Positions 1 to 64,000 of a stretch of DNA of 64,000 bases are shown in pieces (positions within the stretch are counted from its first letter, which is position 1; each line of letters opens with the position of its first letter). Made by a program: the position numbers and the translations under genes. Source of the stretch: Bacteroidota bacterium (GTDB lineage Bacteria; Bacteroidota; Bacteroidia; NS11-12g; UBA955). The notes beneath the pieces were generated by a model that saw only the letters and a program-made list of their open reading frames with translations, did no database searches and was not told the origin of the DNA. Where the stretch lies: contig JAIYAW010000007.1 of NCBI GenBank assembly GCA_027488835.1, positions 1 to 64,000 of the forward strand, written 5' to 3'.

Positions 1-657
1 AGTTGCATTAAACGCGACATTACTACCCTCCCAATTAGGACCAGTAGGAACAACAAAACCAGCAACAGGAGCAGATCCAACTTTCAAGTTTACTTCAATG
101 TCAAAACTGTTACCATAAGTACCTGCCATACCACACCCATTATTTTTGGTTAAGTTTACATAGTTACCCATTCCACCTCTCACACGGATGTAAGACTTAC
201 CACCTTTGGTAAAGCAAGGAATTTTAACACCGTTGTAAGTTTGCAAACCCGTAATGTTACCCAAAGCTGGGTCAATAATACATTCTGACGCTGCAAATGA
301 ATTATCCCTATTAGCATCAATCCAAACACCTGGACTTGTTGTGTAACCATTCCAAGATGTTCCGGTTATTTCAACAGTAATTGTTTGACCTGCTGTTAAA
401 TCGATTGGAGAACCTGCATTAACAATTCCAAGATGTGAAGTTGTAGAAGTACATTTTTTTCCACTAAAGGAACATAGCGTTCCTGATTTGTCTTTGATGG
501 TTATGGCGTCAATGTCGCCAGAATAACCATACGTACCAGCACAAGCATAAGTACTCGCGCCACAAACCTGAGCTTCAGCATGATTTGTTGAGAAAAATCC
601 CAACACCATCGCTCCAGCGTACAAGACTTGCTTTAGTTTAGTAATTTTAAATTTCAT
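1..657 (-). CDS. Secreted GEVED/PKD-like surface protein (partial, 3' end outside window)
   Basis: Reading leftwards from an ATG at 657, the frame is open to the window edge (219 codons). It starts with a signal peptide: Lys-rich head, hydrophobic core, and an Ala-Glu-Ala-Gln cleavage region near residue 30. A cysteine-containing N-terminal domain follows. Around residues 115-125 is a V-W-I-D-A-N-R-D segment typical of GEVED domains, which are found in secreted Bacteroidetes proteins. The last visible residues (AGFVV..G) look like the start of a PKD-type Ig domain. Such proteins usually end with a T9SS sorting domain, which would lie outside the window. It is probably a cell-surface adhesin-like or enzyme-associated protein; the exact function is unknown. 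Confidence 0.75.
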   Translation of the reverse strand, partial: MKFKITKLKQVLYAGAMVLGFFSTNHAEAQVCGASTYACAGTYGYSGDIDAITIKDKSGTLCSFSGKKCTSTTSHLGIVNAGSPIDLTAGQTITVEITGTSWNGYTTSPGVWIDANRDNSFAASECIIDPALGNITGLQTYNGVKIPCFTKGGKSYIRVRGGMGNYVNLTKNNGCGMAGTYGNSFDIEVNLKVGSAPVAGFVVPTGPNWEGSNVAFNAT

Positions 658-689
658 AGATATTTTGTTATGTTAGTATTATTCTTAAG

Positions 690-724
690 TTGCAATATGC
701 ATCATCGGTTGCAAAAAATTGCAA
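690..724. repeat. Three TTGCAA boxes upstream of the GEVED protein gene
   Basis: The palindromic hexamer TTGCAA occurs at 690-695, 709-714 and 719-724, so starts are 19 and 10 bases apart, close to one and two helical turns. They lie 33-67 bases upstream of the ATG at 657. This could be an operator for a dimeric regulator. The rest of 658-853 is very AT-rich and no other clear element was seen. Confidence 0.3.
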
Positions 725-853
725 TAAAAAAATATAAAAAAAAATCGATATATTGTAAACTATTGAAAATTAATATTTTAATAAAGAAAGCCCGAAAACA
801 TTTACATTCTCATGACAAATTAAATTAATTTAATTTAATTTATTACTATTAAA

Positions 854-1720
854 TTACTTAGACTTCTCCAATTGAATTTTGTAATTTTTTATAGCTCGGA
901 AAATTCCCTCAGATATAATGTGCTGACCTTCTTCAGACTTTAGATAGCTTCTATCGGCTCCATTTGTTAAAAAACCAGTTTCAATGAGTACAGAAGGCAT
1001 GGCGGTTTTCCATAAAACCAAAAACCCAGCTTGGTTAACCCCCTTTGTGCGAATCTTACTCTTTTTATTTGTTTCTTCTTCAACCATAGTAGAAAATTTG
1101 AAGCTTTGCTTTAAAAAAGCATTTTGAAGCATCGAGAATATGATGTACCCTTCCGGAGATTCAGGATCAAAACCACCATATCTTGCATTATCCTTATAAT
1201 CCGACTCATATTTAATTACTGAGTTTTCTCTCTTTGAAACTTCCAAATTTCCTACAGTTTTATGAAGACCCATAAAATAGGTTTCGCTTCCATTGGCCTT
1301 TGAATTGTCATTGGCATTGCAATGAATAGATATAAATAAATCGGCCTGATATTTATTTGCAAAATTTGGTCGCTCCCAAAGCTTCAGTGTCTTATCCGTT
1401 TTTCGGGTATACAAAACCTTAACATCTTTCAAACTATCCTCTACCAATTTTCCAACTTTTAATCCAATTGCCAATGTAACTTCTTTCTCCCAAATTTCAC
1501 CAGCTCCATTACACCCCGGATCTACCCCACCATGCCCAGGATCAATTACAATTACCTTAACCTTATCCAATTTTCGTTTTACAATTTCTTGTTGATCCAT
1601 CGAAGGCATTAACAATAATATTGTGAGCGATGAAACCAACAGTGTAACATTCCTTTTCAATTGCGAAAATGATTTTTCAATCGAAAAAAAATTGACTTTA
1701 AAAAAATTCGTTAATCTCAT
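854..1720 (-). CDS. N-acetylmuramoyl-L-alanine amidase (Amidase_3)
   Basis: A zinc amidase that cleaves the bond between N-acetylmuramic acid and L-alanine in peptidoglycan during cell separation or remodelling. A short cytoplasmic head is followed by a hydrophobic signal-anchor at about residues 25-40. The Amidase_3 domain fills residues 55-283. Visible motifs are DPGHGG (zinc ligand H63), W-E-K-E-V-T-L (ligand E78), S-I-H-C-N-A-N (ligand H133) and L-I-E-T-G-F-L (catalytic E247), so the active site is complete. There is no LysM or SPOR extension. The gene is divergent from lptD, 50 bases away, consistent with coordinated envelope assembly. The family assignment is firm; which Ami paralogue it corresponds to is not clear. 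Confidence 0.92.
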   Translation of the reverse strand: MRLTNFFKVNFFSIEKSFSQLKRNVTLLVSSLTILLLMPSMDQQEIVKRKLDKVKVIVIDPGHGGVDPGCNGAGEIWEKEVTLAIGLKVGKLVEDSLKDVKVLYTRKTDKTLKLWERPNFANKYQADLFISIHCNANDNSKANGSETYFMGLHKTVGNLEVSKRENSVIKYESDYKDNARYGGFDPESPEGYIIFSMLQNAFLKQSFKFSTMVEEETNKKSKIRTKGVNQAGFLVLWKTAMPSVLIETGFLTNGADRSYLKSEEGQHIISEGIFRAIKNYKIQLEKSK

Positions 1721-1731
1721 ATAGTTGTAAT

Positions 1732-1746
1732 GGCAAAAATTTTGCC
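1732..1746. promoter_or_regulatory. 15-bp perfect dyad between amidase and lptD genes
   Basis: GGCAAAA-A-TTTTGCC is a perfect inverted repeat with 7-bp arms around one central base, in the 50-bp gap between the two divergent genes. It could be an operator shared by both promoters. It is too short, and has no T-run, to be a good terminator. Confidence 0.35.
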
Positions 1747-1770
1747 GAATTTCGCATCTTTACCATATAT

Positions 1771-4350
1771 ATGAAAGAATTCGCCCGAAAACATATAGTC
1801 GCCATAATGTGGATAGGGTTAATTCTTACGTTTCAAATTAATCTTAAGGCACAAACAGCGCCAAAATTAGATAGTTTGTCTACAAAAAAGGACAGTCTCT
1901 TTCTATCTAAGCCAAAAAAGAAATCACTCGAGTCAATTGTCACCTTTAAAGCACATGACTCCATGAGTTTGAATTTTACATCAAAAAAAGTAAACCTTTA
2001 TAACGGTGCCGAAATTTTGATGGAAGAAACAGATTTACACTCCTATTATATAGAGGTAGATTTAACCAACCGAGAATTATTTGCAAAGGGTGGATTGGAT
2101 ACCAATAAAAAATACACATTCAAACCAATTTTAAAAGATGGCGGTGATAAATACACTGCCGATTCTATGCGCTACAATAGCCAAAGCAAAAAAGGTAAGG
2201 TTTTTGGTTTGTCGTTGGCCCAAGACGAAGCACATATTCAATTAGGTACTGTTTTAAAACAAAAGGATGGATCTTTTACCGGAGTCAATGGCAAAATAAC
2301 CACCTGCGATGATCCTCACCCCCATTTTTATTTGAATGCTTCAAAATTAAAAGTCATTCCAAATAACAAAGCTTTGTTTGGACCAGCTAATTTGGTATTC
2401 CAAGGCATTCCTACCCCATTATTTCTTCCTTTTGGAATGGCACCCCTCAAAAAAGGGCAACGAAATGGGATTTTGTTTCCAAGTTTGGGATTTAATGGAG
2501 TAAATAGTAGCTATTTTTTACAAAATTTTGGATACTACATGGGACTCGGTAAATATTCTGATGTGCAAATAAATACAGATGCATATTTTAACGGTGATTT
2601 CAGAATGGGACTTCAAACACAATATTTTAAAAGATATAAGTTTCGAGGGACATTGGCCTTGCAATATAGTAGGTTTGGAAATGGTGCAGAAATAACGAGT
2701 CCTCAATTTGACCGTAATACAGATTTCAGTATTCGTTCGCAATTTAATTTAGACCCAAAATTATATCCTGGAATTACGTTTAATGGAAACATAAATATTG
2801 TTACAGGCGGATATAACAAACGAAATTCAAGAGATTTAAATTCCTTGGCTAACAATCAATTTACTTCGAGTATTAATTATGGAACGAATTTCTTTAAAAA
2901 CAAAATGAATTTGAGTATGTCGGCCCGGCATACACAAAATACAAGTAACCACGATTTCAGCTTAGAACTTCCTTCATTGAATTTATCCGTATCCAGTTTG
3001 ACCCCATTTGCCAAGAAAAATGGATCCAATACAAAATGGTATGAACAGATTCGATTAAGTTATAATGGAAGTATGATGAACAGGATCAACACCAAAGACA
3101 CCATTATATTTAGTGAAAATTATGCCCAAGCGTTTAATTCATTGGTAACTGGTGCAAGGCACTCAATTCCTATTAGCACCAATATTAAACTTTTCAAAGG
3201 CGCCATAAACTTTTCACCAAGTGTGAATTATTCTGAAAACTGGGGAATCAAATCCATAGTTAAGCAATATGACCCAACGAGTAAAAAGATAATTACACGA
3301 GATTCTCAAGGTTTTACAAGGCAATATAATTATAGTTTTTCTGCAAACGCCCAAGCGAATATTTACGGAACATTTTCTAACATAAAATTAGGAAAATTAA
3401 GAGCAATTAGACATACAATGTCACCAACTGTTGGGTTTTCTTATGTGCCAGAAATTGATCCCATTGCAAAAGGATGGACACGTCAATACCGAGATAGTAA
3501 TAATAAACTTATCAATTACAGTGCTTTCGAAAACAACCCAATGGGAGTATTATCTCAAAACAAAGGTGGTTATCTGAACTTTGGATTAGGAAACAACCTA
3601 CAAGGCAAAAAAGTAACCAAAATCGATAGCGCAGGTAAAGAAAAAACCGAAAAGTTCAATATTATTGACCAATTGGGTTTGAGTTCATCTTATAATTTGT
3701 TTGCCGATAGTTTCAACTGGAGTGACATCAGAGCTTCGTTTAATACGGTTATTTTCAAACAAGTGAGAATTAACAGTGGGGCTAATTTTAGTCCATACCA
3801 AATAAATGGCAAAGGAAGGACGATTAAAGAATACAACTTTAGCAATGGTGGAAATTTAGCAAGATTAAGATCTATTGATTTTAATATAAATACTGGTTTA
3901 TCGGCCGACATGTTTAAGAAAAAAGCTACTCCAAAGCCAAAACTACAAGATGGCGAAGAAAGAGAATTGGAAGAAATCAAAGTTAAAACCTATGATTATT
4001 ACGATTTCAACATTCCATGGTCTTTAAATGTGGCATACATGTGGCGTTACAATGCAGAGGAATTGAATCCAACAAGAAAAGTTAACACCAACAGCATTAC
4101 AATTTCGGGAGATCTAAATTTAACTGATGAATGGAAAATTGCGTACCAAAGCGGTTATGATTTCAAATTGGGAAGATTGTCGGGATCACAATTTTCTGTT
4201 ATTCGAAACTTACATTGCTGGCAAATCGAATTCCAATGGATACCAGTTGGTTACGCAAAGCAATGGGTATTTACTCTTCGCCCTAAAAGCCGATTATTGC
4301 AAGAATTAAAACTGAATAAACGTTATTTCAGCAATCCTGCGTTAATGTAA
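1771..4350 (+). CDS. lptD: LPS-assembly outer membrane protein LptD
   Basis: The outer-membrane translocon that inserts lipopolysaccharide into the outer leaflet. A signal peptide ends near residue 28. Residues about 55-190 form an OstA/LptA-like beta-jellyroll region (repeated Y-x-A-D-x-x-x-Y and G-x-x-x-x-D patterns) followed by C-D-D-P-H-P-H-F-Y around residues 179-187. The remaining ~650 residues are alternating hydrophobic/polar strands of a 26-strand-type barrel. The segment F-x-x-I-P-x-x-x-x-P-F at about 210-222 is typical of the family in Bacteroidetes. The length of 859 aa fits. The gene is divergently paired with the amidase and followed 34 bases later by a peroxiredoxin gene with its own -7 box. 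Confidence 0.9.
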   Translation: MKEFARKHIVAIMWIGLILTFQINLKAQTAPKLDSLSTKKDSLFLSKPKKKSLESIVTFKAHDSMSLNFTSKKVNLYNGAEILMEETDLHSYYIEVDLTNRELFAKGGLDTNKKYTFKPILKDGGDKYTADSMRYNSQSKKGKVFGLSLAQDEAHIQLGTVLKQKDGSFTGVNGKITTCDDPHPHFYLNASKLKVIPNNKALFGPANLVFQGIPTPLFLPFGMAPLKKGQRNGILFPSLGFNGVNSSYFLQNFGYYMGLGKYSDVQINTDAYFNGDFRMGLQTQYFKRYKFRGTLALQYSRFGNGAEITSPQFDRNTDFSIRSQFNLDPKLYPGITFNGNINIVTGGYNKRNSRDLNSLANNQFTSSINYGTNFFKNKMNLSMSARHTQNTSNHDFSLELPSLNLSVSSLTPFAKKNGSNTKWYEQIRLSYNGSMMNRINTKDTIIFSENYAQAFNSLVTGARHSIPISTNIKLFKGAINFSPSVNYSENWGIKSIVKQYDPTSKKIITRDSQGFTRQYNYSFSANAQANIYGTFSNIKLGKLRAIRHTMSPTVGFSYVPEIDPIAKGWTRQYRDSNNKLINYSAFENNPMGVLSQNKGGYLNFGLGNNLQGKKVTKIDSAGKEKTEKFNIIDQLGLSSSYNLFADSFNWSDIRASFNTVIFKQVRINSGANFSPYQINGKGRTIKEYNFSNGGNLARLRSIDFNINTGLSADMFKKKATPKPKLQDGEERELEEIKVKTYDYYDFNIPWSLNVAYMWRYNAEELNPTRKVNTNSITISGDLNLTDEWKIAYQSGYDFKLGRLSGSQFSVIRNLHCWQIEFQWIPVGYAKQWVFTLRPKSRLLQELKLNKRYFSNPALM

Positions 4351-4366
4351 TTCAACCTTTTTCCAC

Positions 4367-4374
4367 TATATTTG
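4367..4374 (+). promoter_or_regulatory. Bacteroidetes -7 promoter box (TATATTTG) for the peroxiredoxin gene
   Basis: TATATTTG matches the Bacteroidetes -7 consensus TAnnTTTG and ends 10 bases before the ATG at 4385. No clear -33 TTG was seen at 19 bases upstream. Confidence 0.5.
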
Positions 4375-4384
4375 TTAAACTAAC

Positions 4385-4852
4385 ATGTCTATTCAAATCC
4401 AACAACAAGCGCCAGATTTTACATTGGTAAATTCTGAAAAAGAATCCATTACATTGTCTTCTTTACAAGGAAAAAATGTAGTTTTATTGTTTTTCCCTTT
4501 TGCATTTACAAGTGTTTGCACTGAAGAACTTTGTGATATAAGAGATAATTATGCTGCTTACCAAAGTTTAAATGCTGAAATATTGGCAATTTCTGTTGAT
4601 TCAGTATTTACTCTTGACAAATGGAAACAAGAAATGAACTACCCATTTCAAATGTTATCTGATTTCAATAAAGACGTTTCAACGGCTTACGATTGTATCT
4701 ATGATAGTTTTGCATTTGGCACTAAAGGCGTTTCAAAAAGAGCTGCGTTTGTAATTAATTCGACCGGTTCGGTTTGTTATGCTGAAGTTTTAGAAAATGC
4801 GGGTGAGATGCCAAACTTAGAAGCCATTAGGGCTTGCTTGGCTGCATTATAA
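4385..4852 (+). CDS. bcp: Thiol peroxidase, BCP/PrxQ-type peroxiredoxin
   Basis: Reduces hydrogen peroxide and organic peroxides through a reactive cysteine. This 155-aa thioredoxin-fold protein carries P-F-A-F-T-S-V-C-T-E-E-L-C. The peroxidatic Cys is C45 and a second Cys, C50, sits five residues later, the spacing of the E. coli BCP atypical two-Cys pair. Further cysteines at 104, 131 and 151 might also resolve the disulfide. An AhpE-like assignment is the main alternative. It has its own -7 box and is followed after 10 bases by the GldK-like gene, which may be cotranscribed. Confidence 0.85.
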   Translation: MSIQIQQQAPDFTLVNSEKESITLSSLQGKNVVLLFFPFAFTSVCTEELCDIRDNYAAYQSLNAEILAISVDSVFTLDKWKQEMNYPFQMLSDFNKDVSTAYDCIYDSFAFGTKGVSKRAAFVINSTGSVCYAEVLENAGEMPNLEAIRACLAAL

Positions 4853-4862
4853 GAATATTTCT

Positions 4863-5999
4863 ATGATTTTGAGGGATATTTTAAGTTTCATGCTGTTTGG
4901 GGTAATTTCTTCCATTCAAGCACAAGACCTGCCACATCCCAAATACAACCTACGATATCATTACACGCATTTTGATCATCCCCTAAAAACCAAAGTGGAT
5001 GAGAAAATTTCCAAAGAATTAATAAAAAAATACCAACCCATTGGAATAGATACTTTTGATTTTTATATCAAAATTGAAAATCAATTGGGTTACGATACAA
5101 TTAGGGCTTACGAAATTTCTTTTCCAGTTAGCCCTTTTTACATTCAGCGGTTTGAAGTTTCAAATAAAGAATATCACGAATTTTTAAATGATTCGTTAAA
5201 TCCAGCAAGAATTCAAGCCAAACTTACGCAACAATGGCTAACACCAGATGTGAATGTTTGGACAGATAGATACGTCTGGAACGAAGCCTATCAACAATAT
5301 TATTTCCAGCACAAAGCTTACGATAATTATCCTGTTGTAGGTGTATCTCAATTTCAAGCAACCGCCTATTGCGATTGGTTAGAAAGTAAATTGAATGAAA
5401 CCTTAAAATCAGTCATTCCAAAGGGATATAAAATAGTTGTAGATTTACCTACTTCAGCTGAATTTTATGCTGCCGTAGATGAGTGTATTTTAAAACCCAC
5501 AATAAAATTCAATCAAAAGAAAATAAACAGGTTTGAGCCAGCAGTTTATCAATATGTTTTCGAAAATATGTCACCCTATTCTGTAAATTTTAAACATGTA
5601 GTTACGGATAGAATGGCGGAAATTGAATCGAACCGGTATTTTATTCCTGCCAATGTAATTCAAGACATTCCAAAGGGATATTTACAAGTACATCATTTAC
5701 TTGGAAATGTAAGTGAATGGACAAGTACCAGGGCTTGGGGGCATTTATATAACAACAAAGATTTCATTTACACTAGACAGGGCAAAATTGTTCCAAACTT
5801 GGATGAAACACATAAGCCCGAAGTTTTGAGTACCTATTTGCGCGATGATACGTCCCTCAAAACACATTTTGTTGTTAAGGGAGGTTCATGGATGCAAGAT
5901 TTATTCTATTTAGATCCCAGCAGCATAGAAATTAACCGTGGCGACAAAAAAAATGCATATACGGGATTTCGCACAGTAATTCGCTTAAAAGCCTTTTAA
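4863..5999 (+). CDS. Exported SUMF1/FGE-sulfatase-fold protein, GldK/GldJ-like
   Basis: This 378-aa protein has a signal peptide and a formylglycine-generating-enzyme (SUMF1) fold. Visible motifs include F-E-V-S-N-K-E-Y near residue 98, P-V-V-G-V-S-Q-F-Q-A-T-A-Y-C-D-W-L near 158, L-G-N-V-S-E-W near 281, and G-G-S-W near 340 with G-F-R-T at the end. In Bacteroidetes this fold, without catalytic function, forms the GldK/PorK and GldJ components of gliding and T9SS. The usual catalytic cysteines after GGS are absent (GGSW-M-Q-D), so formylglycine synthesis is unlikely. There is also no lipobox cysteine after the signal peptide, unlike GldK and GldJ. A structural envelope role is inferred. Confidence 0.75.
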   Translation: MILRDILSFMLFGVISSIQAQDLPHPKYNLRYHYTHFDHPLKTKVDEKISKELIKKYQPIGIDTFDFYIKIENQLGYDTIRAYEISFPVSPFYIQRFEVSNKEYHEFLNDSLNPARIQAKLTQQWLTPDVNVWTDRYVWNEAYQQYYFQHKAYDNYPVVGVSQFQATAYCDWLESKLNETLKSVIPKGYKIVVDLPTSAEFYAAVDECILKPTIKFNQKKINRFEPAVYQYVFENMSPYSVNFKHVVTDRMAEIESNRYFIPANVIQDIPKGYLQVHHLLGNVSEWTSTRAWGHLYNNKDFIYTRQGKIVPNLDETHKPEVLSTYLRDDTSLKTHFVVKGGSWMQDLFYLDPSSIEINRGDKKNAYTGFRTVIRLKAF

Positions 6000-6014
6000 A
6001 TAAATGGTTCTATG

Positions 6015-6035
6015 TTAATGTAATATTTACATTAA
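6015..6035. repeat. AT-only-arm inverted repeat between FGE-like gene and susC
   Basis: TTAATGTAA-TAT-TTACATTAA is a perfect 9-bp inverted repeat with a 3-base centre. It lies 15 bases after the stop of the upstream gene and about 47 bases before the susC -33 box. It may be an operator or a weak terminator; there is no long T-run after it. Confidence 0.35.
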
Positions 6036-6081
6036 GTAAAATTTGTTGAATATTTTCTTGCCAAAAAGAGTAATTGTTATA

Positions 6082-6110
6082 TTGACACTTACTAAAAAAA
6101 TCGTATATTG
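6082..6110 (+). promoter_or_regulatory. Promoter of the susCD operon (TTG-N19-TATATTG)
   Basis: TTG at 6082-6084 (-33) is followed after exactly 19 bases by TATATTG at 6104-6110 (-7, one T short of the full consensus). This is the spacing of Bacteroidetes housekeeping promoters. It places the transcription start shortly before the ATG at 6130 and excludes an upstream in-frame TTG at 6043 as start. Confidence 0.6.
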
Positions 6111-6129
6111 CCATCCCAAATTTAAATCT

Positions 6130-9060
6130 ATGCAGAAGAAATTACAATTTTGGAAATTGTTTGGATTATTTGTTTTGAGTATCGGAACAGCCCAAATAAC
6201 TTTCGCACAAAAAACCGGAGCACCAAGCAAAACAGAGATTGACACTGCCGCTACACCAGAATCAGAAAGCGTTGGCGACGTAATCATTATTGGATATGGC
6301 CGTCAGTCACGCAGAAATGTTGTAGGTTCAATTTCAACCGTAACAGGTAAAGAAATCACAGAATTACCTACACAAAGTTTTGAAGCATCACTACAAGGAA
6401 AAGCGGCTGGTGTTCAAGTAACAGTTGGAAGTGGTATGGCGGGGTCATCATCGTTAATCAGAATTAGAGGTGCATCTTCTATTTCAGCAGCAGGCGACCC
6501 TCTGTATGTTGTTGACGGGATACCCGTAACACAAGACTTTTTCATGAACCGATCTAACGGATCAAATTTTGGCGGTGGTTTTAACAATAACCCATTGGCA
6601 TCAATTAACCCGGAAGACATTGAGAATATCGAAATATTGAAGGATGCGGCAGCAACTAGTATTTACGGATCACGTGGTGCAAACGGTGTAATTTTAATAA
6701 CAACCAAAAGAGCGCGTAAATCAGGTTTGAAGTTTGACGTAAGTTCAAGAATTGGTTTTAGTATGCCAACTAAAAAACCTGAAATGATTAGCGGAAAAGA
6801 TTGGTTACAACTATACCAAGAAGCTTGGGAAAACGACGGCAGAACAGGAGTTCCTGATTTGTCGTTAATTGGGTTGCGGGTAAAATGGGGCGACGTTCAA
6901 AATACCAATACCAATTGGGTAGACCAAATGATAACTACCGGAGTAAAACAAAACTACAACGTAGGTATCAACTATAAAAATAGCAAGTTTTCAATCAAAG
7001 ATATATTTTCATACGATAACAATGGAAGCTTTATCAAAGGCAATAGCTATGAAAGGTTGAGTAATAGAGTGAACTTCGATGCTAATCCTGTCAAAGGAAT
7101 GACATTGAGTGTTTCTCACTCGTTGAGTAGAGGTACAAACAACCGTGTTGATGCTGCTTGGGCTGGTGGATTGGGTTCGGCCATGAGTACAATGTTGAAT
7201 ATTTATCCTTTGGAACCAATATTTGATAGTGTTTCAAAATCATATTTAACACCAGTAGGATTGCAAACAGTGAGGGATTTGAAAAGTTATAGAACCGTTG
7301 AAACCCGAACAATTAACAACGCTTCCATCAGTTATGAAATAACAAAAGACTTATCAATCAATGCCAGCGGAAGTTTGGATTACATGGATTATAACGAATT
7401 GATTTATGAACCTGCCAAATTGATTAACTATTATAATTCCAACTACAATCTAAAAGGAAATGCAAAATGGTTTCCAACTTGGACTCGGAACTACAACTAT
7501 TTTGTAACCATGCAATGGAACAAAGAAATCACAAAAGACCATAAGATTACAACCATGATTGGTAATGAATATCAAAATTCATTGTCAAAAAGTAAATATG
7601 TAGAAAACATGGATGCATCTCAACCTGTTGATCAATCGGGTGTTGCTTATGATCCAATTAATCCACCAGCAGGAACAACATCCACTTGGATCCAGAGATA
7701 CAACACGCCTTATAACTGGGCATTTTTATCGTTCTTTGGTCGTTTCAACTATAGCTTTAAAAACAAATTCAACGTTCAATTAACTTCTCGTTGGGATGGA
7801 AGCAGCCGATTTGGAACTAACAACCGATATGGATTTTTCCCTGCAGCAGCTTTTGGATATATTGTGAGCGAAGAGAGTTTCATCAAGAAAATCAAAGCCA
7901 TTAATTTCTTGAAAGTTAGGGCCGGCATAGGTAAATCTGGTAACGCAAATTTCGACAATTATGCGCGTTGGGGAACAGTTACGCCGAGTGGCAACTTACC
8001 TTTCTACAATGGACAACCTCAATTAGCGGTCGCACGTTTAGAAAATCCTAATTTACGTTGGGAAAGCACTGTCAATTTTGATGCGGGAATTGAAATGCAA
8101 TTATTTAGAGGCCGCATTAGTACTGAATTGACCTATTACAACAAACAAACTTCTGATGTAATTATGAACGTTTCAATACCTGTTTCAATTGGGTTTGGAA
8201 GCTTTTACGATAACGTAGGTAAAATTTCTAATGAAGGTTTGGAGTTTACTTTGAAAACCGTGAATATACGCTCTAAGAAATTCCAATGGACCACAAACTT
8301 TAACATAGCAAGAAACTGGAATAAAATCACCAGCATTGGTGTATATTCTCCTGATGCAATTAGTGGAGGCACCAACGATACACGTGTAGTTGTTGGAGAA
8401 CCTGTTGGAACAAATTTCTTGGTAAGATATGCAGGCGTTAACAAACAAACTGGTGCTCCATTGTATTATGATTTAAATGGAAAAGTAACTTCTAAATGGG
8501 ACCCGTCAAACCGACAAGCCGTTGGTAATATTTTACCAAAAGCTTTCGGAAACATCGCAAATACAATTACCTACAAAAACTTTGAATTGAATGCCAACCT
8601 TTATTTCAATATTGGTGGAAATATTTATGAAAGCTCAGTAAAACGTCAAATGAGCTTAGTTACAGACTGGAATATGGATGCAAGGGTAATAAGCAGATGG
8701 CAAAAACCTGGTGACGAAACCAACATACCTAAAATGACATTGAGTACATTTAATCATGGTTCTACTACCCCATGGATCAATACAGATTTATGGTTACAAG
8801 ATGGCACATTTGCCCGTTTGAGAAGCTTGAGTTTGGCCTACAATTTACCAAAATCAATGTTGGCAAAATCTAAGTTCGATAATATCAAAATTACATTTGT
8901 AGCTACGAATTTATTGACTTGGACAAATTATACCGGTATCGACCCTGAAATTGCTCGTGACTTTGAAAATGCAACAGACAGAAACATGAGCGGAAGTATT
9001 ACATATTTAACCACTCCACAAGAAAAAAGTTACAGTGTTGCCATCAATTTAACATTTTAA
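6130..9060 (+). CDS. SusC/RagA-family TonB-linked outer membrane transporter
   Basis: A TonB-dependent outer-membrane channel that, with its SusD lipoprotein lid, imports glycans, peptides or other oligomers. From the ATG at 6130 it has 976 aa with a signal peptide ending in F-A-Q. The plug domain begins almost at once: V-G-D-V-I-I-I-G-Y-G (TonB-box region), then G-K-A-A-G-V-Q-V, I-R-I-R-G, D-P-L-Y-V-V-D-G-I-P, and S-I-Y-G-S-R-G-A-N-G-V-I-L-I-T-T. The barrel ends in I-N-L-T-F. The carboxypeptidase-regulatory-like domain that usually precedes the SusC plug is missing. The start at 6130 is chosen because of the signal peptide and the promoter directly upstream. The susD gene follows with a TAATG overlap. 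The substrate cannot be read from the sequence. Confidence 0.93.
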   Translation: MQKKLQFWKLFGLFVLSIGTAQITFAQKTGAPSKTEIDTAATPESESVGDVIIIGYGRQSRRNVVGSISTVTGKEITELPTQSFEASLQGKAAGVQVTVGSGMAGSSSLIRIRGASSISAAGDPLYVVDGIPVTQDFFMNRSNGSNFGGGFNNNPLASINPEDIENIEILKDAAATSIYGSRGANGVILITTKRARKSGLKFDVSSRIGFSMPTKKPEMISGKDWLQLYQEAWENDGRTGVPDLSLIGLRVKWGDVQNTNTNWVDQMITTGVKQNYNVGINYKNSKFSIKDIFSYDNNGSFIKGNSYERLSNRVNFDANPVKGMTLSVSHSLSRGTNNRVDAAWAGGLGSAMSTMLNIYPLEPIFDSVSKSYLTPVGLQTVRDLKSYRTVETRTINNASISYEITKDLSINASGSLDYMDYNELIYEPAKLINYYNSNYNLKGNAKWFPTWTRNYNYFVTMQWNKEITKDHKITTMIGNEYQNSLSKSKYVENMDASQPVDQSGVAYDPINPPAGTTSTWIQRYNTPYNWAFLSFFGRFNYSFKNKFNVQLTSRWDGSSRFGTNNRYGFFPAAAFGYIVSEESFIKKIKAINFLKVRAGIGKSGNANFDNYARWGTVTPSGNLPFYNGQPQLAVARLENPNLRWESTVNFDAGIEMQLFRGRISTELTYYNKQTSDVIMNVSIPVSIGFGSFYDNVGKISNEGLEFTLKTVNIRSKKFQWTTNFNIARNWNKITSIGVYSPDAISGGTNDTRVVVGEPVGTNFLVRYAGVNKQTGAPLYYDLNGKVTSKWDPSNRQAVGNILPKAFGNIANTITYKNFELNANLYFNIGGNIYESSVKRQMSLVTDWNMDARVISRWQKPGDETNIPKMTLSTFNHGSTTPWINTDLWLQDGTFARLRSLSLAYNLPKSMLAKSKFDNIKITFVATNLLTWTNYTGIDPEIARDFENATDRNMSGSITYLTTPQEKSYSVAINLTF

Positions 9061-10466
9061 TGATTATGAAAAAGACTTTTATGAATTCACATTTATTCAT
9101 TTTCGCAATAGCTTTGATCGGTTTTGGTTTGAGCAGTTGTGACAAAATGATTGAGACACCGCCGCCAAACGAGGTGCCCATAGTTGACGCGGTTAAAACT
9201 GCTGATGATTTACAACGTTTGTTAAACGGCAGTTACAATGAAGTTGCTAATTTAAACGGTGGCTTTTCACAAATGTTGGCAGAAATGCTCGGAGATAATT
9301 TGAGCTCACCAAATAATAATGATTTGAGAGAAGTTTACAATCACAATGTATTGTTTTTCAACTCTACCACTGGCGGATATTATTCCATGATATATCGTTC
9401 AATTTTTAGAGCGAATTTTGTAGAATCCAAAATAGACGCAGTAACGGGGTTGTCGGGAACTGAAAAAGACAGAATATTAGGAGAAGTAGCATTTATTCGG
9501 GCCTTGGGTCACTTTACTGCGGTAAGAATGTTTGCGCAACCTTATGGTTTTACTGCTGACAATTCTCACCCAGGAATTGCAGTTCAACGTAAAGTTACCA
9601 CACAACCTATGCCCCGCGAATCGGTTGGTGATGCTTACGCTGCAATCATTTCTGATTTGAGCTTTTCTGAAAGTAAATTGCCAGATTCAAGAAATGCGGA
9701 TACCCTTGGTGCTGCTTATCCTACAAAATGGGCTGCAAAAGCTCTATTGGCTCATGTTTACTTCCAAATGGGAGATTATGCAAAGGCGGGTCAATATGCA
9801 AATGATGTAATTGAATCTAAAAACTTCACTTTTAGCGATACCGTAAATTTATTTGATCCTAAGGGGTATTCAGAGCATATTTTTGCTGTTGTAAGCAATG
9901 GAAATATTGACAAAAGAAGTGGTGGATTTTCAGATAATTACTCTCCAGGTGTACCAACATGCCAAATGGATAAAGCGTTGTGGGCGTCCCTCAAAAACAA
10001 TTTAACTGACAAAAGATTAGGAATGCTGTCTGCAATTAATGCAGGAGCGCAAAACGAGTTCGTTAAAACCAATCAATTTAATGCACAATTCTTTAATGTT
10101 CCAATTTTACATTTAACCCAAATGTTATTGATTCGAGCGGAATCATACGTAATGACAAATAACAATGTAGCTCAATCGATTACTGACATTAACGCAATTA
10201 TCCAACGTGCTTATAGCGATAATTCTAAAATCGTTTCTTCTGGTATTTCTAATTCTGCCTTATTGGATGTAATTAGAGCAGAAAGAAGAATTGAATTGCT
10301 TTTCCAAGGCGATCGAATTCATGAAGTTAAAAGATTAGGCGCTATTGAAAAACAAAATTTATATGTCCACGGACATCCATGGAACTGTTCTGGAATTATT
10401 TTGCAGTTCCCTATCACAGAAAAAACAAGTATTTTTGACATTAACCCAACAGGAGGTTGTAACTAA
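9060..10466 (+). CDS. SusD/RagB-family surface lipoprotein
   Basis: A surface-exposed substrate-binding lipoprotein that caps the SusC channel. The signal peptide ends in a lipobox, L-S-S-C at about residue 27 (from the start at 9060). TPR-like helices follow, including the family motifs G-E-V-A-F-I-R-A-L-G-H-F, A-A-K-A-L-L-A-H-V-Y-F-Q-M-G-D-Y and R-A-E-R-R-I-E-L-L-F-Q-G-D-R. The 468-aa length is normal for the family. The ATG at 9060 overlaps the susC stop; a second ATG at 9066, followed by two lysine codons, is an equally good start. Translation is probably coupled to susC and to the next gene. Confidence 0.93.
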   Translation: MIMKKTFMNSHLFIFAIALIGFGLSSCDKMIETPPPNEVPIVDAVKTADDLQRLLNGSYNEVANLNGGFSQMLAEMLGDNLSSPNNNDLREVYNHNVLFFNSTTGGYYSMIYRSIFRANFVESKIDAVTGLSGTEKDRILGEVAFIRALGHFTAVRMFAQPYGFTADNSHPGIAVQRKVTTQPMPRESVGDAYAAIISDLSFSESKLPDSRNADTLGAAYPTKWAAKALLAHVYFQMGDYAKAGQYANDVIESKNFTFSDTVNLFDPKGYSEHIFAVVSNGNIDKRSGGFSDNYSPGVPTCQMDKALWASLKNNLTDKRLGMLSAINAGAQNEFVKTNQFNAQFFNVPILHLTQMLLIRAESYVMTNNNVAQSITDINAIIQRAYSDNSKIVSSGISNSALLDVIRAERRIELLFQGDRIHEVKRLGAIEKQNLYVHGHPWNCSGIILQFPITEKTSIFDINPTGGCN

Positions 10467-10975
10467 TGAAAAATAAATTAATTTATACCATGGCATTGGC
10501 CTTGATGGTAATTGGATTTCAAGGATGTAAACCAGAACCTAAAGTTTTAGGTCCAAAAGTAAGTCAAATTGACGGAATTGCTGGAAATTGGGTACTTAGC
10601 AAAGTAGACCAAATTGATGTAAATGTTCAACTTGCGTTTGTAAAAAGCGATACCCTATTAGATGTTTCTGATGTAATATTGGATGCTTCAGTGGGTGCTC
10701 CAATGGAAATCAACTTCGACAAAGAGAAATCTCTATTTTCAGTTACTTCAGGAACTGGCAGCGACATGATTAATTTTAGCACCGGAACCTGGAATTTCGA
10801 TAATAATGAATATCCTTCTTATGTGGTATTTGACAAAAGTTTATCAACTGAAAAAAGTTTCAAATTGATTCATCCTGTGAGACCTCAAGATGAATATTTA
10901 ATATTGAATGTAAATAAAATGTGCGGTAACAAAAGAACCGTTTCTTATCACCTTTGGTTTACACGTAAAAATTAA
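10466..10975 (+). CDS. Lipocalin-like/DUF5004-type lipoprotein of the susCD operon
   Basis: A 169-aa protein whose signal peptide ends in F-Q-G-C, a lipobox with Cys at 21. A small beta-rich domain follows, beginning I-A-G-N-W-V-L, which resembles the first strand of lipocalin-like and DUF5004 lipoproteins often encoded near susCD. It overlaps susD by one base. It is likely an accessory surface or periplasmic lipoprotein that binds the same substrate or stabilises the complex. The family assignment is tentative; the operon membership is clear. Confidence 0.6.
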   Translation: MKNKLIYTMALALMVIGFQGCKPEPKVLGPKVSQIDGIAGNWVLSKVDQIDVNVQLAFVKSDTLLDVSDVILDASVGAPMEINFDKEKSLFSVTSGTGSDMINFSTGTWNFDNNEYPSYVVFDKSLSTEKSFKLIHPVRPQDEYLILNVNKMCGNKRTVSYHLWFTRKN

Positions 10976-10980
10976 TCCCT

Positions 10981-11859
10981 ATGAAAAAAAGTATTTTATT
11001 TAGCATAATTTCTTTGGCATTGAGTGCAGTTTATGGTCAAAAAGTATGGTTATCACCAGATCCAGTGAATTTGGATGATAGTGTTACCATTTGGGTAGAC
11101 ATCAAAAAATGTGACCGCCAACAATTGGCAGGATCAACTGACCCATTATACATGTGGACATGGAATCCTAAAGAACACCCAAAAGGACATCCATTAAACA
11201 ATGGAACATGGCTGGAGAGTACCGAAGCTTTGAAATTTACATCAGCAGGCAACGACTTGTGGTTTTACCGCATGGTTCCTACCAAGTTTTATGAATGTAC
11301 AAAAGCAGATTTGTATTCAAAGGGAATTAGCCTTTTATTGAAAAAGAAAGACGGTACAGGCAATGCTGCTGCAGGTGAAGATAAAACTGAGGATTTAATT
11401 CTCAAAATTGATGCCCCAGTTACAGGCCCTCGCAAATTATATTCTTTTCCAGGATTGTTTTTGAAGGATACTTTAAGTACTGACCCTTCTGATGTTTTAA
11501 CTATTTACTATGATAAGAATTTAGAAACCAACGATACGTTAAAAGACAAATCAGACTTTTATTGCGTAGTTAAAGCACGTTACGGCGCAAGCAGTACAGA
11601 GTATATCTATTTCATTGATGTTGACAAATTAACTGCTGCAGACAAAGGCGTTGCAGGAGTAGTTCCACAAATGAAAATGACTGATTTAAATAATGGTAAA
11701 TTCAAATTTAGCTTTATTCCAAACAGATTATTCGCGAGTAAAAACCCATCAAATTTGAAAATTACTGCGGTAAAATTCAAAATTATGCGTGGATACATTC
11801 GCAAGACGTACGATATCGTTGCTGAGTCTCCAGAATATTGGTTTAATTCTTGTCAATAA
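10981..11859 (+). CDS. Secreted SusE/SusF-like protein, function unknown
   Basis: A 292-aa protein with a clear signal peptide ending in V-Y-G-Q and no lipobox. The mature N-terminus (P-D-P-V-N-L-D-D-S-V-T-I-W-V-D, then D-P-L-Y-M-W-T-W-N-P) resembles Ig-like/carbohydrate-binding modules seen in SusE/SusF and DUF4961 proteins. The rest is beta-rich with no recognisable catalytic motif. It is the last gene of the susCD operon, 5 bases after the lipoprotein gene and just before a strong terminator. A role in binding the imported polymer is an inference from position. Confidence 0.55.
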   Translation: MKKSILFSIISLALSAVYGQKVWLSPDPVNLDDSVTIWVDIKKCDRQQLAGSTDPLYMWTWNPKEHPKGHPLNNGTWLESTEALKFTSAGNDLWFYRMVPTKFYECTKADLYSKGISLLLKKKDGTGNAAAGEDKTEDLILKIDAPVTGPRKLYSFPGLFLKDTLSTDPSDVLTIYYDKNLETNDTLKDKSDFYCVVKARYGASSTEYIYFIDVDKLTAADKGVAGVVPQMKMTDLNNGKFKFSFIPNRLFASKNPSNLKITAVKFKIMRGYIRKTYDIVAESPEYWFNSCQ

Positions 11860-11876
11860 GCAAATAAGAATTTCAT

Positions 11877-11907
11877 AAAAAAGGCCGCCATACAGCGGCC
11901 TTTTTTT
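11877..11907. terminator. Bidirectional rho-independent terminator between the susCD operon and lysA
   Basis: AAAAAAGGCCGC (11877-11888), loop CATACA, GCGGCCTTTTTTT (11895-11907): a perfect stem with A-tract and T-tract. It can end transcription from both sides. The stop codon of lysA lies within its right-hand T-run. Confidence 0.9.
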
Positions 11908-13117
11908 ATATTACTTCGATTTCATTTCGAATCAAATCATCCAAACATTCTCTTTTTCGAATCAATTGGGCTTTGTTTTCGTAAAATAACACCTCTGCCG
12001 GGCGTAGTCTTGCATTATAGTTGTTGCTCATACTAAAACCATAGGCTCCAGCATTTTTAATCCTTAAAACATCTCCTTCGCGTACTTCTGCTATTTTACG
12101 ATCATACCCTAAGGTATCTGTTTCACAAATATATCCAACTACACTATATAATCTTGGAGCGGCATTGACATTTGAAATATTTTCAATATGGTGATATGCA
12201 TCGTAAAACATTGGGCGAATTAGATGGTTTTGACCACTGTTGACACCAACAAATACAGTAGATGTGGTTTGTTTAATTACGTTGGCCTTAACCAACAATG
12301 AACCCGATTCACTTACTAAAAATTTACCTGGTTCAAACCATAGTGCAATTTCACGTCCATACTTGGTACAAAAAGCTTTAAAGGCTTCCGCTATTTTACC
12401 GCCCATTTCTTCAATGTCGGTCACGATATCACCATCTTTATATGCAACCTTAAACCCGGAGCCAAAATCCATAAATTCTAAGTCGGGGAAAGATTCCGCA
12501 GCATCGAACAACAATTCAGCACCACGTAAAAATACATCAGCGTCAAGGATATCACTTCCAGTATGCATATGCAATCCATTTACATTTATTTTTAAGGATT
12601 CCACTACCCTATGCACATGCCGCAATTGATAAATTGAAATACCAAACTTGGAATCAATGTGACCCACTGAGATATTGCTGTGACCTCCAGCCATGATATG
12701 TGGATTCAATCGGATACAACACGGAACAGAAGCTCCATATTCATTTCCAAACATTTCTAAGGTAGAAATATTGTCAATGTTAATTATTACACCTAATTCG
12801 ACTGCTTCTTTAATTTCTGGGAAATCTACACAGTTGGGAGTATACATAATTTCGTTGGGTAAAAATCCCGCCCTCAAACCAAGCTGAACTTCTTGAATAG
12901 AAACCGCATCAAGTCCTGCTCCTTGTTGTTTTAACAATTTAAGGATATTGATATTGTTTAAAGCTTTAAGTGCATAATGCAAATGTACATTTACACCGGG
13001 GAATGCATTTTTTAACCGTTGATATTGATCAATAATTTTCTCGCCGTGATAAACATAAAGTGGCGTACTGAATTCATCAGCAATGTTAAGTAAGGTAGCG
13101 TTATTTATTTCTTTCAT
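11906..13117 (-). CDS. lysA: Diaminopimelate decarboxylase
   Basis: The PLP enzyme that decarboxylates meso-diaminopimelate to L-lysine, the last step of lysine synthesis. This fold-III decarboxylase has 403 aa. The PLP lysine is K51 in H-Y-A-L-K-A-L-N-N. Other motifs are H-x-H-T-G-S near 180, G-S-G-F near 214 (phosphate loop), E-P-G-K near 263, C-E-T-D-T-L-G near 343 (substrate/dimer-interface Cys) and a Gly-Ala-Tyr-Gly-Phe motif near 365. The domain structure is complete. Its 5' flank of only 60 bases up to secDF contains the secDF terminator, so its own promoter must be squeezed into or next to that hairpin. Confidence 0.93.
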   Translation of the reverse strand: MKEINNATLLNIADEFSTPLYVYHGEKIIDQYQRLKNAFPGVNVHLHYALKALNNINILKLLKQQGAGLDAVSIQEVQLGLRAGFLPNEIMYTPNCVDFPEIKEAVELGVIINIDNISTLEMFGNEYGASVPCCIRLNPHIMAGGHSNISVGHIDSKFGISIYQLRHVHRVVESLKINVNGLHMHTGSDILDADVFLRGAELLFDAAESFPDLEFMDFGSGFKVAYKDGDIVTDIEEMGGKIAEAFKAFCTKYGREIALWFEPGKFLVSESGSLLVKANVIKQTTSTVFVGVNSGQNHLIRPMFYDAYHHIENISNVNAAPRLYSVVGYICETDTLGYDRKIAEVREGDVLRIKNAGAYGFSMSNNYNARLRPAEVLFYENKAQLIRKRECLDDLIRNEIEVI

Positions 13118-13125
13118 TTGATTAC

Positions 13126-13156
13126 AAAAAAAAAGCGGGGCATATCACCCCGCTTT
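13126..13156 (-). terminator. Rho-independent terminator of secDF
   Basis: The stem AAAGCGGGG/CCCCGCTTT (13132-13140 with 13148-13156) has a 7-base loop, and a run of nine A on the plus strand gives a U-tract for minus-strand transcripts. It lies between secDF and lysA. Confidence 0.85.
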
Positions 13157-13177
13157 CGATATTAAGGCGAAGTATGT

Positions 13178-16120
13178 TTAATTTTTAGATTTCTTTTTTG
13201 ATGTTAAATCAATAACAATTGGTGTTGCGATACACAATGAAGAATATGTTCCGATTACAACACCTATGAGCATTGCAAAAGAGAAGTTCTTCAAGGCATC
13301 ACCTCCAAACAAGAATAGAATGATACAAACCACAAATACTGTAGAAGAAGTAATGATTGTACGACTTAATGTATCGTTCAATGCTGAGTTAATCATTAAA
13401 GTATCGTCTTTGTCTGTACGACGTGAAGTTAAGAACTCACGAATACGGTCAAATACAATAACTGTATCATTAATTGAGTAACCCAAAATTGTGAGTAATG
13501 CCGCAATTAAATGTTGGTCAAACTCCGTAGCGAACGGCACAAAACCATCTACAATGGCGTAAACTGACAATACCAATGCCAAGTCATGCACCAACGAAAT
13601 AGCAGCTCCAATACCGTAAGCGATGCTTCTGAATCGGAATACCAAGAATAAGAAGATACCAACAACTGTTAGCATTACTAGGAATGCAGATTTATTTCTA
13701 ATTTCGGTTGCAATTGTTGGAGTTACATTAGAAACCTGAATAACAGGCCCTTCTCCATTTTTATCTTTTTTAAGTTCGAAAGAAGACAATGCTTTTAATA
13801 AGTCTTCTTGAACTTTGAGTTTAGTTTCTTTTGATGAAGATTCTTTCAACAAATAAGTAGTAAGAATTTTATATTGACCATCAGAACCAAAAGTTTTAAC
13901 TTCATTACTAGATCCTGCAAGTGATTTATCAAGTATTTCTTTAATATCTTCAGTTTTATAATTTTTAGAAGCATCAAATTGAATGATGAAAGAGTTACCA
14001 CCTTTAAAATCTATACCTGTAGTGATACCGCCTTTGGTGATAAAGGAAACAATACCCAATACAATAATCAAAGTTGAAAATAAATAGTATTTTTTACGAT
14101 TTTTTACCCAATCAATATTTTTATTTTTCAAGAAATTCTCATTCCAAGTAAATCCAAATTTGGTATCCAAACCTTTATCGGCTCTTCTGTCTAATAGCAA
14201 ACGAGTGATAAATAAAGCAGTGAACAATGAACTAAAAATACCAATTACCAAAATAATTGCGAAACCATATACTGGACCAGCGCCTGTGAATGTCAAAATG
14301 AAACCTGCCAATAAGTGAGTAATGTTTGAGTCAATAATCGCACTCATAGCATGTTTGAATCCTTCATTGATTGCAGTCTTCATTCCTTTACCTAAAGCCA
14401 ATTCATCTTTAATACGTTCGTAAATAAGTACGTTTGCATCAACCGCCATACCAATTGTTAAGATGATACCTGCCATACCTGGGAGTGTTAACGCAGCACC
14501 TAAGCTTGACAATACACCCATAATTAAGAATACGTTTCCTAATACTGCAACAATTGAAATCCATCCAGCGCGGTTGTAATAAACCACCATGAACAATACA
14601 ACAGATATAAAGCCAAGAATCAAGGCCAAGAAACCTTTGGAAATTGCCGCGTCTCCCAAAGATGCACCCACAACCTCACTTGCAACAATTCTAGCAGGAG
14701 CAGGTAATTTACCCGCTTTTAATACGTTTGCCAAATCTTGCGCTTCACGAATATCGAAGTTACCCGAAATCTGACTACTTCCACCGCTAATTTTACCATT
14801 TACACGTGGTGCAGAGTAAACCCTGTCATCAAGCACAATTGCAATATATTTACCAATGTTGGCACCAGTAACTTGAGCCCAACGAGAAGCAGCTGATGGC
14901 GTCATTTCCATTGAAACTTCTAATTGACCAGTTTGGTTGGTATTTTCACGGGCATCTGAAATAATATTCTCTTCTTCAGAAGATAAAGCAGCATTGCCAT
15001 CTCTATCGCGTTTCAAGAAATAAACGAAATAATCTTCAGAATTTGTTAATTCTTTTCCGCTTTGGTCATAATCCTGAGGTTTTGCACTGAATGCAATTTT
15101 CACAGATGGTTCCAATATTGCAGCATATTTCTCTTCAGAAAGAATTTTTAATAATTTTTCACGGTTGCTACCTTTGATGGTACAAACTGCAGATTCTTCA
15201 CCTTTACCGAATGGTTTCAAAATTGAATACAAAATGCTTTTTTCAGATTTACCCGCATCAGCAGTTTTAGCCAATGAGCTATCTTTTACCATTGAAGTAT
15301 CGTTAGATGCAGTATCTTTAATCGGAGCAGAGGCCATTGAAGCAGCTTTCATTAATTGACTGTATATTTTAACACCGTCAATACCACCGTTTACTTCATA
15401 GAATTCTAATTTTGCACTTTTCTCAACCAAATCTTCCATACGGCGTGGATTATCTACACCAGGCAATTCAACACTAATTCTACCACCTTCAACAATTTGA
15501 ACAACTGGTTGAGTTACATTGGCTTGGTTAATACGTTTTTCCACAACCGACTTTACGTTAGCGACAGCTGTATTGATTGAAGAACGCAGATAATTTACAA
15601 CCTCAGTTTGAGAACTGTTTGGTTGAATTACTGAATTATTCCCTTTCACAAACAATACTGCCATATTTCGTCCAGGAGCCACTTCATTAAATGCAGAAAT
15701 AAATGCATCTACATAATCTGTTCCTTTATCTCTTACAGCAATATCAGCCATTTTAACTGCTTTTAACAAATCAGCATCCTTTGGATCATTTGCCAATACT
15801 TTTACAATCGCATCTTTTTCAACTTCTAAGGTAACGTTCATACCACCTCTTAAGTCAAGACCTAAGTTGATTTCTTTCTGTTTACACTCAAAATAAGTGT
15901 AATCAGCAATACCTAATAAATTGTAACACGGCTTGTTTCCAAGACTGTCAATGTATCTTAAATACACATCTTTTTCTCTCTCTCCCAATTTTGCTTTTTT
16001 AGTTGCAAATGCATGGGCATCGTTTTCAAAACTTCTCGCTTTAAATGTAAAAGACAATTGGTACAAACACGCTATTGCCAATACAATTGAAAAAACGACT
16101 ACTGATCTATTACTTTTCAT
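13178..16120 (-). CDS. secDF: Fused protein-export membrane protein SecDF
   Basis: A proton-driven accessory of the SecYEG translocon that pulls exported proteins across the inner membrane. This 980-aa fusion is normal in Bacteroidota. It has an N-terminal TM, then the SecD P1 start L-G-L-D-L-R-G-G-M near 90. The SecD TM block has G-M-A-V-D-A-N-V-L-I-Y-E-R near 557. The second half has G-I-D-F-K-G-G-N (SecF start) and G-Y-S-I-N-D-T-V-I-V-F-D-R-I-R-E, the SecF D4 motif. A long insert of about 100 residues rich in Ser/Ala/Lys lies in the P1 head region. A strong terminator follows. The T9SS cargoes in this window must first pass through Sec, so it serves them too. Confidence 0.95.
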   Translation of the reverse strand: MKSNRSVVVFSIVLAIACLYQLSFTFKARSFENDAHAFATKKAKLGEREKDVYLRYIDSLGNKPCYNLLGIADYTYFECKQKEINLGLDLRGGMNVTLEVEKDAIVKVLANDPKDADLLKAVKMADIAVRDKGTDYVDAFISAFNEVAPGRNMAVLFVKGNNSVIQPNSSQTEVVNYLRSSINTAVANVKSVVEKRINQANVTQPVVQIVEGGRISVELPGVDNPRRMEDLVEKSAKLEFYEVNGGIDGVKIYSQLMKAASMASAPIKDTASNDTSMVKDSSLAKTADAGKSEKSILYSILKPFGKGEESAVCTIKGSNREKLLKILSEEKYAAILEPSVKIAFSAKPQDYDQSGKELTNSEDYFVYFLKRDRDGNAALSSEEENIISDARENTNQTGQLEVSMEMTPSAASRWAQVTGANIGKYIAIVLDDRVYSAPRVNGKISGGSSQISGNFDIREAQDLANVLKAGKLPAPARIVASEVVGASLGDAAISKGFLALILGFISVVLFMVVYYNRAGWISIVAVLGNVFLIMGVLSSLGAALTLPGMAGIILTIGMAVDANVLIYERIKDELALGKGMKTAINEGFKHAMSAIIDSNITHLLAGFILTFTGAGPVYGFAIILVIGIFSSLFTALFITRLLLDRRADKGLDTKFGFTWNENFLKNKNIDWVKNRKKYYLFSTLIIVLGIVSFITKGGITTGIDFKGGNSFIIQFDASKNYKTEDIKEILDKSLAGSSNEVKTFGSDGQYKILTTYLLKESSSKETKLKVQEDLLKALSSFELKKDKNGEGPVIQVSNVTPTIATEIRNKSAFLVMLTVVGIFLFLVFRFRSIAYGIGAAISLVHDLALVLSVYAIVDGFVPFATEFDQHLIAALLTILGYSINDTVIVFDRIREFLTSRRTDKDDTLMINSALNDTLSRTIITSSTVFVVCIILFLFGGDALKNFSFAMLIGVVIGTYSSLCIATPIVIDLTSKKKSKN

Positions 16121-16201
16121 TGTGAAATTATTCTAATTATAAAAATATTTGGGTCGCGAAAATAAGCAAAAAAAGTATGTTTCACGCTATTTATGAAGTG
16201 A

Positions 16202-17167
16202 TTACAAATATTTTTCTGCGAAGTTACTAACATCAACCATATTTTGCTGTAACATACATTTAAAATGGCCTCTAGGACAAGCGTCAAATCCCAATTTTGA
16301 GCAGGGATGACAAGATAAATTTTCAACTACAAAATTTTGTATTTCAGCATTTTGCCTATTCACAGGCCCCATACCATAACCCAAATCGGTATTTCCCCAA
16401 ACCAAGGCAATTGGTCTACCGAGCGCTGATGCCAAATGAGCCATCCCTGTATCTCCAGAAATTACAACTTTTGAATTTTTGAGTATAATTGCCGATTCTT
16501 GTATGCTTATTTTACCTGAATAATTCAAGATTCGATCTTTAAATTGATTAAATATTTGTTCGCCCAATTCAAATTCATCCTTTCCGCCAATCAAAACAAA
16601 CTTGCTAATTGGTAATTTATCGATTAATTCAACGATTTTTTCAAACGGAATTCGCTTGGTCGAATAAGTCCCACCCAAGACCAAACAAATATAATTTTCA
16701 GGTAAAGTTTGTACATTCTCACTTTCGCCTTCACAAACAAAATCAAGTCCCTCAAAATCATTTTTTATTTCGTAAAACTTTATTGTATCAATATATCTAT
16801 CAACAATATGAGACACTTTAAACACGTTGCTTTTGGTTAAAGTGAACAACCACTTCGAAACATTCTTCTTCTTCAATGTCAAGTGAGGCACATTCCAAAA
16901 CCTTAATTTCAATTGCAAGCTGCGCAAATTGGAATGCAAATCTATAATTGCATCATATTGATTGCCATATAATTCTGCCATTTCAGCTGTGTTTTCCCAA
17001 GCAAATACCTTATTGATATTTTTATTTTCCTTAAGTAAATTTACAAAGGCCGATTTTGTTACAAAGTGTATTTCAGCGTGTGCGAATTTATTTTTTAACA
17101 ACCTGAAAACAGGAGTACATAGCAATATATCACCTATAGAACTAAACCGAATTACCAAAAATTTCAT
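16202..17167 (-). CDS. Glycosyltransferase family 9 (heptosyltransferase-like)
   Basis: Transfers a heptose or related sugar from an ADP-sugar to the LPS inner core, on the cytoplasmic side. The 321-aa GT-B protein starts M-K-F-L-V-I-R-F-S-S-I-G-D-I-L-L, the hallmark N-terminal motif of GT9. It has I-D-L-H-S-N near residue 83 and the nucleotide-binding region I-S-G-D-T-G-M-A-H-L-A-S-A-L-G-R-P near 240. The C-terminal cysteine cluster (L-S-C-H-P-C, then C-P) is common in this family. Its ATG overlaps the stop of the upstream polX-like gene (ATGA), so the two are probably translationally coupled. Confidence 0.88.
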   Translation of the reverse strand: MKFLVIRFSSIGDILLCTPVFRLLKNKFAHAEIHFVTKSAFVNLLKENKNINKVFAWENTAEMAELYGNQYDAIIDLHSNLRSLQLKLRFWNVPHLTLKKKNVSKWLFTLTKSNVFKVSHIVDRYIDTIKFYEIKNDFEGLDFVCEGESENVQTLPENYICLVLGGTYSTKRIPFEKIVELIDKLPISKFVLIGGKDEFELGEQIFNQFKDRILNYSGKISIQESAIILKNSKVVISGDTGMAHLASALGRPIALVWGNTDLGYGMGPVNRQNAEIQNFVVENLSCHPCSKLGFDACPRGHFKCMLQQNMVDVSNFAEKYL

Positions 17168-18834
17168 AGGAGATTGCGCACCTTTCTCCTGTTTGATAAA
17201 TACGCTTCAAACTCTTTCAAATTCATGGCATTCAAAGTATTCTTAGTCAATAAACCACCTTTTCGTGCAGCCAATGTCCCAAAATACATGTCGTGATAGC
17301 CCATTTTTTCATGAGCATCTGGATTGATACTAATCATAACACCCTTTTGTTGCGCGTAATGAATCCAACGCCAATCAATATCCAAACGATAAGGATGTGC
17401 ATTCAATTCAATAACTACTGCATTTGCCGCGCATGCATCGATAATCATTTCATGATTAATTTGATACCCTGATCGCATCAACAATAACCTGCCCGTTGGA
17501 TGTCCTAAAATGGTGGTATAAGGATTTTCAATTGCTCTTAATAGCCTCGCGTTTGCTTTCTCTTCATTCATTGTTAAATTCGAGTGTACAGAAGCCACCA
17601 CGAAATCAAATAATTTCAAAATTTCTTCGGAATAATCTAAGGAACCGTCACTTAAAATATCGCTTTCTATGCCTTTAAAGATTTTAAAGGGGGACATTTT
17701 TAAATTCAAACTGTCTATTTCAGTCATTTGCGCCAACACTCTTTCATCACTTAATCCTCCGGCATAACCGGCAGATTTAGAATGATCGCAAATACCCAAG
17801 TATTGAAACTTTTGAGAATTGGCATATTCTGCCATTTCGGCCAAAGTATTTAACCCATCACTATATGTAGAGTGGTTATGTAAAACCCCTTTTAATTGAC
17901 CGTATTCTATAAAATATTGATTATTTTCATTGAATTCCAATTCATTTAATCCTTCCCGCTGTTCAGGCATGATAAATGGTAGTCCCTTTGATTCATACAA
18001 TTCCTCTTCTGAAGTGAAATTCAAAGCGTCATTTTGAGTATACTCAATTTGATTCAAATGTTCAGAAGAACCCGTTGTTTCAAACAACAATCGATCAAAA
18101 TTTAAGTAATCAGTACAAATTATTTCAATAGGTATTTGTCCTTCAAAAACAAAATGAATTTCATCGTCATTTACATTGATTGTATAATCTTGGTCAGATA
18201 AAAAGTTGATCAAGTCATTTTGGTCAATTGTACTTACAACCATTAATTTCTCAATAATTTCGTTACATCTTCTGAAATCTCCGGAATATTCAAATTGAAA
18301 ACCTGGGTATTGTTTCTTTACAAAATCCTTAAAATCATTAGCAATGCCCATTAATCTGGCATAATGCCATTTTCCAGAGGCAGAAATTGAAAATTCAATT
18401 CCTTTGATGATTTCTGCCTGAGTTTTTAGGCCAAATCCTTTGATCTCCGTTAACCTATTTTGCCTACATGCATCTAACAAATCACTCACGGCCTCAATTT
18501 GCATTTCCTCCCAAATTACTTTCACCTTCTTAGGTCCAAGCCCTTTGATTTTCAGCATACCAACAACACCCTCTGGCGTTTTTGAAATACATTCATCTAA
18601 AGCAGGAAAACTTTCAGTTTCATAAATCTGTTTGATTGCAACAAGTACAGACTTTCCAACACCAGGAACAGCCAATAAATCATTATCCGACAACGAATCA
18701 AACGATTCTTTTATCTTTTTTAAATTGAATGCCGCGGTGGTAAAAGTTTTATATTTAAATGGATTTTCGTCATGAAGCTCGGCAAGTTTTGCATATAAAT
18801 TGAGTTTTGACAATATGGATGAATTATCAATCAT
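17164..18834 (-). CDS. PolX-like protein: helix-hairpin-helix, degenerate polymerase and PHP domains
   Basis: A 556-aa protein with the layout of bacterial family X DNA polymerase/3'-5' exonuclease. The N-terminal Pol-beta-like 8-kDa and HhH region has P-G-V-G-K-S near 56 and K-G-L-G-P-K-K near 100. A nucleotidyltransferase region spans about 160-290, and a C-terminal PHP domain covers 315-550. The PHP metal motifs are intact: H-N-H-S-T-Y-S-D-G, C-D-H-S, G-I-E-S-D, S-V-H-S, G-H-P-T-G-R, N-x-x-P-D-A-H. The polymerase active site is not: where G-D-I-D is expected after the S-G-D-F-R-R segment the sequence reads E-K-L-M-V-V-S-T, and the third acid is E in I-P-I-E-I. So it is likely a PHP phosphoesterase or exonuclease without polymerase activity, perhaps in DNA repair. 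Confidence 0.82.
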   Translation of the reverse strand: MIDNSSILSKLNLYAKLAELHDENPFKYKTFTTAAFNLKKIKESFDSLSDNDLLAVPGVGKSVLVAIKQIYETESFPALDECISKTPEGVVGMLKIKGLGPKKVKVIWEEMQIEAVSDLLDACRQNRLTEIKGFGLKTQAEIIKGIEFSISASGKWHYARLMGIANDFKDFVKKQYPGFQFEYSGDFRRCNEIIEKLMVVSTIDQNDLINFLSDQDYTINVNDDEIHFVFEGQIPIEIICTDYLNFDRLLFETTGSSEHLNQIEYTQNDALNFTSEEELYESKGLPFIMPEQREGLNELEFNENNQYFIEYGQLKGVLHNHSTYSDGLNTLAEMAEYANSQKFQYLGICDHSKSAGYAGGLSDERVLAQMTEIDSLNLKMSPFKIFKGIESDILSDGSLDYSEEILKLFDFVVASVHSNLTMNEEKANARLLRAIENPYTTILGHPTGRLLLMRSGYQINHEMIIDACAANAVVIELNAHPYRLDIDWRWIHYAQQKGVMISINPDAHEKMGYHDMYFGTLAARKGGLLTKNTLNAMNLKEFEAYLSNRRKVRNLL

Positions 18835-18839
18835 CGATT

Positions 18840-19403
18840 TTAATTTGAACTCATTCTGGAATTGGCAGGGATAAATGAAATTTCTCCCGTTGCCATGGCT
18901 TCATCAAAATCAACCCAAATAATGGAATTAGGAATATCGCAATATAGATACATGATGTTCATGTCTTTCCCTGTATTTTTATTCATCAAAACTTCAACTC
19001 CCAATATAACCATTTTTTGACCGCTATAACTGGATGGCAATTCAGCTGCATCGTAATCGCCTTTGAAGAACGATTTATAAAACCCATTTCCAGTAGCCGT
19101 ATCATAAGCCGGAGCTCCAGGTTCCCAGCGTGTTCTGCGATACATATCTAAATGATAAAAGACAGCGGCGCTGGTTTTACCAATAACTGCTGTATCACCC
19201 CTGCCAATATTTATTTCATAAGCGGGAGGCAAAATACTTTCCGAATTTTGTTTTGTCTTCTTTCGAGAAGAATCAACCTTCGCTTTCGTTTTAGAAACGT
19301 TTGTTGATTTTGCTTTTTTTGAGGGATTTGGTTTTTGTTGGGCAATTCCAATATTTGCCGCCAAAGCAAATAAAAACACCATCAAAGTTCTAATTACATT
19401 CAT
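18840..19403 (-). CDS. Hypothetical exported protein
   Basis: Not recognised. It has 187 aa with a signal peptide (hydrophobic core, cleavage near I-A-Q-Q at residues 20-23), then a basic Lys/Ser/Thr-rich linker to about residue 56. A compact C-terminal domain of about 130 residues has many aromatics (Y-x-L-D-M-Y-R-R-T-R-W-E-P-G, M-Y-L-Y-C-D-I-P-N). It lies 5 bases before the polX-like gene and 30 bases after the oxidase gene, so it may share their transcript. The second half is acidic and beta-rich. A periplasmic or outer-membrane location is inferred from the signal peptide. Confidence 0.65.
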   Translation of the reverse strand: MNVIRTLMVFLFALAANIGIAQQKPNPSKKAKSTNVSKTKAKVDSSRKKTKQNSESILPPAYEINIGRGDTAVIGKTSAAVFYHLDMYRRTRWEPGAPAYDTATGNGFYKSFFKGDYDAAELPSSYSGQKMVILGVEVLMNKNTGKDMNIMYLYCDIPNSIIWVDFDEAMATGEISFIPANSRMSSN

Positions 19404-19433
19404 ACCTTTTAATAATTAAAAGTAAAAATACAA

Positions 19434-20564
19434 TTAATCTATCAAATTTACCAATTTTTCTGAGGCCCAAGCACTCAAAGCAACACCCATCCCTCCCATT
19501 CTCACACAACAATGTAAATGTGGTGCTATTTGCTTTATTATTGGTTGACGGTCACTTGCCATTCCCATTGTTCCAGCCCATTGATATTCGATTATAGGAT
19601 TCAAACCAGGCACAATGACTTCATTTAAAATATTTTTCAAATGTAAAACCAATTGCTCAGTAGTTTCTTGACTCATGGTTTCCTCGCCCTTAAAATCAAT
19701 ATTTCTGGCACCACCAATTAAAATCCTAGCGCCTAAACTTCTAAAGTAAACATATCCTTTGTCGTAATGAAATATCCCTCTGAAAGGCAAAGTTGGAATT
19801 GCTTCTGTAACTAAAACTTGACCTCTTGCTGGGGCAACATCTAGTTCTGGCATTATTTGTCGGGTGAAACCATTTGTGCAAATAATTAACTCTTGCGCAA
19901 CTATAGATATATCAAAATTTACAAATTTTAAATTCCATTTTAGAGAATCTAGCGGGTGAAACGATTCAACTTGCAATCCAGAAAATATCTCAATCCCCAA
20001 CGATACTGCATGTTTGCGAATAGTTTCGTACAATAAATGTGTTTGAACGGCTCCTTCCCCAGGAGAATAAATTGCACTAGGGTGAATATTCATTCCAAAG
20101 GATGTAGATTTTTTTATTTGGAAGGACATTTGTCCATGTACTTCAAATAATTTCTCGTTAATGGAATCTACATTCTCAGCAATACGATCAAACTCTTGAG
20201 ATTCTGAGTTTTTAAATATTTCATATCCCCCAGAATTTTCATACCCTATGGTTGTTTCTCCATAGTTTGCAATTAATTTTTGTAATCCTTGATAGCGCAA
20301 AGCATATAGTCCCAAAGCATCATCGAGGCCAATATTCTTTGCGTCATCTAATATTTCACCAAGGCTTCCAAAACAGGCAAACCCTGCATTCCTAAGGCTT
20401 GCAGGACTTCCAAAAGTAGAAGATTCGATAATCCAAACCTTCCTATGTGAAAATTTTTGTTTTAGTTTAATGGCAGATTGCAACCCAACGAGTCCAGCTC
20501 CAATAACAACAATATCAGCTTTATCGGCCCATCGTTGTTCCCAAAAACTAACGGGTGCATTCAT
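19434..20564 (-). CDS. FAD-dependent oxidoreductase of the DadA/ThiO (DAO) family
   Basis: Oxidises an amine or D-amino acid substrate using FAD. The 376-aa protein has the dinucleotide-binding motif V-V-I-G-A-G-L-V-G near residue 20, followed by the acidic end W-I-I-E-S of the second strand. A Gly-rich segment N-A-G-F-A-C-F-G (about 57-64) is typical of DAO-family glycine or D-amino-acid oxidases. The C-terminal Gly-Met-Gly-Val-Ala-Leu-Ser motif near 360 contacts the FAD. The start overlaps the purL stop (TAATG). The substrate cannot be named; N-methyl amino acids or glycine are possible. Confidence 0.8.
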   Translation of the reverse strand: MNAPVSFWEQRWADKADIVVIGAGLVGLQSAIKLKQKFSHRKVWIIESSTFGSPASLRNAGFACFGSLGEILDDAKNIGLDDALGLYALRYQGLQKLIANYGETTIGYENSGGYEIFKNSESQEFDRIAENVDSINEKLFEVHGQMSFQIKKSTSFGMNIHPSAIYSPGEGAVQTHLLYETIRKHAVSLGIEIFSGLQVESFHPLDSLKWNLKFVNFDISIVAQELIICTNGFTRQIMPELDVAPARGQVLVTEAIPTLPFRGIFHYDKGYVYFRSLGARILIGGARNIDFKGEETMSQETTEQLVLHLKNILNEVIVPGLNPIIEYQWAGTMGMASDRQPIIKQIAPHLHCCVRMGGMGVALSAWASEKLVNLID

Positions 20565-22792
20565 TATGCATTCAATTTGTTTGCAATTGCATTGTTATAA
20601 ATATCGGTAATTTCGCTATAATCTGCAAATTGTTCACCGTTTACAACAATGTTTTTGTCGGTAACTGTTCCAATATGTGTAGCTGGCAAACCAAATTCTG
20701 CAGCCATTTTTTGAACTTCTTCAATTTTTGAAGGATCAACAGAAACCACAACCCTGGATTGAGATTCTCCAAACAAATATGCATCCAATCTAAAATTTTG
20801 CTCTGAGCAAATGTCAAAGCCAAGTTCACCTTGCATAGCACTTTCAAGACAAGTGATAAATAAACCACCCTCACTGATATCATGAACAGAATTCAGAATT
20901 TGATTATGCGAAAATTTCTCAAGCAGTAAATGCAATTGAAATTCGGTATCTAAATCAAAATCTGGACAACTTGACAATGCAATATTTTTCAATTTTGCCA
21001 AATACTGAGATGACCCCAAATCGTTTTTAGAGTTCCCAATTAATAAAATGGCATCACCTTCATTTTTGAAGTTCAAACTCATTCTATGTTCTGGTGTTTC
21101 AATAATTCCCACCATACCAATGGTTGGTGTTGGATAAACCGCTTGCCCAGAAGTACTTTGGTTATAAAAACTAACGTTTCCACCGGTAACGGGAGTATCG
21201 AACTTAATACAAGCTTCACCCATACCCTCAATAGCAGATTTAAATTGAAAATATACCTCTTCGTTGTAAGGATTACCAAAATTCAAACAGTTTGTAATAG
21301 CAGTTGGGACACCACCTGTACATCTGATATTCCTAGCTGCTTCAGAAACAGCAATTTGCGTTCCGATGTTTGGATTTGCATGCACATAACGGCTGTTGCA
21401 ATCAACAGTTAAAGCCAAACTCTTATTTGTTCCTTTTACTTTTACCACAGAAGCATCCGATGGCAAATTGGTAGACTGATTTACAGTTCCAACCATACTA
21501 TCATATTGTTCATAAACCCAACGCTTGCTCGCAATGTTAGGTTCTGCAGCAAGTTTCAAAGCAGCTTCTTTGGCTTCCGATAAAGTAATATCTGCAATTT
21601 GATCAATTGAATACTTTTCAATTTCTGCAAAATAAGTTGGGGTTGTCCAAGTTCTTTTATAAACTGGAGCACCACCACCAAGTACCAATGATTCAGCCGG
21701 GATATCTGCTTCCAGAACGCCATTCATAAAATAACGTACGTGTTTGGTATCGGTTACTTCACCAATTTGTGCATAGATTAAATCCCACTTATCAAAAATT
21801 AATTCAAATTCTTTTTCTCTTCCTTTTTCAACAATAACAAGCATTCGCTCTTGGCTTTCACTTAAAAGCAATTCCCAACCCTTCATACCCGCTTGACGCA
21901 TTGGAACACGGTCAAGATGAATGTCCATACCCACATCGGTTTTGGCACTCATTTCACTCGTACTACAAGTAATACCCGCAGCACCCATATCTTGCATACC
22001 CACAACGGCACCTGTTTCAATGATTTCCATTGAAGCTTCAAGAATTAGTTTTTCCCAGAAAGGATCACCTACTTGCACCGAAGGCAAATCGTTGATACTA
22101 TCTTCACTCATATCTTTACTTGCAAAAGCGGCACCATGGATACCGTCTTTACCTGTAGCAGAACCAAAAATATACACAGGATTTCCTGCAGGGCCAGCTC
22201 CAGCTGAAATACTTTTACCCACTTCAACAATACCCACAGACATGGCGTTAACCAAGTTATTTTGTTCATAACAATCGTCGAAATAAACTTCACCACCCAC
22301 GGTAGGAATCCCGAATGCATTGCCATAATCGCCAATGCCTTTCACAACACCTTTCATTAACCACTTGGTACGATCAGTGTTGATATTTCCAAAACGCAAT
22401 GAATTTAATTGGGCAATAGGGCGCGCACCCATTGAAAAAATATCTCTGTTAATCCCACCAACACCAGTTGCAGCACCTTGATAAGGTTCAATCGCACTGG
22501 GGTGATTATGACTTTCAATTTTAAAACAACATGCCAATCCATCGCCAATGTCAACCAATCCGGCATTTTCTTCACCGGCTTCAGCCAACATTTTTGTTCC
22601 ACTTTTTGGCAAAGTTTTTAACCAAGTGATTGAGTTTTTATAACTACAATGTTCACTCCACATTACCGAATAAATAGATAATTCAGTAAAATTTGGTTCT
22701 CTACCAAGGATTTCGCAGATTTTATGAAATTCTTCTTCTAACAAGCCCAACTGTTTGGCTTGATCAATGAGCGATACATTATTCTGTTGCAT
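20564..22792 (-). CDS. purL: Phosphoribosylformylglycinamidine synthase subunit PurL (small form)
   Basis: The ATP-dependent fourth step of purine synthesis (FGAR plus glutamine to FGAM). This is the 742-aa small-type PurL, which needs separate PurS and PurQ, unlike the ~1,230-aa single-chain form of many Bacteroidetes. The N-terminal motif M-W-S-E-H-C-S-Y-K (catalytic His), the [21 protein letters not shown] signature near 90 and G-D-P-F-W-E-K are present. Both AIRS-like halves are complete. It has a -7 box 5 bases before its ATG and continues into the oxidase gene by a one-base overlap. purS and purQ are not in this window. Confidence 0.95.
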
Positions 22793-22797
22793 TGCTG

Positions 22798-22805
22798 CAA
22801 AAATA
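22798..22805 (-). promoter_or_regulatory. -7 promoter box (TATTTTTG) for purL
   Basis: On the minus strand TATTTTTG matches TAnnTTTG and ends 5 bases before the ATG at 22792. This implies an almost leaderless purL mRNA. Confidence 0.5.
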
Positions 22806-22855
22806 ACAAGTATTTAGAGGAAAATAGGAAAAATTTACTGACAGTTTATGCCCAA

Positions 22856-24979
22856 CTATCGCAACAACATGATTCCGCCGTTTACAGTTGCTCTTCTAAC
22901 CCTGTCGCCAACTTTTTGCTCGTAACGGTAAATGAAAGTATACAATGCTTCAGGACAAACTTCACCTTTGTAATAACCAGACCACTTAAATGAATTTGCA
23001 TCACGGCTATCAAATATTTTCTCCCCCCAACGGTTGTAGATATACAAGAATACTGCGTTCACATCCCTACCAATAATCTCGAACGAATCATTTCTTCCGT
23101 CACCATTTGGGGTAAATGCATCTGGAATAAATACATCACAAAAGCCAGACGCCAAGGTCACTTCAATTTGATCTGTTGCAAATCCACATGCATTTGTTAC
23201 TGTTACAGTATAAATCCCAGAATTGGCAACGTAAATTGAATTACCCGTATAACCAGTACTCCATGTTGTAGTTGCCCCAGGCCAAGATGCAGATAATTGC
23301 AAAATTGAACCTTTGCAGATTAATGTATCGCCGGGCAAAGACACTTGAGGCGTGGTTTTTTCGCTTATATTGATTGTATCAGACCACTTGCAACCGTTAT
23401 TGTCAACTTCTGCAAAATATTTACCGCCATTGTATATGGTTCTGGGATTGCTATTTGAACCATCATCCCACAAAACATTACCCGCAACAGGTATCAAAAG
23501 ATCAGTTGATGATCCATCACAAATTGTGGTATCTTTTCCTAAGCTAAATTTAGGCAAAGCATTAATTTTTATGGTTTGGGTTGTTGAATCGGGACAGAAG
23601 CTATCTTTGATTACATATTTCACAAGTTGAGTACCCGCATTTCCAGGGGTATAATTTGTGCCGGCTATAACACCGGAGGATGTTGTAAAAAATCCACCTG
23701 GAGTACCTGGCGTGAGTGAAATAGGCGCGCCTCCTTCACAAACTGCACCCGATAATCCGGTGAATTTCGCGTCAGTATTTGCCTTCACATACACGTAACT
23801 TGTATCTCTACTTTTACAACCTACTGGACTTTGCGCTTCGTGAATAATTCGATAAGTGCCTGTTGATGTGTATGAATGTGTTATGCTTTGGGTATTCGTT
23901 GTGGTTCCATCGCCTAGATCCCAAAACCAAGATGACAATCCAGGATAAGTGTTATCAAATTTGAAAGAATTACCTTTAAAACATTGAATTGGATTGTTGA
24001 TGGAAACGCCACTTGATGGATCAGGTATTACATTAATTACGAGGGAAGCGGTATCTGTACATCCGGTTCTGTTGTTATCATAATAAGTCTCACTTTTGTA
24101 CAAAATTCGGTAGGTGCCGGCAGTTGTGTATGTTTTATTTGGTGTTGGGATAGTTGCTGAATCGGAGGCGCTAAAATACCAAGTTCTGGTATATGCACAT
24201 TTCGGAATTTTCGCAAGTGTTGTTTGGTCGTCAAACTGAAAATAATTTCCCTCCAGACATTGAGAAAGTTTGTTGTTTTTCTCAATTGGTTTACTTACTG
24301 GACGAGGAATAATAAACACAGCTTTTGTCGCAGTAAAATTATCCGTGCATCCCAAAGCAGGAGATGCGATTAAAGTAACTAAAAAGTTACCACCTTTCAT
24401 GTAGGTATGGGTAACATTTGTACCCGTAGCTGTTGTTGCATCTTGAAATAACCAAGAATAAGTTAAGCCTGTATAAGTAGCACTTGATTTGTTGGTAAAA
24501 GATACCACATTGGTTTTGTCGCAACTATCTTTACTTACAGCAAAGCTGAAATCTAAAATTAAATTTTGTGTGGTAAAAGACGCAGTAGCATAGCTTGAAG
24601 TCAAATAATTGGGACTAGACAATCCATCGTGTTCAAATACAGCGATGTAATATTTTGTATTGGGCTTTAGTCCTCTCAATGTAAAATTATTGTTGATATT
24701 GTTCCAACAGGCAAAATTAGACGAACCTAAATTGTCACCATTACCAAGAATTGCAAAGGCAGTGTATGCTGTTCCATCCGTTGGTAAAACATTTACCGCA
24801 GAAGCTTCTTTTACAACGCACAAGCGCCAGCCTCCATTTCCACTGGTCCAACTAACCACAGCCTGATTACATTGAATGGTACCAACGGCAATATTACTTG
24901 GTGCAACAGTTGGCTCTGCAGCCATCAAATTTCCCAATGAAAACAATGATATAAGGAGAAATAGTAATTTTTTCATCAT
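22856..24979 (-). CDS. Secreted PKD-repeat protein with CHU_C (T9SS type B) C-terminal domain
   Basis: A large surface protein exported by the type IX system. After a signal peptide (hydrophobic core, cleavage near M-A-A) comes a fibronectin-III-like domain with V-V-S-W near residue 50. Several PKD/Ig-like repeats follow, marked by Y-S-W-L-F, W-x-x-G-D-G-T and H-x-Y segments. The C-terminal 90 residues are a gliding-motility-associated CHU_C domain: I-P-D-A-F-T-P-N-G-D-G-R-N-D near 610, Y-N-R-W-G-E-K-I-F, W-x-G. The ATG at 24979 (another at 24976) is preferred over an upstream TTG at 24991, which lies inside the -7 box. It is probably an adhesin or motility-associated protein; no enzymatic domain is visible. 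Confidence 0.87.
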   Translation of the reverse strand: MMKKLLFLLISLFSLGNLMAAEPTVAPSNIAVGTIQCNQAVVSWTSGNGGWRLCVVKEASAVNVLPTDGTAYTAFAILGNGDNLGSSNFACWNNINNNFTLRGLKPNTKYYIAVFEHDGLSSPNYLTSSYATASFTTQNLILDFSFAVSKDSCDKTNVVSFTNKSSATYTGLTYSWLFQDATTATGTNVTHTYMKGGNFLVTLIASPALGCTDNFTATKAVFIIPRPVSKPIEKNNKLSQCLEGNYFQFDDQTTLAKIPKCAYTRTWYFSASDSATIPTPNKTYTTAGTYRILYKSETYYDNNRTGCTDTASLVINVIPDPSSGVSINNPIQCFKGNSFKFDNTYPGLSSWFWDLGDGTTTNTQSITHSYTSTGTYRIIHEAQSPVGCKSRDTSYVYVKANTDAKFTGLSGAVCEGGAPISLTPGTPGGFFTTSSGVIAGTNYTPGNAGTQLVKYVIKDSFCPDSTTQTIKINALPKFSLGKDTTICDGSSTDLLIPVAGNVLWDDGSNSNPRTIYNGGKYFAEVDNNGCKWSDTINISEKTTPQVSLPGDTLICKGSILQLSASWPGATTTWSTGYTGNSIYVANSGIYTVTVTNACGFATDQIEVTLASGFCDVFIPDAFTPNGDGRNDSFEIIGRDVNAVFLYIYNRWGEKIFDSRDANSFKWSGYYKGEVCPEALYTFIYRYEQKVGDRVRRATVNGGIMLLR

Positions 24980-24988
24980 ATTACAACA

Positions 24989-24996
24989 CAAATATA
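24989..24996 (-). promoter_or_regulatory. -7 promoter box (TATATTTG) for the CHU_C protein gene
   Basis: The minus strand TATATTTG ends 9 bases before the ATG at 24979. It overlaps the in-frame TTG at 24991, ruling that codon out as a start. Confidence 0.55.
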
Positions 24997-25032
24997 GTTA
25001 TAAATAGACATTTTTTTTGCATCAAACGCTGC

Positions 25033-25761
25033 CTAGAATTCAGGATTGGTAATAAATTCTTCTGAAATAATGTCCTTATTCATTAACTTAAGCATTAATT
25101 GCACCAAGGTAACCACGTCTTTATTGCAATAAACTGCTATTCGATTCAGGTCATTTTCGCGGTAATAAACATCGGCAACCATGCTCCCGTCTATATCATC
25201 TTTTGGGGTTGGAATTCCAAATAGATTCGCCAGTAAATTCAAACTTGTAAAGCTCTTAAAATCACCAAATTTCCATAATTCCATAGTGTCTAAATTTGCA
25301 ATTTCCCAAGGTTTTTTACCAGCGTTATCGAGTAAATATGGAAGTTTAATACCATGGACCAACATCCTCCTTGAAATGTAGGGATAATCAAATTCTTTGC
25401 CGTTGTGTGCGCAAAGTTTACACCTATCCGTATTGAAATGTTGTGTAAGTAAATTGGCAAAATCTTGCAACAAAACTTTTTCGTCATCACCGTAAAAAGA
25501 CTTTAATCTAAGTTTTGGTTCTGAAGGATGCCCAGTAATAATTCCAACACCAATGCAAACAATTTTGCCAAATTCAGCATAAATGGCAGCTCGATCAAAA
25601 ATATCAGAAGCAGTAATATCTTCTTTGATCATTGATTTGGCCTTTTTCTCCCATAATTGTTGCCATGCCGGTGGTAAGCCAGAAAAACTTGATGCCATTG
25701 GCACTGTTTCAATATCCAAGAATAACACTTTGGTTAAATCTAATTGAGATAAATACTGCAT
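25033..25761 (-). CDS. Predicted PolB-like 3'-5' exonuclease (DEDDy)
   Basis: A 242-aa RNase H-fold exonuclease of the family related to the proofreading domain of DNA polymerase B. Exo I is F-L-D-I-E-T-V (D16, E18). A middle H-N-G-K-E-F-D-Y-P motif near 125 gives the exo II Asp. The Y-C-N-K-D motif near 216-220 gives the exo III Tyr and Asp, so all four acidic ligands and the DEDDy tyrosine are present. It stands alone, without a polymerase domain. It is likely to trim 3' ends in DNA repair or RNA metabolism; the substrate is not known. It is divergent from ftsX with 97 bases between. Confidence 0.83.
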   Translation of the reverse strand: MQYLSQLDLTKVLFLDIETVPMASSFSGLPPAWQQLWEKKAKSMIKEDITASDIFDRAAIYAEFGKIVCIGVGIITGHPSEPKLRLKSFYGDDEKVLLQDFANLLTQHFNTDRCKLCAHNGKEFDYPYISRRMLVHGIKLPYLLDNAGKKPWEIANLDTMELWKFGDFKSFTSLNLLANLFGIPTPKDDIDGSMVADVYYRENDLNRIAVYCNKDVVTLVQLMLKLMNKDIISEEFITNPEF

Positions 25762-25786
25762 GTTTTAGAAATTGTACATAAAGATT

Positions 25787-25794
25787 CAAATCTA
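25787..25794 (-). promoter_or_regulatory. -7 promoter box (TAGATTTG) for the exonuclease gene
   Basis: The minus strand TAGATTTG fits TAnnTTTG and lies 25 bases before the ATG at 25761, within the divergent gap with ftsX. Confidence 0.4.
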
Positions 25795-25858
25795 CAAAAT
25801 GCGCATAACTTTATTTTGGTTTTGTTGAAAATTCCGTGAATTTCGCAAATCATAATTT

Positions 25859-26740
25859 ATGGAAGAAAAATCCACCAAACGCCGCAAACCAAGTGCGCTG
25901 CCGAGTATTTTAAGCTTAACGGCAGTGATGTTTTTTTTAGGCCTGCTTGGAACGAGCATTATTGGCTTCAAAGGATTAGGGAAACTACTGATGGAAAGCA
26001 GCAGTATTGATATTTATTTCAGTGATAGTATCCCTCAAGAAGAAGTTCTGAAATTCAAAACTCAGATTGATAAATTGCAATGGGTAAAAAGTTCAACCTT
26101 TATTTCTAGAGAAGAAGGAATGAAACAAATGGGCGACAAATACGACCCTGACTTTAATTCTTACATTGATGTTGTTACCCTTCCGCTGAGTATTGAAATT
26201 TATCCAAAAGCAGCTTATGCATCGTCTAAATTTTTAGATCAAATTTCTAGAGAATTCAAACAAAATTCATCTGTTGAGGATGTAATATATCAGAGAAATT
26301 TGGTTGAAACACTCAATAGCACACTTAAAAATACGCAACTCATCTTGGGTGGAATCGCTGCTATTTTTATTATCATGTCGGTAATTTTGATTCAAAGTGC
26401 AGTACGTTTGGGGATTTTTGCAAACCGACATACGATCAAAAGCATGCAATTGGTAGGAGCCACCAATTCATTCATAGTAAAGCCTTTCATTCTCACGTTT
26501 GTTAAATACGCGCTGATTGCCTTTCCAATATCAGCAGCACTTGTTTATCTCATTATTTGGCAAATTCCAATGGTTTTTAGTCCATTAAGTATATTAACAG
26601 AATTTAACAAAAATATAGATGCACAAAATTTGCTTTATGTTTCAATTTTCATCGCTATATTTGGAGTTGTTTTATCAGCAACTTGTAGTTGGTTAAGCAC
26701 TCGAAAATTCCTAAGAACTAAAATTGAAAATCTATACTAA
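25859..26740 (+). CDS. ftsX: Cell-division permease-like protein FtsX
   Basis: The inner-membrane partner of FtsE that activates peptidoglycan hydrolases at the septum. At 293 aa it has a basic N-terminal tail, TM1 at about 15-40, an extracytoplasmic domain (about 45-155), and three TM segments at about 160-180, 205-235 and 255-280. The L-V-G-A-T-N-x-F-I segment near 197-205 is typical of FtsX. A separate ftsE is not in the window, which is common in this phylum. It starts an operon with DUF3098, uppP, DUF4159 and the NAD(P)HX repair gene; the next gene overlaps by one base (TAATG). Confidence 0.9.
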   Translation: MEEKSTKRRKPSALPSILSLTAVMFFLGLLGTSIIGFKGLGKLLMESSSIDIYFSDSIPQEEVLKFKTQIDKLQWVKSSTFISREEGMKQMGDKYDPDFNSYIDVVTLPLSIEIYPKAAYASSKFLDQISREFKQNSSVEDVIYQRNLVETLNSTLKNTQLILGGIAAIFIIMSVILIQSAVRLGIFANRHTIKSMQLVGATNSFIVKPFILTFVKYALIAFPISAALVYLIIWQIPMVFSPLSILTEFNKNIDAQNLLYVSIFIAIFGVVLSATCSWLSTRKFLRTKIENLY

Positions 26741-26973
26741 TGAGCACATCTAAAAATACTCAAAACACACCTGAAAACAAACCAGGTATGATCTTTAGCA
26801 AAGAAAATTATACCCTAACTTTAATTAGTCTTGTGATTATCATCATTGGCTTTTTTGTAATGGCGGGAAAAGAAGGTGATATTTATGATTTTCGCAGAAT
26901 TACATTGGCTCCAATTATTGTAATTATTGGATTTGTTTTGGGCATATATGCCATTTTCTTTAAAAAGAAATAA
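26740..26973 (+). CDS. Small DUF3098-family membrane protein
   Basis: A 77-aa protein with a hydrophilic N-terminus of about 25 residues and two TM segments (about 30-46 and 55-72) joined by a short loop (E-G-D-I-Y-D-F-R-R-I-T-L-A-P) characteristic of the DUF3098 family of Bacteroidetes. It sits between ftsX and uppP, overlapping ftsX by one base and directly abutting uppP. The conserved neighbourhood suggests a role in division or cell-wall synthesis, but no function is known. Confidence 0.85.
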   Translation: MSTSKNTQNTPENKPGMIFSKENYTLTLISLVIIIIGFFVMAGKEGDIYDFRRITLAPIIVIIGFVLGIYAIFFKKK

Positions 26974-27738
26974 ATGACCTGGCTCGAAAATGTTGTGTTG
27001 GCCGTTGTAGAGGGGCTAACAGAATATCTTCCGGTAAGTAGCACCGGGCATTTAATGATGTTTAAAGAATGGATGAAAATTCAAGGTGAACAGTTGGATA
27101 CCTACATGATTTCTATCCAGTTCGGCGCAATATTTGCAGTTATTGTGCTTTATTGGCAAAAGTTCTTTTCGGCTAATTGGTTTGACTTTTATACAAAACT
27201 ATTAATAGGTTTTATTCCAGCAGCAATTTTGGGTTTCCTTTTCGATGATTATCTCGAAGCAATGCTACAAACACCTGTCATTGTTGGAATTATGCTCATC
27301 ACAGTAGGTGCTTTTTTGATATTCATGGACAAAATACTTACACCAGGAACCAAGGAAGTAGACGATATTTCATACAAAGATTCCTTTGTTATAGGTTTGG
27401 TTCAAACCATTGCCATGATACCCGGTACAAGCAGAAGCGCCGCAACAATTGCAGGTGGATTGGGTTGTAAATTATCAAAAAATGCAGCAACCGAATTCTC
27501 ATTCTTTTTGGCTATCCCTACCCTTTCCGCAGCGGCAGCATATAAAATAATTAAAAATTGGGACAAACTCAGTGCGACAAACTTAACTGATATTGCCATT
27601 GGAAATATCATCAGTTTCGTTACCGCCGCCATTGCTGTGAAATTTTTTATTGGTATAGTAAAATCCAAAGGTTTCCAATTCTTTGGATACTATAGAATTA
27701 TCATTGGAAGTATTTTCCTAGTTACTTTATACTTATAA
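26974..27738 (+). CDS. uppP: Undecaprenyl-diphosphate phosphatase UppP/BacA
   Basis: Removes a phosphate from undecaprenyl pyrophosphate to recycle the lipid carrier for peptidoglycan and other envelope polymers. The 254-aa membrane protein has both signature motifs: E-G-L-T-E-Y-L-P-V-S-S-T-G-H at residues 13-26 and P-G-T-S-R-S-A-A-T near 149. It has about seven or eight TM segments. Loss of UppP reduces bacitracin tolerance in other bacteria. It begins directly after the DUF3098 stop codon and is followed 2 bases later by the DUF4159 gene. Confidence 0.95.
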   Translation: MTWLENVVLAVVEGLTEYLPVSSTGHLMMFKEWMKIQGEQLDTYMISIQFGAIFAVIVLYWQKFFSANWFDFYTKLLIGFIPAAILGFLFDDYLEAMLQTPVIVGIMLITVGAFLIFMDKILTPGTKEVDDISYKDSFVIGLVQTIAMIPGTSRSAATIAGGLGCKLSKNAATEFSFFLAIPTLSAAAAYKIIKNWDKLSATNLTDIAIGNIISFVTAAIAVKFFIGIVKSKGFQFFGYYRIIIGSIFLVTLYL

Positions 27739-27740
27739 GT

Positions 27741-28415
27741 ATGAATTTTTACAAGACAATTCTATTTACATTGATTTGTATGGGTTGTTTTCAATTTAGC
27801 CAATCGATTGCCCAAACACCAAATATTCAATTGGCTAGATTAAAGTATTCAGGTGGAGGAGATTGGTATAGTAGTAAAACTGCGCTTAAAAACTTGGCGA
27901 GATTTTGTAATTCCAAGATCAAAACAAACCTTAGAGATGAAGAAGTAATTGTTGAAGTTGGTTCTGAGCAATTGTACAATTTCCCATTTGTATTTATGAC
28001 AGGGCATGGAAATGTCATCTTTAATGAATCTGAAAGTTTAAATTTAAGAAACTACTTGAAATCTGGTGGTTTTTTACATATCTGCGATAACTACGGCATG
28101 GATATTTTCATTCGCAGAGAAATGAAAAAAGTATTTCCAGAACTTGAATTCAAACAGATTCCATATTCTCATCAAATTTATCATCAAAATTATCAATTCA
28201 ATAATGGGTTACCCAAGGTGCACGAACACGATGGAAAACCTGCAGTTGGATATGGATTGTTTTATGAAGGACGTTTGGTTTGCTTTTATGATTATGAGTG
28301 CGATTTGGGTAATGGATGGGAAGATCAGGAATTATATAATGACGCACCAGAAATAAGAGAAAAAGCCTTACAAATGGGTGCTAATTTGATTCAGTTTGCT
28401 TTTACTTTGCAATAA
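27741..28415 (+). CDS. Exported DUF4159-domain protein
   Basis: A 224-aa protein with a signal peptide (cleavage near S-I-A-Q). The DUF4159 domain starts F-x-x-A-R-L-K-Y-S-G-G-G-D-W-Y and continues with F-V-F-M-T-G-H-G, L-R-N-Y-L-K-S-G-G-F-L-H-I-C-D-N-Y-G and G-x-x-x-x-G-R-L-V-C-F-Y. The fold is a class-I glutamine-amidotransferase-like (ThuA/CbiC-like) domain with no known activity. It overlaps the next gene by one base (TAATG). A periplasmic role in envelope homeostasis is inferred from the operon. Confidence 0.85.
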   Translation: MNFYKTILFTLICMGCFQFSQSIAQTPNIQLARLKYSGGGDWYSSKTALKNLARFCNSKIKTNLRDEEVIVEVGSEQLYNFPFVFMTGHGNVIFNESESLNLRNYLKSGGFLHICDNYGMDIFIRREMKKVFPELEFKQIPYSHQIYHQNYQFNNGLPKVHEHDGKPAVGYGLFYEGRLVCFYDYECDLGNGWEDQELYNDAPEIREKALQMGANLIQFAFTLQ

Positions 28416-29842
28416 TGAATTTTCAACCTATTGGATATCCCATTTTAAGTGCGCCACAAAAGAAGGATTTAGATAAAAATACAATTATATCAGAACCCAT
28501 TCCTTCGAATGATTTGCTTGAGCGCGCTTGCTACAGGGTATTTTTGTCCCTCAAAAAAATAATAAAATTAGATCAAACAATTGATATTGTTTGTGGGCAA
28601 GGCAATAACGGTGCCGATGGATTGTGTTTGGCTAGAATCATGGCATTTCATGGATACAAAGTTTGCATTTATAGGTTGAATATTACAGATAAATACTCAG
28701 TTGAATACTTATTTCAAAACGAATTGTTATCGCAAACAAAAATTGAAATTAAAGAAATTAACAAATACAATTGCAAATTCTTTAGTAGTTCAGCTGATGT
28801 TATCATTGATGCAATTTTCGGATCAGGCATTAACGCGGCAATTAAAAACCCAATTGATATATTAATTGAAAAAATAAATCTATCAAATGCGAATATAATT
28901 AGCATTGATCAGCCAAGTGGTTTAAATACATGGTCTTCTTTTGAGGGACCTTTTGTTCGAGCTAACAAAACAATTTGCATTGGAAGTGTAACGCCGAGTA
29001 TGTTGAATCGGTTTTATTTACAAGACATTGAAATCATTGACATTGGTTTGCAACAAGAAAATCTAATGTTGCTCGGCAAATTTCTTCAAAGTCCAATGAG
29101 TGATGGCTTTGTTGAAAGTTTAATGCCCAAACCAAATCGACATGCACACAAAGGTACGAAGGGACATTCTCTTCTTTTGGGAGGAAACAAAGGCATGTCT
29201 GGAGCCATTGCATTAAGTGCTTTTGCGTGCAGCGAAATTGGAGCTGGCAATGTAACGGTAGGAAGCAATATCAATACTTTAAACTATATTGATCATTATC
29301 CCAACATTCAGTTCTTAGAAACGAAATTAGATGGACAATCGATAGACATCATTGATTTTTCTAAATTTAATGCTATTGGAATTGGTCCTGGTTTAGGTAC
29401 AAATGCCAATTCATTGGCATTCCTGAGCATTCTATTAAATACAATAAGACATATTCCGATGGTCATTGATGCGGATGCCTTAAATATTATTGGTCAAAAT
29501 AAAAAATTAATTGCGAGAATACCTGTGGGTAGTATTTTAACTCCGCACCCGAAGGAATTATCACGCCTATTTGGAGAGTTTGAATCACAAGAATTGCAGT
29601 GGGAACATTTATCAAATTTGGCCAAAACGATGCAAATTCATATTCTTGCAAAAGACACATATTCAGTTCTATTTTGCGCTGATGGAGAAATTGTGGCAAA
29701 TGGAAATGGGAACGAAACTTTGGCAAAAGGTGGCAGCGGAGATACCTTAACAGGGCTAATAACAGGATTATTATCTCAAGGTGTTTCACCAAAATATGCA
29801 GCTATTTGTGGAATGTATCAACTTTCAAAGTATAGACACTAA
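28415..29842 (+). CDS. nnr: Bifunctional NAD(P)HX epimerase/dehydratase, C-terminally short
   Basis: Repairs damaged hydrated NAD(P)H. The N-terminal half (about 1-215) is the YjeF epimerase domain, with C-G-Q-G-N-N-G-A-D-G near 65, D-A-I-F-G-S-G and S-I-D-Q-P-S-G-L-N. The C-terminal half is the ribokinase-like ADP-dependent dehydratase, with H-K-G-T-K-G-H near 240, G-I-G-P-G-L-G-T near 327, T-P-H-P-K-E and A-K-G-G-S-G-D-T-L-T-G near 440. At 475 aa it stops soon after the G-M-Y segment, lacking the usual H-G-x-A-G-D helix and final ~25 residues. The A-K-G-G-S-G-D catalytic loop is intact. A frameshift is possible but the other frames give no matching continuation. Confidence 0.9.
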   Translation: MNFQPIGYPILSAPQKKDLDKNTIISEPIPSNDLLERACYRVFLSLKKIIKLDQTIDIVCGQGNNGADGLCLARIMAFHGYKVCIYRLNITDKYSVEYLFQNELLSQTKIEIKEINKYNCKFFSSSADVIIDAIFGSGINAAIKNPIDILIEKINLSNANIISIDQPSGLNTWSSFEGPFVRANKTICIGSVTPSMLNRFYLQDIEIIDIGLQQENLMLLGKFLQSPMSDGFVESLMPKPNRHAHKGTKGHSLLLGGNKGMSGAIALSAFACSEIGAGNVTVGSNINTLNYIDHYPNIQFLETKLDGQSIDIIDFSKFNAIGIGPGLGTNANSLAFLSILLNTIRHIPMVIDADALNIIGQNKKLIARIPVGSILTPHPKELSRLFGEFESQELQWEHLSNLAKTMQIHILAKDTYSVLFCADGEIVANGNGNETLAKGGSGDTLTGLITGLLSQGVSPKYAAICGMYQLSKYRH

Positions 29843-29865
29843 ATGTATTTAAAGATTATTTAAAC

Positions 29866-29893
29866 AAAAAATGCCGCTAATGCGGCATTTTTT
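29866..29893. terminator. Bidirectional rho-independent terminator after the ftsX-nnr operon
   Basis: AAAAAATGCCGC-TAAT-GCGGCATTTTTT: a perfect 12-bp stem with a 4-base loop, between convergent genes. It ends the plus-strand operon and the minus-strand SprF-like operon. Confidence 0.9.
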
Positions 29894-29912
29894 AATATAT
29901 AAAAAGTTTAAG

Positions 29913-31235
29913 TTACTTCATTTCTTTCACCCACATTTGAGGCACAGTTGACTCATAATAGAAGATTCCTTTGTTCGCTTCTTTCTCAGTGAAGTAATAT
30001 TCCATGTAAACATAATAACTCTTAGATTTAGGTTCAAAGAATTTAAATGCAATTACATCTTTCATATATAATTCTTTGATTTGTTTGTTGGCTTTTTCTT
30101 CATTGCTATGCAACCCAGCTACCAAATAGAACCCAACTTCAGGTTTGATTTTATCGATTGGCGGTAAGTGAATACCTGTTGTATCATGCCCTGTTCCGAA
30201 AGTTTTCATGTCTTTCAGAGAACGCGCTGTTACTTCCAATCTTTCCCTTCCTTTAGGCGCTCTTTCTTTGGTTGATTGATCATCTTCTCCTTCCGACCCA
30301 TTATCTGAATCAGCATCATCTTTACTCGAAACAGATCCACCGCCCAAGGCAGCAAAACCAATTGTTGTTCTAAATTCGTGAATAGGCCCTAACAAACCGC
30401 GTTGTTCGCCATCTGGAACTGTATAAGAATAAGAAACCGAAATATCCTCTTGAGGCTTAAAGCCAATATTTCCACCTAGCTGCCAGAGGTTGTTTTCCCC
30501 TATACCAAACCAAGCCTTATCTTTATACCAGAAACTGACATTTGCTTGAAAGTAGAGATAATCCCAATTATACCATGTAAAATTCATAGAAGGTCGGATA
30601 GTCATATCTGTACCTAAAGGACCTATTAAACCAATTAAAGCTGTTGATTGTGTTTGTAAATCATACCCTGCTCTATAGTTGTAATAGGTATAATCAAAAT
30701 GTGGCTTTGGTAATCTTGAAACAGAGAAGCCCGCATACCAGTTCTCTGCTTTCGCAAATATAGAAGCACGCAAATCTGCCCTAATTACCGGTGCACTATA
30801 ACTTATGGCGTTTATAATTGGATCATTTTCATGAATGTAAACCATTTTAGATGCATCGAAGTTCTGAGACAATACACCCGCGCTAACTCCCAAGCTTAGC
30901 TTTGTTTTACCTAAACCCAAAGAATAAGCATACGTTGCATAGGCATTGTGAATTTCAGAAAAAGCAATATTTTCTTTCAAATACAAGATACCAAACGCAG
31001 TATTTTTATTTTTCACAGGCATTGCTATGTTAAACAATGTATGTTGCGGAGATCCAGGGGTTTGACTAAATATCTTGTTATAATACAAAGAAACACTTCC
31101 TTGATCGTTGCTTGTTATGGCTGCTGGAACACTAATTGAAGGATCCATATAAAATTGATCAATACGCGCTCCCATTTGGGCATAGGCTTGTAAAGTCAAT
31201 CCCATTATTCCAATAATACTAAATAATTTTTTCAT
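29913..31235 (-). CDS. PorP/SprF-family T9SS outer membrane protein with C-terminal SPOR-like domain
   Basis: The family docks T9SS type B cargo or assembles the gliding machinery at the outer membrane. After a signal peptide, the mature protein starts with D-Q-F-Y-M-D-P and S-V-P-A-A-I-T, the PorP/SprF pattern. About 290 residues of beta-barrel follow. A linker rich in Asp, Glu and Ser (about 300-335) leads to a C-terminal domain of about 75 residues starting G-F-Y-L-V-A-G-L-H-S-N-E-E-K-A-N, which looks like a SPOR-type peptidoglycan-binding fold. The upstream gene (5 bases away) encodes a huge CHU_C protein, its probable cargo, as in other cargo-SprF pairs. Confidence 0.85.
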   Translation of the reverse strand: MKKLFSIIGIMGLTLQAYAQMGARIDQFYMDPSISVPAAITSNDQGSVSLYYNKIFSQTPGSPQHTLFNIAMPVKNKNTAFGILYLKENIAFSEIHNAYATYAYSLGLGKTKLSLGVSAGVLSQNFDASKMVYIHENDPIINAISYSAPVIRADLRASIFAKAENWYAGFSVSRLPKPHFDYTYYNYRAGYDLQTQSTALIGLIGPLGTDMTIRPSMNFTWYNWDYLYFQANVSFWYKDKAWFGIGENNLWQLGGNIGFKPQEDISVSYSYTVPDGEQRGLLGPIHEFRTTIGFAALGGGSVSSKDDADSDNGSEGEDDQSTKERAPKGRERLEVTARSLKDMKTFGTGHDTTGIHLPPIDKIKPEVGFYLVAGLHSNEEKANKQIKELYMKDVIAFKFFEPKSKSYYVYMEYYFTEKEANKGIFYYESTVPQMWVKEMK

Positions 31236-31240
31236 AATAA

Positions 31241-34200
31241 TTAACGAATAAGTTGAATGTATCCTCTATACTCTTCTTTAGTTTGACGATTTTTCATGTA
31301 ATAAAAATATACCCCATTTGGCAACATATTTCCATCTGAATCAATTCCATTCCAATTGTTTAAATAATTATTGCTAGAATAAACCCTCTCGCCTTGTCTA
31401 TCACTAATTACAATATCATATAAAAACACGTCAGGTATTTCAATTAAATCCCAGTATTCATTTGATTTGTCCCCATTTGGTGTAATAATATTTGGGATTT
31501 TTACCAATGGAGGATCAACAACTCTAATGTGAACTGAGTCAATATCTGTGCAACCGTTTGAATCTGTTGCTATGACAAACAACGTAATTGAATCTGTCAA
31601 TTGAATTGTAGAAGTACCCACTTTGGTGGAATCAGCTACATAAATACCTGGATACCAATTGAAATTTTTCAATGCATTTGATACATAAACTGAAGCTTTT
31701 CTTCCTCTGAATATTGTTGTATCTGAGTGCGCTTCTATGTTTGCTGGTGGGTAGGCATATACTTGAACAGAATCCATTGCAAAACAAACACCTTTATTGG
31801 AAGTTTTAAAAACATAATTTCCAGTTTTAGAAATTCGCTTAACAAAAACAGAATCATTATCAGTAAACCATATAATTGAGTCTCCGCCTGAAATTGTAAA
31901 TTTAGCTGAATCTCCTTTACATAAAGGCATACTTCCCGCCATATTCCATGAAATAACTGGCTTATCAACAAGTGTATTGATGTTTACGAATACAGTATCT
32001 GAACAACCATTTTTGGTTTTCACAATATAACTTGCATTGTAAGGACCTGCATTCTTGTAATAGACATTTCGGTTTAAAATATTTGAATCCGTTACGCCAT
32101 TACCAAAGTCCCAATAACGTTGTTTAATTGTATCTAAAGAATAAGTTAATGTATCGTAAAAATAAACAGAATCAGGCATACAAACACCTTTATAAGCAAA
32201 GTTTGGAATTGGCGAAGCAACTACATTTACTGTTTGCATTATGCTATCTGCACAACCATGAATATTGGTAACTACCAATCTTGGTTTATAAAGACCAGTT
32301 GTATCATAACTATGGAATAACGTTACTGCTGGAGACTCTGTAAATGTATCGCCCCAGACCCATTTGGATGTAAGAATGGTATCATTTGGATCAACCCCGT
32401 AGTTTTGGACAAACGTAAATTTATTCCATTTCTGACATTGCATTGAATCGTTCGGTAAGACTGATGCATCCAAAGAGAAAGTAGGCTGTGGTCTGTAATA
32501 CACTTGAAATATTCCTAAAGCAGAATCTTGACATCCCGCTTTTGAGGTTCCAACCAAACGTGCTCTATGCACACCTGGAGCTGTGAATTTGTAGCGCAAG
32601 GCAGTATCGGTTTTCAAGATTGTATCGTCAAATGTCCAATTCCAGTACATACTATCTTGGCGAGGATGTTTAAAATTCAACAATCTTCTAAATCTAGTAG
32701 AATCGCCAAAGCAAGCTTCCTTAACGCCATACATTGGCACAGGTTTTGGATGCACTCTTATCCATACCGCTTGGGTATCTTTACACAAATTAAAGGATTG
32801 AACTTCCAATAAAATTTTATACAACCCAACTTGCGCATAAGTGTGTGCACTATTCGGCATAGCAGAATCGTAAGGTGACCCATCGCCCCAATTCCATATG
32901 TCGTATTGAATGGCTTCTGGAGATGCAACACTAGATGCATTTAATGTATTTGTAATTTCTCCAATACAAGTTTTAGTTGCTGAGAATTGTGCAACTGGTT
33001 TTGGAAACAAATTAACAATCTTGGATTGAGAGTCTCTACAATCTGCATCGGTAGTTACAGATAATCTTATTAATCTAGGGCCAGGTGTTGCATACTTATG
33101 AAACACCGTTTTTAGCAGCAATGGTGGGCCAGTTTGACCACTTAATTTTGTACCATCACCCAAATCCCATGACCATTTTAACATTTTGTCGGGAGAAGGA
33201 TCAGCGGTAACATTGTTAATTGCTACAGATCTCAATGGATCCCAACATTGGTCAATTATATCTATGCCTACAGTTGGTCTTGCATGTAAAATATAGTCCT
33301 GACTATCTATCGCCCTACAACCATACTGATTGACTCTCGTTATATAAATTTTATAAGTTCCGGCAACACTAAATCTATAAGTAATTCTATTAGAATCTTT
33401 GTAACCTAAATATGGTGCATTTTTACCCCTACTAAATGCAGGAAGTACGGGAGTAAGTGTCCAAATTTTTTGCTGCATAGTTTCTCCAGAAGGAGGTGAA
33501 TATGTATCTGTAATTCTTGTAGTTTGTCCTTGACAAACACTGGTGATAATTTTTGGTAATAATTCCACGCTTTGTGTGAAAATATTCGAATTCAACGGCA
33601 CACGTGGTGTATTGTAAACAATTACATTTTTATATCCAAAATCGTTACTCCCAGAATTTTCAACACGCAACGAAACTAAATAAGGATATGTTAAAATTGC
33701 AGGGGTTCCGCGTGGATAGATATGCCATGCGGTTGATCCAGTTTGTGTTGGTGACCCGTCTCCAAAGTCCCAAATATATCCTGTAATTGATGAACCTATT
33801 GATTTAGAATTACTATAAAATTTAATTGTATCTCCCTCGCAATAATTTACTGCTACAAATCCTGCAAAAACATCAGAACTACCCAAGGTATTTAATCCAC
33901 CCAAATACCCAGAGGATTGTGAACCTATTTTATTTCCTAAAATGTAATACCCAGTTAAGTTCGTTATAGAATTTGATGACATTGTACCCAATCTATTTGC
34001 AGTTCCTACGGTATTGTTCAATACCCAAGAAGCAGAACCGGTAGAGGTTAATAATTGTAAATTGGCAAAATCATAAACATGATCATCATTAGTTATCGAA
34101 TCGTAACTAAACTTAAGAAAAAAGTTATTGGCAACTAAATTGGTTGCCGTAGTCGTCATATAATAGTGATGAACTTTTGAAATATTTCTTGTTAAAGCAG

Positions 34201-34849
34201 GTAATGTTTGAGTAAATCCTGGCCCATTCGGCAAAACTCTTGCAAAATAAAATTCTTCAGTTGAACCTAGTTTGGTAAAACTGGTTACATTGATTGGTCT
34301 GTAATTGCTTCCAGAACCAACTGCCCAAGTGATGGCCGAATTATTTGTTGAACCAATCCAATATCCACCATCCACATAACTATTTTTATTACCACCTACC
34401 AATTTAGCCCCAGATTTTGTTTTTAATGCGGGTGGAGCAGTTCCTGAAATAACTACCAACCCCTCTGTTAATTCAAATGAATCCGTAATTAACAGTGTAC
34501 CCGGAGTTGTTGCTGAGGTAAGGGTTATCTTGACAGACGTCGTTTTTAACACCAAAGATTTGATTTCAACATTTGCGTTATTTATATCAAACGTAACATT
34601 TTTCGTCACCAACACAAACTTATTGTAAGTACCCGTTGCAATTGTTACGACATCACCAGATGTCGCAGCATTGATTGCTCTTTGAATGGTTAGGAACGGA
34701 GCTCCCGCAGATGTTCCCGCATTGCCATCACTTCCTGTTGTATTCACATACCACGTTGCAGAAAATGCATTTAGCGAAAAAAGAAAAAAGACAATCGTTA
34801 AAAACGAATGTCTTTTCAAATTATTTTTTTCAAGTATTTTTTGAATCAT
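31241..34849 (-). CDS. Giant surface protein: pectin-lyase-like N-terminus, PKD repeats, CHU_C T9SS domain
   Basis: About 1,200 aa from the ATG at 34849; an in-frame GTG at 34882 is less likely because the signal peptide reads better from the ATG. After the signal peptide, T-W-Y-V-N-T-T-G-S-D-G-N-A-G-T begins a DUF1565/right-handed beta-helix-like region to about residue 120. A beta-rich region follows, then about eight PKD-like repeats, each with a W-x-W/F-G-D-G or H-x-Y pattern and a cysteine near its start. The last ~95 residues are a CHU_C domain (I-P-N-I-I-T-P-N-G-D-K-S-N-E-Y-W). The SprF-like gene follows by 5 bases. Likely a surface adhesin or filament component. Confidence 0.85.
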   Translation of the reverse strand: MIQKILEKNNLKRHSFLTIVFFLFSLNAFSATWYVNTTGSDGNAGTSAGAPFLTIQRAINAATSGDVVTIATGTYNKFVLVTKNVTFDINNANVEIKSLVLKTTSVKITLTSATTPGTLLITDSFELTEGLVVISGTAPPALKTKSGAKLVGGNKNSYVDGGYWIGSTNNSAITWAVGSGSNYRPINVTSFTKLGSTEEFYFARVLPNGPGFTQTLPALTRNISKVHHYYMTTTATNLVANNFFLKFSYDSITNDDHVYDFANLQLLTSTGSASWVLNNTVGTANRLGTMSSNSITNLTGYYILGNKIGSQSSGYLGGLNTLGSSDVFAGFVAVNYCEGDTIKFYSNSKSIGSSITGYIWDFGDGSPTQTGSTAWHIYPRGTPAILTYPYLVSLRVENSGSNDFGYKNVIVYNTPRVPLNSNIFTQSVELLPKIITSVCQGQTTRITDTYSPPSGETMQQKIWTLTPVLPAFSRGKNAPYLGYKDSNRITYRFSVAGTYKIYITRVNQYGCRAIDSQDYILHARPTVGIDIIDQCWDPLRSVAINNVTADPSPDKMLKWSWDLGDGTKLSGQTGPPLLLKTVFHKYATPGPRLIRLSVTTDADCRDSQSKIVNLFPKPVAQFSATKTCIGEITNTLNASSVASPEAIQYDIWNWGDGSPYDSAMPNSAHTYAQVGLYKILLEVQSFNLCKDTQAVWIRVHPKPVPMYGVKEACFGDSTRFRRLLNFKHPRQDSMYWNWTFDDTILKTDTALRYKFTAPGVHRARLVGTSKAGCQDSALGIFQVYYRPQPTFSLDASVLPNDSMQCQKWNKFTFVQNYGVDPNDTILTSKWVWGDTFTESPAVTLFHSYDTTGLYKPRLVVTNIHGCADSIMQTVNVVASPIPNFAYKGVCMPDSVYFYDTLTYSLDTIKQRYWDFGNGVTDSNILNRNVYYKNAGPYNASYIVKTKNGCSDTVFVNINTLVDKPVISWNMAGSMPLCKGDSAKFTISGGDSIIWFTDNDSVFVKRISKTGNYVFKTSNKGVCFAMDSVQVYAYPPANIEAHSDTTIFRGRKASVYVSNALKNFNWYPGIYVADSTKVGTSTIQLTDSITLFVIATDSNGCTDIDSVHIRVVDPPLVKIPNIITPNGDKSNEYWDLIEIPDVFLYDIVISDRQGERVYSSNNYLNNWNGIDSDGNMLPNGVYFYYMKNRQTKEEYRGYIQLIR

Positions 34850-34940
34850 GTTTTTCTTATTTGGAATCCTTTCACTAGACACATTTACAGCAGTATTTGT
34901 GCTTTGAAAAAATTAAATATGATGTTTTTGTGACAATCCC

Positions 34941-35336
34941 TTAGAATGGCAAGTCATCTGCATCTGAAGAATTAGACGCAAAAGGATCTTGGGTATCATC
35001 AGATGGTGCAAATGGATCGTGGTGGTCTCCTGCATTTTGACTTGAAGGCGCTGAATTATTACTCCCAGAAGCACCAGGTCTTTCAACTTTCCATGCACGA
35101 ACGTCTGTATACCAACGGCCTTGATATTCACGACTTTCAATATCTACACCTATATTAATAAATTCACCTTCTTTAATATCGAATTGAGAAATTTTAGCTC
35201 CCCATAAATTAAAACAAACTTTTTTGGGATAAGTACCTTGAATTTCAACAACATAGTCTTGCTTTTCCCAAGGTCCATTTTTGCCGGCACCTGTTTGCTT
35301 AGGTAAAATTTGTATCACTTTTCCAGAAATATCCAT
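34941..35336 (-). CDS. DUF3127 OB-fold protein with SSB-like acidic tail
   Basis: A 131-aa DUF3127 protein. Residues 1-90 form a small beta-barrel (V-I-Q-I-L-P, Y-V-V-E-I-Q-G-T-Y-P-K-K, F-N-L-W-G, Y-Q-G-R-W-Y-T-D-V-R-A-W-K) resembling an OB fold. A low-complexity Ser/Asn/Asp linker follows, ending D-A-D-D-L-P-F. The tail strongly resembles the conserved SSB C-terminal tip (D-D-D-I-P-F in E. coli), which recruits repair and replication partners. So the protein may be a nucleic-acid-binding SSB relative or a decoy for SSB partners. It has its own -7 box 4 bases before the ATG. Confidence 0.82.
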   Translation of the reverse strand: MDISGKVIQILPKQTGAGKNGPWEKQDYVVEIQGTYPKKVCFNLWGAKISQFDIKEGEFINIGVDIESREYQGRWYTDVRAWKVERPGASGSNNSAPSSQNAGDHHDPFAPSDDTQDPFASNSSDADDLPF

Positions 35337-35340
35337 AAAA

Positions 35341-35348
35341 CAAAGATA
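35341..35348 (-). promoter_or_regulatory. -7 promoter box (TATCTTTG) for the DUF3127 gene
   Basis: The minus strand TATCTTTG ends only 4 bases before the ATG at 35336, implying a leaderless or nearly leaderless mRNA. Confidence 0.55.
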
Positions 35349-35378
35349 CTAAAAAGCATTCATAATTAAAAATGTGAA

Positions 35379-37622
35379 TTAAGAGCCACCCTCTTTTTCT
35401 CCATCCTTCAAATCATCGTTTTTCAATTTGCGTTCTACAGGTTTGGGTTTTTCAACTTGAATACCACCAAAAGTATAGTCAAAATTGATACGAACACCCC
35501 ACATTGTTGTTCTTCGCAATTCATAAAATGAGAAATTCAATCCTTTATTGTCTGTCTTATAGTCTACCTGTGGTGAAAGAGGATTATCCAAACCCAAACC
35601 TATGCCACCTTTGTCGTTGTTAAATCTCCTTTTTAAACTTATTACGTGCATGAACCAATTTGCTGAATATCCCTGCAAAGAAAAAGTAGGTGCATTAAAC
35701 CTTGCAAACATTTCAATTGTGTATTTTTTAGAAATATTATATGAGCCTCTTGAACCTACGCTATATGTAATTCCTTTGGTAATTAATCCGGCAGTTGCTC
35801 CTGTATCAACCATACTTCTAATATTTACAAAACCAGCACCCCCGTTTAAACTCAACATCCAGGTTTTGCCCTTAAAATTGATATTTACATCAAATCCTGT
35901 GGTAATATTTTGACCAATGTTGCCATAGGTTGTTTTGTAAACTTTGCTTTCATCAATTACGCGATAGGTTTCAATTGAATTATTCAAACGCTTGTGGTAA
36001 ACGTTGATCCCGTAACCTCCAACCGGTGTATAGTTACCAAATGACAATTCATAGTTTGTAGAGATTTCTGGTGACAAATAAGGATTTCCTGTGGTAATAT
36101 TTAACGGGTCACTGAAATTGGTATACGGATTCAGATAAAACAAGCTAGGACGTTGAATTCTTTGAGTAAAGTTAAATCGCAAATAACCGCCCTGTCCAAT
36201 TTTTCTAGATATATTTAAAAAAGGAATAAAGTTATTGTATGGCTTTCCTGTAAAAGAAATTTCTGTTGGTTTGCTTAAATTCCCTCCAAAGTTTGTATTC
36301 TCAAAACGGCCACCTATTTTAAGACTGTAATTTGAATTTATATTATAAATTATTTGCGAATATCCAGCGTACACAAATTGATAATAAGTAAACGAGTTGT
36401 TTCTAAAAGCAATTGTTGAAAATTCATTTTGAGGGATTTTTAAACTATCGAAAGTATAATCAGAAAATACAAAACGCCAAATTCCTTTCAATCCCAACTC
36501 TAACGAAATCTTTGAAGTCAATGGTTCAGTATAATCAATCTGTGTAGATAATTCGTTATTCTGTCCTACGTTTACACTTTTTTCGTTACGCAATAAATTA
36601 TCAGTTTGATTTTTTCTATCACTTGTATATTTTGCATTTTCTGTACTATTAGAAAATTGAGCAGACCAACCAAGTTCTCTGTCTTTTTTATCGAATTTTC
36701 TGCGATAATCTAAGTTGATGTCATACCCAATGGTAGAACTTAATTTATCTGAATTCTGATTCCACAGGTAATTCAAAAAACTGTCTTTGATACCCACATT
36801 GGTTTCCCAATCAGTTAAGGTGCTTCTCCAACCTGTACTTAACGATGCGGAAGCACTAAATGCATTCTTTTTATTGAAAGTGTGATCAACAGAAAACGTG
36901 ACTCTTGGCCCACCACCCCAGTTACTAAAATCAGAGTTTTGTGTCAGTTGATTTGTAAATCCTTGAATGGTATTTAATCTATTTGCTCTTGTAAATCCCC
37001 AAGTTCTCCAACCATGACCACCTATCATCGTAGTAAAATTAGTTTTACCACGTTGCACTGAAAACGTACCGCCCAAATTGGCACTTCGTGTACCCAAACC
37101 CATTCTAAAGTTGCCAGAATTTCCTTTTAGTCGAACATCCTTCATTATTATATTAATGACACCACCAGAACCCTCAGCATCATATTTTGCCGATGGGTTG
37201 GTAATTACCTCAATTTTATCAATATCATCGGCAGAGATTGATTTTAAAGCATCGGCAAGATTACCAGCAAGTAATCCTGAAGGACGGCCATTAATTAAAA
37301 ACCTGATATTTCTGTTGCCACGCATAGAAACATTACCGTCCATATCCACTTCAACCATGGGCACTTTCGACAACATATCGCTCAAAGAAGAACCTTTACT
37401 CGTAATGTCTTGAGAAGCATTATAAACCAATTTATCAGCTTGGTTTTCAATAATATTGGCTTGAACTTTAATTTCAAGCACTTTCATTTTTTCAATATCG
37501 GTTGTATCTTTCTTAGCTCTTTGCAATGTGTCTTTCTGTGCATAAGCAACAACCGAAAATAAAGCAGTAAGAAACAACAATATACTTTTCCTAGTCAAAT
37601 TCACGTTACAAAGTAAATACAT
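35379..37622 (-). CDS. TonB-dependent outer membrane receptor (OMP_b-brl_3 type)
   Basis: A 747-aa outer-membrane receptor. The signal peptide ends V-A-Y-A-Q. The plug region has S-L-S-D-M-L-S-K-V-P-M-V-E-V-D, G-N-V-S-M-R-G-N-R-N-I-R-F-L-I-N-G-R-P-S-G and K-I-E-V-I-T-N-P-S-A-K-Y-D-A-E-G-S-G-G-V-I-N-I-I, all signatures of the outer-membrane beta-barrel family 3 receptors. The barrel follows, and the C-terminus is Lys/Glu/Gly-rich instead of ending in an aromatic. The usual N-terminal carboxypeptidase-regulatory-like domain is absent. The substrate (metal chelate or other) is not evident. Confidence 0.88.
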   Translation of the reverse strand: MYLLCNVNLTRKSILLFLTALFSVVAYAQKDTLQRAKKDTTDIEKMKVLEIKVQANIIENQADKLVYNASQDITSKGSSLSDMLSKVPMVEVDMDGNVSMRGNRNIRFLINGRPSGLLAGNLADALKSISADDIDKIEVITNPSAKYDAEGSGGVINIIMKDVRLKGNSGNFRMGLGTRSANLGGTFSVQRGKTNFTTMIGGHGWRTWGFTRANRLNTIQGFTNQLTQNSDFSNWGGGPRVTFSVDHTFNKKNAFSASASLSTGWRSTLTDWETNVGIKDSFLNYLWNQNSDKLSSTIGYDINLDYRRKFDKKDRELGWSAQFSNSTENAKYTSDRKNQTDNLLRNEKSVNVGQNNELSTQIDYTEPLTSKISLELGLKGIWRFVFSDYTFDSLKIPQNEFSTIAFRNNSFTYYQFVYAGYSQIIYNINSNYSLKIGGRFENTNFGGNLSKPTEISFTGKPYNNFIPFLNISRKIGQGGYLRFNFTQRIQRPSLFYLNPYTNFSDPLNITTGNPYLSPEISTNYELSFGNYTPVGGYGINVYHKRLNNSIETYRVIDESKVYKTTYGNIGQNITTGFDVNINFKGKTWMLSLNGGAGFVNIRSMVDTGATAGLITKGITYSVGSRGSYNISKKYTIEMFARFNAPTFSLQGYSANWFMHVISLKRRFNNDKGGIGLGLDNPLSPQVDYKTDNKGLNFSFYELRRTTMWGVRINFDYTFGGIQVEKPKPVERKLKNDDLKDGEKEGGS

Positions 37623-37679
37623 AAAAACTTGTTGGATGTCACAAATAAGTTAAAACAATTTAAAATTCTTAAACGCGAA

Positions 37680-38948
37680 CTATTTTGATCGAATGGCAGT
37701 AACTGGATCCATTTTGGCAGCAGAAGCAGCCGGAATAAATCCAGCTACAATACCCACAAATACTGAGGTTATGATACCAATTAAGGCATCTTCCAGACCC
37801 AACGATAAAGAGGCCCCAGCACCGAGTGAAGACGAAAACGCCGCATTAAGTCCGTACAAAACTAGCCACACAAAGAAAATTCCGAGTAATCCTCCGGCAA
37901 TACAAAGCCAAATACTTTCTAGTAAAAATTGCACCTGAATAAACCAATTTTGGGCTCCCAAGGCTTTTTGAATTCCTATTTCTTGGGTGCGTTCTTTCAC
38001 CGACACAAACATGATATTGGCTACACCAAAACAGCCAACCAACATAGCAAATGCGCCGATAATTAATCCTATTTTCTTTATTTGCCCGAAAAGACTTGAG
38101 ATAGCATCGGTGATCATTGACATTTTGTTCACGGCAAAATCATTCTCGGCACCAGGTTTTAATCGTCTGTATGCCCTCATGCATTGAGCAACGTCAATTC
38201 TTAAATCATCTATTGAAACCCCATCTTCGGCCCTTACCATAATTTGCGCATCTTCGCTTTGCCGATAGGAAAAGAAACCCAAACCCCATTTCGAGGGAAC
38301 AAAAACACCATCATCACTCGAATTATTAATCATACTGGCACCTTCAAATTTACAAACCCCAATGACTGTACAAATTCCAGACCCTACCCTCACTTTTTTG
38401 CCGATAGGACTTCCCTCAGGAAATAAATTTTGAGAGATACTTGCACCAAGTATAACAACTGGTTGGCCATTAGTGCTTTCCTCGTAAGTAAAATACCTAC
38501 CAAATTCAACATTCACAGTTTGTATTTGGTTGTATTGATAAGAAACACATTTAATTTCAACTCCCTTCAAAGCATTTTTAGCGGTTTTCACATCAGCATT
38601 TTGCTGATAAAAATATGCAATTGCTTTGACTTTATTCGGAGTAATTCGGTCCACCAAAAAATCCGCTTCTTCAGGTTTTGTGACAGGGCGTTTTAAATAT
38701 TTCCACCAAGGGTAATTATTACCAAATTCATCCCACGGCCATTTTTGAATGAACACAACATCGGATCCAAATTTAGAAAATTGATTGTTCAAACTCTTTT
38801 CTAAAGAATGTACCAATGCATAAACCGATATGATACAAAATATACCAATTGTAATTCCCAAAACCGATAAAATACTGCGCAGTTTATTCTGCTTGATGGC
38901 AGAACCGGACATTTTAAAGGATTCGATTAAGGGGATTTTAATTGACAT
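37680..38948 (-). CDS. MacB/FtsX-type ABC transporter permease
   Basis: A 422-aa inner-membrane permease with TM1 at about 20-45, a large periplasmic MacB_PCD domain (about 45-260, with V-V-I-L-G-A-S-I-S-Q-N-L-F near 169-181), and three C-terminal TM segments of the FtsX type. The signature E-R-T-Q-E-I-G-I-Q-K-A-L-G-A near 320 is the coupling motif that contacts the ATPase. No ATP-binding gene adjoins it. It likely belongs to a mechanotransmission-type exporter acting on lipoproteins, peptides or macrolides. Confidence 0.9.
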   Translation of the reverse strand: MSIKIPLIESFKMSGSAIKQNKLRSILSVLGITIGIFCIISVYALVHSLEKSLNNQFSKFGSDVVFIQKWPWDEFGNNYPWWKYLKRPVTKPEEADFLVDRITPNKVKAIAYFYQQNADVKTAKNALKGVEIKCVSYQYNQIQTVNVEFGRYFTYEESTNGQPVVILGASISQNLFPEGSPIGKKVRVGSGICTVIGVCKFEGASMINNSSDDGVFVPSKWGLGFFSYRQSEDAQIMVRAEDGVSIDDLRIDVAQCMRAYRRLKPGAENDFAVNKMSMITDAISSLFGQIKKIGLIIGAFAMLVGCFGVANIMFVSVKERTQEIGIQKALGAQNWFIQVQFLLESIWLCIAGGLLGIFFVWLVLYGLNAAFSSSLGAGASLSLGLEDALIGIITSVFVGIVAGFIPAASAAKMDPVTAIRSK

Positions 38949-38952
38949 TCTG

Positions 38953-38960
38953 CGAAAGTA
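38953..38960 (-). promoter_or_regulatory. Variant -7 box (TACTTTCG) for the ABC permease gene
   Basis: The minus strand TACTTTCG is one base off TAnnTTTG and ends 4 bases before the ATG at 38948. Confidence 0.3.
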
Positions 38961-38977
38961 AATAAATATTAAAGTGC

Positions 38978-41900
38978 TTAATTTTTAATTGGATTAGGAG
39001 CTGGTTTTTTCCGTTTGAAAGTTTCAAACTCTTTGCGATACATGATACCCGTTCCTAGGGTATTTCCAGAAACTCCATTTGTTGTAGAACTTCCATTTTG
39101 CTGTAATAATAAATTATTACTCCTTGAAAAAGCCTTTATTCTCCAATTCTCATCGGTGGTTTTGTATTCTAAGTTAAAATTAATAGGCAAAGCAGCACTG
39201 CTTACCAAAACAGCCACCGTTGGATCATAATTCAAATCCAAACGCAATCTGTCTGACAAAAACCATTCTGTATTCAAGAACAATTTCGTATTGCTCGTTC
39301 CTGTTGAATTTCGCACATCATCAATATTCACTTGAATTCGGGTTGGAATACCGTATTTCGAAAACAAATCGTTTACCACCGAACTGGCTATCATAGAAAC
39401 ACTGTTTCCTGCAAATCCTGAACCACTAAAGTTGCTTGTTGCTGAAGCACCACTGCTCGAAAATGAAGGAGGAATAAAATTACCGAACAACAGCAATGCA
39501 ACTGCTTGACGCATGGTTTCATCTTTGTCGCTTCGAATTCTCTGAATTACAGAATTCACCTCGTTTGCAGAGGTCCCTCCAGTTGAAGCCAAATCAGGCG
39601 CTTGAATATCAAATCCAATCGATGGACTAAATAAATTTCCCTTTAAGGTAAGTAAACTAATAATTTTGGTTGCAGGGTAACTCGTTTTGGCACCAACCGA
39701 TGTAATCATGAGTGTTGAAGGAGATATTTTCTTTTCAATTCGCCCTACCAAATCTACGGTTGCATTGAACGGATCGCCATCCCAAACAATTGATCCACCT
39801 TTATCTAGCGATATTCGCTTTAATAAATTAATCCCCGGCAGTGAAAACGAATACTCACCTTGTTCAACACCAAAACTACCAAACATGTAAAACTTCTTGT
39901 CGAGGTCGTAAACCAATCTAAGTTGTCCATTGCCCCGTCCTTTGATTATATCTCCGAGCTTTTTATCTATTACAAACTGAACTTCCGCTTCAGGAGTTGC
40001 AATAATGTTCATGTTTATTTTACCAAAGCTGTTTGGTGTTTCCTTTTTTACGGTAGTTTCTTGTATTTTTCCTAAATGATTTCTAAAAATGATAGTCCCA
40101 GAAATTATATTTTCATTTGCCGATGAATATTGAATCGAAAGAAGTGAATTCTTGCGTGGTTTCAAATTAATATCCATATTAATTTGATTTAACGGCCCAT
40201 ACATGCGGCAATTGCCATCGGCCCAAGCATTTCCATAAAAAAGACTATTGTCTTTTTCTGTTGTCTGCAAAACTCTGAAATTTTTGAGACTATCAACTTG
40301 AAGATCCAATCCGAATTCCGAAAAGTTTTTATAAGTAAATGCCAATTTCATCCAAGCAAAGTTCTTTTTTGAATCATCAAAAACCTTCAATGGACGGACA
40401 GTAAATAATCCTTTTTCTGTAACCTTAATATTTCCTGATGTGGTGTATTCTGTTCCTAAATAATCCACTTTCATCCTGGCTTGCTCAATAGAAATCAAGC
40501 CTTCCGCTTTGGGATTTTCAGTTGTTCCGAATAGGTGAAAGTTCCCTCTTAAATATCCTTCCTTAAATCCTACGATACCGGTTAAAAATGGTTGTAAAAT
40601 TTGAATAGGTGTTTTCCTCGGCAGTTCACCATAAATATCCAAATCACTTCCGTTGGAGGCATTTACCTGTATGGCACCATTCATGGCCAATGATTTTAAA
40701 GGGCCGGAACGGAACAAGCAATTCATTTGTAAGAAACCAACCTTCCCGGTTTCTTTTATCGACAAATCTAAGTCGCCATATTGGAAACGGTTGTACTTAA
40801 TTTTGTTAACTCCTACTTCCCCAATAAATCTTGGATTACCAAGTAAAGCGCATATTTTTACATCGCCGTTTGCTTTAAATTCTAAACTATCCAAAGCCCC
40901 TTTCGGTAAAAACGGCTTTAAAACTTCTGGCGTTATGTTACTAAAATCTATCCGAAGAGTATCAGAATTTGAATGAGAAATATCACCTTTCACTTCCAAA
41001 TAATGGGTATTATCACTCAAATAAAAGTTCGAAATATTAATTCTATCAGGGTTAAATAAAATATTGGCTTGCCTATCCAACATCCAAGTGTTTGAGAAAA
41101 TTTTCAAATCGGTTTTATCTAAATTAAATTCGGCGGAGTTCGCATTTATTTTACCAAAAGCTGCTAAATCAAGAGAATATCTATTTTCCTTTTCATGAAT
41201 ATGTGTTTTGAGGGACATGAAATCGTTACCAATACCAGCAGCCATTTCAATTTGATCATAAAAGGTATTATCGAATTTACTTTGATTAGATAGGAATATC
41301 AATTCAGCAGTATTGTCTATCAATTTATCTTTGTGGATACTGATTTTGGTCTTCTCACTTGAAAACAATCCATATTCTAATGAAAACGGACCAACTTCTA
41401 AGTTGTACTTATTGTTAATTCCATTGTAATTTCCTACAATCGAAACTGGTCCAAGTCTCAAACCAGGAGCCACCAGAGCGTCTAACCAAACGGTTTGAAA
41501 CAAAAACAAATCGAACGCTACTGAGTCTGTGCATTTTTCTTTGGCAGCATCAAACCTGGCTGGCGACATGTCATGCAAAACTTGATCAATCCATAACCCC
41601 GTTTTTCCTAATTTCCAATTTCCAGAAATAAATCCATCTATCCAGTTTCCTACAAACTCAACCCTATCCACTTTCTTTCTGCGAATAAGCTGAGTGTTCA
41701 ACAAAAAATCCTGACTCCCACGATTTATTCGGCAATCAGTAAATAAAACTTCTCCCAAAATGGTATTGATGTCAGACCCTTTTATATCGGAATGAATATT
41801 CCCTCTGAAAGACGTTCCAATAGAATCAAATCCCAATCTATTGAAATCTAGATTTTCAATTTTGGCATCTACCACTGAATGTTGAGATTTGAAAATATTT

Positions 41901-43432
41901 TCAGCCAAATAATCAATTTGAAAGTTTGCTGATGGATCTTCTGAAATCATTGTTCCATCGAGAATTCCGTGATCTAGAATCCCTGAAATAGATGCATTTT
42001 CAAAGCGTCGATGGTTCATTGCATATGATGAAGTTGTAATATCATATTCAATAATTGCATTATCATCAAATCCCTTTCCTCTAAGCTTTACACCCATATT
42101 TGCTTTACCAAGAAAAGCGGCCTGCGGCAAAAAATGATTCCAATTTACAGAATCAACATGTACATCCAAATTATACCCCATTGGGACTTTCTCTTTGGAA
42201 TAATCCAAATCCAGCACCCCAGCCAAATTACCTTTGTCGGTTTTGATGTCTCCATCCCAATGAAGCAATCCCATAGGCAAATCCAATGCCCCGTTTAAAT
42301 TCACATATCCCAAATCAAGAACTGATTTCGGCAATTCAATTTCGGGAATAAGCGCAATGATATCTGCTACAAAAACCGTTGAGTGTTCAAATACAATACC
42401 ATTGAATAATGTTGAAACTTCGGGCAATCCTTTTAACACATATTTTAGATTCAACACGGTGCCGTTTTTTGTTTTTGCATTAAAATAATTCGACTGAATT
42501 TTACACAATGGACCCTTGATATCGGCATTGACGTCAAATATAAAATTTCTATTTTTTAGCCAGGGCGCAAATGCACTGATATCTGAAAGACAGATTTTAG
42601 AATTTCTCAGTTTCAATAAATAAATCACATCCGTAAAAGGTTTTTCCATTGCCGAAAAGTCTTTGTACATCATTGAAAACTTTGTCCCAATTACACTATT
42701 GGGAAGTTCCAATTTCATTTTATCGAGCGTTATTTGGGTATTGTCAATAATACAATTTGCCGAAAGGGATTTTATGTGAACACCACTTCTTTCAGTGGCC
42801 GACAAGTTTTTAATTTGGAATTGATTACGTCCTTTTTCATCAATCACCCATGACGGAATTTGTCCATTGATATTCCTAATTGCCAAATAATTGGGATTGT
42901 ATTCATATGGAATATTCTTAAAATCGACGGGTCTAAAGTCAAACTGAATAAAATTTGCATCTACCAATTGAATATTCTTGATTTTTAATTTCCAAGGTTT
43001 TGATTTCGAAATGGTATCAGACGATTTAAAATATTCCTCAATAAATTGATAGTTAACAACTTTTTCATTTTTATAATAGCCAATGTGGATAGCCATTTTG
43101 TTCAATTCAATGTCCTTTAAATCAATTTTCCTTTTCCGTAATGAAAAATGAGCCATATTAGCATTGAACGTTCTAGCGTAAAAGATGGTATCGTTGTGCT
43201 TGTCGAGAATCAACAAATCCTCTAAATGATAATTTCTTAAAAAGTCAATTTCTACGGATTTTACACTGACTTTAGTACCCAATTCCTTTGAAAGATAACC
43301 AGTTAAATATTGTGCAATTTCGGTTTGTACAACTTTATTACGGGTAAGAACAGCCACAATACTCGAAAAGAAAACGAGTAACAATAGCGTTCTAAGCAAT
43401 ATCTTCCGTAATTTTGAACTGCGTTTTTTCAA
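38978..43432 (-). CDS. tamB: TamB-like translocation and assembly protein (DUF490/AsmA-like)
   Basis: A giant inner-membrane-anchored protein of about 1,484 aa that bridges the periplasm and helps insert outer-membrane proteins or transport lipids. It has a short basic N-terminus, one TM segment, a chain of AsmA-like beta repeats, and a C-terminal DUF490 (TamB) domain. That domain has L-D-K-G-G-S-I-V-W-D-G-D-P-F-N-A near 1235 and K-L-F-L-N-T-E-W-F-L-S-D-R-L-R-L-D-L-N-Y-D near 1400. I chose the TTG start at 43432 (followed by two Lys codons and the TM) because a -7 box lies at 43439-43446. An in-frame TTG at 43483 would overlap tsaD. No ATG exists in the N-terminal region. Confidence 0.88.
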   Translation of the reverse strand: MKKRSSKLRKILLRTLLLLVFFSSIVAVLTRNKVVQTEIAQYLTGYLSKELGTKVSVKSVEIDFLRNYHLEDLLILDKHNDTIFYARTFNANMAHFSLRKRKIDLKDIELNKMAIHIGYYKNEKVVNYQFIEEYFKSSDTISKSKPWKLKIKNIQLVDANFIQFDFRPVDFKNIPYEYNPNYLAIRNINGQIPSWVIDEKGRNQFQIKNLSATERSGVHIKSLSANCIIDNTQITLDKMKLELPNSVIGTKFSMMYKDFSAMEKPFTDVIYLLKLRNSKICLSDISAFAPWLKNRNFIFDVNADIKGPLCKIQSNYFNAKTKNGTVLNLKYVLKGLPEVSTLFNGIVFEHSTVFVADIIALIPEIELPKSVLDLGYVNLNGALDLPMGLLHWDGDIKTDKGNLAGVLDLDYSKEKVPMGYNLDVHVDSVNWNHFLPQAAFLGKANMGVKLRGKGFDDNAIIEYDITTSSYAMNHRRFENASISGILDHGILDGTMISEDPSANFQIDYLAENIFKSQHSVVDAKIENLDFNRLGFDSIGTSFRGNIHSDIKGSDINTILGEVLFTDCRINRGSQDFLLNTQLIRRKKVDRVEFVGNWIDGFISGNWKLGKTGLWIDQVLHDMSPARFDAAKEKCTDSVAFDLFLFQTVWLDALVAPGLRLGPVSIVGNYNGINNKYNLEVGPFSLEYGLFSSEKTKISIHKDKLIDNTAELIFLSNQSKFDNTFYDQIEMAAGIGNDFMSLKTHIHEKENRYSLDLAAFGKINANSAEFNLDKTDLKIFSNTWMLDRQANILFNPDRINISNFYLSDNTHYLEVKGDISHSNSDTLRIDFSNITPEVLKPFLPKGALDSLEFKANGDVKICALLGNPRFIGEVGVNKIKYNRFQYGDLDLSIKETGKVGFLQMNCLFRSGPLKSLAMNGAIQVNASNGSDLDIYGELPRKTPIQILQPFLTGIVGFKEGYLRGNFHLFGTTENPKAEGLISIEQARMKVDYLGTEYTTSGNIKVTEKGLFTVRPLKVFDDSKKNFAWMKLAFTYKNFSEFGLDLQVDSLKNFRVLQTTEKDNSLFYGNAWADGNCRMYGPLNQINMDINLKPRKNSLLSIQYSSANENIISGTIIFRNHLGKIQETTVKKETPNSFGKINMNIIATPEAEVQFVIDKKLGDIIKGRGNGQLRLVYDLDKKFYMFGSFGVEQGEYSFSLPGINLLKRISLDKGGSIVWDGDPFNATVDLVGRIEKKISPSTLMITSVGAKTSYPATKIISLLTLKGNLFSPSIGFDIQAPDLASTGGTSANEVNSVIQRIRSDKDETMRQAVALLLFGNFIPPSFSSSGASATSNFSGSGFAGNSVSMIASSVVNDLFSKYGIPTRIQVNIDDVRNSTGTSNTKLFLNTEWFLSDRLRLDLNYDPTVAVLVSSAALPINFNLEYKTTDENWRIKAFSRSNNLLLQQNGSSTTNGVSGNTLGTGIMYRKEFETFKRKKPAPNPIKN

Positions 43433-43438
43433 AGAAAT

Positions 43439-43446
43439 CAAATATA
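43439..43446 (-). promoter_or_regulatory. -7 promoter box (TATATTTG) for tamB
   Basis: The minus strand TATATTTG ends 6 bases before the TTG at 43432, which supports that start codon. The gap between tamB and the divergent tsaD is then 42 bases. Confidence 0.5.
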
Positions 43447-43474
43447 ACCAAATAAACTCCAAACGAATCCACCA

Positions 43475-44482
43475 ATGAATCAAGCATCCACTATTTTGGG
43501 CATTGAAAGCAGTTGCGACGATACCGCAGCAGCTATACTTGATAACGAAATTATTTTATCAAATATTACTTCAACCCAAAAAGTACATGAATCATTTGGC
43601 GGCGTTGTTCCAGAATTGGCATCCCGAGCACACCAAAGCTTAATCATTCCAGTAATTGATACCGCATTGAAGGAAGCCAATATGTCCCTCCAAAATCTTT
43701 CTGCTATCGCTGTAACACAAGGCCCCGGCCTAATGGGTTCACTCATGGTTGGAATCAATACTGCCAAAGCACTTTCTATGGCTTTAAACCTGCCATTAAT
43801 CGGGGTAAATCATCTTCAAGCACATGTTGCAGCCTTGTATATTGACAATCAAGTTGAGTTTCCATTGCTATGCATGTTAGTTAGTGGAGGACATACTCAG
43901 TTAATTTGGGTAACCAATTTTATGGAAATGGAAATTATTGGAAATTCAATCGACGACGCCGTGGGTGAGGCATTTGACAAAGCAGGAAAATTGATGGGAT
44001 TGGGTTATCCTGGTGGTCCCCAAATTTCAAAACTTGCCGAAAATGGAAATCCTCTTAAATTTACATTCCCCGATAGTCAAACCAAAAATTATGACTTTAG
44101 TTTCTCAGGAATAAAAACTTCTTTGTTGTATTTTTTGAGGGACAATAATTTGAAAGATCCAGATTTTGTAGCAAATAACATGAATGATATCTGTGCTTCG
44201 TATGAGTTTTCGTTGGTGAACATGATGATTAAAAGGTTGGAAAAAGGATTGAAAGATTTAAATCCCAAGAGCATCGGAATTGTAGGTGGAGTTTCAGCCA
44301 ATAAAGCGTTGCGCAGTGCTTTAAATAAATTGGGAGAGAAGTACAACATACCATGCTATATCCCTCAATTTCAATATTGTACAGACAATGCCGCCATGAT
44401 AGCAAAAGCAGGTTCTTTTTTATTGAGGGACAAAAAATTTATGAAAATTTCAGATACTCCTTTCACCAGAAGTAAGTCTTGA
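43475..44482 (+). CDS. tsaD: tRNA N6-adenosine threonylcarbamoyltransferase TsaD
   Basis: Transfers the threonylcarbamoyl group to adenosine 37 of ANN-decoding tRNAs. The ASKHA-fold protein has 335 aa. The metal-binding H113 and H117 are in V-N-H-L-Q-A-H, with G-I-E-S-S-C-D-D at residues 9-16. Also visible are V-S-G-G-H-T-Q near 140, G-E-A-F-D-K-A-G-K near 170 and the final C-T-D-N-A-A-M-I-A. All key residues are present. It is divergent from tamB and 58 bases ahead of meaB, which has its own -7 box. Confidence 0.95.
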   Translation: MNQASTILGIESSCDDTAAAILDNEIILSNITSTQKVHESFGGVVPELASRAHQSLIIPVIDTALKEANMSLQNLSAIAVTQGPGLMGSLMVGINTAKALSMALNLPLIGVNHLQAHVAALYIDNQVEFPLLCMLVSGGHTQLIWVTNFMEMEIIGNSIDDAVGEAFDKAGKLMGLGYPGGPQISKLAENGNPLKFTFPDSQTKNYDFSFSGIKTSLLYFLRDNNLKDPDFVANNMNDICASYEFSLVNMMIKRLEKGLKDLNPKSIGIVGGVSANKALRSALNKLGEKYNIPCYIPQFQYCTDNAAMIAKAGSFLLRDKKFMKISDTPFTRSKS

Positions 44483-44520
44483 TTCAATATTTAGAAAAAT
44501 CATTTTTAATTAGGAACCTT

Positions 44521-44528
44521 TATCTTTG
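44521..44528 (+). promoter_or_regulatory. -7 promoter box (TATCTTTG) for meaB
   Basis: TATCTTTG ends 12 bases before the ATG at 44541. It overlaps an in-frame TTG at 44526, which is therefore not the start. Confidence 0.5.
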
Positions 44529-44540
44529 TATTTTAAACTG

Positions 44541-45440
44541 ATGTTGATTCCTACTCCTGAACTCATTGCTGAGGGCAACGAAAAAGCCATTGCGAGGGCA
44601 ATTTCTTGGGTTGAGAACAATCATCCTAACGCATTAGAACTTCTTAAACAATTAAACGGATTATCCGATGTAATTGGAATAACGGGACCTCCAGGTGCAG
44701 GAAAAAGTAGTTTGGTTCATGCATTGGCTAAGTTTTGGAGCAAGCAAAATTTACGCATTGCCATTGTTGCGGTTGACCCATCATCGGTTTTCAATTTTGG
44801 CTCACTTTTGGGAGATCGTTTGCGTATGCAATCTTTATTCCTCATGCCAAATGTGTTTATTAGAAGCATAAGCTCTCGTGGTTCACTTGGAGGATTAAGT
44901 GGAAGTATCATTGAGGTTATTGAGGTATTAAAACATGCCAAATTTGACAAAATCATTATTGAAACAGTTGGTGTTGGACAAAGTGAAGTTGAAATTGCGG
45001 GCCTAGCCGATACAACCGTTGTTGTTTCAGTACCAGAAAGTGGCGATGAAATTCAAACATTAAAAAGTGGAATTATGGAAATTGCCGATATTTTCGTGGT
45101 GAACAAATCAGACAGAGAAGGAGCTGAAGCCTTTGCAAGTCACTTGCAAAAATTGGCTCACTTTAGATCAACCCCTGAATGGGAAAACCAAGTAATCCTT
45201 ACCAATGCAATGACAGAAACTGGTATTTTAGAACTTTCGGAAGCCATTTCAAAACATGCCGAATATAATAAAGGCAATAACAGAATGAATTTTCTTTTGG
45301 CAGAAAGAGCCTATACCCTGATTCAAAAAAATAGAATGAAATCAGTAAGCGTTATTGCATTGAAAAACGAGATTGAATCATTAAGAAATGAAGATAATTT
45401 TAATCTCTATAGTTTCATCCAATCGAAACTAGAGCAATAA
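44541..45440 (+). CDS. meaB: MeaB/ArgK-type GTPase, methylmalonyl-CoA mutase chaperone
   Basis: A G3E GTPase that loads and protects the cobalamin cofactor of methylmalonyl-CoA mutase. From the ATG at 44541 it has 299 aa. The P-loop G-P-P-G-A-G-K-S is at residues 49-56. It has V-D-P-S-S near 82, S-R-G-S-L-G-G-L-S near 112, I-E-T-V-G-V-G-Q-S-E near 142 and the V-N-K-S-D G4 motif near 188. The mutase genes are not in the window. The start was moved to the ATG because an upstream TTG lies in the promoter box. Confidence 0.92.
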   Translation: MLIPTPELIAEGNEKAIARAISWVENNHPNALELLKQLNGLSDVIGITGPPGAGKSSLVHALAKFWSKQNLRIAIVAVDPSSVFNFGSLLGDRLRMQSLFLMPNVFIRSISSRGSLGGLSGSIIEVIEVLKHAKFDKIIIETVGVGQSEVEIAGLADTTVVVSVPESGDEIQTLKSGIMEIADIFVVNKSDREGAEAFASHLQKLAHFRSTPEWENQVILTNAMTETGILELSEAISKHAEYNKGNNRMNFLLAERAYTLIQKNRMKSVSVIALKNEIESLRNEDNFNLYSFIQSKLEQ

Positions 45441-45443
45441 ATA

Positions 45444-47930
45444 TTAACGAATTACTTGGAATTTAGTAACTGTGGTTGGAGTACTCAAAATGTACAAACC
45501 TGCAGATAAGTTGGCAATATCCAAAGCTGATTCTATTTCGCCAATTGTTCCAGTTTTTACTACTGCACCTGTAAAATCCACAATTGACCACTGAGCATTA
45601 CTTTCACTCACCAACCAACGTACGTTTAACACTTGTTTTGCTGGATTTGGATAAACAACCAATCCTGTCTTAGAAAAATGATTGACAGAAGCCGTAGCGT
45701 CAACAATAATTACTCCGCAAGTATTTGAATAACCAATCCATTTAGAATCGAAATTCACAGACGCAGTATTGGGAATTTCGGTTTGTAAAGGCAATTTATC
45801 GTATAATTCCACATCGTATTCAACCCATCCCATACTATTCGACGGATTAGTTTCATAAGTTTGCAAATTTGCAGGATCAAAATTCACAACCAAAACATTT
45901 CCCGGCTGAATGTATGGTGGTTTTCCTCCAACAGGGTAAAATGATTTAACAATAATTCTATTAAGTGGTAATTTAGAGGATATGGTATCTATAAAAACTG
46001 CTTTATTTACAAATGAATTTCCAATATTTCTAAAATTAACTGTATACTTCCAAGTTTTGGTTCTGTAATCAATCAAATTACCATTATTTGAAATCTTTTC
46101 AACCGCATTTAATGAATTTCCACGTTTTCCAATACTCATTTTTACGGTATCGAAATTATCACTACTCATTGCATCGTTTTGCACAAATAACGAACCTGTT
46201 TTTACCGTTAGTGGATAATAACTTGATGAAGTTGCATTCCCTGGCAATTTTAAAGAAACTTCGATATAACGAGTTTCAAATGGCTTTAAGTTCACCAAGC
46301 TAAATGTAGCCTCCGAACTTTCATAATTATCTGGCGCCGGAACGCTACTAAAGTTTGTTAAAGAACTTGGATGAACCAAATGAATGGTTGGGCCCGATAA
46401 ATTAGTGGCTCCGCGATTTACAACCGTTACCAAGGCCTTTATTTGATCGCCAGGATTGGTCTGAACCGCATAAATCGGTTGAACCTTAACCTCTAAATCT
46501 TTTAGGGTAGGATCCATATATTCTCCTAAAAAAACAGATGAATATTTGCCAGACCTAATTTTGGTTGAAAAATTACTCGCACAAACCGAATACATATGAC
46601 GTTGGGATGTATTGTAAATCAAATAATCTCCTTCTGGCAATGACAATGAAAAGTGCCCGTCTTGATCGGTTACCGCAAAATAATTCTTTTGGTTATCTTT
46701 TTTCATGATACGCAAAACTGAATTTGGTATTCCAACCTCATTCAAATCTTTAACGCAGTTGGAATTTAAATCATAAAACAAGTCTCCGAACAAATTACCG
46801 GCAGCAGATTCAATGCTTGAAAAGTATTTTACTCCTGTGTTTTGCTCAAAAAAATCTCCCCAAACAAAGGCTCCATTTCCGCGTTGACCTAAAATAAAAT
46901 TTCCTGTTAGTCTATTTCCTGTAAATGCCAGAGTATCGGCTTCAAATCGCAACAAAGAGGAAGCGTTTCCATTTTTTGTAAAAGACCCACCCAACAACAA
47001 ATAATTAGGAGTTCCCGCAATTGTTTTGACTGCTGCTGTTTGATATCCTGCAAAAGAGATTGGTTGGGACCAAGTACTTTTGAAATTTCGAATTTGGACA
47101 TTTCCGAAACTGTCCTTACCCAAAACAGAAATTTGATTATCGAAATATGCCAAGGTTGAAATTTCTCCTTGGAAAGGACTTCCAATTCCACCCCATCCAC
47201 CATTCGCGGCGGTGTAATAGGCAATGTTACCGGTATAACTTCCAGCAAAATTTTGAAAATCTCCAGCAATATAAAGTCTATTGCCAACAACCATCAATGA
47301 ATTGATTTTGCCATCGGCACCTTGATTAGTTTCGTTGCTTCCCAAATAATTCCAAGAAGTTCCATCAAAAGAAGCAATATTTTGAACTGATTTGCCGTTA
47401 ACCGTGTTTTTAAATAATCCGGCAACAATCAACTTGTTGTCGAATACGGTCATTGCTACAATACCGTTGTTTTTGGTATCAACGACCCCAATTTCTGGCA
47501 CCCAAGTGCGAGAAGTTTCGTCCCATTTATACAAGTGACTAATCGGTAATTCTGCATCTTTCACAGCATTTGCAATATAAGCTCCAATATAAATTGTATT
47601 GTTATAAAGCGCAATGGAGTGGAAATTATACACCCCCAATGTGTTTACTATAGGACCTGGAGTCATTAATCCTGGATAAAATTTCCAATAGACACCATTC
47701 CAACGGCCCAACGTATAATCATTTGGTGTAGCAGATTCTAGATCTTCATACAACGCAAAATATTCTGTACTGGTAGCAAAAGAGGCAACAACGCGAGAAG
47801 GCAAGCCATTTCCCAATGGTTGCAATACCTGTGCCTTTGAAAAAGTTGCACAAAATAATGCCACAATGAAGCATATAAACTTCTGCATTGTTTGCAATTT
47901 ACACATTTTGTTTTTCATTTTTTGCACCAC
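45444..47930 (-). CDS. Secreted T9SS type A cargo with SdrD B-like and DUF11-like domains
   Basis: An 828-aa surface protein. The signal peptide ends S-K-A-Q; ATGs at 47930, 47918 and 47888 are all in frame and the last gives the cleanest signal. Residues about 50-380 form beta-propeller-like repeats (W-N-G, N-N-T-I-Y-I-G, D-N-K-L-I-V-A-G). A B-like domain follows (G-D-L-F-Y-D-L-N-S-N-C-V-K-D-L-N-E-V-G-I-P) with a Ca-binding pattern. Then come DUF11-type repeats. A Por-secretion tail ends the protein (V-V-Y-P-N-P-A-K ... S-A-G-L-Y-I-L). It is the last gene of the ECF sigma operon, 10 bases after the membrane/barrel protein gene, and so may be a sigma target. Confidence 0.85.
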   Translation of the reverse strand: MVQKMKNKMCKLQTMQKFICFIVALFCATFSKAQVLQPLGNGLPSRVVASFATSTEYFALYEDLESATPNDYTLGRWNGVYWKFYPGLMTPGPIVNTLGVYNFHSIALYNNTIYIGAYIANAVKDAELPISHLYKWDETSRTWVPEIGVVDTKNNGIVAMTVFDNKLIVAGLFKNTVNGKSVQNIASFDGTSWNYLGSNETNQGADGKINSLMVVGNRLYIAGDFQNFAGSYTGNIAYYTAANGGWGGIGSPFQGEISTLAYFDNQISVLGKDSFGNVQIRNFKSTWSQPISFAGYQTAAVKTIAGTPNYLLLGGSFTKNGNASSLLRFEADTLAFTGNRLTGNFILGQRGNGAFVWGDFFEQNTGVKYFSSIESAAGNLFGDLFYDLNSNCVKDLNEVGIPNSVLRIMKKDNQKNYFAVTDQDGHFSLSLPEGDYLIYNTSQRHMYSVCASNFSTKIRSGKYSSVFLGEYMDPTLKDLEVKVQPIYAVQTNPGDQIKALVTVVNRGATNLSGPTIHLVHPSSLTNFSSVPAPDNYESSEATFSLVNLKPFETRYIEVSLKLPGNATSSSYYPLTVKTGSLFVQNDAMSSDNFDTVKMSIGKRGNSLNAVEKISNNGNLIDYRTKTWKYTVNFRNIGNSFVNKAVFIDTISSKLPLNRIIVKSFYPVGGKPPYIQPGNVLVVNFDPANLQTYETNPSNSMGWVEYDVELYDKLPLQTEIPNTASVNFDSKWIGYSNTCGVIIVDATASVNHFSKTGLVVYPNPAKQVLNVRWLVSESNAQWSIVDFTGAVVKTGTIGEIESALDIANLSAGLYILSTPTTVTKFQVIR

Positions 47931-47940
47931 CTTTTAAACT

Positions 47941-49245
47941 TTAAAATAAACGCCAAACATAAAACGCCGACAAGCCAACCGACCATGCCCTATTTTGGAT
48001 AGCCGAATTTTGCTTGTATAGCGGTGTAAACATCCCTTGAGTATTCATTCTCGCACCAAGTTTGGCACGATTCGAAACTTCCTTTTGAACCCCTATTCCT
48101 ATTTTTGCAGACCACAACAAATCGCGATATACTCCCGAATTAATGTCTTGCAAAGACAATAACTGATAGTTTAATGTATTTCCTTTTTGTGCAGTCAAGT
48201 AATTTGCTTGAATCAATGCTTCCGAGGTAATTGACCATTTGTTACGCAATGGGTATTCAAAAATGACACCTACTGGAACACTGACCATTGAAATATTTGA
48301 AATTCCTTGATAATTTACCTCAGGACCTAATCCTAAGTATCCAAAAATCGGATAGTTGCCATAGGCATCTGCTGTATTTCCTTGAGCCAACGTTGCAGGC
48401 ATGCTGTCTCTAAATTGAAAGTTCTGCTGGGTTCTATTCTGCATCCATCCTAACCCAGCAGAAACACTCCACTTTTGTGACAACTTATATCTTAATGCGA
48501 AATGCAATTGAGCCGCGCTCAAAGCAAATTCGCTTTGTTTCATTATTTCTAAATAATTTTTGTGTACATACTTTTCCAAAGAAGGAGTTGCGCTGTACAA
48601 AACAGACGTTTGGTTTTGATCATACCCAACCTCAAAAGCCCAGGCTGACAAATTCCTTTTTGCGGGCTTCTGAGGTTCTAGGGTTATCAAATTCGACTGT
48701 AAAAAATTTCCAAAATAAATTGGAAAGATTTCAAGCTTTTTCGCGTTGAAATCTTGTAAAACTATATAATTAAATTTTGATGAAATTTCACTGTTTAAAT
48801 TTACAACCTCTTCATGTTGCAATCCGTTTGCATTTGAATTGATTGAGCTGTTAATTTTAAATTTATCTGAAACAACTTTTCGAGGTTGTAATTGAATTGA
48901 ATGATTGACATTATTCGCAACCTCAGTTTGGGATGAAACATTTAATTTTCCTGACTGCTGAACGTCAACTTGATTAATGCCATTATTCGGCACAAATACA
49001 TGATTATTTTTGTTGTTTTCAGATTGCAAATCGTTTGTCTGTCCTCCAAAATAGAAAATAGAAGAAGCGACAACGGCAACGGTAGAGGCAGCAACAGAAC
49101 CAAACAATACAAAGCGGCGTTTTTTGTTTGCTTTGTTTTCCAATTTTGCGTCAAGCTGATCCCAAGCAAAGACAGCAGGCATAGGGGCAAACTCAGAGAA
49201 TTTATCCTGTAACTGTTGGTCAATATTTGGGTTCTTCTTATTCAA
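47941..49245 (-). CDS. Putative anti-sigma-like membrane protein with C-terminal outer membrane beta-barrel domain
   Basis: A 434-aa protein with an unusual layout. A charged cytoplasmic head of about 42 residues (F-A-W-D-Q-L-D-A-K-L near 26-35) is followed by one TM segment at about 45-66, a 130-residue polar linker and a C-terminal beta-barrel-like region (about 197-434). The barrel end has W-S-V-G-L-S-A-F-Y-V-W-R-L-F, a typical outer-membrane barrel terminal strand. Its first codons overlap the ECF sigma gene by 8 bases, the usual place of an anti-sigma factor. I infer a regulator that connects the sigma factor to the envelope. No zinc-binding anti-sigma (ZAS) motif is visible. Confidence 0.7.
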   Translation of the reverse strand: MNKKNPNIDQQLQDKFSEFAPMPAVFAWDQLDAKLENKANKKRRFVLFGSVAASTVAVVASSIFYFGGQTNDLQSENNKNNHVFVPNNGINQVDVQQSGKLNVSSQTEVANNVNHSIQLQPRKVVSDKFKINSSINSNANGLQHEEVVNLNSEISSKFNYIVLQDFNAKKLEIFPIYFGNFLQSNLITLEPQKPAKRNLSAWAFEVGYDQNQTSVLYSATPSLEKYVHKNYLEIMKQSEFALSAAQLHFALRYKLSQKWSVSAGLGWMQNRTQQNFQFRDSMPATLAQGNTADAYGNYPIFGYLGLGPEVNYQGISNISMVSVPVGVIFEYPLRNKWSITSEALIQANYLTAQKGNTLNYQLLSLQDINSGVYRDLLWSAKIGIGVQKEVSNRAKLGARMNTQGMFTPLYKQNSAIQNRAWSVGLSAFYVWRLF

Positions 49246-49792
49246 AATTGTTTTTTCTTGTTTTGTTTTCTATTTGATCTTTTAGCATTTTTCTCGCTCT
49301 ACTTAAAATACTTTTCGAATTCGATTCTGTGGTATTTAACAGCTGGGCGATTTCTTTGTGAGACAATTTATCGATTGCATACATATTCAAAACAATTCCA
49401 TATTTATCGGGGAGCTGCTTTATTAATTCTAGCACCTCATCGGCGGAAAGTTCTTCCATGTTCGCAGAGACATCTTCAGTGTCGGTGGCGGCATTAGCAC
49501 TTTCTATATCTACCAGAATGGGGTCATTTTTTGCTTTTCTGTATTTAGAAAGCGCCAGATTGATAAATATTCGTGTCATCCATCCTTCGAAACCTTGTGT
49601 TTCTCTCAAAGAATTTATACTGTCAAAGATCTTTATGAAACCCTCTTGCAACAAGTCTTGGGCATCAGCACTGCTTTTGGAATACCTCAGGCAATGTCCG
49701 AACATTTTTGCACCGAAACGATCGAAGAGTTCTTTTTGAGCTCGACGGTCATTTTTGATACATCCGGATATGATTTCCTCATTTGTTAACAA
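49238..49792 (-). CDS. ECF-family RNA polymerase sigma factor
   Basis: A 184-aa sigma-70 family factor of the extracytoplasmic-function type. Region 2 spans about 10-80, with Y-S-K-S-S-A-D-A-Q-D-L-L-Q-E-G-F-I-K-I-F at about 37-56. Region 4 spans about 120-175, with L-S-H-K-E-I-A-Q-L-L-N-T-T-E-S-N-S-K-S-I-L-S-R-A-R, the helix-turn-helix for -35 recognition. It is the first gene of an operon whose later genes encode the membrane/barrel protein and a T9SS cargo. It directs transcription of envelope-related genes, probably including its own operon (see the promoter at 49809-49835). Confidence 0.93.
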   Translation of the reverse strand: MLTNEEIISGCIKNDRRAQKELFDRFGAKMFGHCLRYSKSSADAQDLLQEGFIKIFDSINSLRETQGFEGWMTRIFINLALSKYRKAKNDPILVDIESANAATDTEDVSANMEELSADEVLELIKQLPDKYGIVLNMYAIDKLSHKEIAQLLNTTESNSKSILSRARKMLKDQIENKTRKNNFE

Positions 49793-49808
49793 GTAGCTTC
49801 AAGATTAT

Positions 49809-49835
49809 GACGTGAAAATTAGAAAAGGTTGCAAA
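49809..49835 (-). promoter_or_regulatory. Candidate ECF-type promoter of the sigma operon (TTTGCAACC-N14-CGTC)
   Basis: The minus strand has TTTGCAACC at 49835-49827 and CGTC at 49812-49809, 14 bases apart. A -35 ending in AAC and a -10 CGTC is the general shape of ECF promoters. It lies 17 bases before the ATG of the sigma gene. Autoregulation is an inference. Confidence 0.4.
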
Positions 49836-49871
49836 AAAAAATTAAAATTGTATTGATTTGTATAGAAAAAC

Positions 49872-50948
49872 ATGAAAAACAACCCATTTACGCTCAAAAT
49901 ATTTTTATTAATATTAATTTCAACCTTGGTTTTAAACCCTGTTAAAGCACAATATTACGAACAGGATGTTTATTCAGCAACCAAATACGTAACTATTTAT
50001 ACTTCTGATTTTGTAATTGGAAAAAAAATACTCAATAATTTCTTGTTAGTTAAAAAATGTGATGTTCTGAACCAAGAAATTAACACCCGAACTTTCGAAG
50101 TTTCTTTTCAATTGAATGAAAATTTGTTGAGCTCACTTGATTCTACATTAGGACTCATTGGGTACATCACTAGTTCAACCCAAAATAACAATAATAATAA
50201 ATTAAAAGTGAAAAAATTAGAAGCTGAATTAGAAGACAATCTTTTCAAATTAGAAAAATTGCGCAATAAATACAAATTAGATTCCAATGCCAATTCGCGA
50301 AAGAATCTAGAATTTACCATGGAAAATTTAGAAGAAAACAACAGACGTATTTCTCGAAACTTAACTCAAATGAAAGAAAATTATCAGACTATATTTACAA
50401 AAGTGACAATAAACGATGAACTTTCAACTCCCACAAATTCCAAAATTGCTTTTGCTAAAATGCCAGGAGTCACTTACAATCATTTGTTTGTTGAAAATCC
50501 CAAAGCTGGTATTTCTGAAAACAATTACACAGGTTACAGCATGAAATATATCTTTACCAAAGGTAAAAGTTACTTTCAAATTGGGGTAATGAAAAACGCG
50601 AATGAAATGTCCAAATTGCAAATTTACGACAGCTTAAAGGCCAATACCATCAATGAATTTTTCACATTCGAATTTGGTCAAGATTTTTACACTAGATATT
50701 TCGGACGTGGAAACAGGAAGTTCTTTAATTTATATTCCGGGTATTCAATTGGAGGGGCAATTATTAACCGTTGGAACGACCAAAACACCCGTTTTGCTGC
50801 ATTCACCAACTTAAGTATGGGTGTTGAAATTTTAAAAACAAAACATATTTTAATCGATACCAAGGGTTCTTATTTTTTACCTCTCGCCGACTTAAACAGA
50901 AACACAAGAGGCATTATGCTCAGCGCCTCCTTTAACTTTGTATTCTAA
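49872..50948 (+). CDS. Exported coiled-coil protein (DUF4349-like N-terminus) with barrel-like C-terminus
   Basis: A 358-aa protein with signal peptide (cleavage near V-K-A-Q). Residues about 35-105 look like the beta-alpha domain of DUF4349 (Y-V-T-I-Y-T-S-D-F near 39, L-G-L-I-G-Y-I-T-S-S-T-Q near 92). A coiled coil follows at about 113-178 (K-L-E-A-E-L-E-D-N-L-F-K-L-E-K-L, M-E-N-L-E-E-N-N-R-R-I) and T-K-V-T-I-N-D, the typical end of that fold. The last ~150 residues resemble outer-membrane beta-strands and end F-N-F-V-F. It is divergent from the ECF sigma gene and overlaps the E1 gene by one base. The function is unknown. Confidence 0.7.
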   Translation: MKNNPFTLKIFLLILISTLVLNPVKAQYYEQDVYSATKYVTIYTSDFVIGKKILNNFLLVKKCDVLNQEINTRTFEVSFQLNENLLSSLDSTLGLIGYITSSTQNNNNNKLKVKKLEAELEDNLFKLEKLRNKYKLDSNANSRKNLEFTMENLEENNRRISRNLTQMKENYQTIFTKVTINDELSTPTNSKIAFAKMPGVTYNHLFVENPKAGISENNYTGYSMKYIFTKGKSYFQIGVMKNANEMSKLQIYDSLKANTINEFFTFEFGQDFYTRYFGRGNRKFFNLYSGYSIGGAIINRWNDQNTRFAAFTNLSMGVEILKTKHILIDTKGSYFLPLADLNRNTRGIMLSASFNFVF

Positions 50949-52924
50949 TGAAATTTGTCAAGAAAAATCTTTCCGAAGCTGAATTAATGCTCATTTATAG
51001 GGCATTAATCAAACCACGCATTATCGAAGAACGCATGTTGGTGTTACTTCGTCAGGGAAAGATTGGCAAATGGTTTAGTGGAATTGGGCAAGAAGCCATT
51101 TCGGTAGGACTTACATTGGCACTTTTTGAGGATGAATACGTTTTGCCATTGCATAGAAATTTAGGTGTATTTACTACCCGAAATATGTCTAACAAACAAT
51201 TGTTTGCACAGTGGCAAGGTAAAAAAAGTGGCTTTACGAAAGGCCGCGACAGAAGTTTCCACTTTGGAAACAATGAACATCACATAGTGGGAATGATTTC
51301 TCACCTCGGGGCAATGCTTGGCGTTGCAAATGGAATTGCACTTGCAGATATTTTAGAGAACAAACAACGCGTAACAGTCTGCTTTAGCGGTGATGGTGGA
51401 ACCAGCGAAGGTGACTTCCACGAAGCCCTGAATGTGGCAGCTGTTTGGTCCTTGCCCGTGATTTTTTTAATTGAGAACAATGGTTATGGATTATCAACAC
51501 CCAGCCACGAACAGTTTCGTTGCAAACAGTTTATCGACAAAGGAATTGGATATGGAATGGAAACCCTTCAAATTGACGGAAACAATATTTTAGACGTTTA
51601 CCATGAAATTTCAACCCTCGCCGATTCGATGCGAAAAACCCCTAGGCCCGTTTTGGTTGAAGCCCTCACCTTCCGCATGCGTGGGCACGAAGAAGCAAGC
51701 GGAACCAAATATGTCCCTCAAGAACTATTCGACAAATGGAAAAAAAAAGATCCCATTTCGAATTTTGAAAACTTTTTGATTTCGGAGGGATATTTAACGC
51801 ATGAATTAAAATTGGGTATTGAAACTGAAATTTTGGCGCAGTTAAACGAAGATATTGAAGCGGTTTTTTCTGAGCCAGAAATCGAGCCAAATTTGCAAGA
51901 AGAACTGAATGATGTATATGCCCCATTTATTCCTATTATCCAGCCAACTAAAAATGAGTGTGAAACCGAAATGCGCCTCATTGATGCAGTTAGAAATGCA
52001 CTTTGGATGGCAATGGAAAAATATGAATCTCTAGTGATTATGGGACAAGATGTTGCTGATTACGGTGGAGTTTTTAAAGCCACCGAGGGATTTGTTGAGA
52101 AATTCGGCAAAGGTCGTGTGCGCAATACTCCAATCACCGAAAGCAGTATTTTGGGCGCCGGATATGGCTTGGCTATTCGCAAAATGAAAGCAATTATTGA
52201 AATGCAATTTTCTGATTTCGTTACTTGTGGATTTAATCAAATTGTAAATAATTTGGCAAAAAGCCACTACCGATGGGGGCAACCTGCCGACGTAGTTGTG
52301 CGCATGCCAACGGGTGCGGGTGTGCAAGCTGGACCATTCCATAGCCAAAGTACTGAATCTTGGTTTTACAATGTGCCGGGATTGAAAATATATTATCCGA
52401 GCACCGCTAAAGATGCTAAAGGATTATTGCTCAGGGCCATCGAAGATCCGAATCCGGTGCTCTTTTTTGAACATAAATATTTGTATCGCACCCAGTCAGA
52501 TTTGGTGCCAGAAGACTATTATACCATTGATGAGGGACAAGCAGCCGTTCACGATTTTGGAAGTGACGCTTGCATAATTACTTATGGTTGGGGGGTTTCC
52601 AAAGCCATTGAAATAGTGAAAGAGAACAACTTTAATGTAAAAGTTATTGACCTAAGAACCCTTGTGCCGTTGGATAAAGGAACCATTGCCAAAGTAGTAA
52701 AAGAAACAGGCAAGGTATTGGTTCTCACAGAAGATTGTATTACAGGAAGCATTGCATCAGACATTGCCAGTTGGATATCTGAAGAATTTTTTGTATATTT
52801 AGATAGTCCAGTAATGCGATTGGGCAGTATAGAAACCCCCATTCCACTTGCAAAAACTTTAGAAGACCAATTTTTGCCTTGGGGAAGATTACAGGGGAAA
52901 CTACAGGAACTTTTGGGATTTTAA
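50948..52924 (+). CDS. Fused alpha/beta 2-oxoacid (branched-chain) dehydrogenase E1
   Basis: The thiamine-diphosphate-dependent first component of a branched-chain 2-oxoacid dehydrogenase complex, with alpha and beta chains fused (658 aa), as is common in Bacteroidota. The alpha part has R-I-I-E-E-R-M, G-Q-E-A-I-S-V-G near 49, and the ThDP motif G-D-G-G-T-S-E-G-D-F-H-E-A-L-N through E-N-N-G-Y-G near 142-178. The beta part begins near residue 335, with M-G-Q-D-V-A-D-Y-G-G-V-F-K near 363 and F-A/F-D-F-V-style segments. Downstream is a decamer-repeat region directly after the stop. The separate E2 and E3 genes are not in the window. Confidence 0.9.
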   Translation: MKFVKKNLSEAELMLIYRALIKPRIIEERMLVLLRQGKIGKWFSGIGQEAISVGLTLALFEDEYVLPLHRNLGVFTTRNMSNKQLFAQWQGKKSGFTKGRDRSFHFGNNEHHIVGMISHLGAMLGVANGIALADILENKQRVTVCFSGDGGTSEGDFHEALNVAAVWSLPVIFLIENNGYGLSTPSHEQFRCKQFIDKGIGYGMETLQIDGNNILDVYHEISTLADSMRKTPRPVLVEALTFRMRGHEEASGTKYVPQELFDKWKKKDPISNFENFLISEGYLTHELKLGIETEILAQLNEDIEAVFSEPEIEPNLQEELNDVYAPFIPIIQPTKNECETEMRLIDAVRNALWMAMEKYESLVIMGQDVADYGGVFKATEGFVEKFGKGRVRNTPITESSILGAGYGLAIRKMKAIIEMQFSDFVTCGFNQIVNNLAKSHYRWGQPADVVVRMPTGAGVQAGPFHSQSTESWFYNVPGLKIYYPSTAKDAKGLLLRAIEDPNPVLFFEHKYLYRTQSDLVPEDYYTIDEGQAAVHDFGSDACIITYGWGVSKAIEIVKENNFNVKVIDLRTLVPLDKGTIAKVVKETGKVLVLTEDCITGSIASDIASWISEEFFVYLDSPVMRLGSIETPIPLAKTLEDQFLPWGRLQGKLQELLGF

Positions 52925-52925
52925 G

Positions 52926-53259
52926 GCTTATGAGTGTTTATGAGGGTTCGAAAAAACATAAACATAGTTTAATATTAAATATAAAACGCACTTTTATTGC
53001 ACAATTAATAAATCCACAAACTAATACAATCTTTATAAATACTTAAAAGGCTAATTATATCTTCCGAACTAAAACAACGTATATTTCGAAAGCAATCAAA
53101 TAATTAAACTACTAGCTAATTAACCTTCATAAACGCTTATAAACCTAGTTTGAATTTTCGAACTAAAAATAACGTGCAATTAAAAAGCTCAAATTTAGTT
53201 AATCTGAAAACGAATTCAACCTTTATAAACGCTTATAAACTTAATTAACGCTTATAAAC
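52926..53259. repeat. Gene-free region with decamer repeats (GTTTATRARN) and a duplicated ~20-bp block
   Basis: This 339-base stretch between two convergent genes (52925-53263) has no convincing ORF. GCTTATGAGT and GTTTATGAGG stand in tandem at 52926-52945, just after the E1 stop. On the minus strand, decamers GTTTATAAGC and similar occur at 53250-53259, 53221-53240 and 53125-53144, just after the ychF stop at 53264. A partly conserved block (TTCGAACTAAAA...AACGT) occurs at 53061-53080 and 53156-53175, about 95 bases apart. It has very low GC. No strong hairpin terminator was seen here. Confidence 0.6.
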
Positions 53260-53263
53260 CTAG

Positions 53264-54364
53264 TTAGACATTAAACCTAAAGTGCATACAATCGCCATCT
53301 TTGACAATGTATTCTTTTCCTTCAACGCGGAGCTTTCCAACATCGCGGCAAGCAGATTCAGAGCCATAATGAATCCAATCTTCGTAGGCAATGACTTCAG
53401 CGCGGATAAATCCTTTTTCAAAATCAGTATGAATCACAGCGGCGGCTTGAGGAGCTTTGGTACCTTCGGTAATTGTCCATGCCCTTACTTCTTTAACTCC
53501 AACAGTGAAGTAAGTTATATAATTCAATAATTTATATGCTGCTTGAATCAACTTTTCTACCCCACTTTGGTTAAGTCCCATTTCTTCAAGAAAAATCTTG
53601 CGGTCTTCGTAGCTTTCAAGTTCTGCAATTTCTGCTTCGATGGCTGCAGAAATAATCAATATTTCGGCGTTTTCATCTTTTACTGCATTGCGAACCAATT
53701 CAACATATGCATTTCCGTTGATCGAACTGTCTGGGTCAACGTTACAAACGTACAACACCGGTTTTTCAGTAAGTAAATTTAAATCCTTTACAAACTCTTT
53801 CTTTTCTACTTCAATTTCAATAGTGCGGGCATTTTTACCTTGCAACAAATGTGCTTTATACGTTTCGCAAACTTCTAGTGTTTTTGCAGCGTCTTTGTCG
53901 CCACCTGTCCTAGCTTGCTTTGCAATTTTAGAAATTCGCGCTTCAAGTGTTTCTAAATCTTTCAGCTGCAATTCGGTGTCAATAATTTCTTTGTCGCGAA
54001 TCGGATTTACAGATCCATCAACGTGAATGATGTTATCATCATCGAAACATCTTAAAACGTGCAGAATGGCATTGGTGTTTCTAATATTACCTAAGAATTG
54101 GTTACCCAGTCCTTCGTTATTGGAAGCTCCTTTTACCAAACCTGCGATATCAACAATTTCAATTGTAGTTGGTATAATATTTTGCGGATTTACAAGCTCG
54201 GCAAGCTTGTTCATGCGTTCATCTGGAACGGTGATGGTTCCAACATTCGGCTCAATAGTGCAGAATGGAAAATTAGCTGCTTGCGCTTTCGCGCTAGAAA
54301 CTGCGTTAAAAAGGGTTGATTTACCTACGTTTGGCAAACCTACGATTCCACATTGTAAAGACAT
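53264..54364 (-). CDS. ychF: Ribosome-binding ATPase YchF (Obg-family)
   Basis: An Obg-like ATPase that binds the ribosome and responds to redox stress. The 366-aa protein has the P-loop G-L-P-N-V-G-K-S at residues 9-16, a switch II D-I-A-G-L-V-K-G-A-S-N-N-E-G-L-G near 69, a coiled coil at about 130-200 and a C-terminal TGS domain (W-T-I-T-E-G-T-K-A-P-Q-A-A near 304, then H-x-D-F-E-K-G-F-I-R-A). The N-K-x-D specificity motif is replaced by N-V-D, the normal form in YchF, which uses ATP. The gene has its own -7 box at the end of glmM. Confidence 0.95.
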   Translation of the reverse strand: MSLQCGIVGLPNVGKSTLFNAVSSAKAQAANFPFCTIEPNVGTITVPDERMNKLAELVNPQNIIPTTIEIVDIAGLVKGASNNEGLGNQFLGNIRNTNAILHVLRCFDDDNIIHVDGSVNPIRDKEIIDTELQLKDLETLEARISKIAKQARTGGDKDAAKTLEVCETYKAHLLQGKNARTIEIEVEKKEFVKDLNLLTEKPVLYVCNVDPDSSINGNAYVELVRNAVKDENAEILIISAAIEAEIAELESYEDRKIFLEEMGLNQSGVEKLIQAAYKLLNYITYFTVGVKEVRAWTITEGTKAPQAAAVIHTDFEKGFIRAEVIAYEDWIHYGSESACRDVGKLRVEGKEYIVKDGDCMHFRFNV

Positions 54365-54371
54365 TTGGCTA

Positions 54372-54379
54372 CAAAGTTA
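54372..54379 (-). promoter_or_regulatory. -7 promoter box (TAACTTTG) for ychF, overlapping the glmM stop codon
   Basis: The minus strand TAACTTTG spans the glmM stop and ends 7 bases before the ychF ATG at 54364. So ychF can be expressed independently of glmM. Confidence 0.5.
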
Positions 54380-55756
54380 CTCTAATAAATCACCAATATC
54401 TTGTAAAATTTTCTTGGTAAGGTTTTCTGCGGTTGTTAAACTTGCACTTTCGGCATAAATACGAATAATTGGCTCCGTGTTACTTTTACGTAAATGCACC
54501 CAATCTCCATCAAAATCAATTTTCACACCATCAATTGTATTTACCGGTTGCTTCTTATACTTGTCGCAAATTTTTTCTAGAATATGATCCACATCTGTAC
54601 CTTCTTGTAGTTCTGCCTTATTTTTAGACATCATGTAAGTTGGATACAAAGCACGCAAACCAGAGGTTGTCATATTTGATTCTGCCAAATGGGTTAGAAA
54701 TAATGCAATTCCTACCAAAGCATCTCGGCCATAATGTAGTTCTGGTAAAATAATACCACCGTTACCTTCTCCCCCAATAATTGCGTTGTTTGCTTTCATA
54801 CATTCAACTACATTTACTTCACCAACTGCACTTGCAAAATATTTTTGACCTGCTTTTTCAGTAAGTTCCTTTAAAGAACGAGTACTTGACAAATTACTAA
54901 CCGTTGCACCGGGGGTATGTTTTAAAACATAATCAGCGCAGGCAACCAAGGTATATTCTTCACCAAACATTTCGCCATCGTCGGAAATGAACGCCAAACG
55001 ATCTACGTCTGGATCCACAACAATTCCCAACTGGCATTTATCCGCTTTAACTACAGATGAAATCTCACCCAAGTGTTCAGCCAAAGGTTCTGGATTGTGT
55101 GCAAAGTGACCAGTTGGTTCACCGTTTATTAAAACGATGTCTGTAACTCCTAATGCATTCAGCAATCTAGGAATTGCAATTCCACCCACACTGTTTACCA
55201 CATCAACCGCAACTTTGTAATTTTTTGATTTGATGAGTTCTGCATTGACCAAATCAAGTTCAAGGATTTTTTGAATATGATAATCTAAGTAATCTGTTTT
55301 TGATATTTTTCCTAAATGATCAACGGTAGCGAAAGTAAATTCACCTTTTTCTGCAATTTCCAATATAGCTTCGCCATCGGCACCGCTAATAAATTCACCT
55401 TTTTCATTGAGTAATTTAAGTGCATTCCATTGTTTAGGGTTGTGACTGGCCGTAATAATAATTCCCCCTGCTGCATTTTCTGCAACAACTGCCATCTCAA
55501 CTGTAGGAGTGGTAGCTAAATCCAAATCCACAACATTGATACCCAATCCAATTAGTGTATTCACAATCAAATCTTGAACCATAGGTCCGCTTATTCTCGC
55601 ATCTCTACCCACAACGATTTTCTTATTGTCCGATTTTTGGGAAATCCAAGTGCCATATGATGATGCGAACTTTACAATATCGATAGGTGTAAGATTATCT
55701 GATGGAACGCCGCCGATTGTACCTCTGATACCTGAAATTGATTTAATTAATGTCAT
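54377..55756 (-). CDS. glmM: Phosphoglucosamine mutase
   Basis: Interconverts glucosamine-6-phosphate and glucosamine-1-phosphate for UDP-GlcNAc synthesis, feeding peptidoglycan and LPS. The 459-aa protein has the phosphoserine loop I-T-A-S-H-N-P with S104, the Mg loop D-P-D-V-D-R near 250, the sugar loop G-E-G-N-G-G near 320 and the phosphate site R-K-S-N-T-E-P near 415. GlmM is chosen over phosphomannomutase by overall similarity; a phosphomannomutase/phosphoglucomutase activity cannot be excluded. It has a -7 box just upstream and is followed by ychF 12 bases on. Confidence 0.85.
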   Translation of the reverse strand: MTLIKSISGIRGTIGGVPSDNLTPIDIVKFASSYGTWISQKSDNKKIVVGRDARISGPMVQDLIVNTLIGLGINVVDLDLATTPTVEMAVVAENAAGGIIITASHNPKQWNALKLLNEKGEFISGADGEAILEIAEKGEFTFATVDHLGKISKTDYLDYHIQKILELDLVNAELIKSKNYKVAVDVVNSVGGIAIPRLLNALGVTDIVLINGEPTGHFAHNPEPLAEHLGEISSVVKADKCQLGIVVDPDVDRLAFISDDGEMFGEEYTLVACADYVLKHTPGATVSNLSSTRSLKELTEKAGQKYFASAVGEVNVVECMKANNAIIGGEGNGGIILPELHYGRDALVGIALFLTHLAESNMTTSGLRALYPTYMMSKNKAELQEGTDVDHILEKICDKYKKQPVNTIDGVKIDFDGDWVHLRKSNTEPIIRIYAESASLTTAENLTKKILQDIGDLLE

Positions 55757-55769
55757 AAATTTTCGGCTG

Positions 55770-55777
55770 CAAAAATA
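55770..55777 (-). promoter_or_regulatory. -7 promoter box (TATTTTTG) for glmM
   Basis: The minus strand TATTTTTG ends 13 bases before the ATG at 55756. No -33 TTG at the usual distance. Confidence 0.45.
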
Positions 55778-55910
55778 GATAAAAAAGGCTAGAGTTTATT
55801 TGTAAGTGGCTAATTTTTTTTTAGACTAATACCTAATTTTCAATTGTGTAAATGATTTAAAAGAAATCCCAACATTTTGCTTTAAATTAAAGGGATTAAG
55901 CGAAATTTAT

Positions 55911-55918
55911 TACCTTTG
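55911..55918 (+). promoter_or_regulatory. -7 promoter box (TACCTTTG) for ftcD
   Basis: TACCTTTG ends 4 bases before the ATG at 55923, suggesting a leaderless ftcD mRNA. Confidence 0.5.
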
Positions 55919-55922
55919 TTAA

Positions 55923-57614
55923 ATGCAAAAAATTGTTGAATGTGTTCCTAATTTTAGTGAAGGAAAAAATTTACAAATTATCAAACAAATTACCGATGCC
56001 ATGGAAAGTGTTGATGGCGTGCAATTGTTGGATGTAGATCCTGGAAAAGCAACCAACAGAACGGTTGTAACCATAGTTGGAGAAGTAGAATTGGTGGTTG
56101 AAGCCGCATTTAGAGGCATCCAAATGGCTTCAATATTAATTGACATGCGCAATCATTCTGGAGAACATCCGCGTATGGGTGCTACCGATGTTTGTCCTCT
56201 TATTCCTATTTCAGGAATTTCAATGGAAGAAACCGCACAATATGCACAACAATTGGCAAAACGTGTAGCTACAGAACTTTCCATTCCAACTTACTTATAT
56301 GAAGATGCCCAATCCAATAAAAATCGCTCAAATTTGAGCGTAATTAGGGCTGGCGAATATGAAGGTTTCTTTGAGAAAATTAAAGATCCTGCTTGGGTTC
56401 CCGATTTTGGAAAAGCAGAAATGAATGCAACCGCCGGTGCAACTGTTATAGGTGCCCGAGATTTTTTAATTGCATTCAATATCAACCTAAATACAAAAAG
56501 CACTCGTGTTGCTAACCGCATTGCCTTTGATGTAAGAGAAGCCGGAAGGGTTAAACGTGAAGGGAATCCTATTTCAGGAAAAATTATGAAGGATGAAAAC
56601 GGTGAAGATGTTCGTATTCCCGGTAAATTAAAATCAGTGAAAGCCATTGGTTGGTTCATTGAAGAATACAACATTGCACAAATTAGCATGAACTTAACAA
56701 ATTACCATGTTACCCCACTTCACATTGCTTTTGAAGAAACTCGAAAAAGTGCCGATGAGCGTGGGGTTCGGGTTACAGGTAGCGAATTGGTGGGACTCAT
56801 TCCTTTGCAATCCATGCTTGATGCTGGAAAATTCTTTATTGAAAAACAAGGATTAAGCTCAGGTATCAGCGAAGCTGAACTTGTAGATATTGCCATTAAA
56901 TCTTTGGGACTAAGTGAAATTTCAAACTTCGATCCAAAAAAGAAAATTATTGAATATATCCTTCAAGATCCTAAAAAATCAAAGTTGGTTTCAATGACAA
57001 TAAAAGGATTCGCAGACGAAACAGCTTCTGATAGTCCCGCACCAGGTGGAGGAAGTATTGCAGCGCTTTCTGGCGCATTGGGGGCTTCTTTGGGAACCAT
57101 GGTTGCCAACTTAAGCGCTTCTAAAAGAGGTTGGGAAAATAGAGTAGGTGAATTTTCTCCATGGGCTGAAAAAGGACAAAAACTCAAAGATGAATTGTTG
57201 TTTTTGGTTGATGAGGATACCCGTGCATTTGATGGAATTATGGCTGCTTTTGGACTTCCAAAAGACAATGCAGAACAAATAGCTCTGCGCAAACAGGCCA
57301 TTGAAGAAGCGAGTAAGTACGCCACGGAAATTCCTTTCAAAACTATGCAAGCCGCGTTTAATTGTATTCCTTTGTTGCAGGAAATGGCAAAAAATGGCAA
57401 TCAGAATTCTTTGAGCGATGTGGGAGTTGGTGCCATTTGCATCAAAACGGCGGTAAGAGGTGCTTGGTTGAATGTATTGATCAACGCAAAAGGACTTAAC
57501 GACCAAGTTTGGGCAAAAAATATAGTTGAACAGGCTAGAAAGTTGTTGGCCGAAAACCATATTTTGTGCGATGAGATTGTAATCGGGATTGAAAGGGAAT
57601 TAGAAGGTTTATGA
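55923..57614 (+). CDS. ftcD: Glutamate formimidoyltransferase/formimidoyltetrahydrofolate cyclodeaminase
   Basis: Bifunctional enzyme of histidine degradation that moves the formimino group from formiminoglutamate to tetrahydrofolate, then deaminates it to methenyl-THF. The N-terminal transferase (about 1-330) starts with V-E-C-V-P-N-F-S-E-G and has D-M-R-N-H-S-G-E-H-P-R-M-G-A-T-D-V. The C-terminal cyclodeaminase (about 360-563) has D-S-P-A-P-G-G-G-S-I-A-A-L-S-G-A-L-G-A-S-L near 376. It is the fused form, as in animals and many Bacteroidota. The stop codon lies inside the first unit of a decamer repeat. The rest of the hut pathway is not in the window; it would also supply one-carbon units to folD and purine synthesis. 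Confidence 0.94.
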   Translation: MQKIVECVPNFSEGKNLQIIKQITDAMESVDGVQLLDVDPGKATNRTVVTIVGEVELVVEAAFRGIQMASILIDMRNHSGEHPRMGATDVCPLIPISGISMEETAQYAQQLAKRVATELSIPTYLYEDAQSNKNRSNLSVIRAGEYEGFFEKIKDPAWVPDFGKAEMNATAGATVIGARDFLIAFNINLNTKSTRVANRIAFDVREAGRVKREGNPISGKIMKDENGEDVRIPGKLKSVKAIGWFIEEYNIAQISMNLTNYHVTPLHIAFEETRKSADERGVRVTGSELVGLIPLQSMLDAGKFFIEKQGLSSGISEAELVDIAIKSLGLSEISNFDPKKKIIEYILQDPKKSKLVSMTIKGFADETASDSPAPGGGSIAALSGALGASLGTMVANLSASKRGWENRVGEFSPWAEKGQKLKDELLFLVDEDTRAFDGIMAAFGLPKDNAEQIALRKQAIEEASKYATEIPFKTMQAAFNCIPLLQEMAKNGNQNSLSDVGVGAICIKTAVRGAWLNVLINAKGLNDQVWAKNIVEQARKLLAENHILCDEIVIGIERELEGL

Positions 57615-57644
57615 AAGTTTATGAAGGTTTATAAGGGTTTAGAC
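57607..57644 (+). repeat. Tandem decamer repeat GTTTATGAAG at the ftcD stop
   Basis: GTTTATGAAA (57607-57616), GTTTATGAAG (57617-57626), GTTTATAAGG (57627-57636), then GTTTAGAC (57637-57644) repeat with an exact 10-base period. The first unit includes the ftcD stop codon. Confidence 0.75.
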
Positions 57645-57649
57645 TTTAA

Positions 57650-57730
57650 CTAAACGCATAGTAATGCTTCTAAACTCCGAAGGAATCTAAACGAGCGAAG
57701 CTCATCTAAACGCACGAAATGCATCTAAAC
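57650..57730 (+). repeat. CTAAAC mini-hairpin array (four units of about 19 bases)
   Basis: The hexamer CTAAAC occurs at 57650, 57670, 57687, 57706 and 57725. Each of the four intervals contains a short self-complementary stretch: GCAT-AGTA-ATGC, TCC-GAA-GGA, GAGC-GAA-GCTC and GCA-CGAAA-TGC. The stems differ in sequence but each pairs with itself, while the GAA loop recurs. The array ends 3 bases before the ATG at 57733. It may act as DNA or as the 5' leader of that gene's mRNA. Confidence 0.75.
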
Positions 57731-57732
57731 AA

Positions 57733-58683
57733 ATGAAAAAACTAACGTTCATATTGACACTTTTTGCAGCCGCAACCGCTGATGGGCAATTTGCTCCAGC
57801 GGCAGGAAAAGCCGGAAGCACAGCCATTAAGGCAGACAGTTCTTGCTTCGTCAATTGGGCCATCGACTGTACCGTGAAAAAAGGTTTGGCACAAATCAAC
57901 TTGGCTGATTCTGGTTATGCATCCGTTGGAACTGCAAATGCAGCCATTGGGCAAGCGCTCAAAAATGGCGTTGTAAGTCTGGGTGACGGTGGTTCGGCGG
58001 TGCTCTATTTTAATCCGCCAATTGAAGATCAAGAAGGTTTCGACTTCGCCATTTTTGAAAATGCTTTCCTTGATACTTTTTTAGAGTTTGCCCACGTTGA
58101 AGTAAGCAACGATAAAATAAATTGGATTAAATTCCCTTCAGTTTCGCTTACCCAAACTACCAAACAAATTGACCCTTTTGGATATACCTACCCCGAAAAT
58201 ATTTCGAACTTGGCAGGAAAATACAAAATGCCTTACGGTGTACCATTTGATCTTTCAGAACTCAAAGACAGTCAAAACTATCAAACTACTTTTCAGTATG
58301 TTAGAATAACCGATGTGGTGGGTTCTATAAATCCAGTATTTGGAACTAAAGATTCAAAAGGCAACATGATCAACGATCCTTGGCCTACCCCATTTGCAAG
58401 CTCAGGCTTTGACCTCGACGCAGTAGGTGTGATACACCAATCTGCTAATTCAAACAATGTTAACTCGCTTACTAAAATTCCATTTTGTCATTTCAATAGA
58501 CAAACCCATCAAATGGAATTTAATCACTCATTGAATGAAACAGTTACAATATTCAATTCAAACGGAACCCTGATTTTTCAAAAATATATTACGGGCAAAA
58601 CTATGCAAATCCCTCCAAATATCGCTTCGGGATTGTATTTTATAGCTTGTTCCAATGGAACCGTGAAGTTGATACTGGATTAA
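57733..58683 (+). CDS. Secreted cell-surface protein with short T9SS-type sorting tail
   Basis: A 316-aa protein with a signal peptide (cleavage near A-D-G-Q). The main domain has G-D-G-G-S-A-V-L-Y-F, E-G-F-D-F-A-I-F-E-N-A-F-L, L-E-F-A-H-V-E-V-S-N-D and S-G-F-D-L-D-A-V-G-V-I. This pattern is seen in a group of Bacteroidetes cell-surface proteins of unknown function. The last ~75 residues (V-T-I-F-N-S-N-G-T-L-I-F, A-S-G-L-Y-F-I-A) resemble a Por secretion tail. It is convergent with the serine hydrolase, only 1 base apart. Extracellular binding role is inferred. Confidence 0.7.
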   Translation: MKKLTFILTLFAAATADGQFAPAAGKAGSTAIKADSSCFVNWAIDCTVKKGLAQINLADSGYASVGTANAAIGQALKNGVVSLGDGGSAVLYFNPPIEDQEGFDFAIFENAFLDTFLEFAHVEVSNDKINWIKFPSVSLTQTTKQIDPFGYTYPENISNLAGKYKMPYGVPFDLSELKDSQNYQTTFQYVRITDVVGSINPVFGTKDSKGNMINDPWPTPFASSGFDLDAVGVIHQSANSNNVNSLTKIPFCHFNRQTHQMEFNHSLNETVTIFNSNGTLIFQKYITGKTMQIPPNIASGLYFIACSNGTVKLILD

Positions 58684-58684
58684 A

Positions 58685-59806
58685 TTATTTCAACAAACCC
58701 ACCATATCAATGGTGCGTAAAAATGAACCACTCACGTTGTTTGTAAGGACAACAAAACATTTATTTTCGTCGAGGCAAGACCAAAAGTAGGTTCTAAAAC
58801 CTTTCCACCAACCGTTGTGAAAGGCCCATCGTTTGCCATCTATCCATTTGATTCTCCAACCCATGGCATAATAGCCGTCGGCACTGGCAACAGCCGTTGG
58901 TGTCCACATTTCTTGCTTGGTATAACTATGTAATATGTAGGAACTTCTCAAAGCCCTATCTAACAGAAACATTTCAAAAACACTGGAATACACCCCTTTG
59001 TCACCGGTAGTTCCATTGAACATATTGTCGTCAAACATACTCCAATTATCGTAACCTTGCACTGGATAATCTTGAAGCGGAATACTATCAAAATTACAAA
59101 TATGGGTAAACTTCATATCCGCAACTTTGCAAATATTATTTTTCACAAATGACCTAAAATCCTGTTTGCTGGTTCTCTCAACAATCAAACTCAACAATGC
59201 AAAATTAGAATTGCAATAATCATAATTCCCAGGTCGTACAAAGCGTTTATCGGGTTGTGCATTTAACAAATCAACAACGTCTTCATTTACCAAGTGCTTA
59301 TTTCCTTCCCGCAAATTAAATCCTCTGTAATTAAAATAAAAGTAATCTGGAAGTCCAGAGGTATGGCTCAATAAATTCCGGATAGTTAAGTTAGTTCGTT
59401 TGAATTCAGGAATATACCAATGCACACTGTCGTCTATATTCAAATACCCGTCTTGGTGGAGCATCATCACCGAAATTCCTGTAAAAACTTTCGACACAGA
59501 CGCAAGTTGAAATACTTCATCGGGGTAAATAGAATCTTTGGTGCCCCACAACCTAAAACCGCGAGACCCATAAATGATACTATCATTTTTGAACATCAAA
59601 AACGACCCATTAAAGTTCCCAATCCTATTGAATTTGTCAAAAAACTTATTAATTTTTCGGGAAGTGGTATCTGAAAATGGGACATACTTTTGCTTAAAAG
59701 CAAATTCAGTTGAACTCATTGGCCGGGTATTTTGCGCTATAAGATATTGAGGGACAATTATCCCCAATAAAAAAAAGAAGCGGCAATATTTACGAAGCTG
59801 TTGCAT
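58685..59806 (-). CDS. Exported serine hydrolase, class C beta-lactamase/esterase family
   Basis: A 373-aa protein from the ATG at 59806 (an in-frame TTG at 59821 lies in the -7 box). A signal peptide ends near L-I-A-Q. The family's three active-site motifs are present: S-V-S-K (S-x-x-K) near residue 105, Y-C-N (Y-x-N) near 200, and H-N-G (replacing K/H-T/S-G) near 336. It is probably a penicillin-binding or peptidase/esterase relative; true beta-lactamase activity cannot be inferred. It faces the surface-protein gene at its 3' end and has a -7 box upstream. Confidence 0.85.
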   Translation of the reverse strand: MQQLRKYCRFFFLLGIIVPQYLIAQNTRPMSSTEFAFKQKYVPFSDTTSRKINKFFDKFNRIGNFNGSFLMFKNDSIIYGSRGFRLWGTKDSIYPDEVFQLASVSKVFTGISVMMLHQDGYLNIDDSVHWYIPEFKRTNLTIRNLLSHTSGLPDYFYFNYRGFNLREGNKHLVNEDVVDLLNAQPDKRFVRPGNYDYCNSNFALLSLIVERTSKQDFRSFVKNNICKVADMKFTHICNFDSIPLQDYPVQGYDNWSMFDDNMFNGTTGDKGVYSSVFEMFLLDRALRSSYILHSYTKQEMWTPTAVASADGYYAMGWRIKWIDGKRWAFHNGWWKGFRTYFWSCLDENKCFVVLTNNVSGSFLRTIDMVGLLK

Positions 59807-59818
59807 ATTCAACTGCAA

Positions 59819-59826
59819 CAAAAATA
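59819..59826 (-). promoter_or_regulatory. -7 promoter box (TATTTTTG) for the serine hydrolase gene
   Basis: The minus strand TATTTTTG ends 12 bases before the ATG at 59806 and overlaps the in-frame TTG at 59821. Confidence 0.45.
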
Positions 59827-59882
59827 AAGGCTATAATATTAAAATGAATCGAAGTTACACACACCAAAAATGGGCGTATTTT

Positions 59883-60485
59883 TTAAGGAACATTGATAAT
59901 TTTATGGGTTTGCAAGGAAATTTGCCAATGTGGATTTTCCTTCACAAAATCGATAATTGAAGGTATCATTTTCTCTCGCTTATCCCATTCAGGCTGAATA
60001 AACAATTTGCATGTTGCGTTACAAAAATGCTCCCATTTGGTAGCCCATTCAAAATCGGAATTATTGAACGCCACAATTTTCAATTCGTGTGCTTTCGAAA
60101 TTTCTGTTTCTATTGGAAACTTGAACTTCTTGGGAGATAAGGTAATCCAATCAAAATTACCTTGAATTTCATACGCACCTGAGGTTTCAATGTGCACACG
60201 AATGCCGTTTCGATGAAATTTTTCAACAATGGGATTCAAATCATACATAGCGGGTTCTCCACCGGTAATAACAAGTACTTTGGCTTTGGTAGATGAAACC
60301 CATTCAACCATTTGTGCTGCTGAATAGGTAGGATATCCTTCGGCGTTCCAACTTTCTTTCACATCGCACCAAGTACAACCTACATCGCAACCTGCCAAAC
60401 GAATAAAATAAGCTGCTAATCCCGTAAATGCACCTTCTCCTTGAATGGTGTAAAAGTGCTCCATCACAGGAAAAACCGACTCCAT
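59883..60485 (-). CDS. queE: 7-carboxy-7-deazaguanine synthase (radical SAM)
   Basis: Rearranges 6-carboxytetrahydropterin to 7-carboxy-7-deazaguanine on the way to queuosine. The 200-aa protein has the radical SAM cluster C33-x3-C37-x2-C40 (C-D-V-G-C-T-W-C) right after the Q-G-E-G-A-F-T-G segment, and the I-T-G-G-E-P motif near 75. The family's size is normal. The start is the ATG at 60485; the TTG three bases upstream is in frame but less likely. It overlaps the folD stop by one base (TGATG) and so is coupled to folD. Confidence 0.92.
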   Translation of the reverse strand: MESVFPVMEHFYTIQGEGAFTGLAAYFIRLAGCDVGCTWCDVKESWNAEGYPTYSAAQMVEWVSSTKAKVLVITGGEPAMYDLNPIVEKFHRNGIRVHIETSGAYEIQGNFDWITLSPKKFKFPIETEISKAHELKIVAFNNSDFEWATKWEHFCNATCKLFIQPEWDKREKMIPSIIDFVKENPHWQISLQTHKIINVP

Positions 60486-61363
60486 CAAAGCTGTGATTTA
60501 CGTGCTTTTAAAGTATTATTTAACAATGCAGTGATGGTCATTGGACCCACACCACCTGGAACAGGCGTAATTGCAGATGCCACTTTTTCAACCGATTCGA
60601 AATCTACGTCTCCACACAATCTCCAACCTGCCTTTTTGCTTGCATCGTCAACACGGGTTGTTCCAACGTCAATCACTACGGCACCTTCTTTTACCATATC
60701 ACCAGTTACAAAACCTGGTTTACCAATTGCAGCCACAATAATATCCGCTTGTTTGGTGTAAAACGATAAATTTTCGGTACGACTATGGCACACTGTTACA
60801 GTGGCATTTCCTGTTTTACCAGGGTTAGATAATAATATTGAAATCGGACGACCTACAATATTGCTACGACCAATAATCACGGCGTGCTTTCCTGAGGTTT
60901 CAATTCCATAATGAGCCAAAATCATAGTAATCCCCAGCGGTGTAGCAGAAACAATACCATCGTTTCCTTTAGCCAACTGTCCCATATTCACATCGTGAAA
61001 TCCATCAACGTCTTTGTGAGGTAAAATGGCTTGGGTAATTTTTGTTTCATTGATATGTTTTGGCAAGGGCAATTGGACAATCAAACCATCGATTTCAGGA
61101 TTTTGATTGATTTCTGCAATTTTCTCTAACAATTCATCCTCGGTAAGGGTTGATTCATAGCGAATCACTGATCCAGAAAAACCAACTTCGTGACAAGCTT
61201 TTTCTTTAGCAGCCACGTACGTTTGACTTCCACCGTCATTACCAACCAAAATTGCCACCAAATGAGGCGCACGATGCCCGTTTGCAACCATTTCACTCAC
61301 TTCTTGAGTGATTTTTTGCTTAAGTGTATCGGCAACTTCTTTGCCATTTAATATCAATGCCAT
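60485..61363 (-). CDS. folD: Methylenetetrahydrofolate dehydrogenase/cyclohydrolase FolD
   Basis: Interconverts 5,10-methylene-, 5,10-methenyl- and 10-formyl-THF. From the ATG at 61363 it has 292 aa. It has Y-V-A-A-K-E-K-A-C (catalytic Lys) near 50, Q-L-P-L-P near 98, the NAD(P) site G-R-S-N-I-V-G-R-P near 165, and P-G-G-V-G-P-M-T near 270. An in-frame GTG at 61369 lies in the -7 box and was rejected. The queE gene follows in the same operon. FolD products link to the ftcD reaction and to purine synthesis (purL). Confidence 0.95.
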   Translation of the reverse strand: MALILNGKEVADTLKQKITQEVSEMVANGHRAPHLVAILVGNDGGSQTYVAAKEKACHEVGFSGSVIRYESTLTEDELLEKIAEINQNPEIDGLIVQLPLPKHINETKITQAILPHKDVDGFHDVNMGQLAKGNDGIVSATPLGITMILAHYGIETSGKHAVIIGRSNIVGRPISILLSNPGKTGNATVTVCHSRTENLSFYTKQADIIVAAIGKPGFVTGDMVKEGAVVIDVGTTRVDDASKKAGWRLCGDVDFESVEKVASAITPVPGGVGPMTITALLNNTLKARKSQL

Positions 61364-61368
61364 GGGCA

Positions 61369-61376
61369 CAAAAATA
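61369..61376 (-). promoter_or_regulatory. -7 promoter box (TATTTTTG) for folD-queE
   Basis: The minus strand TATTTTTG ends 5 bases before the ATG at 61363. Confidence 0.5.
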
Positions 61377-61427
61377 CTGAATTTCAGGGAAATTCGGAAG
61401 GAAAATCGAATCTTTCGACCAATAGAA

Positions 61428-63839
61428 TTACATCAATTCAACATACGTACAGCCATCCCCACCCCTATCGGCATGCTCATCGTAATACCTTTTTACAAAG
61501 TTGATGGTCTTTAAATGCTGCCTCAATAACTTTTTCAATATGCCATCACCACGGCCATGAATAATTTTAATGGTACCTTGACCCAACGCATACGCCTCGT
61601 CGAGCCATTTTTGCAATTTCAGCACTGCTTCATCTCCCCTCACCCCGCGTAAATCCAATTCAACAGAAAAAGTTGCTTGGCGTTCAACCCAGTTAAATCC
61701 TACTTTTGCTTTTTGCTTGCTATTTCCGGCAACCGAGCGCGACATTTGCAATTCTTCAATAGGAACCCACATTTTTAACAATCCAAATGCAACTTGAACT
61801 TTGTTCTTTTTCACTTCAATGACCTCACCTTCCTGATCACTCATCTTGTTTTTCACCTTAGTTCCAGGCAAAATTTCACTCGCCTTGATTGGAACCGCAA
61901 TTACTTCAGCAGGCTTTGGTTGATTTTGAGGGACAGTTTTCTGTTGCGATTTATCAGCAGCAGTATTTACCGACTCTTTAAACTGATCCAATTGCTTTCT
62001 CGCTTGCATGGTAGGCTCTTTTTTTGCTCCATGTTCGCGAATAATTCGAATTGTATTTTCAATTTGCTGATTGGTATCGGAAAGTAATTTTTGGGCTTCC
62101 CAACGCGCCATATCCACCACCTCTTTCCGTTTGGATTGAAGCTTCTCCTTTAATTTGCCATATTCCTCTTGGAGTTCGTTTAGGTGCGTTGATTTTTGTT
62201 CATTGTCGGTAATTAATTTTAGCAAATACTGATTTTGCTGTTCTAAATGCAACATCATATCTTCAGTTTTGCCAATTTCCTTACCCGTCAATTCCTCAAT
62301 GCGCTTCATCCAATTTTCATCAAATCCCGTCTTTCGCATCAATTCAAGAGCAAAACTGCTGCCTGGTTTCCCCATGACAAAAGTATATAATGGCTTCAAC
62401 CCTTTGGCATCATAAGCCATACTGGCTTGAGCAACGTGTTCTATTCCCAGTCCCCATTCCCTCAATTGAGAAAAGTGGGTTGTAGCAATTGCAAAAGCCC
62501 CTTTTTGAAGCAACTGTTCCATTAGTGCTTGCGCAATGGGAGCTCCAAATCGTGGATCGGTTCCCGCACCTATTTCATCAAGCCCAATAAATGCATTTGG
62601 TCCTGTTTGTGCCAAAATGGCCTTCAAATGGGATAAATGTGCACTAAAAGTACTTAATCCTTGCTCAAAACTTTGTCCGTCTCCGCAATCAATGGCCAAA
62701 AACTCAAACACCGAAAATTCACTTTCCGGCAATGCAGTTACATACAAACCGCACTGAAACATGTATTGCAGCAGCAAAGCGGTTTTCAAAACCACACTCT
62801 TACCGCCGGCATTCGGACCACTCACCACCACAATGCGCTTGTCGTGCATGTGCAATGAAAGTGGCACAATTTTTTGATTCTGTTTACCCAATTCCTTTTT
62901 CAATACCGGATGGAATGCATTTTTCAAAACAATGGTGTGCGTTTCTGAATATCGGGGCCTATTCGCGCCATAATTGGCACAAATTTGCTGCTTTGCATAA
63001 ATGAAATCCGTCATTGCCATTTGCATCATCAACTGATTGAGTTCAGAGTGAAAAGGCTTTAAATCGGCAGTGAGTTGTTTTAGTATTTTCTCACGTTCAC
63101 GTCTCCGCTCCGCATACATTTCCTTCAACAAATTATTCATTTCCAAAATGGCAGTTGGCTCAACGTATAATATTTTTCCTGTTGCAGAAATATCCTTTAC
63201 AAATCCTTGAACTTTTCTTTTAAACTCCGCTATGATTGGAATCACCAATCGTTCTTCACGCACCGTAACATCGGTTTCAGCGGTATATCCCGCTTGCTTC
63301 CACTCCCTAAAAATCGACTTCGTTTGGTTGCGGATTTCTCTTTCTAAGCGATTTATCTCTTGTGTTAACTTTTGATAAACTGGCGATGCATTGGGTTTTA
63401 AACTTGCATCTTCTTCAATTATCTTTAATATCAAGTCTGAACAAGGTTTCACAGCATCGTTCGATAAAAACAAAGTAGCAAAGCGCGGAAATTGCTCTTG
63501 ACGTTGGTGAATAATGGTGAATACTTTTTGATAAGATTGAAGTATCCGTAAAATTGCCAACAACTCGTCTTCCATGAAAAAATAATTTTCAATGTCAATG
63601 TGTTTTAGCCACAAAGAAATATCGGCGGTTTCATTAAACTGAAAAATTGAAGGAAATGTACCAAGAAGAATATTCGCTTCATCGAGCAAACCCAATTCCG
63701 ATTCAATGTCTTCCCATTTGGTAAGCATTGAAAAATCGTTTGCCATTTTCACTGAGGTTTCAAACCTACAGCGTTGTGCAATTTCATTTCTTATTTGTTG
63801 AAACCCAACAATCGATTCAAACTGACTTGGGTATTTCAA
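61428..63839 (-). CDS. mutS2: MutS2 (recombination-suppressing/ribosome-rescue ATPase with Smr domain)
   Basis: An 803-aa MutS-family ATPase without the mismatch-binding domains. It has a clamp/core region, the Walker A motif G-P-N-A-G-G-K-S near 342, D-E-I-G-A-G-T-D-P near 423, a coiled-coil segment at about 510-600 and a C-terminal Smr nuclease-type domain (E-L-D-L-R-G-V-R near 727, I-I-H-G-R-G-D-G near 757). The start is a TTG at 63839: the codon before is Ala, then an in-frame stop, and no upstream ATG exists. TTG and the TGA of the upstream gene share bases (TTGA), which suggests translational coupling. Its role may be suppression of recombination or splitting of collided ribosomes. Confidence 0.93.
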   Translation of the reverse strand: MKYPSQFESIVGFQQIRNEIAQRCRFETSVKMANDFSMLTKWEDIESELGLLDEANILLGTFPSIFQFNETADISLWLKHIDIENYFFMEDELLAILRILQSYQKVFTIIHQRQEQFPRFATLFLSNDAVKPCSDLILKIIEEDASLKPNASPVYQKLTQEINRLEREIRNQTKSIFREWKQAGYTAETDVTVREERLVIPIIAEFKRKVQGFVKDISATGKILYVEPTAILEMNNLLKEMYAERRREREKILKQLTADLKPFHSELNQLMMQMAMTDFIYAKQQICANYGANRPRYSETHTIVLKNAFHPVLKKELGKQNQKIVPLSLHMHDKRIVVVSGPNAGGKSVVLKTALLLQYMFQCGLYVTALPESEFSVFEFLAIDCGDGQSFEQGLSTFSAHLSHLKAILAQTGPNAFIGLDEIGAGTDPRFGAPIAQALMEQLLQKGAFAIATTHFSQLREWGLGIEHVAQASMAYDAKGLKPLYTFVMGKPGSSFALELMRKTGFDENWMKRIEELTGKEIGKTEDMMLHLEQQNQYLLKLITDNEQKSTHLNELQEEYGKLKEKLQSKRKEVVDMARWEAQKLLSDTNQQIENTIRIIREHGAKKEPTMQARKQLDQFKESVNTAADKSQQKTVPQNQPKPAEVIAVPIKASEILPGTKVKNKMSDQEGEVIEVKKNKVQVAFGLLKMWVPIEELQMSRSVAGNSKQKAKVGFNWVERQATFSVELDLRGVRGDEAVLKLQKWLDEAYALGQGTIKIIHGRGDGILKKLLRQHLKTINFVKRYYDEHADRGGDGCTYVELM

Positions 63840-64000
63840 TGCTTATCTAATTTATGTTTCACTTCATCTTTTTGAAGTTTCACAATTACTTTTTCCATGA
63901 GTGCAGAAAATTCTTTACCATCTAATTTGTAGGCAGAAAGCGTGGTTTCAAAATCTTGCATATTAACATTGTGTTTTTTTGCAATAAATCCATAATTTTT
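63836..64000 (-). CDS. C-terminal end of an upstream gene, DUF4296-like (partial)
   Basis: A 54-residue frame is open from the window edge to a TGA at 63836-63838, overlapping the mutS2 start. It reads F-I-A-K-K-H-N-V-N-M-Q-D-F-E-T-T-L near the edge, then L-D-G-K-E-F-S-A-L-M-E-K-V-I-V-K-L. This resembles the end of DUF4296 lipoproteins of Bacteroidetes, where a helix with such spacing is common. The rest of the gene is outside the window, so this is tentative. Confidence 0.5.
   Translation of the reverse strand, partial: KNYGFIAKKHNVNMQDFETTLSAYKLDGKEFSALMEKVIVKLQKDEVKHKLDKH

Follow-up and report, generated by a model that had tools for sequence, protein, structure and literature searches.

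The window analyzed here, 64,000 nucleotides of contig C2 in the 2.49-Mb genome G000, carries the focal array between two genes encoded on the plus strand. The upstream gene (open reading frame 55923-57614; Pfam FTCD_N, FTCD and FTCD_C) is for formiminotransferase-cyclodeaminase. The downstream gene (57733-58683, plus strand; 316 amino acids) is present in 13 of the 14 genomes of the genus and gave no match in Pfam. Convergent with it on the minus strand lies an ordinary beta-lactamase-family (PF00144) gene at 58685-59821. The repeat element between the first two genes begins with a left arm (57607-57642, plus strand) made of three GTTTATRAR repeats at 10-bp spacing and then GTTTAG, inverted relative to CTAAAC, and the last codons and stop of the upstream gene fall within the first of these repeats. 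The centre, ACTTTAA (57643-57649, plus strand), separates the last GTTTAG from the first CTAAAC, and alignment places a central segment, GGGTTTAGACTTTAA, at both the focal site and the orthologous place in three relatives. Copies of CTAAAC then start at 57650, 57670, 57687 and 57706, and a fifth copy on the same strand closes the array at 57725-57730. The original prediction described the four CTAAAC units and missed the left arm. The array ends two bases before the start codon at 57733. Further 10-bp arms of the left-arm repeat, of the TTATAAACGC type and without hairpin units, lie elsewhere in the window (53121-53262, minus strand).

Each of the four units, all on the plus strand, consists of CTAAAC followed by a small hairpin and two further bases. 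Unit 1 (57650-57669) has GCAT-AGTA-ATGC and TT, its counterparts elsewhere being mostly GCAT-GGCA-ATGC, while unit 2 (57670-57686) has TCC-GAA-GGA and AT, a form also found in G012 and G005. Unit 3 (57687-57705) has GAGC-GAA-GCTC and AT and contains GCGAAGC. The self-pairing stems previously noticed in these three units are confirmed in the window sequence. Unit 4 (57706-57724; GCACGAAATGC), with GCAC-GAA-ATGC and AT, had been described as a separate hairpin with a CGAAA loop. Compared with its family, in which GCACGAAGTGC, or GCAC-GAA-GTGC, is found in many copies, the unit is better read as that family form with one substitution at the loop-closing pair.

A genome search for CTAAAC arrays, proposed along with the original prediction, uncovered further arrays both in G000 and in its relatives. 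Two CTAAAC copies 8 to 16 nucleotides apart (CTAAACN8-16CTAAAC) occur at 24 places in G000 compared with 30 in a reversed control, so it is the hairpin that stands out and not the spacing; most of the 24 matches hold perfect mini-hairpins with different stems (GAGC, GCAC, GCAT, GAAC, GGC and TCC). When the hairpin is part of the pattern (TAAACN0-4GCGNAGCN0-7TAAAC), there are 12 matches in G000 and 59, 26 and 18 in three relatives, with none for the reversed pattern, and the 10-bp arm repeat forms 124 tandem pairs in G000 versus 0 in the reversed control. The TAAAC-linked GCGNAGC hairpin is found in 6 of the 14 genomes of the genus, and these are the only ones to have it among the 70 genomes of the family (6/70). 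Arrays are most abundant in G011, G012 and G013, and reach 18-19 units in G012. In contiguous stretches not picked for arrays, the density is 28-29 per 240 kb in G011 and 3-4 per 220 kb in G000, control motifs giving 0-2 and reversed sequence 1-4. Over the loci surveyed, which outside L145-L167 were chosen by pattern and for which ORFs were called mechanically, the arrays are dispersed, intergenic and present in many copies. The focal array is best read as a single member of a DNA repeat family that is lineage-specific and scattered between genes.

The linkers of this repeat come in two dialects, CTAAAC with units of 12-15 nt and GTAAAC with units of 9-11 nt, and individual units are preceded by CTAAAC, GTAAAC, TTAAAC or TCAAC. 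Outside the TAAAC form, a general two-hairpin pattern matches controls in several genomes, and only tandem arrays that were read directly are counted here. They are found in G003, a member of the same genus lacking the TAAAC-hairpin form, in which GCGNAGC arrays have the linker GTGAGTCCTA, and in G105, from another family, in which the linker is GCCCAAACA. At one G105 locus (L173, C4:140000-144000), in this other family of the order, GCGAAGC and GCGTAGC hairpins alternate along with two alternating linkers. The arms also occur apart from the hairpins. On contig C1 of G000 (L055, 5830-14532) and elsewhere in that genome, intergenic regions have 10-bp GTTTATRARN arms and inverted NYTYATAAAC arms on opposite sides of an AT-rich centre, often with no hairpin units, and several of these regions have a similar centre sequence. 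In addition, a palindrome, TCCCGAAAGCTTTCGGGA (and TCCCGATAGCTATCGGGA), recurs in array-bearing intergenic regions (L113, L111, L064 and L059).

The original prediction also held that the fold of the units is kept and not their sequence, and aligning the units does reveal stem pairs that change together. Units were grouped by length only, aligned and compared with 500 shuffles. For units of 14 nt, 90% of cells are paired versus 72.5% after shuffling, with a covariation score of 0.489 versus 0.189; in the 11-nt class, from which five arm-type or unrelated segments were taken out by eye before the count, a step that favours the result, the values are 96.8% versus 68.7% and 0.749 versus 0.231. 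None of the 500 shuffles reaches the score of either class, and controls in which partners were slid one to three columns out of register give at most 51% pairing. With all 11-nt segments left in, the direction is the same (0.689 versus 0.423). Excluding the GCGNAGC units that were used to find the regions, the excess persists in the 11-, 12- and 14-nt classes, while the 9-nt class without them shows no excess (0.333 versus 0.277, inside the shuffle range). These results support the shape of the array units, not their sequence, being what is kept, with kinship among copies inflating the covariation counts.

The loops follow a rule of their own. Among 84 unique stem-loop combinations in all, partly taken from regions fetched with GCGNAGC and so possibly enriched by the search pattern, triloops have G first in 41 of 60 cases and A last in 52 of 60, the middle base being free, and the closing base is C in 55 of 60; tetraloops have A last in 23 of 24 and a pyrimidine third in 22 of 24, and are mostly GNYA or TTTA instead of the GNRA of RNA. 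In a contiguous 240 kb of G011, a count without search-pattern enrichment though on a contig picked for carrying arrays, the TAAAC strand has 62 GNA loops versus 1 flipped TNC and 18 GNNA versus 2 TNNC, with controls near zero. Each unit is thus a constant linker (CTAAAC or GTAAAC) and a stem of 2-5 bp with a mostly C-G-closed GNA, GNNA or TTTA loop. Given the loop and covariation results, it is scarcely credible that the arrays are a chance pattern or one drifted tandem repeat of shared ancestry with a meaningless fold. Related copies inflating the counts and a CTAAAC spacing no more frequent than in the reversed control would suit such an origin, but covariation in two unit classes, the failure of the register-slid controls, the freedom of loop position 2 with positions 1 and 3 fixed, and the recurrence of the mini-hairpins with other linkers contradict it.

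Synthetic oligonucleotides and aptamers have made the stable cGNAg mini-hairpin well known. Most of the unique hairpins here conform to the rule for mini-hairpin DNA of the Hirao type, namely a GNA or GNNA loop with C-G closing and at least two G-C pairs, of which GCGAAGC, with a Tm of 78 C, is an example (PMC4686876). A search of open-access papers for GNA mini-hairpins together with intergenic bacterial repeats yielded no report of them as a natural repeat. A comparison of DNA and RNA energies with the ViennaRNA parameter sets, whose files carry no triloop terms, gave no triloop preference. The fold of the 136-nt focal stretch is only mildly unusual (z of -1.9 for RNA and -1.7 for DNA). Small DNA hairpins with C-G closing and a 5'G...3'A triloop are also found in the promoters for the phage N4 virion RNA polymerase, where a C-G closing pair and a three-base loop of the 5'G...3'A form are required and the hairpins extrude in vivo (PMC4496689). 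However, the N4 hairpins are single phage promoters, while those described here are dispersed bacterial repeats for which no phage link was found.

Relative to the flanking ORFs, 78 arrays fall into the four orientation classes 22, 22, 15 and 14 times, 5 of them having no neighbour on one side, and 4 of the 78 lie inside ORFs. As to a replication-strand bias, G011 has arrays on either strand inside a 20-kb span. Arrays antisense to both neighbours have forward loops in 14 cases versus 2 flipped. Because the arrays take all orientations and antisense arrays keep the loop rule, a transcript-level function common to the family is unlikely, and the shape is apparently maintained at the level of DNA. 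The 5' leader initially suggested, or a riboregulator, was rejected as a shared function on the orientation of the arrays relative to genes, since they do not lie regularly in sense upstream of genes as an RNA leader would. The other suggestions made at that time, that the family propagates in hairpin form or is used as single-stranded DNA, agree with the loop rule, with the asymmetry between strands and with the absence of a set gene orientation. That the repeat is an RNA element, working on a neighbouring gene's transcript as a 5' leader or a 3' structure, is accordingly very improbable, although the focal array lies between two co-directional genes right before the ATG, and intergenic heptamer repeats just upstream of starts in Beggiatoaceae have been proposed as translational sites (PMC4679880). 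In addition to the orientation data, arrays between convergent genes, tetraloops unlike those of RNA and the lack of any Rfam match within the window at the gathering threshold argue against it. At its own locus, the focal array is probably transcribed, as relatives show an abutting gene pair there, and it may influence the downstream gene locally.

The focal site itself differs between relatives. The upstream stop codon and the downstream ATG overlap in G008 and G004, and G001 and G002 have the genes side by side with almost no spacer. In G003 (L137) and G010 (L138), the region between them holds other 7-bp inverted tandem arms of unlike sequence (GGTCTTT/CCGATCA; GGTANNN/NNNTACC), and in G005 and G009 the arms are of the GTTTAAC/ATAAACC type. 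G011-G013, whose downstream-gene protein is 76-85% identical, have GGGTTTAGACTTTAA and three short TAAAC hairpins where G000 has long-stem units. Overall, flanking genes in G000 and the relatives share 75-92% nucleotide identity, while the repeat content and length of the intergenic regions differ, though some arrays are stable, the units at L066 7400 and L118 3688 largely matching. Ordered modules of units also recur at non-orthologous loci; the order in the window, GCAT, TCC, GA(G/A)C, reappears in G012 at another locus and, in part, in G005.

Such a distribution bears on whether the host selects the structure, with hairpins extruding under negative supercoiling to serve as a topological buffer or as sites for nucleoid or SSB-type proteins. 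The extrusion of N4 promoter hairpins in vivo under sub-physiological supercoiling (PMC4496689) and the arrays filling 17 of the 49 intergenic regions of at least 100 bp in G011 would be in keeping with that role. However, many species of the same genus are without arrays and orthologous intergenic regions differ in their repeats, meaning that no function is maintained throughout the genus. Together with the unbiased orientation to genes, this makes host selection decidedly unlikely.

Among known repeats, cyanobacterial STRRs are short-period intergenic tandem repeats akin to heptamers of the TAACTGA type. The arrays resemble such heptamer repeats in being short-period, intergenic and tandem, with site occupancy that differs between relatives, but unlike plain heptamer direct repeats they alternate a linker with covarying mini-hairpins. 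For the arms, the nearest known kind is the plain intergenic heptamer repeat of Bacteroidetes, where direct repeats at a site in one species are absent in relatives (PMC4679880).

Between their arrays, G011 and G013 also hold accessory genes that are absent from the orthologous G000 interval (L159, L162, L126 and L114; in G011, L159 is at C1:66195-71411 and L162 at C1:130133-133231). They include a RES toxin with an Xre antitoxin, HigB with an HTH partner and a DUF6088/AbiEi-like gene, as well as a 23S rRNA IVP, Fic, Abi_2 and a DDE transposase. The idea that arrays are breakpoints for gene gain was dropped, since an initial p of 1.8e-4 became 0.37 with only intergenic regions of at least 100 bp. 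The toxin-antitoxin and Abi genes between G011 arrays suggested integron cassettes. Integrons recombine at attC sites, which are recognized in the form of a folded single strand of DNA (PMC2727003, PMC6393395), a likeness to the arrays. However, the units lack the attC core sites RYYYAAC and GTTRRRY, TAAAC having an A where RYYYAAC needs a Y, and the arrays do not regularly bound both ends of a cassette. For the integron integrase (TIGR02249), nothing exceeded the cut-off in the 14 genomes, and weak matches also appeared in all 14 control genomes. Without a core site or an integrase, the arrays are not filed with integrons.

Like REP/BIME sequences with their TnpA_REP (RAYT), the arrays are dispersed intergenic palindromes with a constant short 5' sequence beside a small hairpin. 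TnpA_REP of Marinomonas acts on REP_Mb, which has a 5-bp stem whose swap is only moderately harmful and a T-T-N-A loop (PMC8266576), so that the exchangeable stem and the loop fixed at its outer bases are features in common. In contrast to REPs, the arrays have CTAAAC or GTAAAC in place of GTAG or CGTC, and they are tandem units of different stems. No Y1 transposase (PF01797, NF047646) was significantly matched in G000, G005, G011, G012 or G013, the only match being in G007, which has no arrays. Mobilization of the REP/RAYT or IS200 type by a known enzyme was rejected accordingly, as was copying by a reverse transcriptase, RVT_1 being undetected in the carriers. As the relatives are mostly incomplete metagenome-assembled genomes, absences are weak in G012 (58%) and G005 (74%), while G000 and G013 are 99-100% complete. 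Having a dispersed, intergenic, many-copy distribution but neither GTAG nor a transposase, the arrays are not filed with REPs.

It is nonetheless possible, if somewhat unlikely, that the repeat is a non-autonomous mobile element whose units are copied by a trans-acting ssDNA nuclease or recombinase recognizing TAAAC and the hairpin. The putative enzyme would be REP-transposase-like, but different or since lost. The constant 5' sequence near the hairpin, the exchangeable perfect stems and the fixed outer loop bases match the needs of the Marinomonas enzyme (PMC8266576), and modules common to several loci and the abutting gene pair in relatives are consistent with mobility. Opposed to this are the missing Y1 transposase in every carrier, the nearly complete G000 and G013 among them, the carriers' lack of a detected reverse transcriptase or an integrase above cut-off, the absence of GTAG and CGTC tags, and two exact scans of viral contigs that found no array.

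We tentatively favour propagation through hairpin-driven template switching together with recombination between arrays, at somewhat less than even likelihood and with every step of propagation inferred. Single-stranded DNA at forks, in repair or extruded by negative supercoiling would snap into hairpins, leading to propagation of the unit. A polymerase that stalls or switches template at the hairpins would keep stems complementary and sometimes invert the loop, and may gain or lose units between TAAAC microhomologies. Recombination between arrays could then carry ordered blocks to other intergenic sites, and an array propagated in this manner need not serve the genes flanking it. When the template is switched at a hairpin, the stem can be made perfect again and the loop turned around (PMC8794818), and units with an inverted loop on the same stem, one predicted footprint of the process, do exist, if rarely (GAGC-TGC-GCTC and GAGC-TTC-GCTC). 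That rarity weighs against template switching, as passive switching should often yield inversion, and suggests that something keeps the orientation, either the stability of the hairpin or recognition by a protein. Moreover, template switching by itself leaves the spread to new loci unexplained, and no pair of genomes among the relatives was close enough to catch a single propagation event.

A bolder proposal, which we consider unlikely as it stands, is that the arrays serve as substrate for an undescribed ssDNA recombination or copying system that would read the hairpin shape and a TAAAC-type linker, the linker differing by lineage (TAAAC, GTGAGTCCTA or GCCCAAACA), so that the fold and not the sequence would be inherited. 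The GNA mini-hairpin is here what dispersed bacterial arrays conserve while their linkers and stems are exchanged, and it occurs with at least two other linkers. If our reading is correct, these arrays would record, naturally and in countable form, the secondary structures that DNA adopts inside living bacteria. They would also provide a testable case for deciding between passive template switching and a hairpin-reading enzyme as the force that shapes intergenic DNA.
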